From Plebeiibacterium marinum (GTDB lineage: Bacteria > Bacteroidota > Bacteroidia > Bacteroidales > Marinilabiliaceae): a stretch of DNA of 64,000 nt. The notes below the pieces were generated by a model. The model was not told the DNA's origin, did not search any database, and worked only from the letters and a program-made list of their open reading frames with translations. A program made the translations under genes and the position numbers. This document shows, one piece after another, positions 1 to 64,000 of the stretch (positions are counted from its first letter, which is position 1; every line of letters starts with the position of its first letter). The stretch is from the NCBI RefSeq assembly GCF_026013615.1, contig NZ_JAPDPI010000004.1:1-64000 (forward strand), written 5' to 3'.

Positions 1-309
1 TTTGAAGTTCCGGATTCATTGTACACGAAGCTGAAAAAGATAGTGGATGACTATGGTGTTACTCCGGCAGTTGCATTGATTAAAAGGTTTATCAACCTGT
101 ATGGCAATATTACAAAAGCAAAAGCCCAACGCTTACTTACCACAGTTACCAATTCATTGAAAAACGGTAAGGTTGACAAATCTGACAAGGAATTTGAACA
201 GGTTAAAAACGTCCAAAAGCATTTACACGATTATCTGGAGAGTGATAAACTGCTTGTTACCAATGTTCAGTTAAAAGGGCTACAAGGCATTGCCGGATTG
301 GGAAAGTAA
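1..309 (+). CDS. Mobile-element protein of unknown function, C-terminal fragment
   Basis: The reading frame is open from the first base, so only the last 102 codons of a longer gene are visible and the true start lies outside the window. The visible part is basic, mostly helical by composition, and ends in a short Gly/Leu-rich tail (GLQGIAGLGK). I recognise no domain. It lies 14 bp upstream of a RadA-like ATPase and on the same strand as a phage lysis cassette, so it probably belongs to the same integrated element. Function unknown. Confidence 0.6.
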   Translation, partial: FEVPDSLYTKLKKIVDDYGVTPAVALIKRFINLYGNITKAKAQRLLTTVTNSLKNGKVDKSDKEFEQVKNVQKHLHDYLESDKLLVTNVQLKGLQGIAGLGK

Positions 310-323
310 ATGCCACTACTTCC

Positions 324-956
324 ATGCCCAAAAGTAGTGGCTCTCAAAACAGGGCATTCAATCCCGGCACAACAAGAACCGCAGTAATCGCATCCGACCA
401 TGTTGTTTTGGCAAACGACCTTGCCAAGATGAATTTTAAGACCATCTCAATCCGAGGAAAGTTCGGTAAACTATTAGGCAAGCTGTATATCCCATTCTAT
501 ATAATGATTTATGGCTCACGCTTTCATGGGAAAAGTACCGTAGCCTTGATGTTTGCCGATGAATTGGTAAAGCAACACGGATATAAAGTCCTGTATGTAG
601 CCAATGAAGAAGGTGCAAAAGGAACAATGCAGGAGAAAGTGGTAAGACTTGGTATTAACAGTCCGATTGGGATTATCGAGGACTACAACCCGAAGCTGTT
701 TAGGGATTACGATGTAGTTTTTATCGACAGTACTCAAACGACCGATATTTCACACGAGGAATTTAAAGAGCTGAAGAAACAGTTCCCGAACACCTCATTT
801 GTAATCATCAATCAGGCAAACCGAGACGGAAGCTCCAAAGGTGGAACGAAGTGGGAGCATATTGTGGATGCCATCATGCACATCGAAAACAAAAGTGCAA
901 CGATGGAGAAAAACCGCTTTCCGGAGGGCAGCACAGAAACCATTAAAATCTTTTAG
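324..956 (+). CDS. RadA-like RecA-fold ATPase of a phage-like element
   Basis: This 210-residue protein has a Walker A loop at 64-72 (GSRFHGKST), a sensor-like segment VLYVANEEG at 89-97 and a Walker B strand ending in IDSTQT at 134-139. Near the C-terminus a WEHIVDAIMHIE segment is followed by KNRFP (196-200). This order matches the core of RadA/Sms, where DSIQT, LEHMVD and KNRFG occur in sequence. The RadA zinc finger and the Lon-like C-terminal domain are both absent, so it is a bare ATPase core. RadA proteins promote branch migration and D-loop extension in recombination; a role in phage recombination or replication here is inferred. It precedes the lysis genes. The ATG at 324 fits because the fold begins soon after, but an upstream start cannot be excluded. 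Confidence 0.7.
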   Translation: MPKSSGSQNRAFNPGTTRTAVIASDHVVLANDLAKMNFKTISIRGKFGKLLGKLYIPFYIMIYGSRFHGKSTVALMFADELVKQHGYKVLYVANEEGAKGTMQEKVVRLGINSPIGIIEDYNPKLFRDYDVVFIDSTQTTDISHEEFKELKKQFPNTSFVIINQANRDGSSKGGTKWEHIVDAIMHIENKSATMEKNRFPEGSTETIKIF

Positions 957-957
957 C

Positions 958-1290
958 ATGGAAGAAATGACAATTAAATTCTATTGGCTTGTAATCGGTG
1001 CTTTCAGCTCGCTTATCGTTGGTGTGGTTTCCTTCATCATCCGCAATGCCATATCAAAGAATGCCACAAAAGAAACGGTGGATGCCAAAACCGATTTATT
1101 GGAAAAGGATATTCAGCACTTGACAAAGGAACTTGCTTCATGCGAAAACAAGTTTACGGTACTGCATAAACGCATATCCGATTTAAGGGACAGCTCCAAG
1201 GAAATATATGTGAGTAAGGAACTATTTCACCAAACCATTAAGCAGCTTAACGAGAAGCTCGATACCATTTTAAAATTTGTAGAACGATGA
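958..1290 (+). CDS. Small membrane-anchored coiled-coil protein of lysis cassette
   Basis: The protein has 110 residues: an N-terminal transmembrane segment at about 6-27, then a charged heptad-rich region to the C-terminus. The frame is open further upstream, but the ATG at 958 lies 1 bp after the RadA-like gene stop, and an earlier start would overlap that gene by over 100 bp. Its stop overlaps the start of the holin gene (ATGA). A single TM plus coiled coil just before holin and endolysin resembles phage spanin-like or holin accessory proteins, but there is no lipobox and no sequence signature that decides it. Function inferred from position only. Confidence 0.6.
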   Translation: MEEMTIKFYWLVIGAFSSLIVGVVSFIIRNAISKNATKETVDAKTDLLEKDIQHLTKELASCENKFTVLHKRISDLRDSSKEIYVSKELFHQTIKQLNEKLDTILKFVER

Positions 1291-1700
1291 GAAAGTTATT
1301 TGGAAAGGTAATCAATGCCGGAGCTGCGGAAACCTTAAAAGAGGGAACGAAGCTCATTGATGAAATATTCACCACGCAGGAAGAAAAGCTCCAGGGGAAA
1401 ATGGAACTCTTTAAGATGGCAGTTGCCGATAGGAGTTCAGCCAGGGAGATGTATCAGAAAGACAGTTGGCTTCAAAAAGCTTTTGCAATCTTCTTTTTAC
1501 TTGCTTGGTGTGCATTGACTTTCGTGATGCTGAACTACTTCATCTTCGATACCATTCAGCTTGATGATTGGCAAATAGCATTTGTAAGCAGTATCAACGG
1601 TGGAATATCCACCAAACTAAGCACCATTATTGATTTTCTTTTCGGTGGTGCAATGTCAGGAGTAAACGATGTCAAACTTAAAAACAGACGTAAAAAATGA
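1287..1700 (+). CDS. Phage holin, GTA-type (3TM holin family)
   Basis: The protein has 137 residues. An amphipathic, charged N-terminal half (about 1-60, with an ADRSSARE segment) precedes a strong transmembrane helix at about 64-88 and a weaker hydrophobic stretch at about 95-122, ending in a basic tail. This arrangement resembles the holin-of-3TMs family for gene-transfer release (PF11351). Holins permeabilise the inner membrane and release the endolysin. The start overlaps the preceding stop by 4 bp, and the stop overlaps the endolysin start by 4 bp, so all three are translationally coupled. Family assignment is from recalled pattern, not from a search. Confidence 0.65.
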   Translation: MRKLFGKVINAGAAETLKEGTKLIDEIFTTQEEKLQGKMELFKMAVADRSSAREMYQKDSWLQKAFAIFFLLAWCALTFVMLNYFIFDTIQLDDWQIAFVSSINGGISTKLSTIIDFLFGGAMSGVNDVKLKNRRKK

Positions 1701-2257
1701 AAACATTCGATGAGTTGTTTGATGGCGTAATCAAGCATGAAGGCTATTATGCCAACGTAGAAGGCGACCGAGGTGGAGAAACCTACATGGGTGTTGCCCG
1801 GAATTTGCATCCCGATTGGGAAGGTTGGCAATACATTGATGCCTACAAAGAAACCTATGGTGAAATACCTTGGAACTTTAAGATTGATGTTCCTCAATTG
1901 ACACAGCTTGTAAAGGATTTTTATGAGCAGACCTTTTACAAAAGGTTTAAAATTGATGAAATCTCCAATGGCTCACTACAAGAAATCATTTTTGATTGGT
2001 GTGTTAATAGCGGAGTATGGGGAGCCAGAGGCGTTCAACGTGTATTAAACCAATTCTTTGATGCCGACTTAAAAATGGACGGTATTATTGGAAAACTGAC
2101 ACTTACCGCAATTGCCAATTGCCAACCAAAGGAACTTTTTTGGGAAATCAAAAAAGCTCGAATCCGCTATTACCACAAAATTGCCAAGAAGGGCAAAAAT
2201 CATTTATTCCTTGAAGGATGGTTGAAGCGGATTGGGAAAATAATATTTGAGAATTAG
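1697..2257 (+). CDS. Endolysin, GH108-type N-acetylmuramidase
   Basis: This 186-residue protein carries the GH108 (secretion activator/ZliS) start motif: HEGYYANVEGDRGGETYMGV, with Glu15 as the expected catalytic acid and the conserved GGET. The C-terminal half has the peptidoglycan-binding pattern of this family: FDWCVNSG, then a DGIIGKLTLTAI segment. No signal peptide is visible, which agrees with export through the holin encoded by the overlapping upstream gene. It would cleave the MurNAc-GlcNAc glycan strand at the end of the lytic cycle. Length matches the family (about 170-200 residues). Confidence 0.88.
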   Translation: MKTFDELFDGVIKHEGYYANVEGDRGGETYMGVARNLHPDWEGWQYIDAYKETYGEIPWNFKIDVPQLTQLVKDFYEQTFYKRFKIDEISNGSLQEIIFDWCVNSGVWGARGVQRVLNQFFDADLKMDGIIGKLTLTAIANCQPKELFWEIKKARIRYYHKIAKKGKNHLFLEGWLKRIGKIIFEN

Positions 2258-2354
2258 ATTTTACAAACCTCCCGAAAGTTTATGACAATTTTGATATTTG
2301 ACTAATTATTATGAACTTGTGAGTAAAATATAATTCTAACAAAAGCCAAAAATC

Positions 2355-2486
2355 ATGGGAATTAAACCTGGTCCAAAACGAACAGCAAAATCAACAGGGA
2401 AACCTGACAGACGACAACGAGATAATAAAGAAACTCCGGGAAATACGCCATCACTAAAACCACACAAGCATAAGAAAGGGGATTAA
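2355..2486 (+). CDS. Tiny basic ORF, 43 residues
   Basis: An ATG-initiated ORF of 43 residues starts MGIKPGPKRT and is dominated by Lys, Arg, Pro and Thr, ending HKHKKGD. It fills the gap between the endolysin and the convergent integrase, ending 8 bp before the integrase stop. No domain is recognised. A strongly basic, disordered peptide could bind nucleic acid, but this is speculation. It may also be a chance ORF; the compositional bias makes it worth recording. Confidence 0.35.
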   Translation: MGIKPGPKRTAKSTGKPDRRQRDNKETPGNTPSLKPHKHKKGD

Positions 2487-2494
2487 TTAATCTC

Positions 2495-3742
2495 TTACCC
2501 CTTTGAAAATGCTGTTAAGTATTTAGCCACTTCTTTTTTTGTTTCATCTTCAAAACTATCAAGGTAAAGTTCAGTAGTTCTTAGATTGTTATGACCTAAA
2601 CTTTCCCCGATGTATTCAGTTGAAACTCCTGAACGTTTTAATACCGTTGAAAAGCTGTGCCTTGCCGTATATGTAGTTACCGTTTTCTCTATTCCGACCT
2701 CAGTTGCGATTTTTTTCATGTGGTCGTTAGTTCTTTTGATTAGTCTATCCAAGCAACGCCTAATCTGCTTTTCGGTCATATCTTCATTTATGAAACGAAA
2801 TATATAGTTTTCTGGAGAGCGGTCTTTATTTCCCCATTTGTCTATTAATTTTTTTAAATCATCAGTAAGAGCAACGCTTATTGGCTTAGATGATTTGCTA
2901 GTTTTTCTGGTTTTTCTACGAACAAATGTTATGAATTCATCATCAACATTCTTATACTTTAATCTGATAATATCGTTCATATTAGCCCCATTTAAAAGGT
3001 AACTAAACAGCCATAAATCTTTTGCTTCGTCACGATATGAAAACTCCTTACATTCGTAGTTATATATTTTTTCAATTTCATTCATTTTCAAAGCTCTTTT
3101 CACGTTTTGACTTGATGGAAGTTTGTAACCACCTTCACCAAAAGGGTAGTAATCCTTTGATATTGCACCCTCACGTTGAGCAATCTTGAATATTGTCCTT
3201 GTAGAAGCCATATAAGTATTGATTGATGACATTGAAAGATTTTGTGTCACCATCCATTGCTCATATTTCTCTAGTTCATTTACAGTTAGTTCTCTAAAGT
3301 CGATTTGATTACTGCCAAAATACTTTTTTAGGGTTCTCATTGCGGTAGTGAATTGCGCCCAACTACACCACTGGTCATTATCTCCAAATTCCTTAATACG
3401 CCTTTCAAAATAGAATAGAATATTTGTAAGGTCACCTCCAGCAATACCAAATTTTGTTTTAAACTGCCTGAAAGAAAAAGTTTCCATTGAGGCAATAATC
3501 TTATTGGCTTTATCTTCAATTAATGAAAACTCTAACTTGATGTCCTTAAATACACCTCTTGGTTTTGGAGCGAGAACTTTATTGAATTCCTCTGGCGTAA
3601 ATTCATAAACACGCTCTTTATTATCAATGCTGTAATACATTTGTTTACGGTTGTATGTAACCCTGAGTTTAGCAGGATGCTTACCATTCTTCTTAGTTTG
3701 GCTTTTATATAAAACTATCGACGTACTAACTTTTGCTCCCAT
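2495..3742 (-). CDS. Tyrosine recombinase/integrase (Bacteroidota phage type)
   Basis: The 415-residue protein has an N-terminal arm-type DNA-binding domain, a SAM-like core-binding domain (about 90-200) and a C-terminal catalytic domain. Active-site residues are visible: Lys277 in RRKT, Arg361 in TARHSF, His384 in LGH and nucleophile Tyr393 in ELYLDSF. The first catalytic Arg is replaced by Asn (about 254, GANMND), a substitution also known in Bacteroides integrases such as IntDOT. The frame is open to a TTG at 3778, but the ATG at 3742 gives the usual MGAKVST-type N-terminus. It converges on the lysis cassette and marks one end of the integrated element. Three CATACAAA motifs lie at and upstream of its start. 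Confidence 0.92.
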   Translation of the reverse strand: MGAKVSTSIVLYKSQTKKNGKHPAKLRVTYNRKQMYYSIDNKERVYEFTPEEFNKVLAPKPRGVFKDIKLEFSLIEDKANKIIASMETFSFRQFKTKFGIAGGDLTNILFYFERRIKEFGDNDQWCSWAQFTTAMRTLKKYFGSNQIDFRELTVNELEKYEQWMVTQNLSMSSINTYMASTRTIFKIAQREGAISKDYYPFGEGGYKLPSSQNVKRALKMNEIEKIYNYECKEFSYRDEAKDLWLFSYLLNGANMNDIIRLKYKNVDDEFITFVRRKTRKTSKSSKPISVALTDDLKKLIDKWGNKDRSPENYIFRFINEDMTEKQIRRCLDRLIKRTNDHMKKIATEVGIEKTVTTYTARHSFSTVLKRSGVSTEYIGESLGHNNLRTTELYLDSFEDETKKEVAKYLTAFSKG

Positions 3743-3835
3743 ACAAACTGTTTTTCGTTTTTTTACTATATTGTACAACCCTTTATTTACTGGGTGTTTT
3801 GTATGTTTCGCTTCATATACTTTCTAACATACAAA
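3740..3835. promoter_or_regulatory. Three CATACAAA half-sites at the integrase 5' end
   Basis: The octamer CATACAAA occurs at 3740-3747 and 3828-3835, and inverted (TTTGTATG) at 3798-3805. The last two belong to a perfect 10-bp inverted repeat (TTTGTATGTT at 3798-3807, AACATACAAA at 3826-3835) separated by 18 bp. One copy covers the integrase ATG. Such repeats at an integrase promoter are typical of arm-type integrase sites or of an operator for an element regulator. Which one applies cannot be told from sequence. Confidence 0.5.
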
Positions 3836-4272
3836 CACATGTCAAATATATGAATTTTGGGTAATATAACGAAATTGAAAACAAGCTAAAGAGCAGTAAA
3901 TGAACTATTAAGCAATATTAAGAAATAAAAAGTAAGTAGTGTACAATGTATAAAAAAAATAAGTCATGAATGCCTCTTTGATACCTGCCATTCATTATTT
4001 AGGTCAGTATATGGTAGTAGTATTCATGAGATTTCCACTTAAAGCAAAACCTTATTCATTGGATGAGAGATTGAAATACCTATGATAGGGGGGAATAGTT
4101 ACACTTCAGCTGAGGAGGTAATGCCTTTATTTAATATTTAAAGGCTAAGTCCTGAGATACAGGCCAAGTCTAATAATAATAAACCTTGTGAGCTAAAGTT
4201 AAAGACGGAAAGGAAGTTTTAAAGAAGAGCTTTTAGTCAGTTACTAATCAAAGAATTAGCAAAACTCAAAAA
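3836..4272. other. Non-coding region between integrase and tetR
   Basis: No convincing gene is present. A possible integrase -7 box on the minus strand is CAAATATA at 3843-3850. A 7-bp hairpin (GCCTTTA at 4123-4129, TAAAGGC at 4139-4145) has no following T-run. The attachment junction of the integrated element should lie in this stretch, but no tRNA gene and no recognisable core repeat can be seen. The partner end of the element is outside the window, so the duplicated att core cannot be identified. Confidence 0.4.
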
Positions 4273-4830
4273 CTATCTGGCAGCTCCTTGCCAATACAAA
4301 TCAAATGCTTCGTCAAACTCCTTACGAAACTGAGCAAGTGGGTTTGCCTGCGACAAAAAATAATTTGCCATAGAGCGAGTAAAGGCAAAATCAAAAAACT
4401 TAATCAGGTTTGTATTGTAGTTTTTCATTACCCCCATATTAACTTTCTGCATAATATTCTTTTGTGGACCATCAAGGGTATCCCTAACTGAAAGGGCATG
4501 AATTTTTATATAAGGACTTGCTTCAAAACTATTTATATAGTAGAATTTATTGGGGTTTTTAATAAACCAGCTCACAATCTTTCCAAAAACATCTTTTGTA
4601 TATGCATGAGGATCTTCCTCTTCTGACATTTCTGTAACGCATTCTTTTTCAATTTCAAACATCAAAGCTTTATAGATATCTACAATAAGCTGATCTTTAC
4701 TCTTAAAATAATGATAAAGTGTACCTTTTGCTATCCCAACCCTATTAATCAATTCGTTTGTAGAAGCCGTAAAGCCCTTGTTAACAAACAAATTAATAGC
4801 ACCATCTATAATTAATTCTTTCTTTTTCAT
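4273..4830 (-). CDS. TetR/AcrR family transcriptional regulator
   Basis: The protein has 185 residues. The N-terminal helix-turn-helix is clear: a DGAINLFVNKGF helix, then TNELINRVGIAKGTLYHYFKSKDQL (about 21-45), the standard TetR recognition region with the YHYF signature. The remaining all-helical ligand-binding domain is not similar to any subgroup I can name, so the effector is unknown. It stands alone; the nearest gene on the same strand is the sugar permease upstream at 5233, separated by a 400-bp gap and a terminator. It may be autoregulated. Confidence 0.9.
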   Translation of the reverse strand: MKKKELIIDGAINLFVNKGFTASTNELINRVGIAKGTLYHYFKSKDQLIVDIYKALMFEIEKECVTEMSEEEDPHAYTKDVFGKIVSWFIKNPNKFYYINSFEASPYIKIHALSVRDTLDGPQKNIMQKVNMGVMKNYNTNLIKFFDFAFTRSMANYFLSQANPLAQFRKEFDEAFDLYWQGAAR

Positions 4831-5178
4831 TTTTCAGGAAATTGATACACTTAACCAAAAACAACTTGTGCACCCAAATTTTTGAGCGCCTCAAAAGTAA
4901 TAATGTAAACGGTTAAAACGAACTCTATTCATTAGAAATACATGATTTAATCTAAAAATAACACAAAGGCGGTAGTATTATTTTATACGTAGTTCAGTCA
5001 ATAGATCGTTAGATTTTAGATAATAGACATTAGACTGATTTACAATTCGCTTAAAATCAATAAGATAATAATTATGCCATAAATTATTCAATGTATTTAG
5101 AATCAGTACATTATAAAAATTTAACGAACTAATGTCAGTAAAGCATCTAATAACTGACACAATATCTCTGTAAATAAA
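4831..5178. other. AT-rich intergenic region
   Basis: This gap between tetR and the sugar permease holds no supported gene. A 60-codon ORF on the minus strand (4978-5160) has low-complexity AT-driven composition and no recognisable features. The only structured element nearby is the terminator just to the right. Confidence 0.5.
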
Positions 5179-5209
5179 AAAAGCCGTAGCTAATCAAACT
5201 ACGGCTTTT
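5179..5209 (-). terminator. Intrinsic terminator of the sugar permease gene
   Basis: The stem AAAAGCCGTAG (5179-5189) pairs perfectly with CTACGGCTTTT (5199-5209) around a 9-nt loop. On the minus strand it is followed by a T-run (complement of the A-rich stretch before 5181) and lies 24 bp after the permease stop. Confidence 0.85.
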
Positions 5210-5232
5210 ATTTATTCTGTATGAGTTAAATA

Positions 5233-6519
5233 CTATTCAACCGGAATATCAGTATTTACATTTTTACTACCTATTAATGAGTAGTACAATAAATAAGCTA
5301 ATCCCAGAAATGGAACCCAATATGATGTCATAAAGCCTAAGTTATCGGCAACTCCATTTTGGATTAAAGGAAGTATTCCACCACCAACAACCATGGTCAT
5401 AAAAATACCAGAAGCAGAAGCTGTGAATCGTCCCAGTCCTTCAACAGCAAGGTTAAAAATACCACCCCACATTACAGAAGTACACAATCCAATTAGCACC
5501 AAATACATGGCATTAATAGGTACATTTGCCAATCCAAAAGCAATACCTGTAGTTGATCTTTGGAACACAGGAATAGCAACCGTAGATGTAATTGGTGATA
5601 TAATTGCCATAAAAGCCAATACCATACCAACTGCAGAAGCAACTATCAACATCGTTTTACTCGAAACTTTACCTCCAATAGACGCTCCAACAAAACGACC
5701 CACCAACATCAACAACCAATAGGTTGCAACAACTGTTCCGGCAGTACCGCCATCCAATGCACCCGCATTGGCATCTGTCAAGAAAAAGAACATGGTTCCC
5801 GGAACTCCAACTTCAACACCAACATAAACACCAATACCAATAGCCCCTAAAATAAAATGACGGAAAGACCAGGCACTATGGCTCGACTTTTCTTTCGCTT
5901 CACCAGCTACATTCATATGTGGTTCCGGAATATCAACAAAATATAATACAAGACCTACCAAGGCAAAAATACCCAATGCAATAAACATTACAGGATTTAC
6001 ATCCTTAATAGCAGTATTCTTAGTTACTTCCCCAACAAGCACTCCTACCAATAAAGGAACTGAAGTTCCCATAAACGAATTAAAGGTAGCTCCAACCTGA
6101 ATAAGCTGGTTTCCTTTTTTTCCTCCACCACCCAGGGTGTTTAGCATTGGATTTACCACCACATTTAAAATACACATGGAAAAACCTGCAACAAAGGCTC
6201 CAAGCAAATAAACAAAGAAGCTTGAGGCCAATCCTGATGTATATTGAATACCCACACCAACAAAACCTACAACAATACCTATCAATGCAGTTTTCTTATA
6301 TCCAATTTTCTCTAACAGTTTTCCGGCAGGAATACCCATAAAAAGATATGCAAGAAAATTAGCAAAGTTCCCTAACATCCCCAATAAGTTGGATGTTTGG
6401 AATTGAGATTTAACCACAACTCCCATTGGAGCTGCCAGGTTTGTTACGAATGAAATCATTCCAAATAGCAATATCATCATCACTATTGGAAGAACATTTC
6501 CTTTTTTACTTGAATTCAT
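5233..6519 (-). CDS. MFS sugar permease, FHS (FucP/GluP-like) family
   Basis: This 428-residue integral membrane protein has about 12 hydrophobic segments and the layout of fucose/galactose/glucose:H+ symporters of the FHS family. It has NLAAPMGVVVKSQF after TM1, a GKLLEKIGYKKTA loop between TM2 and TM3, and NVVVNPMLNTLGGGGKKGNQL in the TM4-TM5 area, where this family keeps an Asn-Pro motif. Substrate cannot be read directly. Its position behind galK and galM on the same strand indicates galactose or a galactose-containing sugar. A terminator at 6664-6684 separates it from galM, so it may be expressed at a lower level or from its own promoter. Confidence 0.85.
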   Translation of the reverse strand: MNSSKKGNVLPIVMMILLFGMISFVTNLAAPMGVVVKSQFQTSNLLGMLGNFANFLAYLFMGIPAGKLLEKIGYKKTALIGIVVGFVGVGIQYTSGLASSFFVYLLGAFVAGFSMCILNVVVNPMLNTLGGGGKKGNQLIQVGATFNSFMGTSVPLLVGVLVGEVTKNTAIKDVNPVMFIALGIFALVGLVLYFVDIPEPHMNVAGEAKEKSSHSAWSFRHFILGAIGIGVYVGVEVGVPGTMFFFLTDANAGALDGGTAGTVVATYWLLMLVGRFVGASIGGKVSSKTMLIVASAVGMVLAFMAIISPITSTVAIPVFQRSTTGIAFGLANVPINAMYLVLIGLCTSVMWGGIFNLAVEGLGRFTASASGIFMTMVVGGGILPLIQNGVADNLGFMTSYWVPFLGLAYLLYYSLIGSKNVNTDIPVE

Positions 6520-6520
6520 T

Positions 6521-6592
6521 TTGTAGTTTTTAGTTTATAGTTTATAGTTTTATAATATGTTATAATATGAATAAGTTTTATAGTTGTTTTGG
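6521..6592. repeat. Short AT-rich direct repeats upstream of permease
   Basis: The stretch contains several near-copies of TTTATAGTTT and a TATAATATG doublet. It is low-complexity and lies between the galM terminator and the permease start, where a permease promoter would be expected. No defined operator is recognised. Confidence 0.3.
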
Positions 6593-6657
6593 AACGCCAA
6601 AAAAAGCAAAATAATTAAGAAATCAAAGAAGTATTTTTCCTTGTTTCCATTCTAAAC

Positions 6658-6684
6658 AAAAAACCATCCTGAACTACAGGATGG
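6658..6684 (-). terminator. Intrinsic terminator after galM
   Basis: The stem CCATCCTG (6664-6671) pairs with CAGGATGG (6677-6684) around a 5-nt loop. On the minus strand the hairpin is followed by six T (complement of the A-run 6658-6663). It sits 31 bp after the galM stop, between galM and the permease. Confidence 0.85.
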
Positions 6685-6714
6685 CCATATTCCATTATTG
6701 TTTATTATTGTTGA

Positions 6715-7740
6715 TTATAAGATAAACTTATAAACACATGTATGCTTATAGGTTTCTCCTGGTTTTAGAACTGCATTTGGGAAATTGTCCTTATTTGGAG
6801 CATCCGGGAAAATTTGTGTTTCCAGGGCAACACCACCCCATTTTTCAATAGGAGCACCCAATTTACCAGTTTCAGAACTATCAAAATGACTTCCTGTATA
6901 AATCTGAACGCCTGGCTGGTCTGTATAAACTTCCATTTCGCGACCACTATCCAGATCCTTTAACCTGGCAGCCAGTTTCAAAGAACCATCATACCCGTCA
7001 ATTACAAAATTATGGTCGATACCATCTACCAATTTCACCTGCTCGTCATCCGAGTTACAAGCTTCTCCTATGGTTTTTCCATCTACAAAATCCATAGCAG
7101 TACCTTTTACCTCTGCTATTTCCCCTGTTACTGTACCAATCTCACCATCGATAGGTGTATATTTTGATGCATTTAATTGCAATTCATGGTTTTCAACCGT
7201 TCCGGTTCCTGCCCCTTTCATATTAAAATAGGCATGACTGGTAAGGTTGATGATAGTAGTTTTTGTGGTTTCTGCAGTATAATCAATAACAAATTCGTTA
7301 TCATCCGTCAATCCGTAAACTACACTTACCGTAAGTTCGCCCGGGTATTTTTGATCTCCATCAGGACTAACCAATGAAAGTTTATATGCCTGTGCAAATT
7401 TTGGATCTGCATACGGTTCAACTTCCCAAACACGAAGATTAAAACCATCAACACCTCCATGCAGGTGGTTAGGACCATTATTTATTTCAAGCTGAAATTT
7501 TTCTCCATCCAACTCAAACTGTCCATTTACAATGCGGTTTGCATAACGACCACAAAGAGCACCAAAATATGCATCGCCAGCTAATGCTGCATCTACAGTT
7601 TCATACCCCACAACAACATCTGCTATTTCACCTTTTGCATCCGGAACCTTAATGCCTACAATTTGTCCACCCCTACCGATAAAAGAAACCTCTACATTAT
7701 TGGCATTCTTAAGCGTAAAAATATCTGAAGCTTTTGTCAT
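6715..7740 (-). CDS. galM: Aldose 1-epimerase (galactose mutarotase)
   Basis: The 341-residue length is typical of the family. Key motifs are present: NGPNHLHGG at 88-96, LTSHAYFNM with the general-acid His169, and VALETQIFPD with the catalytic base Glu307. GalM interconverts alpha and beta anomers of galactose, giving galactokinase its alpha substrate. No signal peptide, so cytoplasmic. It lies 163 bp downstream of galK on the same strand; a possible -7 box (CAAATATA at 7770-7777 on the plus strand) suggests it may also have its own promoter. Confidence 0.95.
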   Translation of the reverse strand: MTKASDIFTLKNANNVEVSFIGRGGQIVGIKVPDAKGEIADVVVGYETVDAALAGDAYFGALCGRYANRIVNGQFELDGEKFQLEINNGPNHLHGGVDGFNLRVWEVEPYADPKFAQAYKLSLVSPDGDQKYPGELTVSVVYGLTDDNEFVIDYTAETTKTTIINLTSHAYFNMKGAGTGTVENHELQLNASKYTPIDGEIGTVTGEIAEVKGTAMDFVDGKTIGEACNSDDEQVKLVDGIDHNFVIDGYDGSLKLAARLKDLDSGREMEVYTDQPGVQIYTGSHFDSSETGKLGAPIEKWGGVALETQIFPDAPNKDNFPNAVLKPGETYKHTCVYKFIL

Positions 7741-7903
7741 TTTAAAACTTTTTTAAGATTTATCAATTGCAAATATAGCTTCCTAAATGGAAACACAGCC
7801 ATTTACCATATTTCAGTTTGTGGCTTTCTTTTGCCAAATAACTATCATAAAACAAACAGTCAGGTATAATTAGATTAAACCCAACCGTTGTTATGCAGTA
7901 TTT

Positions 7904-9181
7904 TTATAGTTCAACCTGAACAGCTCCTTTTGAACGAATAAACAACTTATGGCAGTTACCCTTTCCGTATACAGACTCTAAAGTATCGATATAAGTATCC
8001 AACAAGTCATTAGGAACAAACGCCTGGATAGTTCCGGCAAATCCACCACCATGAACACGCCAAGCCCCTTTACCTTTAAGCACAAGCTCACTTAGCGCAA
8101 GAGCCAAGGCTACATTCTGATGTTTTGTTTCTCCACCAACAAAAATATTTTGGTTGTACATATAAGAGCTGAACCCTGATTCAACAACCAATTCTAAAAA
8201 CTGATCAAATTTACCTGATTCTAAAGCCTCTACCTGGTAAACAACACGAGAGTTATCAGCCTGGAAGTGAATTGAACGCAACAATGCACGATCACCAACT
8301 TTTTCACGAATAGCAGGGATACCCTTTACCACATCTTCCATTGAAAGCGGACGAAGAACTTCCTGACCAAGCTCTTTTGCCACAGATTTCATTTCGCCCG
8401 GAAGTGCATTGTATTCCTCATCTAAACCTCCATGACTACCACCTGTGTTTGTAATAACTAATGAGTAACCTGTTTTGGCAAAATCAAAATCCAACGCTTT
8501 CACAACCGGATTTGCCTTATCTGCAAAATCGATTGTAATAAAACCACCAACCGCACAAGCTGTCTGGTCCATCAATCCACAGAATTTTTTACAAGCATGC
8601 TCTGCTTTCTGCCCAATCTTGGCATTATCTACCGGATCTAATTTTCCTTCATTAAACAAGTTACTGAAGATAGCACCAATAAGTACCTCAAAAGAAGCTG
8701 ACGAACTCAACCCGGAACCTTCCGGAACACAACCGTGAATAACAGCATCAAAACCACCAATTTCTAATCCTAAGGCTTTAATTTCCTTTGCTATTGTTCT
8801 TACAATATTTCCCGGAGTAAGTTTAAATTCCGTAACCTCAAGAACACTTAAATCAACTTCAAAGGGATCAAAACCAATTGAAGTAATACGAACCACATTT
8901 GTGCCATTAGAAGCAGCTATGGCAATATTATCAAGGTTTACAGCTCCAGCCAACACACGGCCCAACTGGTGATCCGTATGATTTCCTCCAACTTCTGTAC
9001 GTCCTGGTGAGCTTAACAACATTACATCATCGCTTCCGTAAATATTTTTAAATTCACCCATATACTTTTCGTAACGTGCTGCCTGGTCTTTCAACACGGT
9101 TTCGTCAGTTCCATACAATTCTTTAAAAAACGGGTTATTCCCTCCGTTAATTTTTTCAATCAATGAGCTTATTGTAGCCAT
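7904..9181 (-). CDS. galK: Galactokinase
   Basis: This 425-residue GHMP-family kinase shows the galactokinase signature in variant form (SPGRTEVGGNHTD at 58-70), the ATP-binding GHMP motif PEGSGLSSSA at 153-162, a GLMDQ segment with the expected catalytic Asp, and the C-terminal glycine motif GGGFAGT. It phosphorylates alpha-D-galactose at C1 in the Leloir pathway. The GGNHTD form of motif 1, instead of GEHTD, is seen in the longer galactokinases of Bacteroidota and some Firmicutes (family knowledge). It is the first gene of the galK-galM-permease group. galT and galE are not in this window. Confidence 0.95.
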   Translation of the reverse strand: MATISSLIEKINGGNNPFFKELYGTDETVLKDQAARYEKYMGEFKNIYGSDDVMLLSSPGRTEVGGNHTDHQLGRVLAGAVNLDNIAIAASNGTNVVRITSIGFDPFEVDLSVLEVTEFKLTPGNIVRTIAKEIKALGLEIGGFDAVIHGCVPEGSGLSSSASFEVLIGAIFSNLFNEGKLDPVDNAKIGQKAEHACKKFCGLMDQTACAVGGFITIDFADKANPVVKALDFDFAKTGYSLVITNTGGSHGGLDEEYNALPGEMKSVAKELGQEVLRPLSMEDVVKGIPAIREKVGDRALLRSIHFQADNSRVVYQVEALESGKFDQFLELVVESGFSSYMYNQNIFVGGETKHQNVALALALSELVLKGKGAWRVHGGGFAGTIQAFVPNDLLDTYIDTLESVYGKGNCHKLFIRSKGAVQVEL

Positions 9182-9556
9182 AACTTAACAATTATTTTAA
9201 AATTTAACCTTTATCTTACTTAGCAACAAACAAATCCTAACGGTTAAAGATTTAATCAAATAGTTAATTTTTATTTATCCCTTGCAATAATAATAAAAAA
9301 ATTCCAATTAATACCTACCAGTCCCTACTAGTTTATACATTCATTTTATAAACACAAGCACCACACTAGTATTCAAACAGATAAATCAAGCACACAACAA
9401 ATAATACATATTTCTGCCAGACACTTCTCCCCAATACGGTAAAAGCACACTTTATCACCTATAACCTGACATTCAAATCCTACTAAACTACATTCATCAA
9501 CAAAAATGATCCTAACAGAAACTTATCCGTAACACAACAAAAACGACCTACAGAAT
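9182..9556. other. Divergent intergenic region galK / receiver gene
   Basis: These 375 bp separate galK (leftward) and the receiver gene (rightward), so promoters for both should be here. I see no clean TTTG/TAnnTTTG pair on either strand, no hairpin with a T-run, and no ORF worth calling. Confidence 0.5.
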
Positions 9557-9913
9557 ATGAAAAAAGTACTTATAGTTGACGATGCCCTTGATGCAAGAGT
9601 TACAATTAAACAAATGCTATCGGGCTATGACTTCAATATAATTGAAGCTCATGACGGACTTGATGGATGGAATAAGATCATAAAAGAAAAACCAGATTTA
9701 ATTCTTTTGGATTTATACATGCCTAACAAAGATGGGTTCGAGATACTCAGGGATATCCAGGAAGAATGGTTAGAAATTCCAGTTGTAATATTATCTGGTG
9801 ACACTTCGATAAATACAATTCAATCTTGTTTAAACAGTGGTGCTTCTGCATACATCCAAAAGCCAATTATTAAGCAAGACTTTAACGATACAATAAAAAC
9901 ACTTTGTGCCTAG
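9557..9913 (+). CDS. Single-domain response regulator (CheY-like receiver)
   Basis: The 118 residues form one complete receiver domain and nothing else. It has the acidic pair Asp8/Asp9, phosphoacceptor Asp52 in LLDLYMPNKDG, Ser80 at the switch position (VILSGD) and Lys102 (QKP). There is no output domain, so it must act by protein-protein contact, as CheY or Spo0F-type receivers do. No histidine kinase is adjacent; the nearest in the window is at 30946. The next gene in the same direction is a YfiR-like protein 267 bp away. Confidence 0.93.
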   Translation: MKKVLIVDDALDARVTIKQMLSGYDFNIIEAHDGLDGWNKIIKEKPDLILLDLYMPNKDGFEILRDIQEEWLEIPVVILSGDTSINTIQSCLNSGASAYIQKPIIKQDFNDTIKTLCA

Positions 9914-10180
9914 GGCCATTAGCTCTAAAAATTTTTAATCTAAATTCACAAATGGCTATATCTAATTGTTAAATAAATCAAATTAATTATTGTTAGAAAA
10001 CTATACACAACAACACCAAAACACCCCATATATTTTTATATCAACACATTACAAAGTGATTGCATAAATATATTTAAGCAATTCACTACTTATTAATGTT
10101 AACATGATTTAAATCAGGTAACCTATTATCATTCTTTCCGTTATGGGTCGAGTATAGTATTAACAATGGATTAAAACAGA
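9914..10180. other. AT-rich spacer upstream of the YfiR-like gene
   Basis: No gene and no hairpin with a T-run was found. It presumably contains the promoter for the YfiR-like gene, but no consensus -7/-33 pair is clear. Confidence 0.4.
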
Positions 10181-10693
10181 ATGATGATTAAAAAGTTTTT
10201 GGGGTTGACTTTGATGTATTTGTTTATTACAAGCGCAAGTGCACAAACTACCGTAGAGAAAGTAGAAGCTTCCTTTATAGCAAGCTTTATGAGGTATATA
10301 AAATGGCCTGAGCAAGAGTCGTTAAAAACCTTTACCGTAGGTGTATATGGTAAAAACAATACAATCATGAATGAACTAAACAGAGTTATTCATGGAAAAA
10401 ACATTGGTTTGGCCAAGGTAACAGTAATGGAAGTTACAGAAATTGAAGACATTAAAAAATGCCAGGTTTTATTTATTCCCAACGGAAGATCCGCCAAATT
10501 AAAAAAAGATCTGGAAGCCCTCAACAACAAGGCAATTATGACGGTAACGGAAGAACAGGATTACACACCTGATTACTCAATAATAAATTTTAGGGTATTG
10601 GATAACAAACTTACATTCCAACTAAACCATGAAATTGCCAGTAAGAAAAACATAGTTATCAGCAACAAACTGATACAAATGGCAAAAAATTAG
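10181..10693 (+). CDS. YfiR/HmsC-like periplasmic protein (DUF4154)
   Basis: This 170-residue protein has an N-terminal signal peptide (hydrophobic to about 20, cleavage near SASAQ). Motifs typical of YfiR_HmsC-like proteins are present: RYIKWPEQ (38-45), the CQVLFIP strand near the middle, and the C-terminal pattern IINFRVLDNKLTFQLN, then ISNKLIQMA. In Pseudomonas YfiR holds a periplasmic sensor loop that represses the diguanylate cyclase YfiN. No GGDEF partner is present here. In Bacteroidota such proteins often sit near histidine kinases and may act as a periplasmic sensing subunit (inference). Confidence 0.85.
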   Translation: MMIKKFLGLTLMYLFITSASAQTTVEKVEASFIASFMRYIKWPEQESLKTFTVGVYGKNNTIMNELNRVIHGKNIGLAKVTVMEVTEIEDIKKCQVLFIPNGRSAKLKKDLEALNNKAIMTVTEEQDYTPDYSIINFRVLDNKLTFQLNHEIASKKNIVISNKLIQMAKN

Positions 10694-10728
10694 TTTCAAC
10701 AAATAAATACACACGTATTACATAACAC

Positions 10729-10766
10729 AAAAAGCGATACCAGACAAAACCGGTATCGCTTTTTTT
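10729..10766. terminator. Bidirectional terminator, YfiR-like / GAF genes
   Basis: The stem A5GCGATACC (10729-10741) pairs with GGTATCGCT5 (10752-10764) across a 10-nt loop, flanked by A- and T-runs on both sides. It lies between two convergent genes and can serve both. Confidence 0.9.
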
Positions 10767-13146
10767 AACCTTTAATCACTTCCTCTATCCTGATCTTATC
10801 AAAGGGTTCTGATTCCAAATCATCAAAGTTCACTTCTATCCGCAAAGCCCGCAATCCCGATGCCCCGGTTAAATCTTCCAGCTCAAGATCTTCCACATTA
10901 TCCGTAATCAGCTTACGGGATTTCATGAAATCAATATAACGCCTGTATTCTTCAATTTCTTCTGCATAAGAATAAATAATGGCAATTCTCCCAACCTGGG
11001 TAACCCGTTCTCTGGTTCCCTTTACCATGGCCTTATCAATTCTTTTTTTAGTAATTTCATACCTGATATTATAGGCCCCATCCACATCAAACTTCTTTTC
11101 GTCCTGCCTAAAAGCAATACTTAAAGGAGCTGAGTGAACTAAAATTAACTGAGTTACATCCAGTTTAGTCTTTAATTCCGGCTGAAGTTTCCTTACCCGC
11201 CTGGCCACTTTTATCTTTACCAACAACTGCCATAAACGAATATTTTTAAGATAGATATCACTATATGGCAAACCCTTAACCAACGACTGTCCCAAGTAAG
11301 CATTATACTCCACTCCATCTGTCCTGTATTTTTCAAAATAGTGAGGGTATACTTGCTGAGCCTTCACCTGTTCTTTATCAATAATATCACTAACCTGATC
11401 ATTAATAAGGGTTAAGCTATCTTCAAAATCCTTTCTTTTACTATAAATCACCTTTAAATCAGGGTCAAGGCTAGCAAAATATTTATCAATAGGCTCAACC
11501 ATATCTTTAAAACGATTCCTCATAATATTAAGAACCGGCTCTATCTCATTTCTTAAAAAATCAAGAATACTAACTTCATCCCCCGCCTTAAGCCCACCTT
11601 CCACAGTACTTAAAAACTCATTTATTTTGTAGCACAAGTTACTAACCAGAGGAATTTCTGCCAAAGGTTCTTCACAACAAAGCAATTCTTTCACCATGTG
11701 CAATTGAGTTGTAAGATCGGCCTGTATCCCTTTATTCCGCTCAACAGAAGAACCTCTGATATCAGATGCCCCATATATAGGAACCACTCCCGGGAAAACG
11801 ATAGGCTCTATCCCTGCGGATTCCGATGATTCATATTCCTGGCTAATCAAGTTGGAAACTGTCTCCTGAAACTTCCATTCAACAGTAGGATGTATTGCAG
11901 TAAATTCGGTTTGTATAATAGCCCTGACTTTATCATTCCATTCCTCTTTTGAACGCTGAAGAGCCAATGCAAAAATTGGAAACAGTTCATGGAGTCTCTT
12001 CACCTGGATCATACTAAGGCTTTCCGGCATACTACAAGCAAACTCAAGCATCCCCACAACTTCAGAATCCAAAATAAGCGGGATAACCACATGACTCCTT
12101 ATATTTCTTTTCAAAAAAGCTTCAACAACCTTATTTTTATCAACTTTAGCTAAATCATTGGTGATTACAATTTTTTTCTCCGTTAAAGCCTTTTCATAAA
12201 ACGTATCCCTATAATCCTCGCAACTCAACTCCTGGTATGGAATAATGCTTTTCCAAATATAATTTCTATTATAAGAGGATTCAAAATCATGAATTGCCAT
12301 CATACCAACCTCTAAAAAAGGATTTTCTATTAAGGACTTAATCCTGTTTTTAACATTTGCAAATCCATCCAGTGTTATGATGGCATTTTTATCCAATAAA
12401 TCTGATTTCAACTGAGAGATTACATAATCATAGGTTGAGTCAACATAATCGAACTTCATTAGCCCCGAAAACTCAAAATTTTCAAGAGGGATCATCTCAT
12501 TCCAATAATCCAGATCATTCTCTTTATCAAAAAGCTGCTTTAATTCATCGTCTGATAATTTTTTATGGTTCTGCAATGGATTTACCCGCACATATTGGGT
12601 ATCAATACGAGTAGTAAAATATTTAACCAGCCCACTGTTCTCATCAGTCAATTTAAGCGTTATTGGTTTATCCTTATATAAGTTTAAACCATATACTTTA
12701 TCTAAAATAAGAAGATAGGCATGATACAACAACGACACCAACATCTTATCCAAATCCTCCGCCAAATCAAAGGCAATTTCCAAAGTTTTAGATTCCCCCA
12801 GAACAACGTCCTTGAACATTTGGGTACAATAAAAAGGCTGCATTCCAAAAGGAGGAAACAAAGCTGCCATCAGAACATTATCATTAAGCGGATTTATAAG
12901 GAAAGCCATTAACTTACGAACCAGTTCACTATTTTCCTCAAGTATTTCTTTGTCATCAATTCTTGAACAAAGTTCCGGGTGCCCCGCTAACATATCCAGT
13001 GTTTCAGTCGCCATGCTTTGCATGGGATGCCCTGCTTCTCCAGAGATTTGCTTAATTGATTCTATTAAATATTCAAAACTCAATGACACCTTAAAAGGCA
13101 CATCACAAAAAGCACACTTTATATTATTGATATTTTCTACTCCCAT
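10765..13146 (-). CDS. Large GAF-domain protein, Bacteroidota-specific
   Basis: The protein has 793 residues with no signal peptide or TM segment. A GAF-like region lies at about 300-395: it includes the EKKIVITNDLA segment, SHVVIPLILDSEVVGMLEFAC and the LHELFPIFALAL helix. The N-terminal 250 residues are helical without a known fold. The C-terminal 350 residues (long helices, VKIKVARRVRKLQPELK, a repeated RYEITKKRIDKA type segment) resemble nothing I can name. It has no HisKA, GGDEF or HATPase output, so it is a soluble sensor-like protein of unknown output. The start ATG follows a possible promoter box (CAAAATTA at 13163-13170 read on the minus strand). Confidence 0.75.
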   Translation of the reverse strand: MGVENINNIKCAFCDVPFKVSLSFEYLIESIKQISGEAGHPMQSMATETLDMLAGHPELCSRIDDKEILEENSELVRKLMAFLINPLNDNVLMAALFPPFGMQPFYCTQMFKDVVLGESKTLEIAFDLAEDLDKMLVSLLYHAYLLILDKVYGLNLYKDKPITLKLTDENSGLVKYFTTRIDTQYVRVNPLQNHKKLSDDELKQLFDKENDLDYWNEMIPLENFEFSGLMKFDYVDSTYDYVISQLKSDLLDKNAIITLDGFANVKNRIKSLIENPFLEVGMMAIHDFESSYNRNYIWKSIIPYQELSCEDYRDTFYEKALTEKKIVITNDLAKVDKNKVVEAFLKRNIRSHVVIPLILDSEVVGMLEFACSMPESLSMIQVKRLHELFPIFALALQRSKEEWNDKVRAIIQTEFTAIHPTVEWKFQETVSNLISQEYESSESAGIEPIVFPGVVPIYGASDIRGSSVERNKGIQADLTTQLHMVKELLCCEEPLAEIPLVSNLCYKINEFLSTVEGGLKAGDEVSILDFLRNEIEPVLNIMRNRFKDMVEPIDKYFASLDPDLKVIYSKRKDFEDSLTLINDQVSDIIDKEQVKAQQVYPHYFEKYRTDGVEYNAYLGQSLVKGLPYSDIYLKNIRLWQLLVKIKVARRVRKLQPELKTKLDVTQLILVHSAPLSIAFRQDEKKFDVDGAYNIRYEITKKRIDKAMVKGTRERVTQVGRIAIIYSYAEEIEEYRRYIDFMKSRKLITDNVEDLELEDLTGASGLRALRIEVNFDDLESEPFDKIRIEEVIKG

Positions 13147-13461
13147 ACCTAAATCCTTTTTGCAAAATTAAGAAATGAATTATTACCTTAAAAGAACAAT
13201 TGAATCAACCCTATTGTTTTTATCGTTAAAACGTCATAATTTTTGAATAAACAACACCTAAAGAGATTGTTTAAACAGCAGGATATACAAAACGAGACAG
13301 CGAATTCATGCAGTAAAATCACCCGCACATTTTAAGAGAGAAGAAAAATTCTTTAAACCTTGTTTAAATCATTTGTTACATTTGCGCAACAAAAGAACCC
13401 ACATCGGAAACGCACAATATTTACAAAACAATAATAGTCAATTAATTACAAACATCACATA
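13147..13461. other. Divergent promoter region, GAF / MEKHLA genes
   Basis: It holds a minus-strand -7 box for the GAF gene (CAAAATTA, 13163-13170) and a plus-strand -7 box for the MEKHLA gene (TACATTTG, 13377-13384). Neither has a well-spaced -33 TTG. No ORF is supported. Confidence 0.45.
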
Positions 13462-13938
13462 ATGAAAAAAACAGGTTTACCAAGTAGCGAAAACAATTAC
13501 TTAAAAGATTATATTTCTTTAATCACAAATAGTTTAAAAAAGTTAGCAAACATCGAAATAGTTGACTTTTCCCTGAGTACAGAAGAACAAGCCAAACAGG
13601 CATTCAATGCAGATTATGTACTGTTAGCTCATAATGGATCAGATGATCCAATATTTAATTATGCAAATAAAACCGGACTTAACCTGTTTGAAATGTCCTG
13701 GGACGAATTCACCAATATGCCTTCAAAATATTCAGCAGAAAGCGACGAAAGAGGTCAAAGAGAAAAGTTCATAGCTGAGGTTACTGAAAAAGGGTATTCA
13801 AAAGATTATACAGGAATCAGAATATCTAAAACAGGCAGGAGGTTTGAGATTAAAAATGTAATTCTTTGGAATGTATATGATTCTGAAAATAACAGAATTG
13901 GCCAGGCTGCATTATTCAATGAATATGAATATCTATAA
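13462..13938 (+). CDS. MEKHLA-domain (PAS-like) protein
   Basis: The 158 residues match the MEKHLA family (PF08670) along their length: NYLKDYISLITNSLKKL helix, then DPIFNYANKTGLNLFEMSWDEF, a PSKYSAE motif, GYSKDYTGIRISKTGRRFEI and a closing VILWNVYD strand with a GQAALF end. MEKHLA is related to PAS sensor domains. In plants it is fused to HD-ZIP III regulators; the bacterial stand-alone form has no assigned role. It is monocistronic by spacing. A -7 box TACATTTG lies about 78 bp upstream. Confidence 0.85.
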   Translation: MKKTGLPSSENNYLKDYISLITNSLKKLANIEIVDFSLSTEEQAKQAFNADYVLLAHNGSDDPIFNYANKTGLNLFEMSWDEFTNMPSKYSAESDERGQREKFIAEVTEKGYSKDYTGIRISKTGRRFEIKNVILWNVYDSENNRIGQAALFNEYEYL

Positions 13939-14037
13939 CATAGTTATTCCAATCAAGGATAAAACCTTTGAAGCACTAAGTATTTCAAAACTACATGATA
14001 TAAATCCTACTTTTTTTAAAATTTAATCGAAGTCAGA

Positions 14038-14068
14038 TTTGCAGGGCGGTATAATTTATCTATTTTTG
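14038..14068 (+). promoter_or_regulatory. Consensus Bacteroidota promoter of iorA
   Basis: The -33 element TTTG (14038-14041) is followed after 19 bp by the -7 element TATTTTTG (14061-14068). Both match the Bacteroidota sigma factor consensus at ideal spacing. The predicted transcript starts roughly 50 nt before the iorA ATG. Confidence 0.8.
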
Positions 14069-14125
14069 CACGATTCGCAAAATATATGATAAAAATCACC
14101 TAGCAGTGATGAGAGAAGTCACTTT

Positions 14126-15934
14126 TTGAATATGGAGAGAGGAAATAAGTTTGCCGCAAAAATGATGAATGGTAACGAAGCTGTTGCCAGAGGAGCCTTT
14201 GAAGCAGGCGTGAAGGTTGCTGCCGGATTCCCGGGAACGCCTTCCACAGAGGTTATGGATTACACCCACCAAAGATACCCTGATATCTATTGTGAATGGT
14301 CAACAAACGAGAAAGTGGCTGTTGAAGTTGCCATTGGGGCTTCATTTGCTGGTTACCGAAGCCTGGCTTTAATGAAAACAGTGGGGTTACATGTGGCAGC
14401 AGATGCATTGGGTGGAGCTGCTGGCAGCCAGATCAACGGCGGACTTGTATTGGTGGTTTCTGATGATGTAGGCCGTTTAGCGGGCGATGACTATAATGAT
14501 TGCCGCCATTACGGAAATATGTTTGGTCTTCCTATGTTAGAGCCAGGTGATAGTCAGGAAGCTAAGGACTTTATGGTTAAAGCCTTTGAAATTAGCGAAG
14601 AATACAGCACCCCGGTAATACTTAAACTTACGTCTGTAACCTGTAAAACAAATAGCCGGGTTGTTATTGATGAGGACTGCACTTACGAAGCAAAATGTCG
14701 GGAAAAATATCCAATTAGTTTCAGTAAAGTCATCATGACCACCATTATGATGAAAGCCAAAGGCTCTGAACATCCAAAATTGACCAAATGCTTTAATGAT
14801 TTTCCGGCTCATTATAAACGTTTAACCAACAATTGCAATGATTACGATATAAACCAATTGGAGTTGAACGGTAAAAAGATTGGTATTATTACAGCAGGTA
14901 CTCCCTACTATTACGCTAAAGAAGTACTTCCGGAAGCATCTTTTTTGAAACTGGGATTGATTATGCCACTTCCGGAAAAGAAAATTCGTGAATTAGCGGA
15001 ACACGTAGAAGAACTTTATGTAATTGAAGATGGCCATGATATCCTGGAAAAGAACATAAAGGATTTGGGCATTTCGGTAATTGGGAAAGAATTATGGCCT
15101 AAATTTCCTGAAATGACTCGTTTCACTCCGGATATTATTGAAGAAAAACTTGTTCCGGGAGCACCCAAAAGGACTCCAATAAAAGATGTTCCCTTCAGAT
15201 TACCTGTTAGTTGCGCCGGATGCTCACACCTTTTTATAGCTCAAATATTAAGAAAAAATAAAATCAGGGCGGCTGCGGATGTTACCTGTGGTCTTATTGG
15301 CTGTTTTCCTCATATGGAAGCCTATGATTTACAAAAATGTATGGGTTCAAGTATTGCCTTAGCCCATGGCTATAACGTAGCAAAGGACAATAAGGAAAAT
15401 TTTGTTGCCATGATTGGCGATGGCGGCTTTTGGGCAACCGGCCTTGCTGGTTTGACAAATCTGATTTTCAATAACAGCCAATCAACAGTAATTGTTGTTG
15501 ACAATAGCTGCCTGGCAATGACTGGCGGTCAAAATGTAGCTTCCAGCGAGTTTGGTTTTAATTACAAACCTGAAAACAAACTCGACATTGCTAAAGTCTG
15601 TGAAGCTATTGGTGTAAAAGATATTGTTACTGTTGATGCTTATGAATATGACAACCTGGAAAAATCCATCCTTAATGCGGTAAATGCAAAAACAAATTCT
15701 GTAGTCATTGTTAAAAAACCATGTGTAACAAAATTCAAGTTACCTAAAAACACCCCAAGTTATATTGATCAGGATCTATGTGTTAAATGCGGTAAGTGTA
15801 TCAAGGTTGGATGTTTAGCTATTGAAAGCAAAAAAGCACAGGACGGATCAGTTGATATAGTTATAAACCAGGATATTTGCACGGGTTGCGGATTATGTTC
15901 TACAGTTTGTCACAAGGAAGCCATAAAACAATAA
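14126..15934 (+). CDS. iorA: Indolepyruvate ferredoxin oxidoreductase, alpha subunit
   Basis: This 602-residue thiamine-diphosphate enzyme begins with the pyrimidine-binding PFOR domain (GNEAVARGAFEAGVKVAAGFPGTPSTE). A TPP-binding region follows at about 370-520, including the GDGGFWATG motif and an NNS segment. The last 60 residues form a two-cluster ferredoxin domain with CVKCGKCIKVGC and CTGCGLCSTVC. The first cluster has an irregular fourth Cys spacing (CxxCxxCxxxxC), as in other IorA proteins. The complex oxidises arylpyruvates, from aromatic amino-acid transamination, to aryl-acetyl-CoA and reduces ferredoxin. It pairs with iorB, which starts 2 bp after its stop. The ATG at 14129 (MERGN) is an alternative start. 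Confidence 0.95.
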   Translation: MNMERGNKFAAKMMNGNEAVARGAFEAGVKVAAGFPGTPSTEVMDYTHQRYPDIYCEWSTNEKVAVEVAIGASFAGYRSLALMKTVGLHVAADALGGAAGSQINGGLVLVVSDDVGRLAGDDYNDCRHYGNMFGLPMLEPGDSQEAKDFMVKAFEISEEYSTPVILKLTSVTCKTNSRVVIDEDCTYEAKCREKYPISFSKVIMTTIMMKAKGSEHPKLTKCFNDFPAHYKRLTNNCNDYDINQLELNGKKIGIITAGTPYYYAKEVLPEASFLKLGLIMPLPEKKIRELAEHVEELYVIEDGHDILEKNIKDLGISVIGKELWPKFPEMTRFTPDIIEEKLVPGAPKRTPIKDVPFRLPVSCAGCSHLFIAQILRKNKIRAAADVTCGLIGCFPHMEAYDLQKCMGSSIALAHGYNVAKDNKENFVAMIGDGGFWATGLAGLTNLIFNNSQSTVIVVDNSCLAMTGGQNVASSEFGFNYKPENKLDIAKVCEAIGVKDIVTVDAYEYDNLEKSILNAVNAKTNSVVIVKKPCVTKFKLPKNTPSYIDQDLCVKCGKCIKVGCLAIESKKAQDGSVDIVINQDICTGCGLCSTVCHKEAIKQ

Positions 15935-15936
15935 AA

Positions 15937-16548
15937 ATGCAGGATACAGGAAAAAATATAATTATTGCAGGTGTAGGAGGACAAGGTATTCTTCTTTTTA
16001 GTAATCTCTTAAGTAAGTTTTATTTAAAACTTGGATATGAGTTAAAAATATCAGATGTTATTGGCCTGGGGCAGCGTGGAGGAGGCGTTGAAAGCCATTT
16101 TCGATATTCTGACAAACCTATATTGTCACCTTTTATTAAAGCAGGAGACGTAGATTACGTTATATCATTTGAACAAACAGAAACTCTCCGGTATTTACAT
16201 TGCCTAAAAGATGATGGCATCGTTCTTTCGAGCACCTATGAATTAACCTCCACAAGCGTAAATACGGGCTTACAAAAGGCAATGCCTGAATCTAAAACAG
16301 AGATTATAAAAAGGGCTGAAAACAAGAAATTTATTATAGATCCGGAAGACCACAAAAGCCCGGATTTTAATATAAGCAAAATGATGAATGTTGTTATGCT
16401 TGGTTTCTATGCTGAGTTAAGAGGTTATTCGCATGATGACATGATTCAAATAGTTAGAGAAAGTGTTCCAGAAAAGTTTGTTGAAGGAAATATAATGGCA
16501 TACCAAAAGGGAACAGAGATTGCAAAGGCTGAAATTGCAGCGGATTAG
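15937..16548 (+). CDS. iorB: Indolepyruvate ferredoxin oxidoreductase, beta subunit
   Basis: The 203 residues form the PFOR gamma-type domain: NIIIAGVGGQGILLFSNLL at the N-terminus, then SDVIGLGQRGGGVESHFRYS, both diagnostic of IorB. The frame is open upstream into iorA, but the ATG at 15937 follows the iorA stop directly and gives the family N-terminus. It forms the second subunit of the IorAB complex. Translation is probably coupled to iorA. Confidence 0.95.
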   Translation: MQDTGKNIIIAGVGGQGILLFSNLLSKFYLKLGYELKISDVIGLGQRGGGVESHFRYSDKPILSPFIKAGDVDYVISFEQTETLRYLHCLKDDGIVLSSTYELTSTSVNTGLQKAMPESKTEIIKRAENKKFIIDPEDHKSPDFNISKMMNVVMLGFYAELRGYSHDDMIQIVRESVPEKFVEGNIMAYQKGTEIAKAEIAAD

Positions 16549-16563
16549 TAATTATTAAAAGAT

Positions 16564-17418
16564 ATGGAAATTCCAGAAGGTGTAGTTTTGTTGGATAGTT
16601 TAGGTGATTTACAACCCGAAAACACATGTCCTGTTTTAGTCTGCGGATCCCATTGCGGAGGCAACAAGGCTCTTGCCCAACAAGTGAAAAACTGCCATGT
16701 ACAAGTTGTTTTTCTTAACAGCGCTGGCATAGGAAAAAATCAGGCAGGAATCAAAGGCCTCTCATATTATGAAGCAGAAGGCGTTCTTGCCTGCGCTGTT
16801 GATCACAATAGCGCTGAAATTGGCATTTCACGTGACACCTGGGAAAGCGGAATCATTAGTCATATGAACTCTTTGGCAAAAGCTGCCGGAATACAAATCG
16901 GAGATTCTGTAAAAGAGACCATTAGTAAAATAATGCACACAGTTAAGAATCCTTCGCTGTCCAAAACGCATAAGAATTCAGAATGTACTACCGGCAATGA
17001 TATAAAAGATAACGATAGCAAGGCCGATTTAAAAAAACAAACACAAACACAAGTTGATGGTATAAGCATCACCATAACCGATAGCATAACTTTTTTAAAC
17101 CAGAACAATTCGGGAGATATTGTTGTTTGCGGATCACATGGTGGAATGAGTGCCGGGCATTATGCACAAAAGCATGGCGTTAAAGCTGTTTTTTTTAATG
17201 ATGCCGGAATCGGCAAAAACAAGGCCGGTGTAAAAAGTCTCGAGTCGTTAAGCCAGGCAGGAATCCTTGCTTGCACAGCTGACTGTATGAGTGCAGAAAT
17301 TTTTAACGGAATGGATGTACTTGAAAATGGCATCCTCACAGTATGCAACCAGCTGGCAAAATCAAGAAACATCAAGGAAAGCATGACGGTTAAAGAGGCA
17401 ATAAAGCTGTTAAAATAA
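16564..17418 (+). CDS. Tandem-duplicated protein of unknown function, iorAB operon
   Basis: The 284 residues consist of two copies of one domain (about 5-124 and 167-284) joined by a polar linker (125-166). The copies share three motifs: VCGSHxGG (26-33 and 188-194), FxNxAGIGKNxAGxK (50-64 and 210-224) and GxLACxxDxxSAEI (73-86 and 233-246). There is no signal peptide, TM segment or metal-cluster motif. The glycine-rich strand-loop pattern suggests an alpha/beta fold binding a small ligand (inference). It starts 15 bp after iorB and is surely co-transcribed, so a role linked to arylpyruvate oxidation or aromatic acid metabolism is plausible. I recognise no named family. Confidence 0.8.
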   Translation: MEIPEGVVLLDSLGDLQPENTCPVLVCGSHCGGNKALAQQVKNCHVQVVFLNSAGIGKNQAGIKGLSYYEAEGVLACAVDHNSAEIGISRDTWESGIISHMNSLAKAAGIQIGDSVKETISKIMHTVKNPSLSKTHKNSECTTGNDIKDNDSKADLKKQTQTQVDGISITITDSITFLNQNNSGDIVVCGSHGGMSAGHYAQKHGVKAVFFNDAGIGKNKAGVKSLESLSQAGILACTADCMSAEIFNGMDVLENGILTVCNQLAKSRNIKESMTVKEAIKLLK

Positions 17419-17537
17419 CGAGCAGCTTAGTACGCTCAAAATTCTGATGCGATCAATAAATTTCATTCCTGAACAAGGAAAATGAACTTACCCCAGTAAG
17501 CCCAACATCCAACTAAATTCGATTTTAGGATTATTTG

Positions 17538-17545
17538 TATCTTTG
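17538..17545 (+). promoter_or_regulatory. -7 promoter box of the aminopeptidase gene
   Basis: TATCTTTG matches TAnnTTTG exactly and lies 18 bp before the ATG at 17564. No good -33 element is seen. It overlaps an in-frame TTG at 17543, which shows that this TTG is not the start codon. Confidence 0.5.
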
Positions 17546-17563
17546 CCAGGAAAAAGATATACA

Positions 17564-18865
17564 ATGAAACCAGAAATAGAATTAGCTCAGGAATTAATTG
17601 ATTTCATTTACGAGAGCCCTTCCCCATACCAGGTTGTACAAAACACCGTTAACCTACTTAAAAGCAGTGGATTTTCCGAAATATCGCTTACCGAAAAGTG
17701 GCACTTAAAAAAAGGAGGGAAATATTATTGCATCAAAAACGGAACTGCAATATTTGCGTTCATTGTTGGGAAAAATGATTTTCCTGCATCAGGAATAAAA
17801 ATGATAAGCGCCCATAGCGACTCTCCGGGTTTTAAAATCAAACCATCACCCGAGATGACTGTGGAAAACAAATTTTTAAAACTGAACACTGAAGTCTATG
17901 GCGGCCCCATATTAATGTCGTGGCTCGACCGCCCCTTATCCATTGCCGGCAGGGTAAGCCTAAAATCCAATAATCCGTTACACCCCGACAACAGGTTAGT
18001 TCACTTTAAGAAACCCCTTCTGATAATCCCCAATCTGGCTATCCATTTAAACAGATCAGTAAATGACGGCATTGCCTTAAACAGGCAGAAAGATATGTTG
18101 CCATTAATGGGAGTTATTAACGAGAAATTTACTAAAGATAATTTCCTTAAAAAGCTACTTGCCTCTGAGTTGAAGGTATCAATTGATAATATTATTGATT
18201 TCGACTTAACCCTATATGAATATGAAAAGGGATGTATCATGGGAGTTCATGATGAATTTATCAGCTCACCCAAACTTGATGATTTAGCCATGGTTCATGC
18301 AGGATTAAATGCCCTGATAAACACATCCGCCACTGATTCAACACAGATGTTATGCATTTTTGACAACGAAGAGGTTGGGAGCCAAACAAAACAAGGTGCC
18401 GGTTCACCTGTTTTATACAACATTCTGAAGCGCATTAACCATTCTTTAGGTTATGACGAAGATGACTTTTACAGAACAATCTATAATTCGTTTATGATAT
18501 CTGCTGATATGGCCCATTCCATTCATCCAAATGCAGTTGAGAAACATGATCCCATACTCCACCCTGTGATTAATAAAGGCCCTGTAATAAAAATACATGC
18601 CAATCAAAAATACACTACAGATGGCGATTCCGGGACTGTATTTGAAACTTTGTGCCAAATAGCAGATGTACCTTATCAAAAATTCGTAAACAGGTCTGAC
18701 ATGGAAGGTGGATCTACATTAGGCAATGTTTCCTTAAGCCAAATAGACCTAAGGTCTGTAGACATTGGCAATCCAATGCTGGCCATGCATTCAGTACGGG
18801 AATTAGGAGGTGTCAAGGATCACCAATACATTACCAAAGTTTTTAAAACGTTTTACGAATTATAA
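17564..18865 (+). CDS. M18 family aspartyl aminopeptidase
   Basis: This 433-residue cytosolic metallopeptidase has the M18 signature residues: ISAHSDSPGFKIKP with the first metal His, FDNEEVGSQTKQGAGS with the Asp-Glu-Glu metal/catalytic group, ISADMAHSIHPN, and DMEGGSTLGNVS near the C-terminus. M18 enzymes remove N-terminal acidic or neutral residues from peptides as dodecamers. The frame runs up to a TTG at 17543, but that codon lies in a -7 box; the ATG at 17564 gives MKPEIELAQELIDF, the expected start. It is separated from the iorAB operon by 145 bp and has its own promoter. Confidence 0.93.
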   Translation: MKPEIELAQELIDFIYESPSPYQVVQNTVNLLKSSGFSEISLTEKWHLKKGGKYYCIKNGTAIFAFIVGKNDFPASGIKMISAHSDSPGFKIKPSPEMTVENKFLKLNTEVYGGPILMSWLDRPLSIAGRVSLKSNNPLHPDNRLVHFKKPLLIIPNLAIHLNRSVNDGIALNRQKDMLPLMGVINEKFTKDNFLKKLLASELKVSIDNIIDFDLTLYEYEKGCIMGVHDEFISSPKLDDLAMVHAGLNALINTSATDSTQMLCIFDNEEVGSQTKQGAGSPVLYNILKRINHSLGYDEDDFYRTIYNSFMISADMAHSIHPNAVEKHDPILHPVINKGPVIKIHANQKYTTDGDSGTVFETLCQIADVPYQKFVNRSDMEGGSTLGNVSLSQIDLRSVDIGNPMLAMHSVRELGGVKDHQYITKVFKTFYEL

Positions 18866-18886
18866 CCACAAAAACATATCCCGGAA

Positions 18887-21622
18887 TTAGTCATTTATCG
18901 TGATTTCGGGATATTCATCTTTTTCAGACTTACTCTTTTCTTCCCAATACTCAGGAAGCGAATGATAAATAACAGACTGAATGTTCGTTCTCACATCACT
19001 TGTAATCAACCTCTTATTATATTGATTTGGATGAATTCTATTGGATAAGAATATATATATCAAATCGTATTTTGGATCTACCCAAACCAATGTTCCTGTA
19101 AAACCGGAATGTCCATAGGACTCAGGAGAAGCCTCTTTACAAGACGGGCCTGAAATATCTTTTTCCAAAACAGGCTTATCAAATCCTAACCCTCTCCTAT
19201 TCCCTTCTTTAAAAACCGAAGTAAATTTCCTGATTGTTTCTTCATTCAGATACCTTTCTCCACCATACACCCCTTCATTCAAATACATCTGCAATATCTT
19301 CACCAGATCCTCTGCCGACGAAAACACGCCTGCATGTCCACCAACACCACCTAACATAGCAGCTCCGGGATCATGAACAAATCCCTGGAGCAATTCTTTA
19401 CGCCATGATTTATCATTCTCGGTAGGCACTATTTCTTTTTTGCCATACACCCTCAAAGGTTTATACAATGTTTTAACAGCCCCTAATGGAGCATAAAAAT
19501 TGTCCTGAACAAATTTATCAAGATGAGTATGATAGACACTTTCAACGATATCTTTTATATAATAATACCCTAAATCACTATACCTATATTCAGGGTCCTC
19601 TGTCACTTCAGAAGTATCAATACCCAATTTGATAGAATCTACGTACTCATAGTTCATATACCATTTATCAGATACTTCCACATTAAATTTTCCGGATTTA
19701 GAATGCCTGAATACATCATTCCTGTAATGCACCCCTCTGTTCATATACAGCCTTGTGTCAACTTTTATATTATACTGACTAGAATACCTTTTACTATAAA
19801 TATCTCCCTTTAACCTTTCCTTATCTATCGTTCTCAGATAAAAAGGGATCCACGACTGCAACCCGGCCTGATGGATCAACATATCCCCTATAACAACGCC
19901 TTGTTTATTTGTATCCTGAAGTCTTGGCAAAAACTTAGACAAGGAATCAGACATCTCCATTTTACCCTCATCAACCATTTTCATTACCGAAGGAACAGAT
20001 GACACTATTTTAGTTACCGATGCAATATCATATAAATCAGAAGTACTCACTTTTCTCTTCTTACTATAAGTATGGTAACCAAAAGCCTTATTGTATATTA
20101 CATCACCACCTTTTGCAACCAAAACCTGACAGCCCGGCGTTGCCCTTTCCCTTATAGCCTTATAGGCAATTTGATCTATCAACCTAAGTGTATCCTGATA
20201 AGTTTTAGTATATGCATCCACATACCCCAAACGCGATTTATTGGTAAAACACCCAACCCCAAAAGGAAAATGGCCGTTAATATTCTTAGATAACACTCCC
20301 CGGGCTGGAACTCCACCAAACAAAATCTGGCCTGCAATTTCCTGCATCTCCTTTCCACTCTCAAAAGCCAGTAAAATTGCATTAAATGGGTGATTATCCG
20401 GAAGGTGAGCCAATTTATTACCCGACCCAAAATGAACCAGGATCAATTCAGCCCTTTCTGATATCTGGTACAAAAAGGTATACAAAAAATGATTAACGTC
20501 CCGATCGTACCAATCCCCGTTAACTCCAACAATTACTGTATTATATTTTTCAATCTCGTTTTTTAACGTCAACAACTCATCTTTATCTGGGATGTCCTGT
20601 CGATAAAAATGATCGCAGGAAACATATTTTGAAATAACCTTTTGAAAATCTGAGACTCCATCAGTTCCTATATGAAGAGAAGCTATTTTTTTTCCTGTAA
20701 ATCCAGAAATGGGAATGACTCCCTTATTCTCAAGCAAAACACAACCCTTTTTCTGTACATTTTCAACAAATACCGAAACAAGATCGCTCTCACTCCTGAA
20801 ATCCTTAACTGCACTACTTTGCCTTATCAATTCTTTACATAGCAAGATCTTTTTACAACTCTTTTCCAGAATATTTTCCGGCAGCATTTTTTTTTGAAAA
20901 ATCCGTTTCAACCTGGTTATGTCCTTAATATAATTTTCTGAATATAACAATCCCCCCATACCCAAAATAAACTCTAAGGGTGGAGCTTCATACTCCTGGA
21001 GCACTTTTTGCAATTCGTGCCATTTCAGACTGGAAAAATAATTAAACTCCCGCGCCGATGAATACTCAGAAAGCACATTGAATTTAATTTGGTGAGACAC
21101 CAGGATCTGCTTTGGTATTTCATAGGCATTTGCAACAAAACATTGATAGTTATTTGAATCTGTTACAAACGGCACAACCAATCGTCCTGTGGGCTCAAGA
21201 AAAAAGTCACTGGCCCTCTGTACCTCATCCTGAAACATCAACCCATAAGGTGATTTCATGCTAAAAAAGAAACCTTCACCATGATTTCCATGTAATATTT
21301 TGCTAACAAGAGCAATTTCTTCACTATTTTCACCTTTTAAAAAAGCAGAGCGTATCATTACATCAGACAACATAGGATCTGAAACACCGGCAAATTCATA
21401 AAGGTCATCAAGATTAATACAATTTATCCCCAAAGGATAATTGTTCACATCCTCAGCATCATCAACCCTTAAAGACACCACTATTAAAGAGAGCTTTTCT
21501 TCAAGGGTCATATTCAAATACAAAGAATCAATTCTTGAATAATTAACCGGGTACTTGTTTACTGCAGAAATATCAATAATAAATACTATAATCAGGAATA
21601 ATAAAACGATATATTTTGTCAC
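18887..21622 (-). CDS. Secreted GH3-like / serine hydrolase (beta-lactamase fold) fusion
   Basis: The 911-residue product starts with a signal peptide (hydrophobic 3-20; GTG start). Residues 30-265 resemble an eroded GH3 N-terminal barrel: the opening LNMTLEEKLSLI and the closing LPENILEKSCKKILLCKEL are present, but the family's KHFPGHG motif and catalytic Asp are not visible. Residues 285-460 resemble the GH3 C-terminal domain (GCVLLENKGVIPI, FPFGVG). Residues 475-890 are a class C beta-lactamase/esterase domain with Ser535-x-x-Lys538 (SVTK), Tyr681-Ser-Asp683 and His838-Ser-Gly840. Related Bacteroidota fusions of about 1000 residues are thought to act on cell-wall glycans and peptides. Here only the serine hydrolase half looks catalytically complete. 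Confidence 0.85.
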   Translation of the reverse strand: MTKYIVLLFLIIVFIIDISAVNKYPVNYSRIDSLYLNMTLEEKLSLIVVSLRVDDAEDVNNYPLGINCINLDDLYEFAGVSDPMLSDVMIRSAFLKGENSEEIALVSKILHGNHGEGFFFSMKSPYGLMFQDEVQRASDFFLEPTGRLVVPFVTDSNNYQCFVANAYEIPKQILVSHQIKFNVLSEYSSAREFNYFSSLKWHELQKVLQEYEAPPLEFILGMGGLLYSENYIKDITRLKRIFQKKMLPENILEKSCKKILLCKELIRQSSAVKDFRSESDLVSVFVENVQKKGCVLLENKGVIPISGFTGKKIASLHIGTDGVSDFQKVISKYVSCDHFYRQDIPDKDELLTLKNEIEKYNTVIVGVNGDWYDRDVNHFLYTFLYQISERAELILVHFGSGNKLAHLPDNHPFNAILLAFESGKEMQEIAGQILFGGVPARGVLSKNINGHFPFGVGCFTNKSRLGYVDAYTKTYQDTLRLIDQIAYKAIRERATPGCQVLVAKGGDVIYNKAFGYHTYSKKRKVSTSDLYDIASVTKIVSSVPSVMKMVDEGKMEMSDSLSKFLPRLQDTNKQGVVIGDMLIHQAGLQSWIPFYLRTIDKERLKGDIYSKRYSSQYNIKVDTRLYMNRGVHYRNDVFRHSKSGKFNVEVSDKWYMNYEYVDSIKLGIDTSEVTEDPEYRYSDLGYYYIKDIVESVYHTHLDKFVQDNFYAPLGAVKTLYKPLRVYGKKEIVPTENDKSWRKELLQGFVHDPGAAMLGGVGGHAGVFSSAEDLVKILQMYLNEGVYGGERYLNEETIRKFTSVFKEGNRRGLGFDKPVLEKDISGPSCKEASPESYGHSGFTGTLVWVDPKYDLIYIFLSNRIHPNQYNKRLITSDVRTNIQSVIYHSLPEYWEEKSKSEKDEYPEITIND

Positions 21623-21816
21623 TGTTATTTTTGTTTTTTCTATTTATGATAGATTGAATAAATCCAAACCCAAAATTAAACTTATTGTTTGACTTTTCCA
21701 CATGAAATTCCTTATCGAATAAAAGCTTTTTTTAAATTACTTTTTTTGGTAAATAGAGACACAAACGCTAAATTAGCACAAAATAGAAACGAATTGGAAT
21801 CACTGACTTTTACATT

Positions 21817-22218
21817 ATGAGTGAAAACATTAGTAGTTCTCTGAATCAAAATTGGGGAGATAAAGTTATTCTTGTTGTTGAAGATGTTGACACAAACAAG
21901 ATATTTTTTGATGCAGCATTACGAAAGACTAATGCTAAAATACTTTGGGCTAAAGATGGCCAGGAGGCAATAGATATGTACAAAGAAAACAATATTGACC
22001 TGGTACTTATGGATTTACAACTTCCAATAATGGACGGTTATACAGCTACTAAAGAAATTAAGAAGCTTGATAAAAATGTACCCATCATTGCCCAAACAGC
22101 ACATGTCATGTCTGGCGAAAGAGAAAAGTGTTTAGAAGCAGGGTGCGACGATTACCTCGCAAAGCCCATCAGACTGCAGATACTTATGGAGACGCTTTCA
22201 AAGTATTTAAACAAATAA
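21817..22218 (+). CDS. Single-domain response regulator (receiver)
   Basis: This 133-residue receiver has acidic residues in VVEDVDTNK (21-28), phosphoacceptor Asp66 in LMDLQLPIMDGY, Thr94 in AQTAHVM and Lys116 (AKP). The sequence is of the type found at the C-terminus of hybrid histidine kinases, but no kinase or output domain is attached or adjacent. A 15-residue N-terminal extension precedes the domain. It is followed by an intrinsic terminator, so it is monocistronic. Confidence 0.93.
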   Translation: MSENISSSLNQNWGDKVILVVEDVDTNKIFFDAALRKTNAKILWAKDGQEAIDMYKENNIDLVLMDLQLPIMDGYTATKEIKKLDKNVPIIAQTAHVMSGEREKCLEAGCDDYLAKPIRLQILMETLSKYLNK

Positions 22219-22223
22219 AATTT

Positions 22224-22253
22224 AAGCTTCAGTTTTTACTGAGGCTTTTTTTT
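22224..22253 (+). terminator. Intrinsic terminator of receiver gene
   Basis: The stem AAGCTTCAG (22224-22232), with one G-T pair, matches CTGAGGCTT (22239-22247), and a T-run continues to 22253. It lies 5 bp after the receiver stop. Confidence 0.85.
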
Positions 22254-22314
22254 ATACTCCAGAGGTGTAATATCAACCAGAAGTTTCCATAACCTACTTC
22301 TGAAAAAATATTTC

Positions 22315-22350
22315 AACGTAAAAAGCCCACTTGAAAAACAAGTGGGCTTT
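22315..22350 (-). terminator. Intrinsic terminator of the rpsF-rpsR-rplI operon
   Basis: A 12-bp perfect stem, AAAGCCCACTTG (22322-22333) with CAAGTGGGCTTT (22339-22350), has a 5-nt loop. On the minus strand the hairpin is followed by TTTTTA. It lies about 45 bp past the rplI stop. Confidence 0.9.
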
Positions 22351-22393
22351 CTATGTTTGTTTGAAAATGTATCTCGTATAAGTTTATACTAAA

Positions 22394-22840
22394 TTACTCT
22401 GCTACTACCTCAAAGTTAACTTCAACTTTAACTTCTCTATGAAGTTTAAGCGTAGCAACGTATTTACCAACCTCTTTTACCTGGTCTTGTTTAATAGAAA
22501 TATACTTACGCTCTACTTCGTACCCTGCTTTTGCCAAGGCTTCTGCAATTTGAATAGTGTTTACAGAACCAAAGATTTTACCAGTAGTACTGGTTTTAGC
22601 ACCAATTGTTAATGAAAGACCTTCCATTTTTTGTGCTAACTCAAGCGCATCGTTCTTAATTTTTTCTTCTTTATGAGCTCTTTGGCGCATATTCTCCTCA
22701 TGTACCTTAATAGCTGAAGGAGTGGCCAAAATTGCAAGCCCTTGTGGAATAAGGTAGTTTCTACCGTACCCCGCCTTTACTTTTACAATCTCGTTTTTGT
22801 GTCCAAGATTTGCAATATCATCTCTTAATATTACTTCCAT
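22394..22840 (-). CDS. rplI: Ribosomal protein bL9
   Basis: The 148 residues have the standard L9 N-terminus MEVILRDDIANLGHKNEIVKV, the AGYGRNYLIPQGLA motif that binds 23S rRNA, the long connecting helix (about 40-75) and the C-terminal domain. It is the last gene of rpsF-rpsR-rplI. An unusually strong Shine-Dalgarno sequence precedes it (listed separately). Confidence 0.98.
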   Translation of the reverse strand: MEVILRDDIANLGHKNEIVKVKAGYGRNYLIPQGLAILATPSAIKVHEENMRQRAHKEEKIKNDALELAQKMEGLSLTIGAKTSTTGKIFGSVNTIQIAEALAKAGYEVERKYISIKQDQVKEVGKYVATLKLHREVKVEVNFEVVAE

Positions 22841-22846
22841 TTTTTG

Positions 22847-22854
22847 TCCTCCTT
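22847..22854 (-). promoter_or_regulatory. Strong Shine-Dalgarno sequence of rplI
   Basis: On the minus strand AAGGAGGA lies 6 nt before the rplI ATG, in the 16-nt spacer after rpsR. It is fully complementary to a standard anti-SD. Most genes in the window have no SD, as expected for Bacteroidota, where the anti-SD is occluded on the ribosome. Confidence 0.75.
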
Positions 22855-22856
22855 TT

Positions 22857-23126
22857 TTATTTCATCAAGTCAGTAACATAAGGCAACAATGCAAGGTGAC
22901 GAGCCCTTTTTACTGCTGTTGCAACTTTTCTTTGATACTTTAAAGATGTACCTGTTAAACGACGAGGAAGAATCTTACCTTGCTCGTTCAAAAACTTCTT
23001 AAGAAATTCAGGATCTTTGTAATCAACATACTTGATCTTGTTTTTCTTAAAACGACAGTACTTTTTCTTTTTAATCTCAACTGACGGAGGAGTTAGATAT
23101 CTGATTTCACTTTGATTTTGTGCCAT
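22857..23126 (-). CDS. rpsR: Ribosomal protein bS18
   Basis: The 89 residues include the S18 core: [18 protein letters not shown], then [20 protein letters not shown] and the RNA-binding helix [22 protein letters not shown]. bS18 binds 16S rRNA with bS6 on the small-subunit platform. In Bacteroidota it contributes, with bS21 and bS6, to sequestering the 16S anti-SD tail (known from Flavobacterium ribosome structures). The gene starts 3 bp after the rpsF stop; the sequence AAGGAGA 9 nt before its ATG, inside the rpsF end, can act as an SD. Confidence 0.98.
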
Positions 23127-23129
23127 GGC

Positions 23130-23477
23130 CTATTTCTCCTTTTTTTCTTTGATTGTTTTTCTTCTTTTCTCACTATAAGCTTCTGAGTATTTATCCATCT
23201 TAAATGTTAAGAAACGAATAACGCGCTCATCACGACGAAAAGCAAGCTCTAGCTTGGCAATCACATCAGGTTCTACTTTAAAATCAAACAAGTTGTAAAA
23301 ACCTGTTGACTTCTTTTGAATTGGATACGCTAACTTACGCAATCCCCAGTTTTCTTCGTTTACAATTTCGCCTCCGTTGTCTGTAATAACAGTGCGGAAT
23401 TTTTCAACCGCTTCCTTCATCTGAACATCAGACAAAACGGGAGTCAAAATGAAAACGGTTTCATAATGATTCAACAT
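23130..23477 (-). CDS. rpsF: Ribosomal protein bS6
   Basis: The 115 residues begin with the family pattern [14 protein letters not shown], include an [24 protein letters not shown] segment and end with a lysine/glutamate-rich tail. It is the first gene of rpsF-rpsR-rplI, with a consensus promoter at 23509-23539 and a leader of about 30 nt. The leader is too short and AT-rich to show a clear S6:S18-binding RNA structure. Confidence 0.98.
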
Positions 23478-23508
23478 AATTAATAAAATTAAATATTTAA
23501 TGCGGGCG

Positions 23509-23539
23509 CAAAAGTATACATTTTTTATCTAATTTCAAA
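23509..23539 (-). promoter_or_regulatory. Promoter of rpsF-rpsR-rplI
   Basis: Read on the minus strand: -33 element TTTG (complement of 23536-23539), 19 bp, -7 element TACTTTTG (complement of 23509-23516). Consensus match and spacing are ideal for the Bacteroidota primary sigma factor. Confidence 0.8.
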
Positions 23540-23628
23540 CTATTACACAAACTGAATCACCAACTAAGCAAAAAAGGAGATCAGAACCAGAATCCCAATC
23601 TCCTTTTAAAATATACTATATCTTACCT

Positions 23629-24633
23629 TTATATTATTTCCTCTGGGTTATGTCCTGAAAAATACTTCATAAACTGCACTCTTTCAAAGCGCTCTGAATT
23701 TTCACCAGGCTCATGATGTACACTTCCCCGAAATTCATCAACGCTCAAATAACCCCTTCTTTCCATCCAGAACTCTATATTCTTCAAAATACCGGCAACA
23801 GAACCAATTCCATCCTTATATAACATAGATACAACCTGAACTGTAGTAGCTCCCGCCATAATCATTTTTATGGCTGTTTCGGCATTATGAATTCCAGTAC
23901 TGGCTGATAGATCACACCCTACCTTTCCCGACATTATAGAAACCCACCTTAAGGTATTGTAATAATCCATTTTGGAAGAATATGGATCTCCCGCTTTGAT
24001 TTCATCGGTCATAATATCAAAATCGACATTATAAAACCTGTTAAACATGGTTACCCCATCAACTCCTGCATCGTCAAGCTTTTTTATTACGGCAGCTAAA
24101 TTTGATGAATACGGAGCCAGTTTAACAGATACGGGAATTGCAATATGCTTTTTTACTTTTTCAACAATCGACAAGTATAATTTTTCATGCTCATCAGCCT
24201 GTTGTTCAATATCAAAAGGTAATTTGAACATATTCAGCTCCAGGGCATCCACTCCTGCTTTTTCAAGATGTTTTGCATAAGAAATCCATTCTCCTGAAGA
24301 TGCACAATTAAGGCTACCTATAATTGGGATATCAATCTCCTCTTTGGCTTTTGCAATTAAGTCAGCCATATTTTTTAAGGTATCGCTCTTTAGCTGATAA
24401 TCAAAATAATCCAAAAACTCCAGATTATTATCCTGATAACCAATTCTATTCTTCAGCGTTTCTTCGTGCTCCTTAATTATTTCTTCTTCAAAAATTGATT
24501 TAAGCACTACAGCAGCGGCACCACTCTGGGCAATCCTTTTTAAACCTTCAATGGTGGCAGTTAATCCACAACTACCTACAATAATTGGGTTCTTCAAGCG
24601 AAGCCCCATATATTTTGTATCCAATATCTTCAT
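23629..24633 (-). CDS. Dihydroorotate dehydrogenase-like flavoprotein
   Basis: The 334-residue TIM-barrel protein resembles class 1 dihydroorotate dehydrogenases: LDTKYMGLRLKNPIIVGSCGLT at the start, IGSLNCASSGEW, an ELNMFKLPFD segment, VSVKLAPYSSN and a C-terminal AGATTVQVVSMLYKDG phosphate-binding region. The active-site Cys/Ser loop of true PyrD is not obvious, and there is an unusual C-terminal extension (EFRGSVHHEPGENSE). Such proteins are often annotated only as DHODH-like. It lies 41 bp downstream of the Nfn-type genes on the same strand, so an electron-transfer role linked to them is plausible; substrate unknown. Confidence 0.8.
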   Translation of the reverse strand: MKILDTKYMGLRLKNPIIVGSCGLTATIEGLKRIAQSGAAAVVLKSIFEEEIIKEHEETLKNRIGYQDNNLEFLDYFDYQLKSDTLKNMADLIAKAKEEIDIPIIGSLNCASSGEWISYAKHLEKAGVDALELNMFKLPFDIEQQADEHEKLYLSIVEKVKKHIAIPVSVKLAPYSSNLAAVIKKLDDAGVDGVTMFNRFYNVDFDIMTDEIKAGDPYSSKMDYYNTLRWVSIMSGKVGCDLSASTGIHNAETAIKMIMAGATTVQVVSMLYKDGIGSVAGILKNIEFWMERRGYLSVDEFRGSVHHEPGENSERFERVQFMKYFSGHNPEEII

Positions 24634-24674
24634 ACTACAAATATATAATGATTGGCCTAATTCAACAATCTGAA

Positions 24675-26150
24675 CTATTTATTTTTCAAATATACATCCA
24701 TCGACTGAGCTGCTTTTCTTCCATCGCCCATTGCTAATATTACAGTGGCACCTCCCCTTACAATATCTCCGCCGGCATACATTTCAGGAATTGATGATTG
24801 TAAAGTATCTTCTTCAACCTTAATTGTCCCCCATGAAGTTACTTCTAATTCCGGCAAAGAGTCCGGAACAATCGGATTTGGGGATACCCCAACTGCAACA
24901 ACCACAGTATCTACATCGATAATTTCCTCTGCACCCTCAACAGGAACCGGTCTGCGCCTCCCGCTTGCATCAGGTTCTCCAAGTTCCATCTTCTGAATCT
25001 TCACCTTATTAACCTGCCCTTTTTCGTTGGCAAAATATTCAATCGGATTAGAGAGCGTCATAAACTCCACCCCTTCTTCCTTGGCATGTTCAATTTCTTC
25101 AACCCTTGCCGGCATCTCTTCCATGCTCCTGCGATAAACAATAATTGCCCTATCGGCACCTAGCCTTTTCGCCGTACGAACCGAATCCATCGCGGTATTT
25201 CCTCCGCCAACAACTACTACATTTTTACCACTTACAACAGGGGTATCTGTATTTTTATCAGCCGCATGCATCAGGTTGATACGCGTTAAATACTCATTAG
25301 AACTTAATATTCCAATATAATTTTCACCCGGAATATTCATGAATCGGGGCAATCCTGCACCACTACCTGCAAAAAAGGCTTTAAAACCTTCCTCTTTCAA
25401 ATCTTCAATGGGAGCAGTTTTTCCAACAATAAAGTTCGTTTCAAATTTCACTCCCATTTTCTTAAGCCCTTCTATCTCCACGTCCACAATTTCATTGGGC
25501 AAACGAAACTCAGGGATACCATATTTTAAAACGCCACCTATTTCATGCAAGGCTTCAAATACGGTAACATCATATCCTTTCTTTGCCATCTCTCCTGCAA
25601 AAGTCAAACCGGCAGGCCCGGAACCTATACAGGCTACTTTTATCCCATTTTTTTCCTGAATTTCCGGAACAGATATCTTTCCCGATTCTCTCTCATAATC
25701 AGCAGCAAAACGCTCCAGATAACCAATCGCAACAGGTTCTTTCTTCAATTTCTGTGTATAAAAACAATTGGCTTCACACTGCTTTTCCTGCGGACAAACG
25801 CGACCACAAACGGCAGGCAATGAACTTGTTTCCTTTAATACCTTTGCTGCTTCCAGAAATTCACCCTCTTCAATTCTTTTTATAAACTTTGGAATGTTTA
25901 TTTCAACAGGACAGCCTGTAATACAAGTTGGGTTTGGACAATCGATACAACGGCTTGCTTCTTTTTGCGCCTGTTCTGCTGACAATCCACTATTTACCTC
26001 AACATAAGATTGAATTCTCAATTGCGGATCTGCCTCAGGCATTTTAACTCTTTCCTGGAGTGTCCGTTCCTTATTATTTTTTGATTTTCTTAATTTCTCA
26101 CGCCACTCCTGCGCACGCTCTGACTTTAAGTAACTATCTCTGTTTTCCAT
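24675..26150 (-). CDS. nfnB: NADPH-binding large subunit, Nfn-type / GltD-like oxidoreductase
   Basis: The 491-residue protein has an N-terminal iron-sulfur region with CIDCPNPTCITGC and CGRVCPQEKQCEANC (two [4Fe-4S] clusters). An FAD-binding GSGPAGLTFAGEMAKKG motif and an NADPH-binding VVVGGGNTAMDSVRTAKRLG motif follow, with a closing MYAGGDIVRGGATVILAMGDG. This is the glutamate-synthase beta-subunit fold. It is paired with an FNR-like [2Fe-2S] subunit, not with a large glutamate synthase, which points to the NADH-dependent ferredoxin:NADP oxidoreductase NfnAB, an electron-bifurcating transhydrogenase. Many databases call it NADPH-dependent glutamate synthase. Confidence 0.85.
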   Translation of the reverse strand: MENRDSYLKSERAQEWREKLRKSKNNKERTLQERVKMPEADPQLRIQSYVEVNSGLSAEQAQKEASRCIDCPNPTCITGCPVEINIPKFIKRIEEGEFLEAAKVLKETSSLPAVCGRVCPQEKQCEANCFYTQKLKKEPVAIGYLERFAADYERESGKISVPEIQEKNGIKVACIGSGPAGLTFAGEMAKKGYDVTVFEALHEIGGVLKYGIPEFRLPNEIVDVEIEGLKKMGVKFETNFIVGKTAPIEDLKEEGFKAFFAGSGAGLPRFMNIPGENYIGILSSNEYLTRINLMHAADKNTDTPVVSGKNVVVVGGGNTAMDSVRTAKRLGADRAIIVYRRSMEEMPARVEEIEHAKEEGVEFMTLSNPIEYFANEKGQVNKVKIQKMELGEPDASGRRRPVPVEGAEEIIDVDTVVVAVGVSPNPIVPDSLPELEVTSWGTIKVEEDTLQSSIPEMYAGGDIVRGGATVILAMGDGRKAAQSMDVYLKNK

Positions 26151-26197
26151 CGTTGGAAATTAATTTCGTATATTATAATTTCGTATAACAGGTAAAT

Positions 26198-27037
26198 CTA
26201 TCTTCCTTTTTCTTCTGAAGACTTTAAGTAATCAGAGTCGGCTTTCTTTTCAAGGTCTTTATATCCATTTAACCTTAGAAGCATTTCATCAAAATCCACC
26301 TGATGTGCATCAAACTCAGGTCCGTCTACACACACAAACTTTGTCTTCCCTCCTACTGTAATCCTACACGCCCCACACATTCCGGTACCATCAACCATTA
26401 TGGTGTTTAAACTAGCCAAAGTAGGTATATTATATTTTTTGGTTGTAAGTGCTGCAAACTTCATCATAACAGCGGGACCAATAATCATTGCCTCATCAAT
26501 TTTTTCTCTGGCAATAGCTTCTTCCATACCTTCTGTTACAAGGCCCTTTTTACCATATGAGCCATCATCTGTCATCACAATTAACTCATCAGAAAACTGT
26601 TTAATCTGATCTTCAAGAATTATCAAGTCCTTACTACGGGCAGCGATTACAGTAATCACCCTGTTTCCAGCCTTTTTATATGCCTCCACAATAGGCAAAA
26701 GCGGAGCAACACCAACGCCCCCTCCACAAGCCAGGATCGTGCCTTTATTTTCGATATGAGTAGCCTGTCCTAAGGGGCCAACCAAATCTGTTATATATTC
26801 ACCAACCTCCAATGCGGCCAGCTTACGGGATGACACGCCCACCTTTTGAACCACCAATGTAATAGTACCTTTTTCCCTATCTGCACCAGCTATTGTCAAA
26901 GGGAAACGCTCTCCCTTCTCCCCTATTTTAACAATAACAAAATGTCCGGCCCTTCTTGCTTTAGCTATTCGTGGCGCTTCAATACTGAGCCTTACAACGT
27001 TCTCTGAAAAGAACTCTTTATCTACAATCTTAAACAT
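26198..27037 (-). CDS. nfnA: Sulfide/DHOD-like FAD/NAD-binding small subunit, Nfn-type
   Basis: The 279 residues form an FNR-like flavoprotein: FAD-binding RRAGHFVIVKIGEKGERFPLTIAG, NAD-binding CGGGVGVAPLLPIVEAYKKAG, and a C-terminal [2Fe-2S] site MVDGTGMCGACRITVGG with FVCVDGPEFD supplying the further ligands. This is the PyrK-like small subunit of NfnAB. It lies 47 bp upstream of the large subunit on the same strand. Together they would couple NADH and reduced ferredoxin to NADP+ reduction, which fits a ferredoxin-using metabolism (see iorAB). Confidence 0.85.
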   Translation of the reverse strand: MFKIVDKEFFSENVVRLSIEAPRIAKARRAGHFVIVKIGEKGERFPLTIAGADREKGTITLVVQKVGVSSRKLAALEVGEYITDLVGPLGQATHIENKGTILACGGGVGVAPLLPIVEAYKKAGNRVITVIAARSKDLIILEDQIKQFSDELIVMTDDGSYGKKGLVTEGMEEAIAREKIDEAMIIGPAVMMKFAALTTKKYNIPTLASLNTIMVDGTGMCGACRITVGGKTKFVCVDGPEFDAHQVDFDEMLLRLNGYKDLEKKADSDYLKSSEEKGR

Positions 27038-27317
27038 TCTTAAAATAAGATATTCTTATATTATCACTTATATTCACATACTTCCACAACATACTCATGT
27101 GATTAAAAAAACACTTTATTAAATCTCAAATCATGACATGCGGAAATAAACTTTACAAAAGTATTATAAAATTCAAAACTATAAATAATTCATAGAAAAT
27201 GATTCTAAGAAAATATCAACTAAACTTATCTTTAATTAGTAGCCTAATTAAAATTCCAGTCATAATAACTCATTTCACACACATGGAGATAACCTTTCTT
27301 TTTTTCAGTCAAAATTA
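27038..27317. other. Divergent intergenic region nfnA / SUI1 gene
   Basis: A 6-bp inverted repeat, ATAAGA/TCTTAT, with 3-bp spacer at 27045-27059 lies just upstream of nfnA and could be an operator or chance in AT-rich DNA. Otherwise nothing is recognised. Confidence 0.35.
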
Positions 27318-27325
27318 TATTTTTG
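27318..27325 (+). promoter_or_regulatory. -7 promoter box of the SUI1-family gene
   Basis: TATTTTTG matches TAnnTTTG and lies 18 bp before the ATG at 27344. It contains an in-frame TTG (27323), which is therefore not the start. Confidence 0.5.
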
Positions 27326-27343
27326 TGGAACAAACATGAAATG

Positions 27344-27691
27344 ATGGCAAAGAAGAGCAGAAAACAAAGAGACGGGATCGTATTCTCAACCAATCAGGAT
27401 TTTGAATACAATTATGATGAAGAACCCATTGAAGAAACACTCCCCCCTCAACAACAAAACTTACGCGTTATGCTGGATAAAAAGCAACGCAAAGGAAAGG
27501 CGGTAACGCTGGTAACCGGCTTTGTTGGTGAAGAGGATGATTTAAAAACGCTTGGAAAAGAGCTGAAATCTAAATGCGGTGTTGGTGGAACAGTAAAAGA
27601 CAATGAGATTCTTATCCAGGGGGATTTCAGGGACAAAATTCTCGATCTGTTAGTTAAAGCCGGATACAAGGCAAAAAAATCGGGTGGATAA
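27344..27691 (+). CDS. SUI1/eIF1-family translation factor (YciH-like)
   Basis: The 115-residue protein has a charged N-terminal tail and a C-terminal SUI1 domain (about 40-110). Typical motifs are KAVTLVTGF, LKTLGKELKSKCGVGGTVKDNEILIQGDFRD and LVKAGYKAK. The bacterial YciH group resembles archaeal/eukaryotic aIF1 and is thought to influence start-codon selection or stress translation; the physiological role is not firmly known. Tandem ATGs occur at 27341 and 27344; the second gives the usual MAKKS start. Confidence 0.9.
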   Translation: MAKKSRKQRDGIVFSTNQDFEYNYDEEPIEETLPPQQQNLRVMLDKKQRKGKAVTLVTGFVGEEDDLKTLGKELKSKCGVGGTVKDNEILIQGDFRDKILDLLVKAGYKAKKSGG

Positions 27692-27810
27692 AGTTAAACA
27701 TCCTTAAAAAAAACTTATTACAGAAACTTCAAAGTGGTTTTTAAGTAAAATCCCTAATAATAGTTATTGTATACACGCACAAAACTATTCATTTTTGTGC
27801 TGTGGATATT

Positions 27811-28167
27811 ATGAAAAGGATTAATCAGATATTATCAACAGGATTTGTAGTACTGCTACTCTTTTTAAACGTTGGCCTGGCCTTAACGTTAAACAAGGGA
27901 TTGCATGCTCACTTTTTGGGTAATAATCAAATCCTTATTCACTTTCACAATACTGCAGGCCCTGACCAGCCTCACCATGGTACTGATGGCTGTGCATCTG
28001 CAAACTTTGTTTTTTCCACCACCATAACTTACCTTAATAATGCAGAGGGAGTTGTTTTAAAGTCTCTATGCTATTATTTGCATAAAGAGAATATTACAAC
28101 AACATACCGCATAAATTACATTCCGAATTACCAATATTCCTGCCTTAGGGCTCCTCCTGTGGTGTAG
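27811..28167 (+). CDS. His-rich small membrane/secreted protein beside TonB receptor
   Basis: The 118-residue protein has an N-terminal signal anchor or signal peptide (about 8-28), then a histidine-rich stretch (HAHFLGNN, IHFHNT, QPHHGTDGC), and ends CLRAPPVV. Small His-rich proteins with an R-(A/G)-PP end occur next to metal-related TonB receptors in Bacteroidota and Proteobacteria. The visible His and Cys residues could bind a metal ion; that is inference. A GTG at 27802 is in frame, but the ATG at 27811 puts the hydrophobic segment properly at the N-terminus. It lies 328 bp upstream of the TonB receptor. Confidence 0.6.
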   Translation: MKRINQILSTGFVVLLLFLNVGLALTLNKGLHAHFLGNNQILIHFHNTAGPDQPHHGTDGCASANFVFSTTITYLNNAEGVVLKSLCYYLHKENITTTYRINYIPNYQYSCLRAPPVV

Positions 28168-28495
28168 TAAATACTTTATATTCTTTTTTGGAGCAGTTAT
28201 AGTAATAAAGCCGTTAGAGATTAAAAATACAAATGGTATATATGCCCGGTGCTAAATTCCAATGTTTCACTGTGAATGCATTTGGTATATTTCATATTTC
28301 CATTTACTCAAAAAAACATCACTATAGCACATTGCGTATTACTAAATAGATAGCACCTGGCTATCCCTTTTAATACCTCATGCCCAAAATGTATCTGATT
28401 TCTGTTAAATCAGGATTTCAATCAATACTATATTTCATACAGGCAACAAATATCCGTAAGGAAAAACGCGATGCCTCTTTTATACTTTTTTGACA
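28168..28495. other. Leader region upstream of TonB receptor
   Basis: No ORF is supported in these 328 bp. Two small hairpins are visible: GATAGC/GCTATC (28349-28365) and CTGATTT/AAATCAG (28395-28413). Neither is followed by a good T-run, and I recognise no known riboswitch core. It may hold the receptor's promoter and a metal-responsive operator; none is defined. Confidence 0.4.
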
Positions 28496-30877
28496 ATGAA
28501 CAAACTATTATACATTTTTACGATCTTAACATTTTCAGTATTTAATCTTTTTGCAAACCCTGGAGTTCCTCCAATTCAGGGAGAAATAAACAATGGGGAC
28601 CAACCCATACCTTTTGCCACTATACAATTAAAATCAACCACAATTGGATCAGCGGCTGATATTAATGGAAAATTCACCCTTTTGGACATACCGGAAGGAG
28701 AGCACATTCTCGTTTTTCAGGCCTTAGGACATATGTCTAAGGAAGTAAAGGTTAACCTATCGTATAACAATCCATTAAATCTGGATATTACCCTGGAAGA
28801 AGACGTTTTAGGATTGGAACAAGTAGTGGTAACTGCAGACAAAGCAAAAAAACGCAGGATAGATGCTTCTACCATAGTAAATACAATGACTCCAAAACAA
28901 TTAACCCAGGTTCAGGCGGTTACGGTTTGTGAAGGCCTAAACTTTACTTCAGGATTAAGAACCGAGAACAACTGCCAGAATTGTGGAGCAAATGCTGTCC
29001 GCATGAATGGTATGGATGGCTCCTACTCACAAATACTCATTAACGGCAGGCAAATTTTTAGCGGTCTGGCCGGTGTATACGGCCTTGAAATTATACCTAC
29101 AAATATGATTCAGCAAATCGAGGTTGTTAAGGGTGGCGGATCGGCACTATATGGCAGTAATGCAATAGCCGGAACGATTAACCTAATTACAAAAGAACCA
29201 ACCAATAACATATTTGAAGCAAGCATCCAAAATGGTTATATCGGACTTGACAAAAACCCTAAATCAGATTTAAACATCAATCTTAACACTACAATTGTTT
29301 CTGAAGATAAAAACACAGGCATCGCGCTATATGCCACCAACAGAAACAGGGAAGGTTATGATGCCAACGGGGATACCTTTACAGAACTTTCAAAGATTAA
29401 GAATACAACCTTTGGTACAAATATGTACCACCGAATAGGATACAGAAATAAAATTAGCCTGGATTATTTCCATATTGTTGAGGAAAGACGGGGAGGCGAT
29501 ATGCTGAACTCAAAAGAACACGAAGCCAATATAACCGAATCGGCCAACCACAATATAAATACAGGAGCAATAAATTTTACCCGGTTTATCGGTGAAAACA
29601 ATGGCCAGCTATCAATATATGCTTCTGCCCAACATGTAGACAGGTCAACCTACTACGGAGCAAGGCAATATGAAGACGGCTTTATATTTGAACTCCCCAT
29701 GAACGATCCGGAACAACTATCATTGGGAACACCCGACATGAGTTCTTATGGAAGTACTAAAGACCTGTCATACTCCTATGGAATTCAAACAAAAGGAGGA
29801 TCAGGCAGACATAGCTACATTGCCGGAATTGAAAATATTGGAAGCAACATGAAAGATAAAAAGCTTGGCTATACAGATTCTGAAGGCTATCACCCCGACG
29901 TGATCATTTCTGACCAAACCATGAATACACTCGGTATATTTGGTCAATATGATTATGAAATGAAAAAAATAACCATTTCAGCAGGCTTTAGGGTTGACAA
30001 CTACAACATTACCAACAAAGAATCCGGGGAAAGCAATTCTGACTTGTCAAATACCGTTTTTAGCCCAAGGTTGAATTTTCTATATAAGCCAATCAAACAA
30101 TTACAAGTAAGAAGTAGTTTCTCGACAGGATTCCGGGCACCACAGATATTTGATGAAGATTTACATATTGAAACTGCGGGAAACAGGAAGGTCATTCACA
30201 AAAACGGGAAAGGATTAAAACAGGAATCCAGTAACAGCTATATGCTTTCACTGGATTATCAGGGTAAAGTTAACAACGGCAATTTTGAAATTATGGTGGA
30301 AGGTTTTTATACCGGCTTAAAAGATGCTTTTGCCAACGAAAACTCAGAACCTAACGAAAATGGAGAGGTAATTTACACCCGGGTAAATGGTGGCGCTGCC
30401 TGTGTAAACGGAATCAGCATGGATGCCAAATATTTCCCTTCGGCAAACTGGGATATTCAATTTGGTTTTACGTCTCAAAAAAGTGAATATGATGAAATGC
30501 AGGATCATGGCTCCAAAGAGTATTTGAGAACCCCCAATAACTACGGATATTTCACTTTTAATACTGAGCCTGTCAAAAATTTTAGTATTTCACTAAACGG
30601 AACTTATACCGGTAGCATGCAAATACAATACTTTGGAAATACCATAAACGGCGAACTAATTGACACGGATAAATTCTTTGATCTTGGAGCTAAAGCAGAA
30701 TATATTCTTAAGCTAAAAAAAGGTTTTGATCTAGGTATTAACCTGGGAATGAAAAATATTTTCAACTCATATCAAGACGACTTCGAATCAGGCATAAACC
30801 GGGATCCGGCATACGTATATGGCCCATCTTTGCCCAGAAGTATATTTTTTGGAATTAAAATCGGAAACTTATTATAA
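28496..30877 (+). CDS. TonB-dependent outer-membrane receptor, probable metal uptake
   Basis: The 793-residue protein has a signal peptide (to about 20), a carboxypeptidase-like regulatory domain (about 26-110: PFATIQLKSTTIGSAADINGKFTLLDIPEG), a plug domain (about 115-230: NGMDGSYSQILINGRQIFSG, VKGGGSALYGSNAIAGTINLITK) and a 22-strand-type barrel ending in a hydrophobic strand with terminal residues GIKIGNLL. The plug contains a CQNCG motif, found in a Bacteroidota receptor group associated with heavy-metal genes (recalled, not searched). The upstream His-rich protein supports a metal or metal-chelate ligand. The ATG at 28496 was chosen over the TTG at 28490. Confidence 0.9.
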   Translation: MNKLLYIFTILTFSVFNLFANPGVPPIQGEINNGDQPIPFATIQLKSTTIGSAADINGKFTLLDIPEGEHILVFQALGHMSKEVKVNLSYNNPLNLDITLEEDVLGLEQVVVTADKAKKRRIDASTIVNTMTPKQLTQVQAVTVCEGLNFTSGLRTENNCQNCGANAVRMNGMDGSYSQILINGRQIFSGLAGVYGLEIIPTNMIQQIEVVKGGGSALYGSNAIAGTINLITKEPTNNIFEASIQNGYIGLDKNPKSDLNINLNTTIVSEDKNTGIALYATNRNREGYDANGDTFTELSKIKNTTFGTNMYHRIGYRNKISLDYFHIVEERRGGDMLNSKEHEANITESANHNINTGAINFTRFIGENNGQLSIYASAQHVDRSTYYGARQYEDGFIFELPMNDPEQLSLGTPDMSSYGSTKDLSYSYGIQTKGGSGRHSYIAGIENIGSNMKDKKLGYTDSEGYHPDVIISDQTMNTLGIFGQYDYEMKKITISAGFRVDNYNITNKESGESNSDLSNTVFSPRLNFLYKPIKQLQVRSSFSTGFRAPQIFDEDLHIETAGNRKVIHKNGKGLKQESSNSYMLSLDYQGKVNNGNFEIMVEGFYTGLKDAFANENSEPNENGEVIYTRVNGGAACVNGISMDAKYFPSANWDIQFGFTSQKSEYDEMQDHGSKEYLRTPNNYGYFTFNTEPVKNFSISLNGTYTGSMQIQYFGNTINGELIDTDKFFDLGAKAEYILKLKKGFDLGINLGMKNIFNSYQDDFESGINRDPAYVYGPSLPRSIFFGIKIGNLL

Positions 30878-30931
30878 TGTAGCACTACCAAAAACAGCAT
30901 ATCAGACGCCATATAGTAAAATATATAATAG

Positions 30932-30963
30932 AAAGCGGATAATTACTAACTATCCGCTTTTTC
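30932..30963. terminator. Terminator between convergent TonB receptor and histidine kinase genes
   Basis: The 10-bp stem AAAGCGGATA (30932-30941) pairs with TATCCGCTTT (30951-30960), and further T follow on the plus strand. It overlaps the kinase stop region at 30946. Confidence 0.8.
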
Positions 30964-32262
30964 TGTATCCTGATCAACTGGCAATTCCACAAAAAACTCT
31001 GTACCCAAACCTTCTTCTGAAACAAACCATATGTTACCCTTTAACAAATCGGTAAGGCTCTTACATATAAACAATCCCAGACCTGCTCCATTCAACTGGT
31101 TTACTTCTGCCTGACCTCCTACTTGTTTATATTTATCAAACAATCCCCTCTGCTCCTCTATCGGAATTCCTTTACCCGTATCTTTAACCGAAAATATAAT
31201 TGAGTCCCCCTTTCTGTACCACGACACCATCACGCTCCCCTTTGTTGTAAATTTTAATGCATTATATCCTATATTGATTAAAATTTGATATATCAGGTTC
31301 TGATCAACCTGAAAAAGTCCACTATCCTCACTAGTATTTTCCAACATCACTACAGAAACCTCTTCTTTAGTATTTAAAGTCTTTAATGTTTCTGACACAT
31401 GGACAAGGATATTATTGGCATTGCATTGTGAATAATAAACCATGGTTTGCCCCGAATTTAATTTTGATACATTGATGATATTATTCAGGAGATTCAATAA
31501 CATCCGGGAGTTTTGGTTGAGGATTTTTAGAAAATACTGATGATCCACAGGGTTTATATCCGGATCATCAAGTAATTCTGCAAACCCGGTTATCGCATTC
31601 ATGGGGGTTCGGATTTCATGACTCATTTTGGCCAAAAAATATGAGCTTTCCTCTGCAAAGCTAACCGCTTCATTTCTTTCCTTAAATAAAACATTTCGCG
31701 CATTAATTAAAAGGGGTATTTCAAACAAAAGCAAAAGAACTGCCATTGACAAGGTATCCAGGAGTCTTTGATTGTCTGACTCATAATGTTGGATTAATTC
31801 AGGATAATAAAATTCCAAAAGATAAAGCAGGATAGTCATTATAAACAAAGCCACCAAAGAAACATACAACTCTTTTCCTGATGAGATAAAAATAATAACT
31901 ACAGCCAGGGCTTGTAATAAAAAAATACTTGGACCGGAACTACCCTGGGTCGCACACCATAAATAAGTACAGGCAGCAAAAGTTGCAACAACAAAAACCT
32001 TACGTATAACATCATACTGTTTTGTAAAATTTGCAAGCAAATAAAATATTATAAATGCCCCCATCACAATCATATCAAACAATATAATATTTGACGGAAT
32101 GCCAATAAATAAATTAATTACAGTTGAAATACCTATCAACAGAATCATGCAGAAGAAAACATATACAAGCAATAGATCCTTTAATGGCCTGTTTTGTTCC
32201 CCGAAAAATATCAATTTCTGAATTATCCCCTTTAAACCTGCTCTCTCTCTTTTTTCCAACAT
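30946..32262 (-). CDS. Membrane-bound sensor histidine kinase, orphan
   Basis: The 438-residue protein has six hydrophobic segments between about 30 and 187 with no large extracytoplasmic loop, so the membrane domain itself is probably the sensor. The HisKA domain has His215 in FLAKMSHEIRTPMNA. The ATPase domain has the N-box (NIGYNALKF), G1 (DTGKGIP) and G2 (GAGLGLFICKSL). No receiver is attached and no response regulator gene is adjacent. The single-domain receivers at 9557 and 21817 are candidates for distant partners, though nothing in the sequence proves it. Confidence 0.93.
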   Translation of the reverse strand: MLEKRERAGLKGIIQKLIFFGEQNRPLKDLLLVYVFFCMILLIGISTVINLFIGIPSNIILFDMIVMGAFIIFYLLANFTKQYDVIRKVFVVATFAACTYLWCATQGSSGPSIFLLQALAVVIIFISSGKELYVSLVALFIMTILLYLLEFYYPELIQHYESDNQRLLDTLSMAVLLLLFEIPLLINARNVLFKERNEAVSFAEESSYFLAKMSHEIRTPMNAITGFAELLDDPDINPVDHQYFLKILNQNSRMLLNLLNNIINVSKLNSGQTMVYYSQCNANNILVHVSETLKTLNTKEEVSVVMLENTSEDSGLFQVDQNLIYQILINIGYNALKFTTKGSVMVSWYRKGDSIIFSVKDTGKGIPIEEQRGLFDKYKQVGGQAEVNQLNGAGLGLFICKSLTDLLKGNIWFVSEEGLGTEFFVELPVDQDTEKADS

Positions 32263-32352
32263 CTACAATTCCCGAAATTATAATATAGTATTGCGATACT
32301 ACGGATAAATAACTTTTAAGTTATAATAGACTAATACAAAATTTTAGTAGGC

Positions 32353-32382
32353 ATAAAAAAACCTGGCAAGATGGCCAGGTTT
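32353..32382 (-). terminator. Intrinsic terminator of PhnA-like gene
   Basis: The stem AACCTGGC (32360-32367) pairs with GCCAGGTT (32374-32381). On the minus strand it is followed by a run of T (complement of the A-run 32355-32360). It lies 17 bp past the stop codon. Confidence 0.85.
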
Positions 32383-32398
32383 CATATTTAAATAGAGT

Positions 32399-32980
32399 TT
32401 AATTATTCTTTTTAACATACTGTGTCAAAATCACAATCTGTTGCCCATTAACCCTGCCTTCAATCTGCTCAGCATTATCATGTACCAAACCAATATTTCT
32501 TACGGCAGTACCTCTTTTGGCAGTAAACCCACCACCTTTTACATTTAAATCTTTAATTAACACAACGGTATCCCCTGTCTGCAAAACAGCTCCGTTACTA
32601 TCTTTATGAATCACGGCATCCTCATCTTCATCACCATCCCCGGCAGCTTTAGCCCATTCTAGCACATCCTCTTCAAGATAAAGCATATCTAACAAATCCT
32701 GAGGCCATCCTTCAGCTTTCAACCGGTTTAACATCCTCCATGCTAAAACCTGGACAGCAGGCACAGTACTCCACATGCTATCATTTAAACACCTCCAATG
32801 GTTTGCATCAACAACACTGGCATCTTCTATTTGCTTTTTACATGTATTACATACAAATACTGCGGCATCTGCACCACTTACTGGTGATGATGGAATTTCA
32901 TAAGCAGACAATCCCTCTGTAGCCCCGCACAATTCACACACCGAACCGCTGCGTTTGTCTAATTCTTTTTCTATACTCAT
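32399..32980 (-). CDS. PhnA/YjdM-like zinc-ribbon protein
   Basis: The 193 residues include an N-terminal zinc ribbon (CELCGATEGL and CNTCKKQ), a WRCLNDSMWSTVPAVQVLAWRML middle segment, and the C-terminal PhnA domain (DSNGAVLQTGDTVVLIKDLNVKGGGFTAKRGT, then GQQIVILTQYVKK). PhnA is a misnomer retained from the E. coli phosphonate region; the true function is uncertain. The gene has its own promoter and terminator. Confidence 0.9.
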   Translation of the reverse strand: MSIEKELDKRSGSVCELCGATEGLSAYEIPSSPVSGADAAVFVCNTCKKQIEDASVVDANHWRCLNDSMWSTVPAVQVLAWRMLNRLKAEGWPQDLLDMLYLEEDVLEWAKAAGDGDEDEDAVIHKDSNGAVLQTGDTVVLIKDLNVKGGGFTAKRGTAVRNIGLVHDNAEQIEGRVNGQQIVILTQYVKKNN

Positions 32981-33005
32981 TTTTCTATAATAATCATTTA
33001 ATCAA

Positions 33006-33036
33006 CAAATATATCCCCATCCAACCAACAGACCAA
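33006..33036 (-). promoter_or_regulatory. Promoter of PhnA-like gene
   Basis: On the minus strand: TTG (complement of 33034-33036), 20 bp, then TATATTTG (complement of 33006-33013). The -7 box is exact; spacing is slightly long. It lies 26 bp upstream of the ATG. Confidence 0.6.
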
Positions 33037-33086
33037 CCCAGAGGGTATATTTTGACAAACATTAACTTAACAACCAGACACAAAGT

Positions 33087-33680
33087 CTATTTTGCTTTCC
33101 TTTTAACTTTAATCTTCTTTTTTTCTACCGCGTAACCAAACTTACCAATTTTCTTGCCTACTTCGTAGTAGTTGCCATGTGAATAGCAAATGGGTTTGGC
33201 TTTGTGCAATGCAAAGGCTCCTGTTTTTTCATCAATAAAAGACTCATCAGCTTTCACATTAACTACTTCTGCCATAAACATGTCATGTGTACCCAACTCG
33301 ACCACCTCTGTTACTTTACATTCAATATTCACAGGTGATTCCTCAATTAATGGTGCTTTTACTACACTTGCTTTCCCCGGCGTCAGATTCATTTCTTTAA
33401 ACTTATCATATTGTCGACCGGATCGAACGCCACACCAATCTGTAGCATACGATAAATCCTTAGTAGTAAGGTTTATTACAAACTCCCCCGTTTCTTTTAA
33501 TATAGAGTACGAATGACGCCCCTTTCGTACTGATACATATAACATTGGAGGATCTGAACATATTGTCCCAGTCCACGCTATAGTAATAATATTATAATTT
33601 TCAGGTTTATCTCCTACTGTCACCATAACTGCAGGTAATGGATATAACATATTACCCGGTTTCCAATCAACTTTTGCCAT
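33087..33680 (-). CDS. Flavin reductase family protein (FMN-binding)
   Basis: The 197-residue protein resembles the flavin reductase/FMN-binding split-barrel family: NMLYPLPAVMVTVGDKPENYNIITIAWTGTICSDPPMLYVSVRKGRHSYSILKETGEFVINL in segments, and a later HGNYYEVG motif. These enzymes reduce or bind FMN for partner monooxygenases, or act alone with unknown substrates. No partner is nearby. The ATG at 33680 was chosen over an upstream TTG. Confidence 0.88.
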   Translation of the reverse strand: MAKVDWKPGNMLYPLPAVMVTVGDKPENYNIITIAWTGTICSDPPMLYVSVRKGRHSYSILKETGEFVINLTTKDLSYATDWCGVRSGRQYDKFKEMNLTPGKASVVKAPLIEESPVNIECKVTEVVELGTHDMFMAEVVNVKADESFIDEKTGAFALHKAKPICYSHGNYYEVGKKIGKFGYAVEKKKIKVKRKAK

Positions 33681-33706
33681 ATTCAATCCGAATTAAATCA
33701 ACTGCA

Positions 33707-33736
33707 CAAAAATAGACACAATTTATTAGCTACAAA
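33707..33736 (-). promoter_or_regulatory. Promoter of flavin reductase gene
   Basis: On the minus strand: TTTG (complement of 33733-33736), 18 bp, TATTTTTG (complement of 33707-33714). It is an exact consensus and overlaps the 3' end of pyrI, so the flavin reductase gene is probably transcribed independently of pyrBI. Confidence 0.75.
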
Positions 33737-34188
33737 ATTTCAAGGTGATCCTTGGTGGTAATCTTTTCACAATAATGACATTTTAACGCAATATCTCCTG
33801 AAACCAATAAAGAAAACCGGGTTGTAATATGCTCGTTATTAGTAATACACTTTGGATTAAAGCACTTTGCAATCCCTACAATTTCTTCAGGAATTGACAC
33901 CTCTCGTTTTTCCACCACATCATAATCCCTTATAATATTAAACCGAGCCTCAGGAGCAACCAAAGCTATCTTATCCAGATCCTTTTCTTCAAAAAACTTA
34001 TCAGCAACCTTAACAATGGCTTTTTTTCCAAAACGATTACTGCCCAGGTTTGTACCAAAAGTAATCAGGTTTTCGCACTTATCTAAATTCAGTATACTAA
34101 TCACCTTAAAAAGTCTTTCTGCTGGAATATGATCGATTACAGTACCATTTTGAATGGCACTAACTCTTAATTCTTTTTTCTTACCCAT
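33730..34188 (-). CDS. pyrI: Aspartate carbamoyltransferase regulatory chain
   Basis: The 152 residues show the PyrI allosteric domain (IQNGTVIDHIPAERLFKVISIL, nucleotide-binding) and a zinc domain with four cysteines: CFNPKC and CHYCEK. PyrI binds CTP/ATP and tethers catalytic PyrB trimers through the zinc domain. Having pyrI indicates an E. coli-type allosteric ATCase. It starts 12 bp after pyrB and is certainly co-transcribed. Confidence 0.97.
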   Translation of the reverse strand: MGKKKELRVSAIQNGTVIDHIPAERLFKVISILNLDKCENLITFGTNLGSNRFGKKAIVKVADKFFEEKDLDKIALVAPEARFNIIRDYDVVEKREVSIPEEIVGIAKCFNPKCITNNEHITTRFSLLVSGDIALKCHYCEKITTKDHLEIL

Positions 34189-34200
34189 TGTTCTTTTTTT

Positions 34201-35109
34201 TTAAGCCAAACCTAATATTGATGCAATAATTGCCATTCTTGCATACACTCCATTTTCTGCCTGCTGAAAATAATACGCTTTAGGATTTTCATCCACATCG
34301 GTACTAATTTCATTAACCCTTGGAAGCGGATGAAGTATCCTTAAGTTATCTTTAGTATTTTTAAGCATCGAATTCCTTAACACATAAACATTTTTCACCT
34401 TTTCATACTCCAGTGGATCTGCAAAACGTTCCTGTTGCACACGGGTCATATATAAAATATCTGCTCGTGATATAATATCAGTAAACTCCGAATGTTCGTA
34501 AAAAGGAATACCTTTTGAATCCAGCCACAATTTATACTCATCCGGCATTTTAAGTTCATCTGGCGAAATAAAATTAAAAACCGGATTAAAATGACTCATT
34601 GCCTGAAGCAGGGAATGAACTGTACGTCCATACTTTAAGTCGCCTACCATAAAAACATTAAGGTTTTCAAGGGTACCTTGCGTTTTCTTAATTGAATACA
34701 AATCCAGCAAGGTTTGTGTTGGATGCTGATTGGCTCCATCTCCTGCATTTATAATGGGTACTGATGACTGCTCTGAAGCATACCTGGCACTACCTTCGAG
34801 GGGATGGCGCATAACAATCATATCGGCATAATTGCTGACCATTTTAATGGTATCTTTCAGCGTTTCCCCTTTTGTGGTTGAAGAAGAAGAAGCATCTGAG
34901 AAACCAATAATCCGTCCACCTAAACGGCGAATTGCAGTTTCAAAACTTAAACGGGTACGCGTAGAGGGCTCAAAAAACAGGCTTGCAATAACTTTGTCTT
35001 TCAGCAAATCCTGATTTGGTTTTGCTTCAAACATTGCAGCTCGATCAACAATCTGAAGAATTTCTTCTTTTGTAAAGTCATTAATGGATACTAAACTTCT
35101 GTTTTTCAT
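34201..35109 (-). CDS. pyrB: Aspartate carbamoyltransferase catalytic chain
   Basis: This 302-residue transferase has the carbamoyl-phosphate motif [13 protein letters not shown], the [10 protein letters not shown] loop, [10 protein letters not shown] and the aspartate-binding RVQQERF and [10 protein letters not shown] segments. It catalyses the committed step of pyrimidine synthesis. It is preceded by a 300-nt leader that carries a leader ORF and an intrinsic terminator (listed separately), and followed by pyrI. Confidence 0.98.
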
Positions 35110-35112
35110 TTA

Positions 35113-35355
35113 TTATGGATTAGTTCCATGGTATTTTAAACCATAAAATAAAATACCCGGAATTTGATTTATTATTTGAAAAATTGATTTTTGAACCAAT
35201 GGAAGGTGCCTTACCCAAAGACCTTGCCCAACACCCTGTAACAACCTGGGATCCGGGCAAAAAAAAGACCTATTAAAATAGGCCAACAACAGTGAAAAGG
35301 GAATTAAAAAAAAGAAAAAATAAGATTCCTCATCATTATATCTAAATGATGACAT
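35113..35355 (-). CDS. pyrL-like leader ORF upstream of pyrB
   Basis: An ORF runs through the entire pyrB leader and stops 3 nt before the pyrB ATG. Two ATGs are possible: 35400 (95 residues, nearly leaderless if the -7 box at 35410-35417 is real) and 35355 (80 residues, used here). The peptide has a Phe-rich block YFFFFLIPF encoded by U-rich codons and, 10-15 residues later, NRSFFC encoded across the terminator stem and T-run. E. coli PyrL has the same order: a PFFFPLI block followed by NRGAFFC. A ribosome translating closely behind RNA polymerase would cover the terminator. The downstream half may serve translational coupling to pyrB. Confidence 0.6.
   Translation of the reverse strand: MSSFRYNDEESYFFFFLIPFSLLLAYFNRSFFCPDPRLLQGVGQGLWVRHLPLVQKSIFQIINQIPGILFYGLKYHGTNP
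35130..35157 (-). other. Hairpin just upstream of the pyrB start
   Basis: A 9-bp stem, GGTATTTTA (35130-35138) with TAAAATACC (35149-35157), lies 20 nt upstream of the pyrB ATG, inside the leader ORF. It could mask initiation at pyrB unless leader translation opens it. No T-run follows, so it is not a terminator. Confidence 0.45.
35259..35284 (-). terminator. Candidate UTP-sensed attenuator of pyrBI
   Basis: On the minus strand the hairpin CCTATT-TT-AATAGG (complement of 35269-35282) is followed after two bases by eight T (complement of 35259-35266). The only promoter that could feed it is the pyrB one, because the neighbouring gene is divergent; it therefore lies inside the pyrB transcript. 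A U6-C-U8 tract (complement of 35306-35320) ends 23 nt before the hairpin, the arrangement expected of a UTP-sensitive pause site. Confidence 0.7.
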
Positions 35356-35409
35356 ATTACAACAATAGTCGTTTTTGGATATTCTTAAACATTTACTCAT
35401 TCCAAAGTT

Positions 35410-35417
35410 CAAATGTA
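35410..35417 (-). promoter_or_regulatory. Probable -7 box of the pyrB leader transcript
   Basis: On the minus strand this reads TACATTTG, an exact TAnnTTTG match. No -33 TTG is visible at the usual distance. It would place the transcription start near 35402 and the pyrB leader at about 290 nt. Confidence 0.4.
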
Positions 35418-35432
35418 ATACAAAAATCACAA

Positions 35433-35461
35433 TTGCTTAAAATTTTAAAAGAATATCTTTG
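35433..35461 (+). promoter_or_regulatory. Promoter of the EamA transporter gene
   Basis: TTG (35433-35435), 18 bp, TATCTTTG (35454-35461). The -7 box contains the in-frame TTG that would give a longer ORF, so the true start is the ATG at 35483, 21 bp downstream. It is back-to-back with the pyrB promoter. Confidence 0.8.
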
Positions 35462-35482
35462 CAGAAAAAACAAACAAGAGAC

Positions 35483-36376
35483 ATGCAACGATCATACACA
35501 TCCAGTTTAATACTAATGCACTTTATTGTTTTTATTTATGGCTTTACTGCCATTATTGGAAAACTAATAGAGATGAATGCCCTACAAATGGTATGGTACA
35601 GAATGCTATTTGCAGCTTTAGGTCTACTGGTATATTTAAAATGGAAAAAGATCAATATATCTATACCCAAAGCAGATACAATTAAACTAATTGGGATAGG
35701 ACTGGTAGTTGCTTTGCACTGGATCACCTTTTTTGGCGCCATCAAAATCTCAAACATCTCTGTTACCCTGGGCATAATGGCTTCAGGAACTTTATTTGCA
35801 AGTATTTTGGAACCATTGTTTTTTCGACTTCGCGTTAACTGGATTGAGTTTTTGATAGGCACTTTTATTGTATTTGGCCTATATCTTATTTTTAGTTATG
35901 AGCTTTCATATATCAATGGAATTTTAGTTGCTTTAATCGCAAGTCTACTGGCCACCCTTTTTACTATTTTAAATAAATCTTTTACAAATAAATTTTCACC
36001 TTCAATAATCAGTTTCTACGAAATGACAGGTGGATTTATAGGCATCACACTTTACCTGATCGTTTCACAACAATTAAACAGGGAATTACTTTCCCCATCC
36101 TATATGGATTTATTTTATGTTATAATTCTGGGGATAGTTTGCACTGCTTTTGCCTTTGCCGTGAGCGTGGATGTAATGAAGGAACTATCTGCTTATACCG
36201 TAATATTATCTGTAAACATGGAACCCATCTATGGAATACTCCTTGCCTACTTCATTTTTGGAGAATCAGAACATATGAGTGGGGGATTTTATTTGGGAAC
36301 CATAGTCATCCTGCTCTCCGTTTTCATTTACCCCATAATAAAAGCAAAAACCCGGAACAAAAAGAAAAAGGCCTGA
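35483..36376 (+). CDS. EamA/DMT-family transporter
   Basis: The 297-residue membrane protein has 10 predicted TM helices in two EamA repeats. The first repeat begins MHFIVFIYGFTAIIGKL and the second ISFYEMTGGFIGI, with a conserved SVNMEPIYGILLAYFIFGE near TM9 and a polylysine tail. DMT exporters move amino acids, nucleosides or metabolites; the substrate cannot be read here. It is divergent from pyrBI. Confidence 0.9.
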   Translation: MQRSYTSSLILMHFIVFIYGFTAIIGKLIEMNALQMVWYRMLFAALGLLVYLKWKKINISIPKADTIKLIGIGLVVALHWITFFGAIKISNISVTLGIMASGTLFASILEPLFFRLRVNWIEFLIGTFIVFGLYLIFSYELSYINGILVALIASLLATLFTILNKSFTNKFSPSIISFYEMTGGFIGITLYLIVSQQLNRELLSPSYMDLFYVIILGIVCTAFAFAVSVDVMKELSAYTVILSVNMEPIYGILLAYFIFGESEHMSGGFYLGTIVILLSVFIYPIIKAKTRNKKKKA

Positions 36377-36439
36377 CAAACAATATTTATCAGACCTCTT
36401 ACTTTTTATTCGATTAACAATTCTATCCGGCATCTAACA

Positions 36440-37630
36440 TTAACCTTGTTTATCCAAAAAATGCTTCCGCACTTTTAGAATTCGCTCCATACCCTCTTTG
36501 ATTATAACTTTAGGAGACCCAATATTCAGTCGTTGAAACCCCTCGCCCTCTTCACCAAAACTCAACCCGTCATTCAATCCAACCTTACCAATTTTTATCA
36601 TGGCCTTCTTCAGCTCGTCATGAGGAACACCCCATTTCCTGAAATCTAACCAAAGCAAGTAAGTTGCCTCTGGCAATACATAACCAACTTCTGGCATATT
36701 CTCCTCTATAAAATCCTTCACAAATACTGCATTATCTTCAAGATAGGTTTTCATCTTATCCAGCCAGTCTGAACCCTCATTGTAGGCAGCAGTTAAAGCC
36801 ACTCCTCCAAACAAGTTTCCCATATACATCTGATAAGCACTCAATCTTTTTTCAAAACGCTTTCTCAAATTTACATCTTCAATTATTGCATAAGCTGTTG
36901 ATAATCCTGCTATATTAAAGGTTTTACTGGGAGCCATAGCTGTTATTATCCTATCCTTTAATTCAGGAAACAAGTCGGCCATAACCAAATGTTTATGACC
37001 AAACAAACAAAGGTCACTGTGTATTTCATCAGAAACTACCAACAGATCGTATTTGATGCAAATCTCGCACATCTTCTTCAATTCTTCCTTATTCCATGCC
37101 CTTCCAACCGGGTTATGCGGATTAGATAGTATTAAAATCTTTGCCTTAGGATTAGCAGCCTGCTTTTCCAACAAATCAAAATCAATAGCATAATATCCAT
37201 CTTTCTCAGTCAGGATATTTTTAACCAACTCCCTTTTATTCTCCTTTACAATAGAATGAAAAGGTGGGTACACCGGAGTTTGAATAATCACCTGATCCCC
37301 TTCTTCAGTAAACTCATTAATGGCAATTACCAACGATGCCAATACTCCGGGAATAAACTTAATCCATGACTGTTCAATATTCCAGTCATGTTGTTTTGAA
37401 ACCCAATTTTGAATAGCCCCGGTAAATTTATCATCCCTTATTGTATATCCATATATTTCATGAGCCGCCCTGTCCCGGATAGCTTTTATAACAGCAGGAG
37501 GCGCCTTAAAATCCATATCTGCCACCCACAAAGGCAACACATCACTTGTTCCAAAGAAAAACTCCCTCAGCTCCAGTTTAAAGGCATCCGTTCCTTCCCT
37601 TGCAATTATCTCATCAAAATCGTACTTCAT
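36440..37630 (-). CDS. MalY/PatB-family pyridoxal-phosphate aminotransferase / cystathionine beta-lyase
   Basis: The 396-residue fold-type I PLP enzyme has PLWVADMDFKAPPAV near the N-terminus, SNPHNPVGRAWNKEEL, DEIHSDL with the PLP-contacting Asp, and APSKTFNIAGL with the Schiff-base Lys. These match the MalY/PatB C-S lyase subfamily, which cleaves cystathionine or cysteine conjugates. Some members have aminotransferase activity; the exact reaction is not decided by sequence. It is convergent with the EamA gene. Confidence 0.92.
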   Translation of the reverse strand: MKYDFDEIIAREGTDAFKLELREFFFGTSDVLPLWVADMDFKAPPAVIKAIRDRAAHEIYGYTIRDDKFTGAIQNWVSKQHDWNIEQSWIKFIPGVLASLVIAINEFTEEGDQVIIQTPVYPPFHSIVKENKRELVKNILTEKDGYYAIDFDLLEKQAANPKAKILILSNPHNPVGRAWNKEELKKMCEICIKYDLLVVSDEIHSDLCLFGHKHLVMADLFPELKDRIITAMAPSKTFNIAGLSTAYAIIEDVNLRKRFEKRLSAYQMYMGNLFGGVALTAAYNEGSDWLDKMKTYLEDNAVFVKDFIEENMPEVGYVLPEATYLLWLDFRKWGVPHDELKKAMIKIGKVGLNDGLSFGEEGEGFQRLNIGSPKVIIKEGMERILKVRKHFLDKQG

Positions 37631-37720
37631 ATTCTCTATATTTATCTATATACAAAAGAAATTATTTTGATTTGAATTTCCATCATGATTATAATCATAT
37701 ATCATAGTTGAATAATAGGC

Positions 37721-37751
37721 AAAAAAAAGCCCGCTGCATAAACAACGGGCT
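37721..37751 (-). terminator. Intrinsic terminator of lipoprotein gene
   Basis: On the minus strand AGCCCGTTG pairs with CAGCGGGCT (with one G-T pair) around TTTATG, and eight T follow (complement of 37721-37728). It lies 23 bp after the stop. Confidence 0.85.
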
Positions 37752-37773
37752 CACCTATAATTTTCATTGTATT

Positions 37774-38235
37774 TTAATAGTCAGTTCTACCAAAATTTAC
37801 AACAACACTTTTCTCAGCAACATTATCTGAGGTATCATAACACTTAATAGTTAATTGGTATACCCCATCATTAACATCATCCGGTATAGCATCAAAAATT
37901 GCCTCATTAACACTAGCTGTAGTTCCTGATAAAGTAATTGTTTGAGTTTGGTCACTCCAAGCCGGATCATCAAACCCCAAAGCTGAGGGGGGATCAATTT
38001 TTGTTAAAGAAAACACAACCTCTTTCAAGGCTATATCATCCGTAAATGTTCCCTGATAAGCAAAGGAACCCCCTAATGCATAGGAATGGTCAGTTTGCGG
38101 AACCGTAACTGAAATTGTTGGCTTTGTTGTGTCTTGTGGATCATCCTCTTTATCTCCACTTCCACCCCCACAGGCTGTTAGAAGCAAAGTACCAACAAAA
38201 AAAAGAGAAATCATCTTTGGGAAATAGATTTTCAT
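37774..38235 (-). CDS. DUF4625-like lipoprotein
   Basis: The 153-residue protein has a lipoprotein signal peptide with the lipobox LLTAC at 18-22 followed by GGGSGDKEDDP, a flexible acidic linker. The rest is one beta-rich domain (about 38-153) with a DNVAEKSVVVNF end, typical of the immunoglobulin-like DUF4625 lipoproteins of Bacteroidota. Function unknown. It has its own promoter (38272-38301) and terminator. Confidence 0.8.
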   Translation of the reverse strand: MKIYFPKMISLFFVGTLLLTACGGGSGDKEDDPQDTTKPTISVTVPQTDHSYALGGSFAYQGTFTDDIALKEVVFSLTKIDPPSALGFDDPAWSDQTQTITLSGTTASVNEAIFDAIPDDVNDGVYQLTIKCYDTSDNVAEKSVVVNFGRTDY

Positions 38236-38271
38236 TTTTCGTTTTTTTTAAGATTATAAAAAATTAACAAA

Positions 38272-38301
38272 CAAATATATTAAATTTTATTTCCCGTTCA
38301 A
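38272..38301 (-). promoter_or_regulatory. Promoter of the lipoprotein gene
   Basis: On the minus strand: TTG (complement of 38299-38301), 19 bp, TATATTTG (complement of 38272-38279). The predicted 5' UTR is about 30 nt. Confidence 0.75.
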
Positions 38302-38371
38302 CACAGAATTTGACACTACCAAAATAATTATCTTTTTACCTTAACAAAGACATTAAACCTACAACTCAACA

Positions 38372-39355
38372 TCACAGACTATTCCAATACCAATCAATAG
38401 CTTTCCTTAATCCTTCTTTCACACTATACTCAGGATCATACCCTAACAAGGCTTTGGCTTTATCAATAGATGCCAACGAGTGCGGAACATCGCCGATCCT
38501 TTCCGGGCCATAATTTACACTTACATCACCAATGGATTCATCATATTCTGAAAGAAACTCTTTTAAATAGGAGATCAACTCATTTAAAGAAGTCCTTTCC
38601 CCATAGGCCACATTGTAAACAGTATTAACAGCTTTAGGGTTATCAACTATTGCTGCAAGCTGATTGGCCTGAACAACGTTCTCAATAAAGGTAAAATCTC
38701 TCGAAAAGGAACCATCACCATTAATTGTAGGCGCTTCCTTGTTTACCAAAGATTTTACAAACTTTGGAATTACTGCAGCATAGGCCCCATCGGGATCCTG
38801 TCTCATACCAAACACATTAAAATAGCGCAACCCAATAATCTCAAGATCATACAATCTTGAAAACACATCTGCATATAACTCGTTTACGTACTTTGTAACA
38901 GCATAAGGCGATAAGGGTTTACCTATCACATCCTCCACTTTTGGCAGAGCTTCATGGTCGCCATAAGTAGATGAACTTGCCGCATAAACGATACGTTTAA
39001 TGCCTGCATCCCTGGCTGCTAACACAACATTAACAAACCCACTAATATTTACATCATTTGAGGTTTTAGGGTCATTTATCGACCTGGGAACTGAACCCAA
39101 AGCAGCCTGATGCAAAACCACCTCACACCCGGCGACTGCCTTATCGCAATCCTCACGGTTGCGAATATCTCCTTCAACCAAAACAAAGGAAGGATTATCT
39201 AAAAAGGGTTCTATATTTTTTCGTTTTCCGGTTGCAAAATTATCGAGACAAACCACTTTATTATTTTGGTTTAGCAACCTCTCTACAAGGTTGGAGCCGA
39301 TAAAACCGGCTCCTCCTGTAACTAAAACTTTTTTATCCTGAAGTATATTTTCCAT
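38372..39355 (-). CDS. UDP-GlcNAc 4-epimerase, WbpP-like
   Basis: The 327-residue extended SDR has the NAD motif GGAGFIGSN (15-23), SSSTYGD, the catalytic YAVTK and a DIRNREDCDKA segment. Long stretches, HQAALGSVPRSINDP and GKPLSPYAVTKYVNELYADVFSR, match Pseudomonas WbpP, which interconverts UDP-GlcNAc and UDP-GalNAc (or the uronic acids) for O-antigen or capsule synthesis. It is solitary, with no glycan biosynthesis genes around it in the window. Confidence 0.92.
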   Translation of the reverse strand: MENILQDKKVLVTGGAGFIGSNLVERLLNQNNKVVCLDNFATGKRKNIEPFLDNPSFVLVEGDIRNREDCDKAVAGCEVVLHQAALGSVPRSINDPKTSNDVNISGFVNVVLAARDAGIKRIVYAASSSTYGDHEALPKVEDVIGKPLSPYAVTKYVNELYADVFSRLYDLEIIGLRYFNVFGMRQDPDGAYAAVIPKFVKSLVNKEAPTINGDGSFSRDFTFIENVVQANQLAAIVDNPKAVNTVYNVAYGERTSLNELISYLKEFLSEYDESIGDVSVNYGPERIGDVPHSLASIDKAKALLGYDPEYSVKEGLRKAIDWYWNSL

Positions 39356-39442
39356 ATCTTATTGCAAGGTATAATGCCAATAAAAACTCAAATTAAAGAA
39401 CTTTCAGCTTAACCTGCAATAATATATGATGAACTATTTTAA

Positions 39443-40972
39443 TTATTTGGCATAATTAATAGCCCTTGTCTCCCTGATCACAGTAATTTTCACCTGACCC
39501 GGATACGTCATTTCTGTTTGAATTTTCTTAGCAATTTCGTACGAAAGAGTTTCTGCATCCTTATCAGTTACTTTTTCGCTACCTACAATTACACGTAACT
39601 CCCTACCTGCCTGTATTGCATAAGTTTTTAATACTCCAGGATATGACAATGCCAGATTTTCAAGATCTTTTAAACGTTTGATATAGGCATCTACAACTTC
39701 CCTACGAGCACCCGGACGGGCACCAGAAATAGCATCACAAACCTGAACAACAGGAGCCATCATAGTAGTCATCTCAATCTCATCATGGTGGGCTCCGATT
39801 GCATTACAGATATCCGGCTTCTCTTTATACTTTTCAGCCAGCTTCATACCAAGTATTGCGTGAGGCAATTCCGGCTCTTCATCAGATACCTTACCTATAT
39901 CATGCAACAGACCGGCTCTTTTAGCTTTTTTAGGATTCAATCCCAATTCGCTCGCCATAACAGCACACAGATTAGCTGTTTCACGAGAGTGTTGCAGCAG
40001 GTTCTGCCCGTATGAGGAACGGTATTTCATTTTACCAACCAACTTAATCAATTCCGGGTGCAGGCCATGAATTCCAAGATCAATAGCAGTACGCTTACCA
40101 GTTTCAATAATTTCTTCTTCAACTTGCTTACGTACTTTATTAACTACTTCTTCAATTCTTGCAGGGTGAATCCGTCCATCAGTAACCAGTTGGTGCAAGG
40201 CCAAACGAGCAATCTCCCTACGCATAGGATCAAAAGCACTTAACACAATAGCCTCTGGTGTATCATCTACAATAATCTCAACTCCTGTAGCAGCTTCAAT
40301 AGCCCTGATATTCCTACCTTCACGACCAATAATCCTTCCTTTAATTTCATCAGAATCAATATGGAATATGGTTACTGAATTTTCAATGGCATTTTCTGTT
40401 GCTACACGTTGAATTGTTTGCAACACCACCCTCTTAGCTTCCTTGTTGGCATTAATCTTTGCCTCATCCATAATATCGTTTACATACGACATAGCCTCAG
40501 TTTTGGCCTCTGCTTTTAAAGATTCAACCAACTGGCTTTTAGCCTCCTCGGCAGTAAGACCAGAAATAGCTTCCAATTGTTCGACCTGTTGTTTGTGTAA
40601 ACGATCCAAATCAGATGATTTCTTTTCTACAATATCCAGCTGATTGTCTAAGTTATCACGAATAGCATCAGTTTCTTTTCGCTTACGCGTTAACTCTTCT
40701 TGTTTTTGTGAAAAACCAACCTCTCTTTGTTTTAATTTATTTTCTGCACTTAAAATTTTGTTGTTTCGCGCATTAATTTCCTTTTCATGATCCGATTTCA
40801 GCTGTAAAAACTTTTCTTTAGCCTGTAGAATCTTCTCCTTCTTAATCACTTCTCCTTCGTTCTCTGCTTCCCGAATGATTTTGTGGCTATGCGACTTCAA
40901 AATTTTTCCGTATACTATCCATGTGCCCAAAATCCCTACGACCAGAGCGACAATTCCAATTGTTATCTCCAT
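39443..40972 (-). CDS. rny: Ribonuclease Y
   Basis: The 509-residue endoribonuclease has an N-terminal TM helix (about 3-22), a long coiled coil (about 30-185), a KH domain ([27 protein letters not shown]) and an HD domain with HDIGK and [11 protein letters not shown] metal ligands. It initiates mRNA decay at the membrane. The frame extends to 41026, but the ATG at 40972 gives [16 protein letters not shown] with the TM helix at the very N-terminus, as in the family. It follows zapA by 110 bp, a common Bacteroidota gene order. Confidence 0.96.
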
Positions 40973-41081
40973 TTCACTCCTTATTAAATAAAACAAAACC
41001 GCTATCGTTCCATACAAATCAAACACCTAAATGCCTGAATGTATAAACAATGCGGATATTATTGACATATATTGATTAAAA

Positions 41082-41372
41082 TTATTCTCTTTCAAGAATC
41101 TCCGTAAGTTGCTGATCCAGTTCTCTGGCCATCTCAACTATCGGACTATCATCCTGCTTCTCTTCTAACTCAAGAAGTTTAATTACAAACTGCAAGGCAG
41201 CCATTCCTAAAAAATCCTGATGATCTTTATCAGAATAGTGTTGTTTATATTGTAATACTTTATCATTGATCATTTTAGCTGCTTTTCGGATCCGCTCTTC
41301 ATCCTCCCTGTTTATCCTCAAGGGATAAAACCTATCGGCCACATTCACGCGTATTGAAAGCTTATTATCCAT
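41082..41372 (-). CDS. zapA: Cell division protein ZapA
   Basis: The 96-residue protein has the ZapA pattern: SIRVNVADRFYPLRINREDEERIRKAAKMINDKV, then a DFLGMAALQFVIKLLELE helix. ZapA binds FtsZ and bundles protofilaments. The ATG at 41372 was chosen over an upstream TTG. It lies 12 bp from the coiled-coil gene upstream, so the two are co-transcribed. Confidence 0.9.
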   Translation of the reverse strand: MDNKLSIRVNVADRFYPLRINREDEERIRKAAKMINDKVLQYKQHYSDKDHQDFLGMAALQFVIKLLELEEKQDDSPIVEMARELDQQLTEILERE

Positions 41373-41384
41373 TAACAACTAATC

Positions 41385-41678
41385 TTATCTGTTTAAAAGA
41401 GCAATGCATTTATCAATTTCCCGCACTATTTGATTGATCCTTATTTTTGCATAGTGTACGTCTCCACTACTTTTCTCAATCGTTTTAGAAAATTTTAATG
41501 TATTGTATTTTTCTTTTAAATCTGCCATTTCACGGGCAGATCCCTCTAATTGCGTGGTGAGCTGATCGTTTTGGGCTTTCAGCATATCATTCTCTGACTT
41601 AACCCTTTGATAACGGTCAACCAACCGCATTATTTTATGTTGTAAATTATTTACTATTTCTATATTTTCGTCTGCCAT
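41385..41678 (-). CDS. ZapB-like coiled-coil protein
   Basis: The 97-residue protein is almost entirely a coiled coil: IVNNLQHKIMRLVDRYQRVKSEN and NDQLTTQLEGSAREMADLKEKYN, with a C-terminal INQIVREIDKCIALLNR helix. Its position directly before zapA suggests a cell-division role analogous to ZapB, a coiled-coil partner of ZapA. This is inference; sequence similarity to E. coli ZapB is not established. The ATG at 41678 was used. Confidence 0.65.
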   Translation of the reverse strand: MADENIEIVNNLQHKIMRLVDRYQRVKSENDMLKAQNDQLTTQLEGSAREMADLKEKYNTLKFSKTIEKSSGDVHYAKIRINQIVREIDKCIALLNR

Positions 41679-41848
41679 ATTAAACAAAAATGCCTTACAA
41701 AGTTAATATTGCATTTAAGAAATAAAAACAAACTGTAACTTTCTTTTTACAATCAGTTTAAATAAGCCAATGTAAACAATAAATATCAAGCATTTACATA
41801 ATAAAAAAAGATTGTTTAACAGAAAAACATTTAGAAGATGCGTTTGTT

Positions 41849-41856
41849 TACTTTTG
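41849..41856 (+). promoter_or_regulatory. -7 promoter box of the M23 peptidase gene
   Basis: TACTTTTG matches TAnnTTTG and lies 15 bp before the ATG at 41872. It sits inside the apparent N-terminal extension of the ORF and excludes the upstream starts. Confidence 0.5.
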
Positions 41857-41871
41857 TGCAGAAAGCAAAAT

Positions 41872-43599
41872 ATGAATAAGATGAGACTATTATTATATAT
41901 AAGTATTTTAACAATTCTATTACCAGATAACATCCAAGGGCAGAAACTAATCAATAACGACTTTAGTTTCCCTTTAGACATTACGCCGAGCGTAAGCGGA
42001 TCATTTGCTGAATTAAGAACCAACCATTTTCACTCAGGAATAGATTTAAGCACAAATGGAAAAACAGGCTTACCTGTAAAATGCATGATGGATGGCATCG
42101 TTTCAAGGATAAAAGTTTCTCCCGTTGGTTATGGAAATGCGGTTTACGTTAAACACCCCAACGGTTATACTACGGTGTATGGACATTTAAAGAAATATGC
42201 TCCAAAAATAGATTCGGTTATTACTAAAGAACAATACAAAGCTGAAAGTTTTTCAATCGACTACTTTCCCCAAGAAGAAATAAGTTTCAAGAAAGGAGAA
42301 ACAATTGGTTTTTCAGGAAACTCAGGAAGCAGTGGTGGTCCTCATTTACATTATGAAATAAGAGATACAAAAACAGAAGAACCAGTAAATCCATCTTTTT
42401 TCCAATCAAAAATAAAAGACAATGTTCGCCCCAAACTTATGAATATCAGAATATATCCAATGGATACAAACAGTTTGGTTAATGGAGAAAACAAAGCCAG
42501 AAATTACCCAGTTGTTTTCTACGATGGAAAATATCACCTAAAGGGTAACCCTAAAATATATACCTTGGGCAAAATAGGGATCGGTATTGAAATGCTGGAT
42601 TACCTTTCTGATTCGTGGAAAAAATGTGGGGTATATAGTTTAGATATGACGGTAAATAACAAAAAAACATTTGGCTGGGACTTAGACCGTTTTTCTTTTT
42701 ACGAATCAAGATATATCAACAGTCATATCGATTACTCATACAAAAGCAAAAACGGGAAACGGTTTCAAAGGTGTTTCAGGCAACCCAACAACAAATTAAG
42801 TATATATAACCAAATCATTGACGACGGCATCATTTCCATGGATACAGTAAAAAACATTACTCTTGTGGCCAAAGATGCTGCTAACAACATTTCAGAACTT
42901 AGCTTTAAGCTTCTTAAAAGCAATTCCTCCTCTTTAAACCAAGCTCCGGAAGATCATGAAATTAAAAATTCGCTTTTCAACGCTGATAATTTTCTGGAAT
43001 CAGAGAACATACAATGTTTTATTCCGAAAGGAGCTTTATACGAAAATGATAATATTGTAATTAAAGAAACATCAAGTTCAAACAAGCAGTCCATTTATAT
43101 AATTGGAGACAAAAGCATCCCTTTACACAAACACATTACCCTTAAAATAGCGATTCCAGACACTTTAAGGCCTACTCACAAAGGGCTTTGCCTGGCATCA
43201 ACAAACGGTTCAGGTAAAAATCATTATGCAGGAGGAAGCATTGAGAATGATAAAATGGTATTAAAAACAAGATCTTTTGGAAATTACAAGTTTGCTATTG
43301 ATACCATTGCGCCTAAAATAGGGCCTGTTAATTTCCGCAACAAAATGGTGTACAAAAGAACCTCAACCTTAATTTTTAAAATCAGTGACAGTTTTTCCGG
43401 AATACAATCATACAATGGTTACCTGAATGGCAAATGGACATTATTTGAATATGATGCAAAATCAAATACTTTAATCTGCCAGCTATCTAAAGCTCCAAAA
43501 TTCAATAGCGAAAAGATTGAACTTAAACTGGTCATTGATGACAACTGTGGGAACTCTAGTATATTTGAAGGAGATTTTATTTTAAGTCAGAATAATTAA
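41872..43599 (+). CDS. Secreted M23 (LytM-type) metallopeptidase
   Basis: The 575-residue protein has an N-terminal signal peptide (to about residue 23), then the M23 domain (about 35-175): NHFHSGIDLSTNG with His and Asp zinc ligands, the YGNAVYVKHPNGYTTVYGHL core and GPHLHYEIRD. The C-terminal 400 residues are beta-rich with recurring strands and probably bind the envelope. It is likely a peptidoglycan endopeptidase or a LytM factor that activates amidases; both options remain because a degenerate LytM keeps the same fold, but here the zinc ligands look intact. Confidence 0.9.
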   Translation: MNKMRLLLYISILTILLPDNIQGQKLINNDFSFPLDITPSVSGSFAELRTNHFHSGIDLSTNGKTGLPVKCMMDGIVSRIKVSPVGYGNAVYVKHPNGYTTVYGHLKKYAPKIDSVITKEQYKAESFSIDYFPQEEISFKKGETIGFSGNSGSSGGPHLHYEIRDTKTEEPVNPSFFQSKIKDNVRPKLMNIRIYPMDTNSLVNGENKARNYPVVFYDGKYHLKGNPKIYTLGKIGIGIEMLDYLSDSWKKCGVYSLDMTVNNKKTFGWDLDRFSFYESRYINSHIDYSYKSKNGKRFQRCFRQPNNKLSIYNQIIDDGIISMDTVKNITLVAKDAANNISELSFKLLKSNSSSLNQAPEDHEIKNSLFNADNFLESENIQCFIPKGALYENDNIVIKETSSSNKQSIYIIGDKSIPLHKHITLKIAIPDTLRPTHKGLCLASTNGSGKNHYAGGSIENDKMVLKTRSFGNYKFAIDTIAPKIGPVNFRNKMVYKRTSTLIFKISDSFSGIQSYNGYLNGKWTLFEYDAKSNTLICQLSKAPKFNSEKIELKLVIDDNCGNSSIFEGDFILSQNN

Positions 43600-43763
43600 T
43601 AGGCAAATTAAATTACCTAAATAAAGATTTTTTTTGCAAATTGTATAATATTATTCAAAAAATAATATTTCTTTGCAAAGTTATAGCTGAAGAACGTCTT
43701 CTATTCATAACAAACTATAAACTAGCAACATACATTATTACTTAATGGTTTATTATTTTGTAA

Positions 43764-45176
43764 ATGAAAAATACATATTTTGATCTGATTGAACAGAGTT
43801 ATTACTTCCCACAGGAAGGATTTGATCTTAGAGATAACTATTTAACTTTTCATGGTGTTTCTTTGAAATACCTGATTGAAAAGCATGGTACTCCCTTTAG
43901 GTTTATTTACCTTCCAAAAATAGGTGATCAAATAAAAAAGACCAGAAACCTGTTTAACAGAGCTATAAATAATAATGCATACAATGGCAAATACCATTTT
44001 TGTTATTGTACAAAATGCAACCACTTTTTCCACGTTATACAAGAAGCTTTAAAACACAATGTTAACCTTGAGACATCATCATCTTTTGATATTGATTTAA
44101 TTCTAAATTTATATAAGAAAAAACTTATTGATAAATCAAGGATCATTATTCATAATGGTTATAAAACAGACGGATACCTTGAAAAAATTGTACGTCTACA
44201 AGAAATGGGTTTTGAAAACTCCATTGTTGTTTTGGATAGTGTGAATGAACTAAGGAGGCTTATAAAGGTCAATACAAAAGAAAAGATAAAAGTAGGCATC
44301 CGGATGGCTATTACCGAAGAGCCACAATCGGCATACCATACTTCACGTCTGGGCATTCCACCAAATGAAATCATCAACTTTTTTAAGGAATACATTAAAG
44401 ACAATGATAAAGTGGAACTAAAAATGCTTCACTTTTTTGTTGACTCCGGAATTAAAGATGCCATATACTATTGGACCGAATTCCAAAAAGCAGTAAAATT
44501 ATATACTGAGCTCAAAAAAGAAAGTGAAACGCTCGACTCGTTAAACTTAGGTGGAGGTTTTCCTATCAGGAACCACTTAGGATTTGAATACAATTATGAG
44601 TACATGATTAATGAAATCATTACCAACATTAAAGATGCTTGTACCAAGGAAGACATCCCGGATCCTAACATCTATACAGAATTTGGTAAATATACTGTGG
44701 GAGAAGCGGGCGCTATTATATTTGAAGTATTAGAACAAAAACAACAAAACGACACCGAAACCTGGTACTTGATTAACAATAGCCTGATGAACACTATTCC
44801 TGATGCATGGTCCATCCATGAAAAATTCATTCTGCTTCCGGTTAACAAATGGAACAATGAATATGGAAGGGTGAATATTGGAGGTATTAGTTGCGACCAC
44901 TCGGACTATTACAACTCCGAAGATTTAAATCAGGAAATTTTGCTCCCAAGATACGATGCAGAAGAAGAGAAAAAAGAACCTTTGTACCTTGGATTTTTCC
45001 ACACTGGAGCCTATCAGGATTCAATCAGTGGCTACGGGGGGATAAAACACTGTTTAATTCCAGCACCCAAACATGTTATTATAGACAGGGATGAAAAAGG
45101 GAATATTGTAGACTATGTTTACCGGGAGGAACAGTCTGTAGACGAAATGTTTCATATTTTAGGATACAATAAATAA
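43764..45176 (+). CDS. Arginine decarboxylase-like PLP enzyme (short SpeA type)
   Basis: The 470-residue fold-type III enzyme has a PLP lysine in FCYCTKCNHF, HHNGYK-like IHNGYKTDGYLEKI, the LNLGGGFPIRNH glycine loop and a C-terminal GAYQDSISGYGGIKH segment containing the catalytic region of the second active site. It resembles the short arginine decarboxylases of Bacteroidota involved in spermidine synthesis. Ornithine or lysine decarboxylase activity cannot be excluded. No agmatinase gene is adjacent: the arginase-fold gene at 59066 is in the hut operon. Confidence 0.8.
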   Translation: MKNTYFDLIEQSYYFPQEGFDLRDNYLTFHGVSLKYLIEKHGTPFRFIYLPKIGDQIKKTRNLFNRAINNNAYNGKYHFCYCTKCNHFFHVIQEALKHNVNLETSSSFDIDLILNLYKKKLIDKSRIIIHNGYKTDGYLEKIVRLQEMGFENSIVVLDSVNELRRLIKVNTKEKIKVGIRMAITEEPQSAYHTSRLGIPPNEIINFFKEYIKDNDKVELKMLHFFVDSGIKDAIYYWTEFQKAVKLYTELKKESETLDSLNLGGGFPIRNHLGFEYNYEYMINEIITNIKDACTKEDIPDPNIYTEFGKYTVGEAGAIIFEVLEQKQQNDTETWYLINNSLMNTIPDAWSIHEKFILLPVNKWNNEYGRVNIGGISCDHSDYYNSEDLNQEILLPRYDAEEEKKEPLYLGFFHTGAYQDSISGYGGIKHCLIPAPKHVIIDRDEKGNIVDYVYREEQSVDEMFHILGYNK

Positions 45177-45196
45177 AAAATCAGATCACTATATAT

Positions 45197-45226
45197 AAAG
45201 AGAGCTTGCTTTAAGCTCTCTTTATA
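45197..45226 (+). terminator. Intrinsic terminator of the decarboxylase gene
   Basis: The 11-bp stem AAAGAGAGCTT (45197-45207) pairs with AAGCTCTCTTT (45213-45223) around a 5-nt loop. It lies 20 bp after the stop; the tail is T-rich. Confidence 0.85.
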
Positions 45227-45330
45227 ATTTTAACCAAATCCTCATCAAGTTCTTCTCAAAGACCTTTCGTATCATAAAATCCAGCCAAAAACGAGTATGG
45301 CTTGGTGTTAGGTTAACGACTTTTATCATA

Positions 45331-45359
45331 TTGCCATCTTACAAAAAAGATTATTTTTG
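45331..45359 (+). promoter_or_regulatory. Promoter of the C69 dipeptidase gene
   Basis: TTG (45331-45333), 18 bp, TATTTTTG (45352-45359), consensus and spacing ideal. The predicted 5' UTR is about 36 nt. Confidence 0.75.
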
Positions 45360-45401
45360 CGGTAAACACTGTTTATTCAATCAACTAAATATTAAATTAA
45401 T

Positions 45402-47072
45402 ATGAGCAAAATTAAAATTGCCCTTATTTTAAGTGTTGCTTTGAGCATTTTTGCACCAAATGCAACTAATGCCTGTACAAACTTCTTAATTACAAAAAAA
45501 GCATCTGCTGACGGCTCTACCATGATATCGTACGCTGCCGATTCTCATGATTTATTTGGAGAATTATATTACTGGCCAGGACAAGAATGGCCTGACGATG
45601 CCATGTTAGATATTCATGAATGGGATACAGGTAAATATCTTGGACAAATCAAACAAGCCCCCAAAACGTATACTGTTATTGGCAACATGAACGAAAACCA
45701 GGTGTCCATTGGAGAAACAACCTATGGAGGAAGGTCGGAATTAAAAGACTCTACCGGAGTTATTGATTATGGCAGTCTGATATACATTGCTCTTCAGAGA
45801 TCCAGAACAGCTCGTGAAGCCATTAAAATAATGACTGACCTGGTTGCTGAGTACGGCTATTATAGCTCCGGTGAATCATTTTCTATCGCTGACCCAAACG
45901 AGGTTTGGATTATGGAAATGATTGGAAAAGGAGTTGGAAACAAGGGTGCTGTATGGGTAGCCCAAAAAATTCCTGACGGAATGGTTTCTGGTCATGCCAA
46001 CCAGGCTCGCATAACACAATTCCCCCTTAATGATGAAGAAAACTGCCTGTTTTCGAAGGATGTAATTTCATTTGCCAAAGAAAAAGGATATTTCAAGGGA
46101 AAAAATAAGGACTTTAGTTTTGCCGATGCCTATGCCCCCCTTGATTACGGCGCTCTTCGTTTTTGCGAGGCACGTGTTTGGTCGGGCTTTAGAATTATGA
46201 ACCCGGAAATGGAAAAATACGAAGGATTCGTAACAGGTGAATCTACAGAAAGAATGCCTTTATGGATTAAACCCGCCAAAAAATTATCATACCAGGATAT
46301 ACAAAACATCATGCGCGACCATTTTGAAGGCTCATCAATGGACATGACAAAAGATCCAGGCGCAGGACCTTTTAAAAGACCCTACAGATTCCGTCCGTTA
46401 ACATGGAAGGTTGATGATGAGACTTATTTTAACGAAAGAGCCATTGCCACACAACAAACCGGTTTTTCTTTTGTGGCCCAAATGCGTAACTGGTTGCCAA
46501 ACCCTGTTGGTGGCGTTTTATGGTTTGGGGTTGACGATGCTGCAACTTCTGTTTATGTACCCATGTATTGCGGAATCAATTCTATTCCGGAAGAATTTGC
46601 TGTAGGAAACGGAAACCTATTGGAATTCTCATGGACATCAGCATTTTGGGTTTTCAACTGGGTTTCGAACCAGGCTTATGCCCGTTACAATTATATGGTT
46701 GAAGACATTAAAAAAGTTCAGAAAGAACTTGAAGATAAATTTGCTATAAACCAACAGGCTATTGAGCAGGCTGCCAGAAACCTATATGATTTAGATCCAA
46801 AACTAGCCAAAGATTTTTTAACTGATTACACTTTAAATCAAAGTAGCTTAACTGTTACTCGCTGGAAAAAACTTGGTGAGTTTTTAATGATAAAATATTT
46901 AGATGGAAACCTCCATCCTGAGGAGGGTGGAAAATTCTTACGTAACGAACACGGAAACCCGGCCCACGCTGAATTTCCGGGCTACGACCAAAACTTTTAC
47001 AAAAAGATTGCTGATGAAACAGGTGATAGGCTAAAGATGAAAAAGCTTCCTGGTGAAGAAGCAAGCCATTAA
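45402..47072 (+). CDS. Secreted C69 family dipeptidase
   Basis: The 556-residue protein has a signal peptide ending at ATNA24, so that cleavage exposes Cys25 (CTNFLITKKASADGSTM), the N-terminal nucleophile of the C69 (PepD, Ntn-hydrolase) family. The family-typical YWPGQEWP, GETTYGGR and GVGNKGAVWVAQ segments follow. These enzymes cleave dipeptides with broad specificity. The protein probably works in the periplasm. It has a promoter at 45331-45359 and a strong terminator. Confidence 0.93.
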   Translation: MSKIKIALILSVALSIFAPNATNACTNFLITKKASADGSTMISYAADSHDLFGELYYWPGQEWPDDAMLDIHEWDTGKYLGQIKQAPKTYTVIGNMNENQVSIGETTYGGRSELKDSTGVIDYGSLIYIALQRSRTAREAIKIMTDLVAEYGYYSSGESFSIADPNEVWIMEMIGKGVGNKGAVWVAQKIPDGMVSGHANQARITQFPLNDEENCLFSKDVISFAKEKGYFKGKNKDFSFADAYAPLDYGALRFCEARVWSGFRIMNPEMEKYEGFVTGESTERMPLWIKPAKKLSYQDIQNIMRDHFEGSSMDMTKDPGAGPFKRPYRFRPLTWKVDDETYFNERAIATQQTGFSFVAQMRNWLPNPVGGVLWFGVDDAATSVYVPMYCGINSIPEEFAVGNGNLLEFSWTSAFWVFNWVSNQAYARYNYMVEDIKKVQKELEDKFAINQQAIEQAARNLYDLDPKLAKDFLTDYTLNQSSLTVTRWKKLGEFLMIKYLDGNLHPEEGGKFLRNEHGNPAHAEFPGYDQNFYKKIADETGDRLKMKKLPGEEASH

Positions 47073-47077
47073 AAAAA

Positions 47078-47113
47078 AGAAAGGTCGTCGGAATGACGAC
47101 CTTTCTTTTTTTT
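47078..47113 (+). terminator. Intrinsic terminator of dipeptidase gene
   Basis: The 12-bp stem AGAAAGGTCGTC (47078-47089) pairs with GACGACCTTTCT (47095-47106) around a 5-nt loop, followed by eight T. Confidence 0.92.
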
Positions 47114-47233
47114 AATGGATCATATCTCTTAATTATAATTTTATATTACAATCCGGCAGTAATTTTATTTTATTATTTTTCAATGCTAACTGATTCAACT
47201 GAATAAGATCACATACTTCAAATGGAAACTCCT

Positions 47234-48439
47234 CTATGCCACTTCCAATTCTGCAAGTTCCTCCTTTTTAACTTGCACCGAATTACTTGATGGCTTTTTA
47301 CTTTTCACATTGATTTTCGCATTTGAGCTAAGGTTGAAGAATTTTAAAGATTCAGATAAATTTTCTGACAATTCTTTAAGCAATACCACATTACCTGCCA
47401 TACCCTGTGATTCTGTGGCATTGTTCTGTATCACTTTATTGAGCTCCTGAATTGATTTATTCACCTGTTCAATACCTGAATCCTGTTCCGTACTGGCAGC
47501 AAATATCTCAGAAACCATATCAGACGAAGTTTGAACCTTAGGCAACATATCCGAAAACAAACCAGATGAATCTTTAACCAGATCCATACTCTCTTTTGAA
47601 AACTTATTGATCTGATCAGCAGCACTCCGACTTCTTTCTGCAAGCGCTCTGATTTCTTTGGCCACAATACTAAATCCCTTTCCTGCCTGACCAGCCCTGG
47701 CAGCTTCTACAGCTGCATTTAAGGCAAGTATATTGGTTTGCTCTGCAATATCATTGATAACGCCGGCATTTTCGGTAATACTTTGCACCCCCTGCATAAT
47801 TTTTTCGGATAAGGAAAACAATTCCTGGATACTATCCAGGTTACTACCAGCCAAATCCTTGCTTCGTCCTGCATTGGAAGCGTTTTCCTTAACCATTGCA
47901 GCAATTTGCTCCATGGTGGCCGACAGCTCCTGACAAGAAGCGGCCTGCATATAACTCCCATTTGTTAAATCACTTGTTTTTTCATTTAAATACAGGCTGG
48001 ATTCTGATAATTTCTTTGAGCCCCGCCTAATTTCTTTAATAAGCTGCTTTAAAACAAATGCAAGTTTCTGAACACTGCTTACCAAAACACCAATTTCACC
48101 GTGGCCCTCCTTCAAACCTTGAACTTTTTTAATATTCAGGTCACCCTCTGCTATATCGTTCAATTGTTGTAATGCTGAAAGTAAAGGTATCTGAATTTTT
48201 CGGTAGATAAACAAATAAGTAAATAAGGCTGCAAGGCCAAAAACAGGCAAAGTCCAAAACATGTACTTAATTCCATAAACACCTAACAAATAACTCAGAA
48301 CAGAACTCAAATAAATCAACAAGAGGTTATACCAAGAAATTGTAAAGACAGTAGACTTTTTTAATAACTTTTTCAGAATCCAATATCCTATAGGCAACAG
48401 CAAGGTTGTTACCGTAAAAAACACCAATAATTCATTCAT
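47234..48439 (-). CDS. Methyl-accepting chemotaxis-like protein without periplasmic sensor
   Basis: The 401-residue protein has a membrane domain (hydrophobic 2-25 and about 35-88), an HAMP-like linker, then a cytoplasmic MCP signalling domain (about 150-370) with the hairpin tip [40 protein letters not shown]. There is no extracytoplasmic ligand-binding domain, so it would sense through its membrane part, energy state or a partner protein. No che gene is adjacent. A -7-like box lies at 48474-48481 on the opposite strand reading. Confidence 0.9.
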
Positions 48440-48598
48440 TTTTTATGCAGTTGTAGTTCTATTTTTCCCTGCACAAAAATAACTCAATCACTTGATGCAA
48501 TTATTAATAAGGGTTGCTTTTGGTCTATGATTATATTACATTAATCAAATATTTCCGTATGACCTTTCTACCATATTCGGAGAAAATAATTTTTGACA

Positions 48599-50143
48599 AT
48601 GAAAAACAATGAAAAAACAGGTCTATTTCAGCACATACTAAATGCAACAGAGCGTATTGGCAATGCACTTCCTCACCCAGCCACACTTTTTGCCCTGTTT
48701 GCTTTAACTGCCCTGCTATTATCCTCGATTGGAAGCTTTTTACATTGGGAAGCCGAACACCCTGGCACTAAAGAAATAGTACAAACAGTCAACTTACTAT
48801 CACGAGAAGGCTTACACCGGATTATTCTGGAGATGGTAGATAATTTTACGGGCTTTGCTCCCCTGGGGATTGTTTTGGTGGCCATGTTAGGAATCGGCAT
48901 TGCCGAACAAAGCGGATTAATAAGTGCTGTTATCAAAATACTGGTTTTAAATGCCAATCCCAAACTACTCACTTTTATCATAGTTTTTACAGGCATCCTA
49001 TCAAATATAGCCTCCGATGTAGGATATGTATTGCTTATCCCTTTAGCCGGAGTAATCTTTATAGCAGTAGGCCGGCATCCTATAGCAGGAATGGCAGCTG
49101 CTTTTGCTGGTGTATCGGGCGGCTTTAGTGCCAACCTGTTTTTGGGAACTGTAGACCCGTTATTGGCCGGACTCTCGCAGGAAGCCGCACAAATCATAGA
49201 CAAAAGCTATACGGTTAACCCAACAGCCAACTATTATTTTATGGCTGTTTCAACCCTTATAATTGCCATTGCCGGAACTTTCATTACCAATAAACTAATT
49301 GAACCCCGTTTAGGAAAGTACACTACCAGGGAGGAACTTGAAGAACAAGACTTATCTCCATTAAATAAACTCGAAAGAAAAGGCTTGACATATGCAACCT
49401 TTGTTTTAATAGGCATAACAGCAATCTCATTATGGGGGGTAATACCCGAACAGGGCTTTTTAAGAGGAAGTGACGGAGGCTTATTAAGCTCTCCTTTGAT
49501 CAAAGGAGTTGTAAGCATGCTTTTAATAACGGCCGGGGCTATGGGATTCGTGTATGGATTTACCACAAAAGCCTTTATTAACGATAGCGATGTGATGAAT
49601 GGAATGGCCAAATCCATGAAAACACTAGCCTCGTATCTTGTGCTGGTATTTTTTGCAGCTCAGTTTGTGTCCTACTTTAAGTGGAGCAACCTGGGAATCA
49701 TTATGGCTGTTAAAGGCGCCAACTTACTTATGACTCTTAACATTGGGCTTATCCCCCTGATGATTCTGTTTATCTTGCTATCAGCTTCCATTAATATGCT
49801 TATGGGCAGTGCCAGTGCCAAATGGGCAATCCTTGCCCCCATCTTTATTCCCATGTTTATGATAATGGGGTATTCCCCCGAGTTATCGCAAGTTGTATAC
49901 CGGATTGGAGATAGCGTAACCAATGTAATTTCGCCTATGATGAGTTTTTATGCCCTGATTATTGCCTTTGTTCAAAAGTATGATACTAAAGCCGGTATTG
50001 GGACAATCATTGCCACTATGCTGCCTTATTCAATAGGCTTTTTACTAGCATGGACAATACTACTGGTCATTTGGCTGACAATAGGAATACCTTTAGGGCC
50101 AGGAGCAGGGATAGAGTACATTGTACAAACTTCTTCCCCATAA
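48599..50143 (+). CDS. AbgT-family transporter
   Basis: The 514-residue protein has about 12 TM segments and the AbgT family pattern: NATERIGNALPHPATLFALFAL near the N-terminus, a GFAPLGIVLVAMLGIGIAEQSGL segment, GGFSANLFLGTVDPLLAGLSQ, and the second inverted hairpin with GSASAKWAILAPIFIPMFM. AbgT proteins import p-aminobenzoyl-glutamate or export folate-related compounds and sulfonamides. Which applies here is not visible. The ATG at 48599 was used, not the TTG at 48593. Confidence 0.9.
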   Translation: MKNNEKTGLFQHILNATERIGNALPHPATLFALFALTALLLSSIGSFLHWEAEHPGTKEIVQTVNLLSREGLHRIILEMVDNFTGFAPLGIVLVAMLGIGIAEQSGLISAVIKILVLNANPKLLTFIIVFTGILSNIASDVGYVLLIPLAGVIFIAVGRHPIAGMAAAFAGVSGGFSANLFLGTVDPLLAGLSQEAAQIIDKSYTVNPTANYYFMAVSTLIIAIAGTFITNKLIEPRLGKYTTREELEEQDLSPLNKLERKGLTYATFVLIGITAISLWGVIPEQGFLRGSDGGLLSSPLIKGVVSMLLITAGAMGFVYGFTTKAFINDSDVMNGMAKSMKTLASYLVLVFFAAQFVSYFKWSNLGIIMAVKGANLLMTLNIGLIPLMILFILLSASINMLMGSASAKWAILAPIFIPMFMIMGYSPELSQVVYRIGDSVTNVISPMMSFYALIIAFVQKYDTKAGIGTIIATMLPYSIGFLLAWTILLVIWLTIGIPLGPGAGIEYIVQTSSP

Positions 50144-50219
50144 AGCTTCGTTATCATTTGGGGGATGATTCTATAATTAAAGCAAAACCTGTTTGGTTTT
50201 GACTCAAACAAATCTAGCT

Positions 50220-52229
50220 CTATTCATCATCTTCAAAACCCAGATTTCCTGAAATATTACGGTACATTTCAGCCTCATCATCTTCACCCAACCTTTCACA
50301 CACTTTGGCTAAATAATAATATGAATCAGCATGATCATCTTTTAAACGGGTGGCCTGTTTTAAATCATTATAGGCCCCATTGTAATTTTTTAACAAGATG
50401 CGTGTTCGTCCGCGGTTATAGTACACTTTAAATTTCCGGGGTTTTAATTTTCGCGCAAGGGAGTAATCTTTCTCGGCTCCTTCCAAATCATTTGATTCCA
50501 CTTTCAATCCTGCCCTTTTAAATATAGCATCAAAAAAATCAGGACTCAGCTGTATGGCCTTATTCAAATTGGCTATAGCTGCATTTTTATCCCTTGCTTT
50601 CAGCAGGCATTCATTGGCCATTAAAAAATACTCTCTCGAAAATTCCTCTAGCAGTTTACTCCGTTTTTTATCTTTTCGCTCAAGTTCACTAATCTTCTTT
50701 TTAAGCTTATTGATTACATTTAACTGTCTGGCAATAAACCTAAGCACATGAGTTTTTGTAAGGTCGTTTCTTTTTGCAATGGCCTTCCCCAGCTCTGCGG
50801 TTGCCAAAATAAAGTCATTCTTTTTAAACGCCTTTAAAGCGTTAATATAGCTATCGTCAGCCTGAGCCGAATCCAGGCTTTCCTTAATCTGCAACTTATT
50901 ATTCGACTTTCTGGAAAAATCGACACATTCCCTTTTAACAATGACATCACGAGGCGAAATGTTTGATTTCATGATAATTCCTTCGAGGGAACGACAACGG
51001 CTCAGCGCTACATATAGCTGTCCTCCGGCAAAAGCCCCTCCCGAAAAATCAATCATCACCTTATCAAAGGTTAAGCCCTGACTTTTATGGACAGTTATAG
51101 CCCAGGCCAGTTTTAATGGATATTGCTGGTATGATCCAATTTCTTCTTCTATAACCCTATTGTTCTTTTCATCGTATTTATACCTTACATTGCGCCATAT
51201 TTCCTTTTCAACAAGATGCACCTCATCATTCTCCATCCTCACATGAATACCTGACTCATCAATCTCATCTATCCTGCCAAGACTACCATTATACCATCGG
51301 CGTTCGGCATCGTTTTTAATAAACATTACCTGAGCATTCTCCTTTAATATCAGGTCTCGCGGAGTAGGCAAGGCCGACTCAGGGAATTCGCCCATTACAG
51401 AACCTTCAAAGTGTATTTCCTCACCTTCCAGTTCTGCCAGTTTATGGTCGTTAATATAATCTACAGTATCCCTCCTTGTGGCAAGGGTTATAAAAAGTTC
51501 ATCGATAGGAGCATTAAACTGAGGATCAAACCTTTGGTTAACCACCTTAATATCGTCTGCTTTTACAGCATTAATCCTTACACGATCCAATAAGTTAACA
51601 AACTCCGGGTTATTTTGACGGTATACTTTTTTCAGTTCAATTTGCACCATTGGCAAATTCCGGAATACCCTTGCTGAAAAGAAAAACGGGGTTTGATAAA
51701 AACGCCGAAGGATCCCCCACTCTTCCCTTTTTACTACAGGCTCAAGCTGAAACACATCCCCAACCATTAACAATTGTTTCCCTCCAAAAGGAACCTGCAT
51801 GTTGCCTGAATAAACCCGTAAAACCCTATCAATAAAATCAAGGATATCTACACGCAACATCGACACCTCATCAATAATTAATAAATCAAACTCTTTAATT
51901 AGTTTCTGGTGATTTTTCCGATATTTCAGAAAGTCATATATACGACCATCTTTAGTACTCAAATCCGGATCATCGGGCAAAATAGGGCGAAAAGGAATCT
52001 TAAAAAAAGAATGCAAAGTTTGGCCTCCGGCATTGATAGCTGCAATACCAGTTGGAGCCACAACAACATATTTTTTATGGGTGTGGGCACAGATGTATTT
52101 TAAAAATGTACTTTTACCGGTACCTGCCTTTCCTGTTAAAAAAACAGATCTGTTGGTATACTGAACCAGTTTCAGTGCATCCTGAAACTCTGCATTATCT
52201 GTATCAATATGTTGAAGCCATTCTTCCAT
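50220..52229 (-). CDS. Pif1-like SF1 helicase with C-terminal TPR domain
   Basis: The 669-residue protein has a helicase core at about 1-440: Walker A GKAGTGKST (33-41), Walker B LLIIDEVSML (117-126), the GDVFQLEPVV motif III region, TLATRRDTVDYIN (motif IV) and the SF1B motif VI region LAWAITVHKSQGLTFDKVMIDF with YVALSRCR. Residues 540-660 are TPR-like repeats (ANLNKAIQLSPDFFDAIFKRAG, YYNRGRTRILLKNY). Pif1 unwinds DNA and RNA-DNA hybrids. Its ATG directly follows the stop of a TPR protein gene, so the two are translationally coupled. TPR tails are unusual for Pif1 and suggest a protein partner. Confidence 0.88.
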   Translation of the reverse strand: MEEWLQHIDTDNAEFQDALKLVQYTNRSVFLTGKAGTGKSTFLKYICAHTHKKYVVVAPTGIAAINAGGQTLHSFFKIPFRPILPDDPDLSTKDGRIYDFLKYRKNHQKLIKEFDLLIIDEVSMLRVDILDFIDRVLRVYSGNMQVPFGGKQLLMVGDVFQLEPVVKREEWGILRRFYQTPFFFSARVFRNLPMVQIELKKVYRQNNPEFVNLLDRVRINAVKADDIKVVNQRFDPQFNAPIDELFITLATRRDTVDYINDHKLAELEGEEIHFEGSVMGEFPESALPTPRDLILKENAQVMFIKNDAERRWYNGSLGRIDEIDESGIHVRMENDEVHLVEKEIWRNVRYKYDEKNNRVIEEEIGSYQQYPLKLAWAITVHKSQGLTFDKVMIDFSGGAFAGGQLYVALSRCRSLEGIIMKSNISPRDVIVKRECVDFSRKSNNKLQIKESLDSAQADDSYINALKAFKKNDFILATAELGKAIAKRNDLTKTHVLRFIARQLNVINKLKKKISELERKDKKRSKLLEEFSREYFLMANECLLKARDKNAAIANLNKAIQLSPDFFDAIFKRAGLKVESNDLEGAEKDYSLARKLKPRKFKVYYNRGRTRILLKNYNGAYNDLKQATRLKDDHADSYYYLAKVCERLGEDDEAEMYRNISGNLGFEDDE

Positions 52230-54344
52230 TTATTCTTCACTCTCCTCTGCTTCTACCTCTGCTTCTTTTTGCTTTCCGTATCGTTTAATGATATTATACG
52301 CCTTGTAAAGCCCCAATTCACCAGCTCTGCTTAAATCCCCGGTTCCTTCCTTATCCATTTTCAAATAGATACGTGTTAATCCCCTGTTAAAGTATGCTTC
52401 TGCAAACTGTGGATTTAGTTTTATAGCATTTGTAAACTGATTAACAGCTCCTTTATAGTCTTTTTTAACACAATATAGAACACCTAAATTAAAATAAGCA
52501 AACTCATATCCAGGATTCAACTCAATTACCTGTTTCAAGTCACGCTCCACCAGGTCATAATCAAGCATCCTTTTTACCACTTTATCTTCTTCATTTGCTT
52601 TGGCTTTTGAGGTATTCATTCCTGTAATCAGTTTTTCAGGCAAATCTTCTTCTTCAAATGATTTCATCACTTCTACCATCTTAAAACGAACAGCTGCTCT
52701 ATTCATATGATAAAGAATCAGTTCCGGATGATTCTTTGGGGTGTGCTCAATTAAGTAATCATAATCCTTAATTGCATTACTATAATTAAGCACTACACCA
52801 TATAATATGGCCCTAATGAACCTTAGATCATTATTATCAGGATATTTATTCAGCTTCAAAGTTGCTTCTTCAATAGTTCTGTAATACCTAAAAGCATCAT
52901 CTCCCTCATTAACTACCTCATTATTAGAAAATACCAATGTATGGTTAAATACATTCCGGCTGTTAAACCTGGTTAGTTCAGGTTTATAATATCTTGAACG
53001 GTTTGTTTCAGCATCTTCAGAAAAGAAAGTTAAACTGAATACTTTTTCAAGGTCTATTACAATATCGCGAAACTGTATTTTTCCTTTTAGATCAGTAATT
53101 TCATCCACCTCATTATCCTCTGTTGTAAAGTCATCCAGTACAGCAATCTTATCATGATTACTAATATCCTGGTCATCTTCACTCCTTGTTTCTTTAGGCT
53201 TTTTCTTTCCCGACTTTTGATTTTCACCATCCTGGGTGGCATTTCGTCTCTTGTCATGCTCCAGCTTCATGGCCATGTTCATATCTTTAGTTTGCTCTGC
53301 TTTCATATTTAATCCTGCAAAAGCTTCACTCCTTGCCATATATGCCTGTGCATAATTTGGATAGTGCTTAATTATTAAGTTAAGATCCGAAAGAGCTTCC
53401 CTATACTCCCCTACTCTCAAAAATAATAAGGAACGGTTGAAAAGAGTTAGTAAATCATTGGGATTTAAAGCCAGCACTCTCGAAAAGTCGCTAATAGCAT
53501 TGTTTACATCACCAACTTCGGCCCTAAGCAAGCCCCTATTGGCATATGCCATTATATTTTTGGGCTGCAGCTCAATAACTTTATTAAAATCACTCATGGT
53601 ACCCTCCAGGTCATCAACCTGATAACGGATAGCTCCACGCAAATAATAATACATCGGCTCCCTCGGATCAATGTTTATGGCATCACCAATCCTTTCTAAA
53701 GCCTTATCAAATTCATTAATATCATAGTATATTGCTGCACTAAAACGATAGGCTTCTGCAACCAAAGGGTTTACCAAAATGGCCTCATCCATGTCTGTTA
53801 CAGCTCCTATGGTATCTTTCAAATTTAATTTTGAGATAGCCCTGTTTATATAGGCGCCATATTGTCCCGGAGAAATTTTTAACACTGAAGAAAAGTCATC
53901 AACCCCCTGTTCCCATTCTTCTTTTTGCATATGGGCCAGCCCCCTGTTAAATAAAATACTTATATCCTGGGGTTCCATCTCTAGCCCTTTAGCATAGTCT
54001 GCCAGCGACCCCTCATAATCCCCTAACTGTGCTCTGATATTCCCCCGAAAACTATAGAACTCATAATAAAACGGAATGATTTCTATGGCTTTATTCATGT
54101 CATTTTCTGCTCCTTTAACATCATCAAGACTGTATTTTGCCCTTGCCCTGAAGTAATATGGGAGACCCCAATAGGGTTTACTTTCAATTGCTTTATTAAA
54201 AAAGGAAATAGCCAATACGTATTCCTGCTGATACAAGGCAAACCTTCCGGCCTCAATAACCTTATCTGTATTTATTTGTGCTGAAGCATGTACTGCCGTA
54301 AAAAGACAGAGAATTATTATTATTTTTTTTAAGAATGTTCCCAT
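52230..54344 (-). CDS. Secreted TPR-repeat protein
   Basis: The 704-residue protein has an N-terminal signal peptide (MGTFLKKIIIILCLFTAVHASA) followed by about 10 TPR repeats at 20-350 and more at about 585-680, with a charged acidic linker (about 365-420) between. The frame extends to 54383, but the ATG at 54344 puts the signal peptide at the N-terminus. It is probably periplasmic or surface-associated. It ends exactly where the Pif1-TPR gene begins, which is an unexpected pairing of an exported and a cytosolic protein. Confidence 0.85.
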   Translation of the reverse strand: MGTFLKKIIIILCLFTAVHASAQINTDKVIEAGRFALYQQEYVLAISFFNKAIESKPYWGLPYYFRARAKYSLDDVKGAENDMNKAIEIIPFYYEFYSFRGNIRAQLGDYEGSLADYAKGLEMEPQDISILFNRGLAHMQKEEWEQGVDDFSSVLKISPGQYGAYINRAISKLNLKDTIGAVTDMDEAILVNPLVAEAYRFSAAIYYDINEFDKALERIGDAINIDPREPMYYYLRGAIRYQVDDLEGTMSDFNKVIELQPKNIMAYANRGLLRAEVGDVNNAISDFSRVLALNPNDLLTLFNRSLLFLRVGEYREALSDLNLIIKHYPNYAQAYMARSEAFAGLNMKAEQTKDMNMAMKLEHDKRRNATQDGENQKSGKKKPKETRSEDDQDISNHDKIAVLDDFTTEDNEVDEITDLKGKIQFRDIVIDLEKVFSLTFFSEDAETNRSRYYKPELTRFNSRNVFNHTLVFSNNEVVNEGDDAFRYYRTIEEATLKLNKYPDNNDLRFIRAILYGVVLNYSNAIKDYDYLIEHTPKNHPELILYHMNRAAVRFKMVEVMKSFEEEDLPEKLITGMNTSKAKANEEDKVVKRMLDYDLVERDLKQVIELNPGYEFAYFNLGVLYCVKKDYKGAVNQFTNAIKLNPQFAEAYFNRGLTRIYLKMDKEGTGDLSRAGELGLYKAYNIIKRYGKQKEAEVEAEESEE

Positions 54345-54464
54345 AAAATATATTGGCAGATGATACCCTTTAAAAATTTGCAAACAAATATAACAAGTTT
54401 ATGCTTTTGATATAAATACCATGCCAAAAGTTAAGAACTAAAATAAATCAAAATCATATCCCCC

Positions 54465-55412
54465 TTACTTTTGCCCTACAAACACAAAGTTTGATGGAGA
54501 AATGGTTTCTTCGCCATTCCACCTGTAGGCAGCCAACGCACCTCCGTTAGCCACACAGGCATCAATACAACATATATTGTCTTTTGGAGTCATTTGTCCG
54601 TTCCCCATGCAATAGTGACCAAAGAAAACCAGAGGTTCGTGGTTATTATATATTTCAAACTTCGAAAGAATCTGTTCAGGGACAGTATAATCAGGCAGTT
54701 TAAATTTATTTCCGTAGCTTAACTCTTGAAATGTTTTCCCTTTTGGGCAGTCCCACCATCTGATCCGGAAATTGCTCCTCCGAATATTCTTTGAATCCTT
54801 AATGATTAAATCATCCGGCAACCTGATTTCAATTCCTTTGGTAATCCGGTTAATTGCATCACACAATGGATGGTAGGGGTTTGCCATTAATTTTAAGGCA
54901 CTCTTTCTAAACTTCCCATCTTTTCGGTGTTCTTCAATCAATTGAATAAACTCATCGTTCCAATAGGCATGTACTACCCTGAACAATCCAAAATCCAAAC
55001 TAACCGGCAAGGTCCTTAGCCACTTCACGTATCCTTTTAACTCTTCAGGATCATCTATAAATTCGCCCCTGACCTTTTCTATTAATTTACGACTGGACTC
55101 AGACGGGCGCCGGATTGGTTTCCCCCCTTCTTTGGTAAGGTACATAACCATATTTAATTCATGATTACCTAAAATTGCATGTGCAGAGCCGCACTCTACC
55201 ATAGAACGGACAATTTCCAGCACCTTCCTGGAATTAGGCCCTCTATCTACAAAATCTCCTACAAACACTGCTTTTCGTTGCTGATGCTTCCACACGCCCA
55301 ATACCTTAGTATACCCCAGTTTCTTTAGCAATTCTTCCAGCACCCGGGCATACCCATGTATATCACCAATTATATCGTAATGGCAGTTTTCCTGAATTGT
55401 TTTTCGTTCCAC
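54465..55412 (-). CDS. Metallophosphoesterase (calcineurin-like, PP1/ApaH type)
   Basis: The 315-residue protein has the PPP-type metal motifs: DIIGDIHGYARVLEELLKKLGY (GDIHG), VFVGDFVDRGPNSRKVLEIV (GDFVDRG) and ILGNHELNMVMY (GNHE). A later FFGHYCMGNG supplies the GH metal residue. It could be a Ser/Thr phosphatase or a dinucleoside polyphosphatase. No ATG is present before the domain: the frame begins with TTG at 55496, inside a TATTTTTG box. I chose the GTG at 55412 because related proteins begin just before the YDIIGDIHG strand; a TTG at 55457 is also possible. Confidence 0.85.
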   Translation of the reverse strand: MERKTIQENCHYDIIGDIHGYARVLEELLKKLGYTKVLGVWKHQQRKAVFVGDFVDRGPNSRKVLEIVRSMVECGSAHAILGNHELNMVMYLTKEGGKPIRRPSESSRKLIEKVRGEFIDDPEELKGYVKWLRTLPVSLDFGLFRVVHAYWNDEFIQLIEEHRKDGKFRKSALKLMANPYHPLCDAINRITKGIEIRLPDDLIIKDSKNIRRSNFRIRWWDCPKGKTFQELSYGNKFKLPDYTVPEQILSKFEIYNNHEPLVFFGHYCMGNGQMTPKDNICCIDACVANGGALAAYRWNGEETISPSNFVFVGQK

Positions 55413-55613
55413 GTTATTACATTGAGTAACAAAATTCGATATATTTGATTTCAGCAATTCATAAATTATTGATATTATTGATTGCTGAGTGGTCAAAAAT
55501 ATAAATTTTTAAAGTAATAACCTGAATTCGATTAAAATTACAAAGCTCAGTTTTTATTAAAATACTGATATACAAGTAAAATTCTTTTGTCGAAAAATAA
55601 AATTACTTACGGG

Positions 55614-56609
55614 ATGAGCAAAATAATAAAATGGGGAATAATTGGATGCGGCGATGTAACCGAGCGTAAAAGCGGCCCCGCATTTAATAAAGTTGAAAAT
55701 GCCATACTTACTTCTGTAACCAGAAGGGATTTCAACAAGGCAAAAGATTATGCAATGCGTCACCATGTGGAGCACGTATATAAAAATGCCCAGGAGCTTA
55801 TTGAATCGCCTAACGTGGATGCCATATATGTTGCCACTCCCCCTTCTACCCATGCCGAATACGCCATAATGTGCATGAAGGCAGGCAAACCCGTTTATGT
55901 GGAAAAACCGATGGCCACAAACTATTCTGATTGTCTTAAAATGATTAAGGTATCGGAAGAGACAAAGATCCCACTATTTGTTGCTTACTACCGAAGAACG
56001 CTCCCTGGTTTTTTAAAAGTGAAAGAACTATTGGACGAAGGCGTAATAGGGAGTCCTTTAACTGTTCAAATTAGGTTAAGCCGCCCGGCTAACGACGATG
56101 AAAAAGCCAATTCATGGAGGGTTCAGAAAAGCATTGCCGGCGGGGGCATTTTCCACGACCTGGCTTCACACCAGTTTGATTTTCTTGATTTTATTTTTGG
56201 ACCAGTTATTAAGGCCAATGGTTTTGCCACCAACAATAATAATTGGTATGAAGTTGAGGATACCATTACAGCTTCATTCCAGTTTAAAAATGGCGTAATT
56301 GGAACCGGCCTGTGGTGTTTTAATACGCACAGGGAAGCCACGCAGGATGTTATGGAAATAACCGGCACCAAAGGAAGCATATTATTTAGTGGATTTAACC
56401 ACCACCCCATAAAGCTTATTACCGACAACGGTTTGATTGAGTTCCCTTATCTTAATCCGGAAAACATACAATACAACTTGATTAAACAAGTTAACGAAGC
56501 AATTTTAAAGGGTACAGAATGTGTGAGCACTGGGATTTCGGCTGCCAGAACAAACTGGGTACTGGAGCGGATAATAGAGAATGCTGCAATGCAGAACAGT
56601 GAAAAGTGA
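55614..56609 (+). CDS. Gfo/Idh/MocA family oxidoreductase
   Basis: The 331-residue protein has an NAD(P)-binding N-terminus (WGIIGCGDVTERKSGPAF), the family motif VEKPMATN (about 97-104) with the conserved Lys-Pro, and the C-terminal alpha/beta domain with AGGGIFHDLASHQFD (His of the active site). These enzymes oxidise or reduce sugars and related polyols; the substrate is unknown. The ATG at 55614 was used instead of an upstream TTG. It heads a run of four genes on the plus strand. Confidence 0.9.
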   Translation: MSKIIKWGIIGCGDVTERKSGPAFNKVENAILTSVTRRDFNKAKDYAMRHHVEHVYKNAQELIESPNVDAIYVATPPSTHAEYAIMCMKAGKPVYVEKPMATNYSDCLKMIKVSEETKIPLFVAYYRRTLPGFLKVKELLDEGVIGSPLTVQIRLSRPANDDEKANSWRVQKSIAGGGIFHDLASHQFDFLDFIFGPVIKANGFATNNNNWYEVEDTITASFQFKNGVIGTGLWCFNTHREATQDVMEITGTKGSILFSGFNHHPIKLITDNGLIEFPYLNPENIQYNLIKQVNEAILKGTECVSTGISAARTNWVLERIIENAAMQNSEK

Positions 56610-56697
56610 AAGATGAGAAGAGGCTGCTAAGCACTTTTTGAAAATACAAACACCACACCATTCAATAAAATAACCATTGAATACAAAACACTTAAAG

Positions 56698-57507
56698 TTG
56701 AAAACATACAATAGGGTACTTACCATAGCAGGCAGTGATTCCGGAGGTGGAGCAGGCGTACAGGCTGACATAAAAACTATTTCGGCGTGTGGATGTTACG
56801 CCACATCAGTAATTACTGCCATAACTGCACAAAATACAATTGGTGTTACGGAAGTATTTCCTATTCCTGCCCCAACTGTTAAAAACCAAATGACTGCAGT
56901 ATTAGAGGATATTGGTACCGATATCGTTAAGATTGGAATGCTCCATAATAGTGAAACAATTGTATCGGTGCATCAAATATTAACACAATTTCAAATCAGT
57001 AATATTGTACTGGATCCGGTTATGGTTTCCACCTCGGGAAAGACTTTATTAAAGCAGGATGCCATCATAACGTTAAAAGAAACACTGATTCCTGCAGTCA
57101 AGGTTATTACACCTAATATTCCCGAAGTTGAGCTATTATTAAACAAAAAAGCAAGCTCTCAGAACGACCTGCCTAAACTTGCTAAAGAATTGGGTGATCA
57201 ATATCACATATCGGTGTTGCTCAAAGCAGGACATGCAATTGGAGACGAGCTGACCGACATTCTATACAATTTTGATAAGGGCGAATTTACTTACTTAAAA
57301 TCAAACCGGATAAAAAGCAAGAACACTCACGGAACAGGTTGCACATTATCCTCAGCACTGGCCTCGTTTTTAGCAAAGGGGTTGATTTTAGAAGAGGCTG
57401 CTTCTTTGGCAAAAAAGTATATGCAAAAAGCGATTTTAGCTGGTGCAGACTATAAAATTGGGAAAGGTCATGGCCCTGTAAAACATTTTTATGATTTATG
57501 GGATTAG
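56698..57507 (+). CDS. thiD: Hydroxymethylpyrimidine/phosphomethylpyrimidine kinase
   Basis: The 269-residue PfkB-type kinase has the ThiD N-terminus RVLTIAGSDSGGGAGVQADIKT, the DPVMVSTSG strand, LKAGHAIGDE and the anion-hole HGTGCTLSSALAS. It phosphorylates HMP to HMP-P and HMP-PP for thiamine synthesis. No ATG precedes the domain, and the start is most likely the TTG at 56698 (another TTG at 56677). It is separate from any other thiamine gene in the window, and no TPP riboswitch is visible upstream. Confidence 0.93.
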   Translation: MKTYNRVLTIAGSDSGGGAGVQADIKTISACGCYATSVITAITAQNTIGVTEVFPIPAPTVKNQMTAVLEDIGTDIVKIGMLHNSETIVSVHQILTQFQISNIVLDPVMVSTSGKTLLKQDAIITLKETLIPAVKVITPNIPEVELLLNKKASSQNDLPKLAKELGDQYHISVLLKAGHAIGDELTDILYNFDKGEFTYLKSNRIKSKNTHGTGCTLSSALASFLAKGLILEEAASLAKKYMQKAILAGADYKIGKGHGPVKHFYDLWD

Positions 57508-57584
57508 ATGCAACACCATTAATACAATAACCTGGCATTCAATTGTTGACATTATATTTCTTTATGAACAAAAAATCTTAATTT

Positions 57585-58442
57585 ATGAAAAAGCTTAATT
57601 TAATACTATCTGTCTTACTTTTTTCGTCATATTGTTACAGTCAATCAGGCAAAGTTATTGATAACCTGAGCATGACAAGCAAAATACTTAAGGGCGAAAG
57701 AAAATATGCCATTTACCTGCCACCTGATTATGAAACTTCGGAAAGAAGCTACCCTGTTTTATATTTGCTTCATGGTGCCGGCGACGACCATACCGGATGG
57801 GTGCAATTTGGGGAAGTGTTACACATTGCAGATAAGGCCATAAAAAAAGGCCAATCTACCCCAATGATTATTGTAATGCCTGATGCCAACACCACACAAA
57901 GGGGCTACTACAATAGTATTGATGAAAAATGGCGCTACGAAGATTTCTTTTTTGATGAGTTTATGCCTTATGTGGAATCGACTTACCGAATTAAAAAAGA
58001 AAAAAGATTCCGTGCCATAGCAGGTTTATCAATGGGTGGTGGAGGAACTTTTATTTACGCATTGCACCGACCCGATCTTTTTTCTTCAGCATGCCCGCTT
58101 AGTGCCTATACAGGCCCACTTACCATCGATAACATGAAAAAGCGCTTACCTCAGAATATCAAGGCTTCCAATGAAGTTTTACAATCATATTTTGAAAAGT
58201 ACGATGCTCTTTCCCTAATAAAAAACATGGAGGAAAAAGCAATCAAGTCGGTTCGTTGGTATATTGATTGTGGTGATGATGACTTTTTATTTGAAGGCAA
58301 CAGCCTGATTCATATTGAAATGAACAAAAGAAAGCTTCCCCATGAATACCGTGTACGAAATGGAGGTCATACATGGACTTATTGGAGGGATTCTTTACCA
58401 GAGGTTTTAAAGTTTGTTTCCGATGCCTTTCACCAACATTAA
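57585..58442 (+). CDS. Secreted esterase (esterase D/CE1-like)
   Basis: The 285-residue alpha/beta hydrolase has a signal peptide (to about 20, SYCYSQ). Its oxyanion-side VLYLLHGAGDDHTGW segment is followed by the nucleophile elbow GLSMGGG and the C-terminal catalytic His in GGHTWTYWRD. It resembles CE1-type esterases (feruloyl or acetyl esterases) and secreted enterobactin-like hydrolases; substrate unknown. It is 77 bp after thiD. Confidence 0.88.
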   Translation: MKKLNLILSVLLFSSYCYSQSGKVIDNLSMTSKILKGERKYAIYLPPDYETSERSYPVLYLLHGAGDDHTGWVQFGEVLHIADKAIKKGQSTPMIIVMPDANTTQRGYYNSIDEKWRYEDFFFDEFMPYVESTYRIKKEKRFRAIAGLSMGGGGTFIYALHRPDLFSSACPLSAYTGPLTIDNMKKRLPQNIKASNEVLQSYFEKYDALSLIKNMEEKAIKSVRWYIDCGDDDFLFEGNSLIHIEMNKRKLPHEYRVRNGGHTWTYWRDSLPEVLKFVSDAFHQH

Positions 58443-58469
58443 TTTTTTAATTACAAAAATCAATTTTCT

Positions 58470-58979
58470 ATGAAAATCATTCTTGTAAAGGGCGATATAA
58501 CCAAACAGCAGGTTGATGCCGTTGTTAATGCAGCCAACTCTACTTTACAGGGCGGAGGTGGTGTTGACGGTGCTATCCACCGGGCTGGGGGAAAAGCAAT
58601 TATAGAAGAATGCCTTGAAATACGAAACCGCCAGGGAGGCTGTCCAACAGGTGAAGCTGTAATTACAACTGCAGGTAATATGCCTGCAGTTTTTGTGATT
58701 CATACGGTAGGACCAGTATATGAAGGCGGCCATCATGGTGAACCTGAAAAACTGGCCAACTGTTACCTCAACTCCCTAAAATTAGCTGCTGAAAACAAAA
58801 TAAAAACCATTGCTTTCCCCAACATCTCAACAGGTGTTTATGGATATCCTAAAAAGGAAGCAGCTCAAATTGCCATCACTACTGTTAAAAACAATCTTTT
58901 TAAAGGTATTGAAGAAATAAGGTTTGTTTGTTTTGATGATGAGAACTATACTTTGTATAATGAAATTTTAACCCAATAG
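58470..58979 (+). CDS. Macro domain protein, ADP-ribose/O-acetyl-ADP-ribose hydrolase type
   Basis: The 169 residues are a single macro domain: [34 protein letters not shown] (ADP-ribose-binding loop 1), then [20 protein letters not shown] (loop 2). The Asn-x-Asn and GGGGVDGAI motifs match MacroD/YmdB-type deacetylases that remove O-acetyl or mono-ADP-ribose. It lies 27 bp after the esterase stop and is followed by the terminator shared with the hut genes. Confidence 0.93.
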
Positions 58980-58983
58980 AGAA

Positions 58984-59028
58984 GAAAAAAAGAAACTATC
59001 CTGACACATCATTGGGCAGGATAGTTTC
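58984..59028 (-). terminator. Intrinsic terminator of the hut operon
   Basis: The 12-bp stem GAAACTATCCTG (58992-59003) pairs with CAGGATAGTTTC (59017-59028). On the minus strand it is followed by a T-rich tract (complement of 58984-58991). It lies 37 bp after the hutG stop. Confidence 0.88.
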
Positions 59029-59065
59029 ATATAAAATCGTTAAAATACAAACCAAACTCTTTCTT

Positions 59066-60133
59066 CTAGCCTGCAACCCCAACCTGTTTTGAATTCAATT
59101 TTGCAAGTACAAAATCAACAATCTTTGCTGCCAGCAAAGCAGTTAAATTATCCCTGTCCAAATCTGGGTTTAACTCTGCAATATCAAATGATATTACTTT
59201 TTTTGTTTCAAACAAAAACGACAACATTTTCATCATAAAATATGGGGTAAAGCCCAATGGCGAAGGTGCACTTACTCCCGGAGCATAAGCCGAAGAAAAG
59301 CCATCCATATCTATACTAATATATAAATAATGATTTCTTTCAACTACAGGCCTTAGGCGGTCTTTTAAAGCATTTAATTCACTTCCAGACGATTCGCAAT
59401 CATAATTGATAGCATATTGAGCCTTCATATCTTTTGCCACCTGATATAATTCCCGTGTATTGGACTGCTGCTGGATTCCTATGGCAAAATATTCTACCTC
59501 TAAACCACTATCCTTATATTCGTTCAATATCTGGTTAAATGGGGTACCTGAATTACTTCTTCCTTCCACCGGACGCATATCGAAATGAGCATCAAAATTG
59601 ATGATCCCTATTTTTGTTGGGCCAGAGTTTTTTAAATGTCTGGCAATCCCGTTAAAATGCCCATAAGCCAAATCATGCCCCCCGCCCACAACAATTGGGA
59701 ACACCTTACTATCAAGCAAATTAGATACAACTTCAGCCAACATTTCCTGACAAGCTTCCATATTCCGGTCAACACTAACTATATCACCCATATCCATCAC
59801 TTTACCCGAATCAAAGTGGACAGGCAGTTTAGCCAGTCGTTCCCGAAGAAATTCAGGGCCTTTACGAGCCCCTATACGCCCCCTGTTTCTCCGGACTCCC
59901 TCATCACACACGTATCCGACAATACCAATTGAGTTATCGTGACTATTTGATTTAAACTCTTCCAGGTTCTGTAATTGTATTAATTGATGCCAATACTGAA
60001 TCCCTACTTCAGGGTTTGTTGGCCGTCCTTCCCAATACCGCTGTTCGGGAGGAATATATCTTGCGTTAATTTTGTTCATTCCTTTTTTGATATTCAACTC
60101 TTTTGGAGCAAGCTCATTATCTTTTATTGACAT
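59066..60133 (-). CDS. hutG: Formimidoylglutamase (arginase family)
   Basis: The 355-residue ureohydrolase has the manganese-binding motifs GGGHDLAYGHF, INFDAHFDMRP and SIDMDGFSSAYAPGVSAPSP. It converts N-formimidoyl-glutamate to glutamate and formamide, the last step of histidine degradation in this operon. Assignment to HutG, not arginase or agmatinase, rests on its place directly behind hutI (2-bp gap). The N-terminal 60 residues extend beyond the usual core. Confidence 0.93.
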   Translation of the reverse strand: MSIKDNELAPKELNIKKGMNKINARYIPPEQRYWEGRPTNPEVGIQYWHQLIQLQNLEEFKSNSHDNSIGIVGYVCDEGVRRNRGRIGARKGPEFLRERLAKLPVHFDSGKVMDMGDIVSVDRNMEACQEMLAEVVSNLLDSKVFPIVVGGGHDLAYGHFNGIARHLKNSGPTKIGIINFDAHFDMRPVEGRSNSGTPFNQILNEYKDSGLEVEYFAIGIQQQSNTRELYQVAKDMKAQYAINYDCESSGSELNALKDRLRPVVERNHYLYISIDMDGFSSAYAPGVSAPSPLGFTPYFMMKMLSFLFETKKVISFDIAELNPDLDRDNLTALLAAKIVDFVLAKLNSKQVGVAG

Positions 60134-60135
60134 TA

Positions 60136-61359
60136 CTATCTAATAAACACCCTCTCAATATGGTTTGCGCCATAGGAATAAGCTATGGAAGCATAAGAAT
60201 TTAATGGCTTTGTAACAATCAAGCTAGCCTTTTTCCCTTTTGTGATACTGCCAACCCTATCTGCCACACCCATAGCATAGGCACCATTTATGGTGGCTGC
60301 ATTTATAGCCTCTTCCGGATTCATTTTCATTTTAATGCAAGCTATGGCAACAACCAGGCTCATATTACCCGAGGGTGTAGAACCCGGGTTATAGTCAGTA
60401 GCCAAGGCCAAAGGCAATCCTGCATCAATGATTCTGCGAGCCGGAGTATAGGGGATGCTCAAAAAGAAGGAGCATGATGGAAGTGCCACCGGCATTGTTC
60501 CCGATTTTTTTAAAGTCTGGATATCCTGATCGCTCAATTCTTCAAGATGATCAACTGACAAGGCATTATACTTAACACCAGCCTGAACTCCTCCAATAAC
60601 ATTAAACTGATTGACATGGATTTTCGGAATTAAGCCAAAATTCTTTCCTGCTGCCAGAATTTTTTCAGTATCCTCAACATCGAAATATCCCTTTTCACAA
60701 AATACATCCACATACTCAGCCAGGTTTTCCTTTGCAATTTTAGGCATTACCTCATTTATCAACATATCAATATAACCAGCCCCATTGTTTTTAAACTCAT
60801 CAGGGATGGCATGAGCACCAAGAAATGTTGCTTTGATTTGGACAGGATAATTTTGCTTTAATCGCTTGATAACCCATAGCATTTTCAGTTCCGAGTCTGC
60901 ACTCAACCCATAGCCTGATTTTATCTCAACAGCCCCTGTCCCCATGGCCATTATCTCTTCTAAACGCACCCTGCTTTGCTCATAAAGTTCTTCCTCCGAA
61001 ATTTCGCGAAGCCTTTTTGCAGAATTCAAAATACCACCACCCCGTTCAGCTATTTCTTCGTAGGACAGGCCATTGATCCTATCCACAAACTCCTTTTCAC
61101 GATTTCCGGCATAAACAATATGGGTATGCGAATCACACCAGGTTGGCATCACCAACCTCCCAGTACATTCAACCTCCTCATCCACCTGTATGGCAGGACA
61201 ACCAGTCATTTCTCCAAAATCGGTAATAATACCATCTTCAACCAATAACCAGGCATTATCAATGCAGGGCAATTCCTTCATCTGTACCCCTGCAACATAT
61301 TGAGTTGATTCCGGCCGTACCTGAACCAATTGCTTTATATTTTTGAATAGTGTTTTCAT
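60136..61359 (-). CDS. hutI: Imidazolonepropionase
   Basis: The 407-residue amidohydrolase has the zinc-binding CDSHTHIVYAGNRE, LGAHAIPDEFK, HVNQFNVIGG and ATDYNPGSTPSGNM segments of HutI. It hydrolyses 4-imidazolone-5-propionate to formimidoyl-glutamate. The hutI and hutG genes are separated by 2 bp, and the gap to hutU is 101 bp. Confidence 0.96.
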   Translation of the reverse strand: MKTLFKNIKQLVQVRPESTQYVAGVQMKELPCIDNAWLLVEDGIITDFGEMTGCPAIQVDEEVECTGRLVMPTWCDSHTHIVYAGNREKEFVDRINGLSYEEIAERGGGILNSAKRLREISEEELYEQSRVRLEEIMAMGTGAVEIKSGYGLSADSELKMLWVIKRLKQNYPVQIKATFLGAHAIPDEFKNNGAGYIDMLINEVMPKIAKENLAEYVDVFCEKGYFDVEDTEKILAAGKNFGLIPKIHVNQFNVIGGVQAGVKYNALSVDHLEELSDQDIQTLKKSGTMPVALPSCSFFLSIPYTPARRIIDAGLPLALATDYNPGSTPSGNMSLVVAIACIKMKMNPEEAINAATINGAYAMGVADRVGSITKGKKASLIVTKPLNSYASIAYSYGANHIERVFIR

Positions 61360-61460
61360 TCCTTTTAATCCTACGTAATATCAAAAGTTATATTTATCAA
61401 GATTTGTAACAAAAAATAACGAAATCTTGATGCTTGATACCTACCTCTTAGTACTAATTT

Positions 61461-63458
61461 CTAAAATAAATCCTTCAGCAAAACATCATCCACTAATGTA
61501 GGCAAGGTAACCTTTAATTCCGGACTTCTTTTCATCTCTCTTTCTATGGCAAATCGGGCTTCTTTGTTTCGAGCCCAACTGCGACGGGCAATACCGTTGT
61601 TTACATCATAAAACAACATTTTTTCCAGGCGTTTTTCAGCCTCTGAAGAACCATCCAACAACATTCCAAAACCACCATTAATTACTTCGCCCCAACCAAC
61701 ACCACCTCCGTTATGGATAGATACCCAGGTGGCACCACGAAAACTGTCGCCAATTACGTTTTGAATGGCCATATCTGCAGTATACCTACTGCCATCATAA
61801 ATATTTGAAGTTTCACGATAAGGGGAATCTGTTCCACTCACATCATGATGGTCGCGACCCAAAACCACAGGACCTATATTACCAAGAGCCACCTCATTAT
61901 TAAAAGCCCTGGCTATTTTTGCACGCCCTTCTGCATCAGCATACAATATGCGTGCCTGCGATCCCACAACCAGCCTATTCTTTTTTGCATCACGAATCCA
62001 TGTAATATTATCATGCATCTGCATCTGAATTTCTTCCGGCGAGTTATCCATAATCTCCTGCAACACCTTCATGGCTATTTCATCAGTTCGGTCCAAATCT
62101 GCAGGGTTCCCTGAAGTGCAAACCCAACGAAATGGTCCAAAACCATAGTCAAAACACATGGGGCCCAATATATCCTGAACATAAGATGGATACTTAAAAT
62201 CTTTGCCATTAACAGCCATCACATCTGCACCCGCACGCGACGCCTCTAACAAAAAGGCATTTCCATAATCAAAAAAGTATGTTCCCTTAGCGGTATGTTT
62301 ATTAATAGCCGCCGCATGGCGACGCAACGAAACCTGTACTTTTTCTTTGAACACATCTGGTTCTTCACGGATAAGCCGGTTTGCTTCCTCATAAGATACA
62401 CCTACCGGATAATAACCTCCCGTCCATGGAATATGCAACGAGGTTTGATCTGACCCCACATGAACAAAAACGCCTTCCTTATCAAACTGTTCCCACACAT
62501 CTACCACATTTCCAATAAATGCTATTGATACGATTTCATTTTTTTCTTGAGCAGCCTTTACTCTTGACAGCAGTGCTTCCATTGAATCGATCAATTCATC
62601 AACCCATCCTTGAGAATGACGTTTTTTTGCTGCGGCAGGATTCACCTCTGCGCAAACAGTAATGCATCCCGCTATATTGCCTGCCTTAGGCTGTGCTCCA
62701 CTCATACCTCCTAACCCGGCTGTTAAAAACACCTTTCCTTTAGGCTCTTCTCCTTTAGAAAGGATTTTTCGAAAGGCATTCATTACAGTAATAGTTGTGC
62801 CATGAACAATACCCTGAGGACCAATATACATATACGAACCTGCTGTCATTTGCCCGTATTGCGAAACCCCCAATGCATTAAAACGCTCCCAATCATCTGG
62901 TTTTGAATAATTGGGGATCACCATTCCATTGGTAACCACGACCCTTGGAGCATCCTTTGATGAGGGGAACAAGCCCATCGGGTGACCCGAATACATATGT
63001 AATGTCTGTTCATTTGTCATGGTTGATAAATACTGCATGGTCAGCAAGTACTGAGCCCAGTTTTGAAACACGGCGCCGTTGCCGCCATAGGTAATTAACT
63101 CTTCTGGGTGCTGGGCAACTGCAGGATCCAGGTTATTCTGAATCATCAACATAATAGCCGCAGCCTGCTGGCATTGGGCAGGATATTCTGAAATTGGGCG
63201 GGCATACATTTTATAATCCGGAATAAAACGATACATATATATGCGTCCAAATTCCTTCAACTCTTGCGCAAACTCTTTTGCCAGTTCCTTATGCCACTCT
63301 TTGGGGAAATACCGCAAGGCATTTTTTATAGCAAGTTGTTTTTCTTCTATGCTAAGAATATCTTTACGCTTGGGCGCATGGTTTGCTTCAATGTTATATG
63401 CTTTTTTTGCAGGCAGTTCATTAGGAATCCCTTGCAATATTTGTTCTTTAAAGGTCAT
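61461..63458 (-). CDS. hutU: Urocanate hydratase
   Basis: The 665-residue enzyme has the NAD-binding GGLGGMSGAQPKAGNIAG, GNVVDVWEQF, and DYGFGPFRWVCTSG with the conserved active-site Cys, and a GDHHDV-like GRDHHDVSGTDSPYRE. It is longer than the roughly 555-residue proteobacterial enzymes but close to the longer Bacteroidota form. It converts urocanate to imidazolone propionate. It is second in order after hutH. Confidence 0.95.
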   Translation of the reverse strand: MTFKEQILQGIPNELPAKKAYNIEANHAPKRKDILSIEEKQLAIKNALRYFPKEWHKELAKEFAQELKEFGRIYMYRFIPDYKMYARPISEYPAQCQQAAAIMLMIQNNLDPAVAQHPEELITYGGNGAVFQNWAQYLLTMQYLSTMTNEQTLHMYSGHPMGLFPSSKDAPRVVVTNGMVIPNYSKPDDWERFNALGVSQYGQMTAGSYMYIGPQGIVHGTTITVMNAFRKILSKGEEPKGKVFLTAGLGGMSGAQPKAGNIAGCITVCAEVNPAAAKKRHSQGWVDELIDSMEALLSRVKAAQEKNEIVSIAFIGNVVDVWEQFDKEGVFVHVGSDQTSLHIPWTGGYYPVGVSYEEANRLIREEPDVFKEKVQVSLRRHAAAINKHTAKGTYFFDYGNAFLLEASRAGADVMAVNGKDFKYPSYVQDILGPMCFDYGFGPFRWVCTSGNPADLDRTDEIAMKVLQEIMDNSPEEIQMQMHDNITWIRDAKKNRLVVGSQARILYADAEGRAKIARAFNNEVALGNIGPVVLGRDHHDVSGTDSPYRETSNIYDGSRYTADMAIQNVIGDSFRGATWVSIHNGGGVGWGEVINGGFGMLLDGSSEAEKRLEKMLFYDVNNGIARRSWARNKEARFAIEREMKRSPELKVTLPTLVDDVLLKDLF

Positions 63459-63469
63459 TTTTAAGTTTT

Positions 63470-63602
63470 TTAGTCATTTACAATTGGTTAAAGGTAAAGT
63501 CACCAGACACTTTTTTATATTAATTAAAATCCGGTATACTCCAAAGGTATCTACTATAGGTCATCAGCTATAGGCTATTTACCATAAGCTACTAACCAAC
63601 AG
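63470..63602. repeat. hutH-hutU spacer with short repeats
   Basis: The 144-bp spacer has near-repeats of CTATAGG and TAGCT-type words (CTATAGGTCATCAGCTATAGG and nearby CATAAGCTACTAACCAACAGCTAC-like words, 63551-63604). No T-run terminator is present, so transcription can pass. Possible repeat-derived sequence of no clear function. Confidence 0.3.
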
Positions 63603-64000
63603 CTACCTTACAATAAAAGCCCTATACTCAACCAAGCTTACCATAGCTGCAATATCATCCTTAATCAACCTGTCATTTTCGAGCTTAGCTACTTTATTGC
63701 GGATAATGGCAAAATTTTGCTCTATCACGGGAGAAAACTTATTCGGTCTCCTGAACTCCATGGCCTGAGCTGCATACATCAATTCTATGGCAAAAATCTT
63801 TTCAAGGTTTGTTAAAATCCTGTTAAATTTTCGTCCGGAGATGCTACCCATTGAAACATGGTCTTCCTGCCCCAGGGAAGTTGGAACACTATCAGCTGAA
63901 GGCGGGAAACAAAGCGATTTGTTCTCAGTAACCAATGCCGCTGTAGTATATTGTGGAATCATAAAACCGGAATTTAAGCCACCATGTTCTGTCAGCAAAC
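63603..64000 (-). CDS. hutH: Histidine ammonia-lyase, C-terminal fragment
   Basis: The frame is open to the window end, so the start lies to the right. The visible part contains GFMIPQYTTAALVTENK, then SADSVPTSLGQEDHVSMGS with the Gln-Glu-Asp-His motif, and the final helices, all typical of the C-terminal third of HutH. The MIO-forming Ala-Ser-Gly is outside the window. It deaminates histidine to urocanate and begins the hutH-hutU-hutI-hutG set. Confidence 0.95.
   Translation of the reverse strand, partial: LLTEHGGLNSGFMIPQYTTAALVTENKSLCFPPSADSVPTSLGQEDHVSMGSISGRKFNRILTNLEKIFAIELMYAAQAMEFRRPNKFSPVIEQNFAIIRNKVAKLENDRLIKDDIAAMVSLVEYRAFIVR

Follow-up and report, generated by a model that had tools for sequence, protein, structure and literature searches.

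The pyrBI operon of the window, i.e. the whole stretch of 64,000 nucleotides analysed here, is preceded by a leader that carries every testable sequence feature of the pyrL scheme of Escherichia coli and is pyrL-like by anatomy. This leader probably attenuates transcription of pyrBI in response to UTP and through a coupled ribosome, as pyrL does in E. coli, a reading already put forward in a preliminary description of this DNA and supported here by a kept reading frame, a terminator within that frame, U enrichment at the nucleotide level and a hairpin at the E. coli spacing, with neither a PyrR above cut-off in the genomes searched nor an Rfam match at gathering scores. Control of the pyrL kind is already known; what seems to be new is its layout in Bacteroidota, together with a short start region predicted to be able to fold over the leader start codon.

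Anatomy of the pyrBI leader

The ATCase operon comprises pyrB (35109-34201) and pyrI (34188-33730) on the minus strand, and the leader sits immediately upstream of it. Read 5' to 3', the TACATTTG box, the leader ATG, a hairpin, the tract T6-C-T8, the terminator hairpin with its T8 and the stop codon follow one another before pyrB. The sequence elements named in the preliminary description are present on the minus strand, and the adjoining gene (ORF at 35459) is divergent, as it had said. The features are:

35410..35417, minus strand: TACATTTG, Bacteroidota -7 box (consensus TAnnTTTG), assigned by sequence, with an inferred, unmapped transcription start
35401..35406, minus strand: TTTGGA, 5' arm of a 5'-terminal stem, directly before the leader ATG, with a perfect complement TCCAAA downstream
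35374..35379, minus strand: TCCAAA, 3' arm of the 5'-terminal stem, complement of TTTGGA
35113..35400, minus strand: leader ORF, 95 codons plus stop, running through the terminator, frame kept in relatives
35330..35352, minus strand: pause-type hairpin TCATCATTTAGATATAATGATGA, 3' end 9 nt before the T6 run, assigned by a spacing rule
35306..35320, minus strand: U tract T6-C-T8, proposed UTP-sensitive pause region, from sequence and T enrichment in relatives
35259..35284, minus strand: intrinsic terminator (hairpin 35284-35267, T8 35266-35259), from sequence, fold and scan
35126..35160, minus strand: hairpin shortly before pyrB, inside the leader ORF, from the fold of the stretch 35100-35175
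34201..35109, minus strand: pyrB, aspartate carbamoyltransferase catalytic subunit (TIGR00670, 381.9 bits)
33730..34188, minus strand: pyrI, regulatory subunit (TIGR00240, 167.6 bits)

Elsewhere in the window, positions 23629-27037 hold a dihydroorotate-dehydrogenase-like gene, of which 23722-24624 matches TIGR01037 at 108 bits, under the cut-off. The genes adjoining it are presumably GltD-like and reductase-like.

Loci sampled and distribution of the layout

Within the family, 71 genomes were searched and 64 loci were taken of 66 pyrB-like matches, the partial G063 and G066 being left out. For the order, 119 genomes were searched and upstream regions were drawn from the best 30 matches, while the named genomes were represented by the best 80 of 585 relatives. 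The resulting 173 loci gave 156 distinct upstream regions after removal of L153, whose upstream sequence is short, and of 16 duplicates; 155 of these are truly usable, the match of L127 starting at base 6 and having no true upstream region. Among the genomes searched, the nearest named relatives of the window genome are Saccharicrinis aurantiacus (L094) and Labilibacter marinus (L095); the upstream region of L094 is identical to that of L003, which shares its genus, and that of L095 is identical to L005. Leaders were scanned for by a TAnnTTTG box with an ATG no more than 22 nt further on and a downstream terminator, openness of the ORF not being required. This promoter pattern missed five loci of the window genus in which the box ends in TTTA, and the terminator scan missed the long-loop terminators of Marinifilum relatives.

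The whole layout occurs in 48 of the 64 family loci and in 23 of the 92 loci outside the family, and is absent by scan in 16 and 69 loci, respectively. It was found in all eight loci of the window genus (five of them hand-placed) and in 14/14 loci of genus g7. Named loci that carry it include Marinifilum, Labilibaculum, Ancylomarina, Prolixibacter, Gaoshiqia, Maribellus, a Butyricimonas and a Barnesiella; the layout was not seen in the loci of Bacteroides (L159, L164, L165, L166 and L171) and Parabacteroides (L169). According to a class-level search, non-Bacteroidales mostly carry a different PyrB, mostly with about 35-41% identity. Genus g20 (L044-L063) shows the layout in one of 13 loci, with the other 12 lacking it by scan, and pyrL-like control has perhaps been lost or replaced there.

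In eight genomes, no leader ORF reaching a terminator was found ahead of pyrE (8 loci), carA (8), pyrC (8) or pyrD (6 loci, from 6 of the genomes). At pyrC, the locus of the own genome (L229) has no open frame at the expected start and does not count as a proper negative. Two carA loci (L212 and L218) harbor a hairpin, ATGCATTTA..TAAATGCAT, followed by a T run 74-83 nt before carA, which is possibly a separate carA attenuator or the terminator of an upstream gene.

Reading frame of the leader and its link to pyrB

As described previously, the leader ORF starting with the ATG at 35400 stops at 35113, 3 nt ahead of the pyrB ATG at 35109. The preliminary description had proposed to look for stop codons and lost elements in homologous leaders. 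In this comparison, 69 of the 156 upstream regions qualified under the scan. Sixty of them keep the leader frame free of stops up to 12 nt before the terminator hairpin, as opposed to one locus for the +1 frame and eight for the +2 frame. Among the nine exceptions, at least L003 represents a misplaced promoter, while L064, with a box and a 9-nt gap, has a genuine early stop. With the 60 leaders from the scan and 11 hand-placed ones, 71 leaders were assembled, of which 52 have an ORF that crosses the terminator hairpin, 12 one that ends inside it and seven one that ends at most 15 nt before it; all 71 were picked for an ORF that comes within 15 nt of this hairpin, and the open frames of the hand-placed ones add no independent support. 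No use was made in the selection of the region from the terminator to pyrB, and there the leader frame stays open in 25 of 34 cases, compared with three and four for the other frames; related loci are included in these counts. In seven close relatives of another genus, pN/pS is 0.49 for the leader frame versus 1.07 and 0.88 for the other two frames and 0.045 for pyrB. Judged from these sequence comparisons, the leader appears to be translated, with its peptide under weak constraint.

The suggestion of translational coupling to pyrB gains support from the relatives, since 39 of the 52 crossing ORFs end no more than 15 nt from the pyrB ATG, most often in an ATGA overlap with pyrB (14 loci). This is no departure from the enterobacterial leader, as had been claimed: in E. 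coli, too, the pyrL ORF stops 3 nt short of pyrB. Likewise, the resemblance that the preliminary description had seen between the leader peptide and that of E. coli pyrL is weak (BLASTP E 0.006 in one comparison) and, by eye, not kept in relatives; most of it comes from residues encoded by the U tract and the T8GCCC tail. The stretch 35100-35175, which holds the hairpin shortly before pyrB, folds at -13 kcal/mol (z -1.56, window sequence alone). Genus g7 has an apparently different hairpin at a similar place before pyrB, by eye of the GTGGGAGC..CTCAC type.

U tract, pause-type hairpin and terminator

The U tract is separated from the terminator hairpin by 21 nt by our count, rather than the 23 nt given before. 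In the 52 of 61 representatives that are of sufficient length, T content amounts to 0.434 in the 60 nt before the hairpin, versus 0.260 in the earlier part of the ORF and 0.276 in pyrB (Wilcoxon p of about 1e-8 or less). The excess extends to every codon position. At fourfold-degenerate third positions, T accounts for 41% of bases before the hairpin, compared with 21% in the earlier ORF and 25% in pyrB; among pyrimidine-ending codons there is a shift to T (0.764 vs 0.638). A T run of at least five lies within the last 60 nt in 36 of 61 representatives, and T runs start in all codon phases (19, 21 and 31). T excess at all positions and runs in every phase suggest that what is selected is U in the RNA, not Phe. 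An argument at the level of Phe codons was dropped, because the TTT:TTC ratio over the whole pre-hairpin leader (147:61) equals that of pyrB (199:82), with a rise in the last 20 codons (135:47 vs 44:25 earlier). A fairly high T content precedes the terminators of his leaders in the family as well (T60 0.349), so part of the enrichment in the pyrB leaders may be general.

A hairpin about 10 nt before a U run marks hairpin-stabilised pausing. Such a pause-type hairpin, which had been overlooked before, lies upstream of the U tract in the window. A T run of five or more beginning no closer than 50 nt to the ATG is present in 31 of 61 representatives. Ten of these have a hairpin ending 8-12 nt before the first such run; the element is not universal, yet shuffled sequences yield a mean of 0.53 spaced hairpins and at most three in 200 trials. 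The observed hairpin-to-T-run distances peak at 10, and under the same spacing rule the E. coli pyrL hairpin ends 10 nt before a T5 run and that of the window 9 nt before its T6 run.

The terminator hairpin, GGCCTATTTTAATAGGTC, has seven pairs, one of them G.U, and beats chance, with an equally good fold in 3 of 200 shuffles (z -2.65). On both strands of 34500-36000, four terminator-like sites were found versus 1.1 expected.

Start region and 5'-terminal stem

The leader ATG (35400) lies 9 nt past the -7 box, and no GGAGG precedes it. If the box corresponds to -12 to -5, the position reported for Flavobacterium psychrophilum in a passage of PMC9723704, transcription would start at about 35405 and leave a 5' UTR of about 5 nt. 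This predicted length would be unusual, because according to part of PMC7366714 only about 3.7% of 5' UTRs in Bacteroides thetaiotaomicron are shorter than 10 nt.

The preliminary description had also missed a 5'-terminal stem at the start of the leader. In the window its fold energy alone is unremarkable (z -0.07). Among relatives, a perfect complement of the six bases before the leader ATG occurs within 75 nt in 19 of 61 representatives, while partner swaps between loci gave a mean of 3.85 and a maximum of 13 in 3000, and arms shifted by 3 or 6 nt gave four and five matches, i.e. chance level. Since tests at single loci are mostly weak (p < 0.05 in 8 of 60; Fisher p 0.0007, with related sequences), the claim for this stem rests on the swap control. 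Overall, a perfect 6-nt stem is present in 24 of 71 loci, with arm distances of 5 to 50 nt and nine arm sequences (TTTGGA, TCCGGA, TTTAGA, TTCGGA, TTCGGT, TTTGAT, CCCGAT, TCTGAT and TCTAGA), two of which are self-complementary; that the nine differ fits RNA pairing. Stems of 5-6 nt are found in 33 of 71 leaders, 27 of which would also allow pairing of the U and G of AUG (under a loose rule with a background of 48%).

For 14 leaders, of which 13 belong to genus g7 and one to g10, the consensus fold comprises the 5' stem, which also takes in the U and G of AUG, and the terminator, but nothing else, and in particular no antiterminator. In these aligned leaders, the 5' stem pairs the whole inferred 5' UTR and the start-codon U and G with a segment about 50 nt downstream; 98.2% of cells pair, and the one compensatory pair is equalled by 32 of 500 shuffles. 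For the eight leaders of the window genus, the consensus fold holds the 5' stem and a mid-leader hairpin but not the terminator, the two types of which do not align. Covariation within the window genus is not above that of shuffles, although sliding the 5'-stem partner breaks pairs. L014, L016 and L022 exemplify g7 leaders in which the 5' stem and the mid-leader hairpin overlap, the former with its 3' arm and the latter with its 5' arm, so that the two structures would be mutually exclusive there.

Proposed mechanism and alternative explanations

In E. coli, as described in a part of PMC10135430, the polymerase transcribes pyrL fast and terminates when UTP is abundant, whereas under limiting UTP it pauses in pyrL and a coupled ribosome prevents the terminator. 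Transferred to the window, where translation, pausing, UTP as the signal, regulation and reinitiation are all inferred from the sequence, a ribosome would load on the almost leaderless ORF directly behind RNA polymerase. With plentiful UTP, the polymerase would outrun the ribosome through the U tract, the terminator would fold and transcription would end before pyrB. With UTP in short supply, the polymerase would wait at the pause formed by hairpin and U tract, and the ribosome, having caught up, would cover the terminator sequence and allow transcription of pyrBI; finishing at the pyrB start, it could then reinitiate. More tentatively, and with odds somewhat against it, the 5'-terminal stem could act as a timing gate, in that ribosomes may enter only before the partner segment is made and only a close follower would read the leader; in g7, initiation could also free the partner for the pause-type hairpin and make the polymerase wait. 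If true, the stem would represent a kinetic coupling device, which to our knowledge is not known from pyrL.

A leader ORF that runs over a terminator might instead sense translation generally or charged tRNAs such as Phe-tRNA, not UTP. In its favour, Phe makes up 10.7% of pre-hairpin leader codons (50 representatives), and with such an arrangement anything that slows the ribosome would lead to more termination. However, T is enriched at all three codon positions and at fourfold-degenerate sites and its runs begin in every phase, and codon starvation would turn pyrBI off, a response of little use where Phe is concerned; sensing of this sort is unlikely. A classical amino-acid leader-peptide attenuator was rejected in view of the ORF crossing the terminator, the missing antiterminator in the consensus fold of 14 relatives and the different build of the family's his leaders; the window leader has a Phe run, and Phe is not an amino acid of the pathway. 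Around the leader ATG, the inverted repeat, which sits at the inferred transcription start, might also serve as a DNA operator for a repressor instead of an RNA stem, but this is made rather improbable by the variety of its perfect arms and of their distances, which favours RNA pairing.

That the terminator merely lowers transcription constitutively, with the ORF being a small protein gene ahead of pyrB, would accord with the purifying selection on the peptide. Yet this selection is weak beside that on pyrB (0.49 vs 0.045), the peptides of different genera are unlike by eye, the terminator lies inside the ORF and the divergent neighbour leaves no upstream gene to insulate, all of which makes such an arrangement very unlikely. 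Least probable of all, and close to being dismissed, is the binding of a protein or metabolite to the leader RNA, be it PyrR or an unknown riboswitch, with an incidental ORF. The long leader with recurring stems would suit it, as would weak matches to the PyrR model in 13 of 21 genomes at E 0.001, but the best match of the own genome scores 27 bits versus a cut-off of 138, PyrR exceeds the cut-off in none of the 21 genomes, the own one included, the 14-leader fold lacks an antiterminator and the leader frame is kept. Over the whole window, Rfam gave no match at gathering scores, and three implausible ones at E up to 5; none marked a PyrR-binding element, and PyrR attenuation and known RNA families were discarded. 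A relative of the Bacteroid-trp motif, which is listed in an excerpt of PMC2864571, was rejected as well, with matches in 4 of 71 genomes at E 0.001, one of them over the cut-off, and none in the own genome. Attenuation by a UTP-sensing, ribosome-coupled mechanism remains the preferred explanation.

Comparison with known systems

No description of a pyrB attenuator in Bacteroidota was found in the open literature, subscription papers being mostly outside the search. The main text of PMC2965389 has no word starting with Bacteroid or pyrB, and a portion of PMC9723704 offers clues for leader-peptide attenuation of amino-acid operons in a Flavobacterium.

PyrR-mediated pyr attenuators, as in Bacillus, also attenuate pyr genes, whereas here no PyrR exceeds the cut-off in the 21 genomes and no Rfam match marks a PyrR site. 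Closer to hand are the his leaders of the same family: His-rich leader peptides followed by a terminator occur in 18 of 30 hisG loci (L245-L274), including the own genome (L266: MTNLVHHHGHHYNLP), and, going by their sequences, the hisG leaders of the family are classical his attenuators. They share with the pyrB leader a leader peptide and a downstream terminator, but differ in a box-to-ATG gap of 18-22 nt, in peptides of 13-18 residues with His runs, in ORFs that end 24-173 nt before the terminator hairpin (18/18) and in the lack of a 5' stem (0/18). The his operons thus keep the classical his-type layout, and since their leaders are built differently, the arrangement at pyrB is not a general leader style of these bacteria. 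At trpE, a scan of 30 loci found no leader with at least two Trp codons.

Like E. coli pyrL, the window leader precedes pyrBI, has an ORF that runs through the terminator and stops 3 nt before the pyrB ATG, a T8 after the terminator stem, and a hairpin ending shortly before the U run (10 nt in pyrL, 9 nt in the window). Unlike pyrL, it has a Bacteroidota promoter box with the ATG 9 nt past it, an inferred 5' UTR of about 5 nt and a 5'-terminal stem over the start region; the GGAGG ahead of the pyrL ATG is missing in the window, and the ORF has 95 codons versus 44 in pyrL. On the question of common descent with enterobacterial pyrL, PyrB of the window is 57% identical to E. coli PyrB, and the leader peptides, alike only over a short stretch, match at E 0.006 in a single comparison. 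Taken together, a distant phylum would have the same solution for pyrimidine sensing, with a start-codon stem and a nearly leaderless start in addition. Control of the pyrL type requires the ribosome to stay close to RNA polymerase, and Bacteroidota mRNAs are generally without Shine-Dalgarno sequences, as stated in passing in PMC9723704. The conserved pyrL-like layout in Bacteroidales would hence predict such coupling in this phylum and provide a natural reporter to test it.
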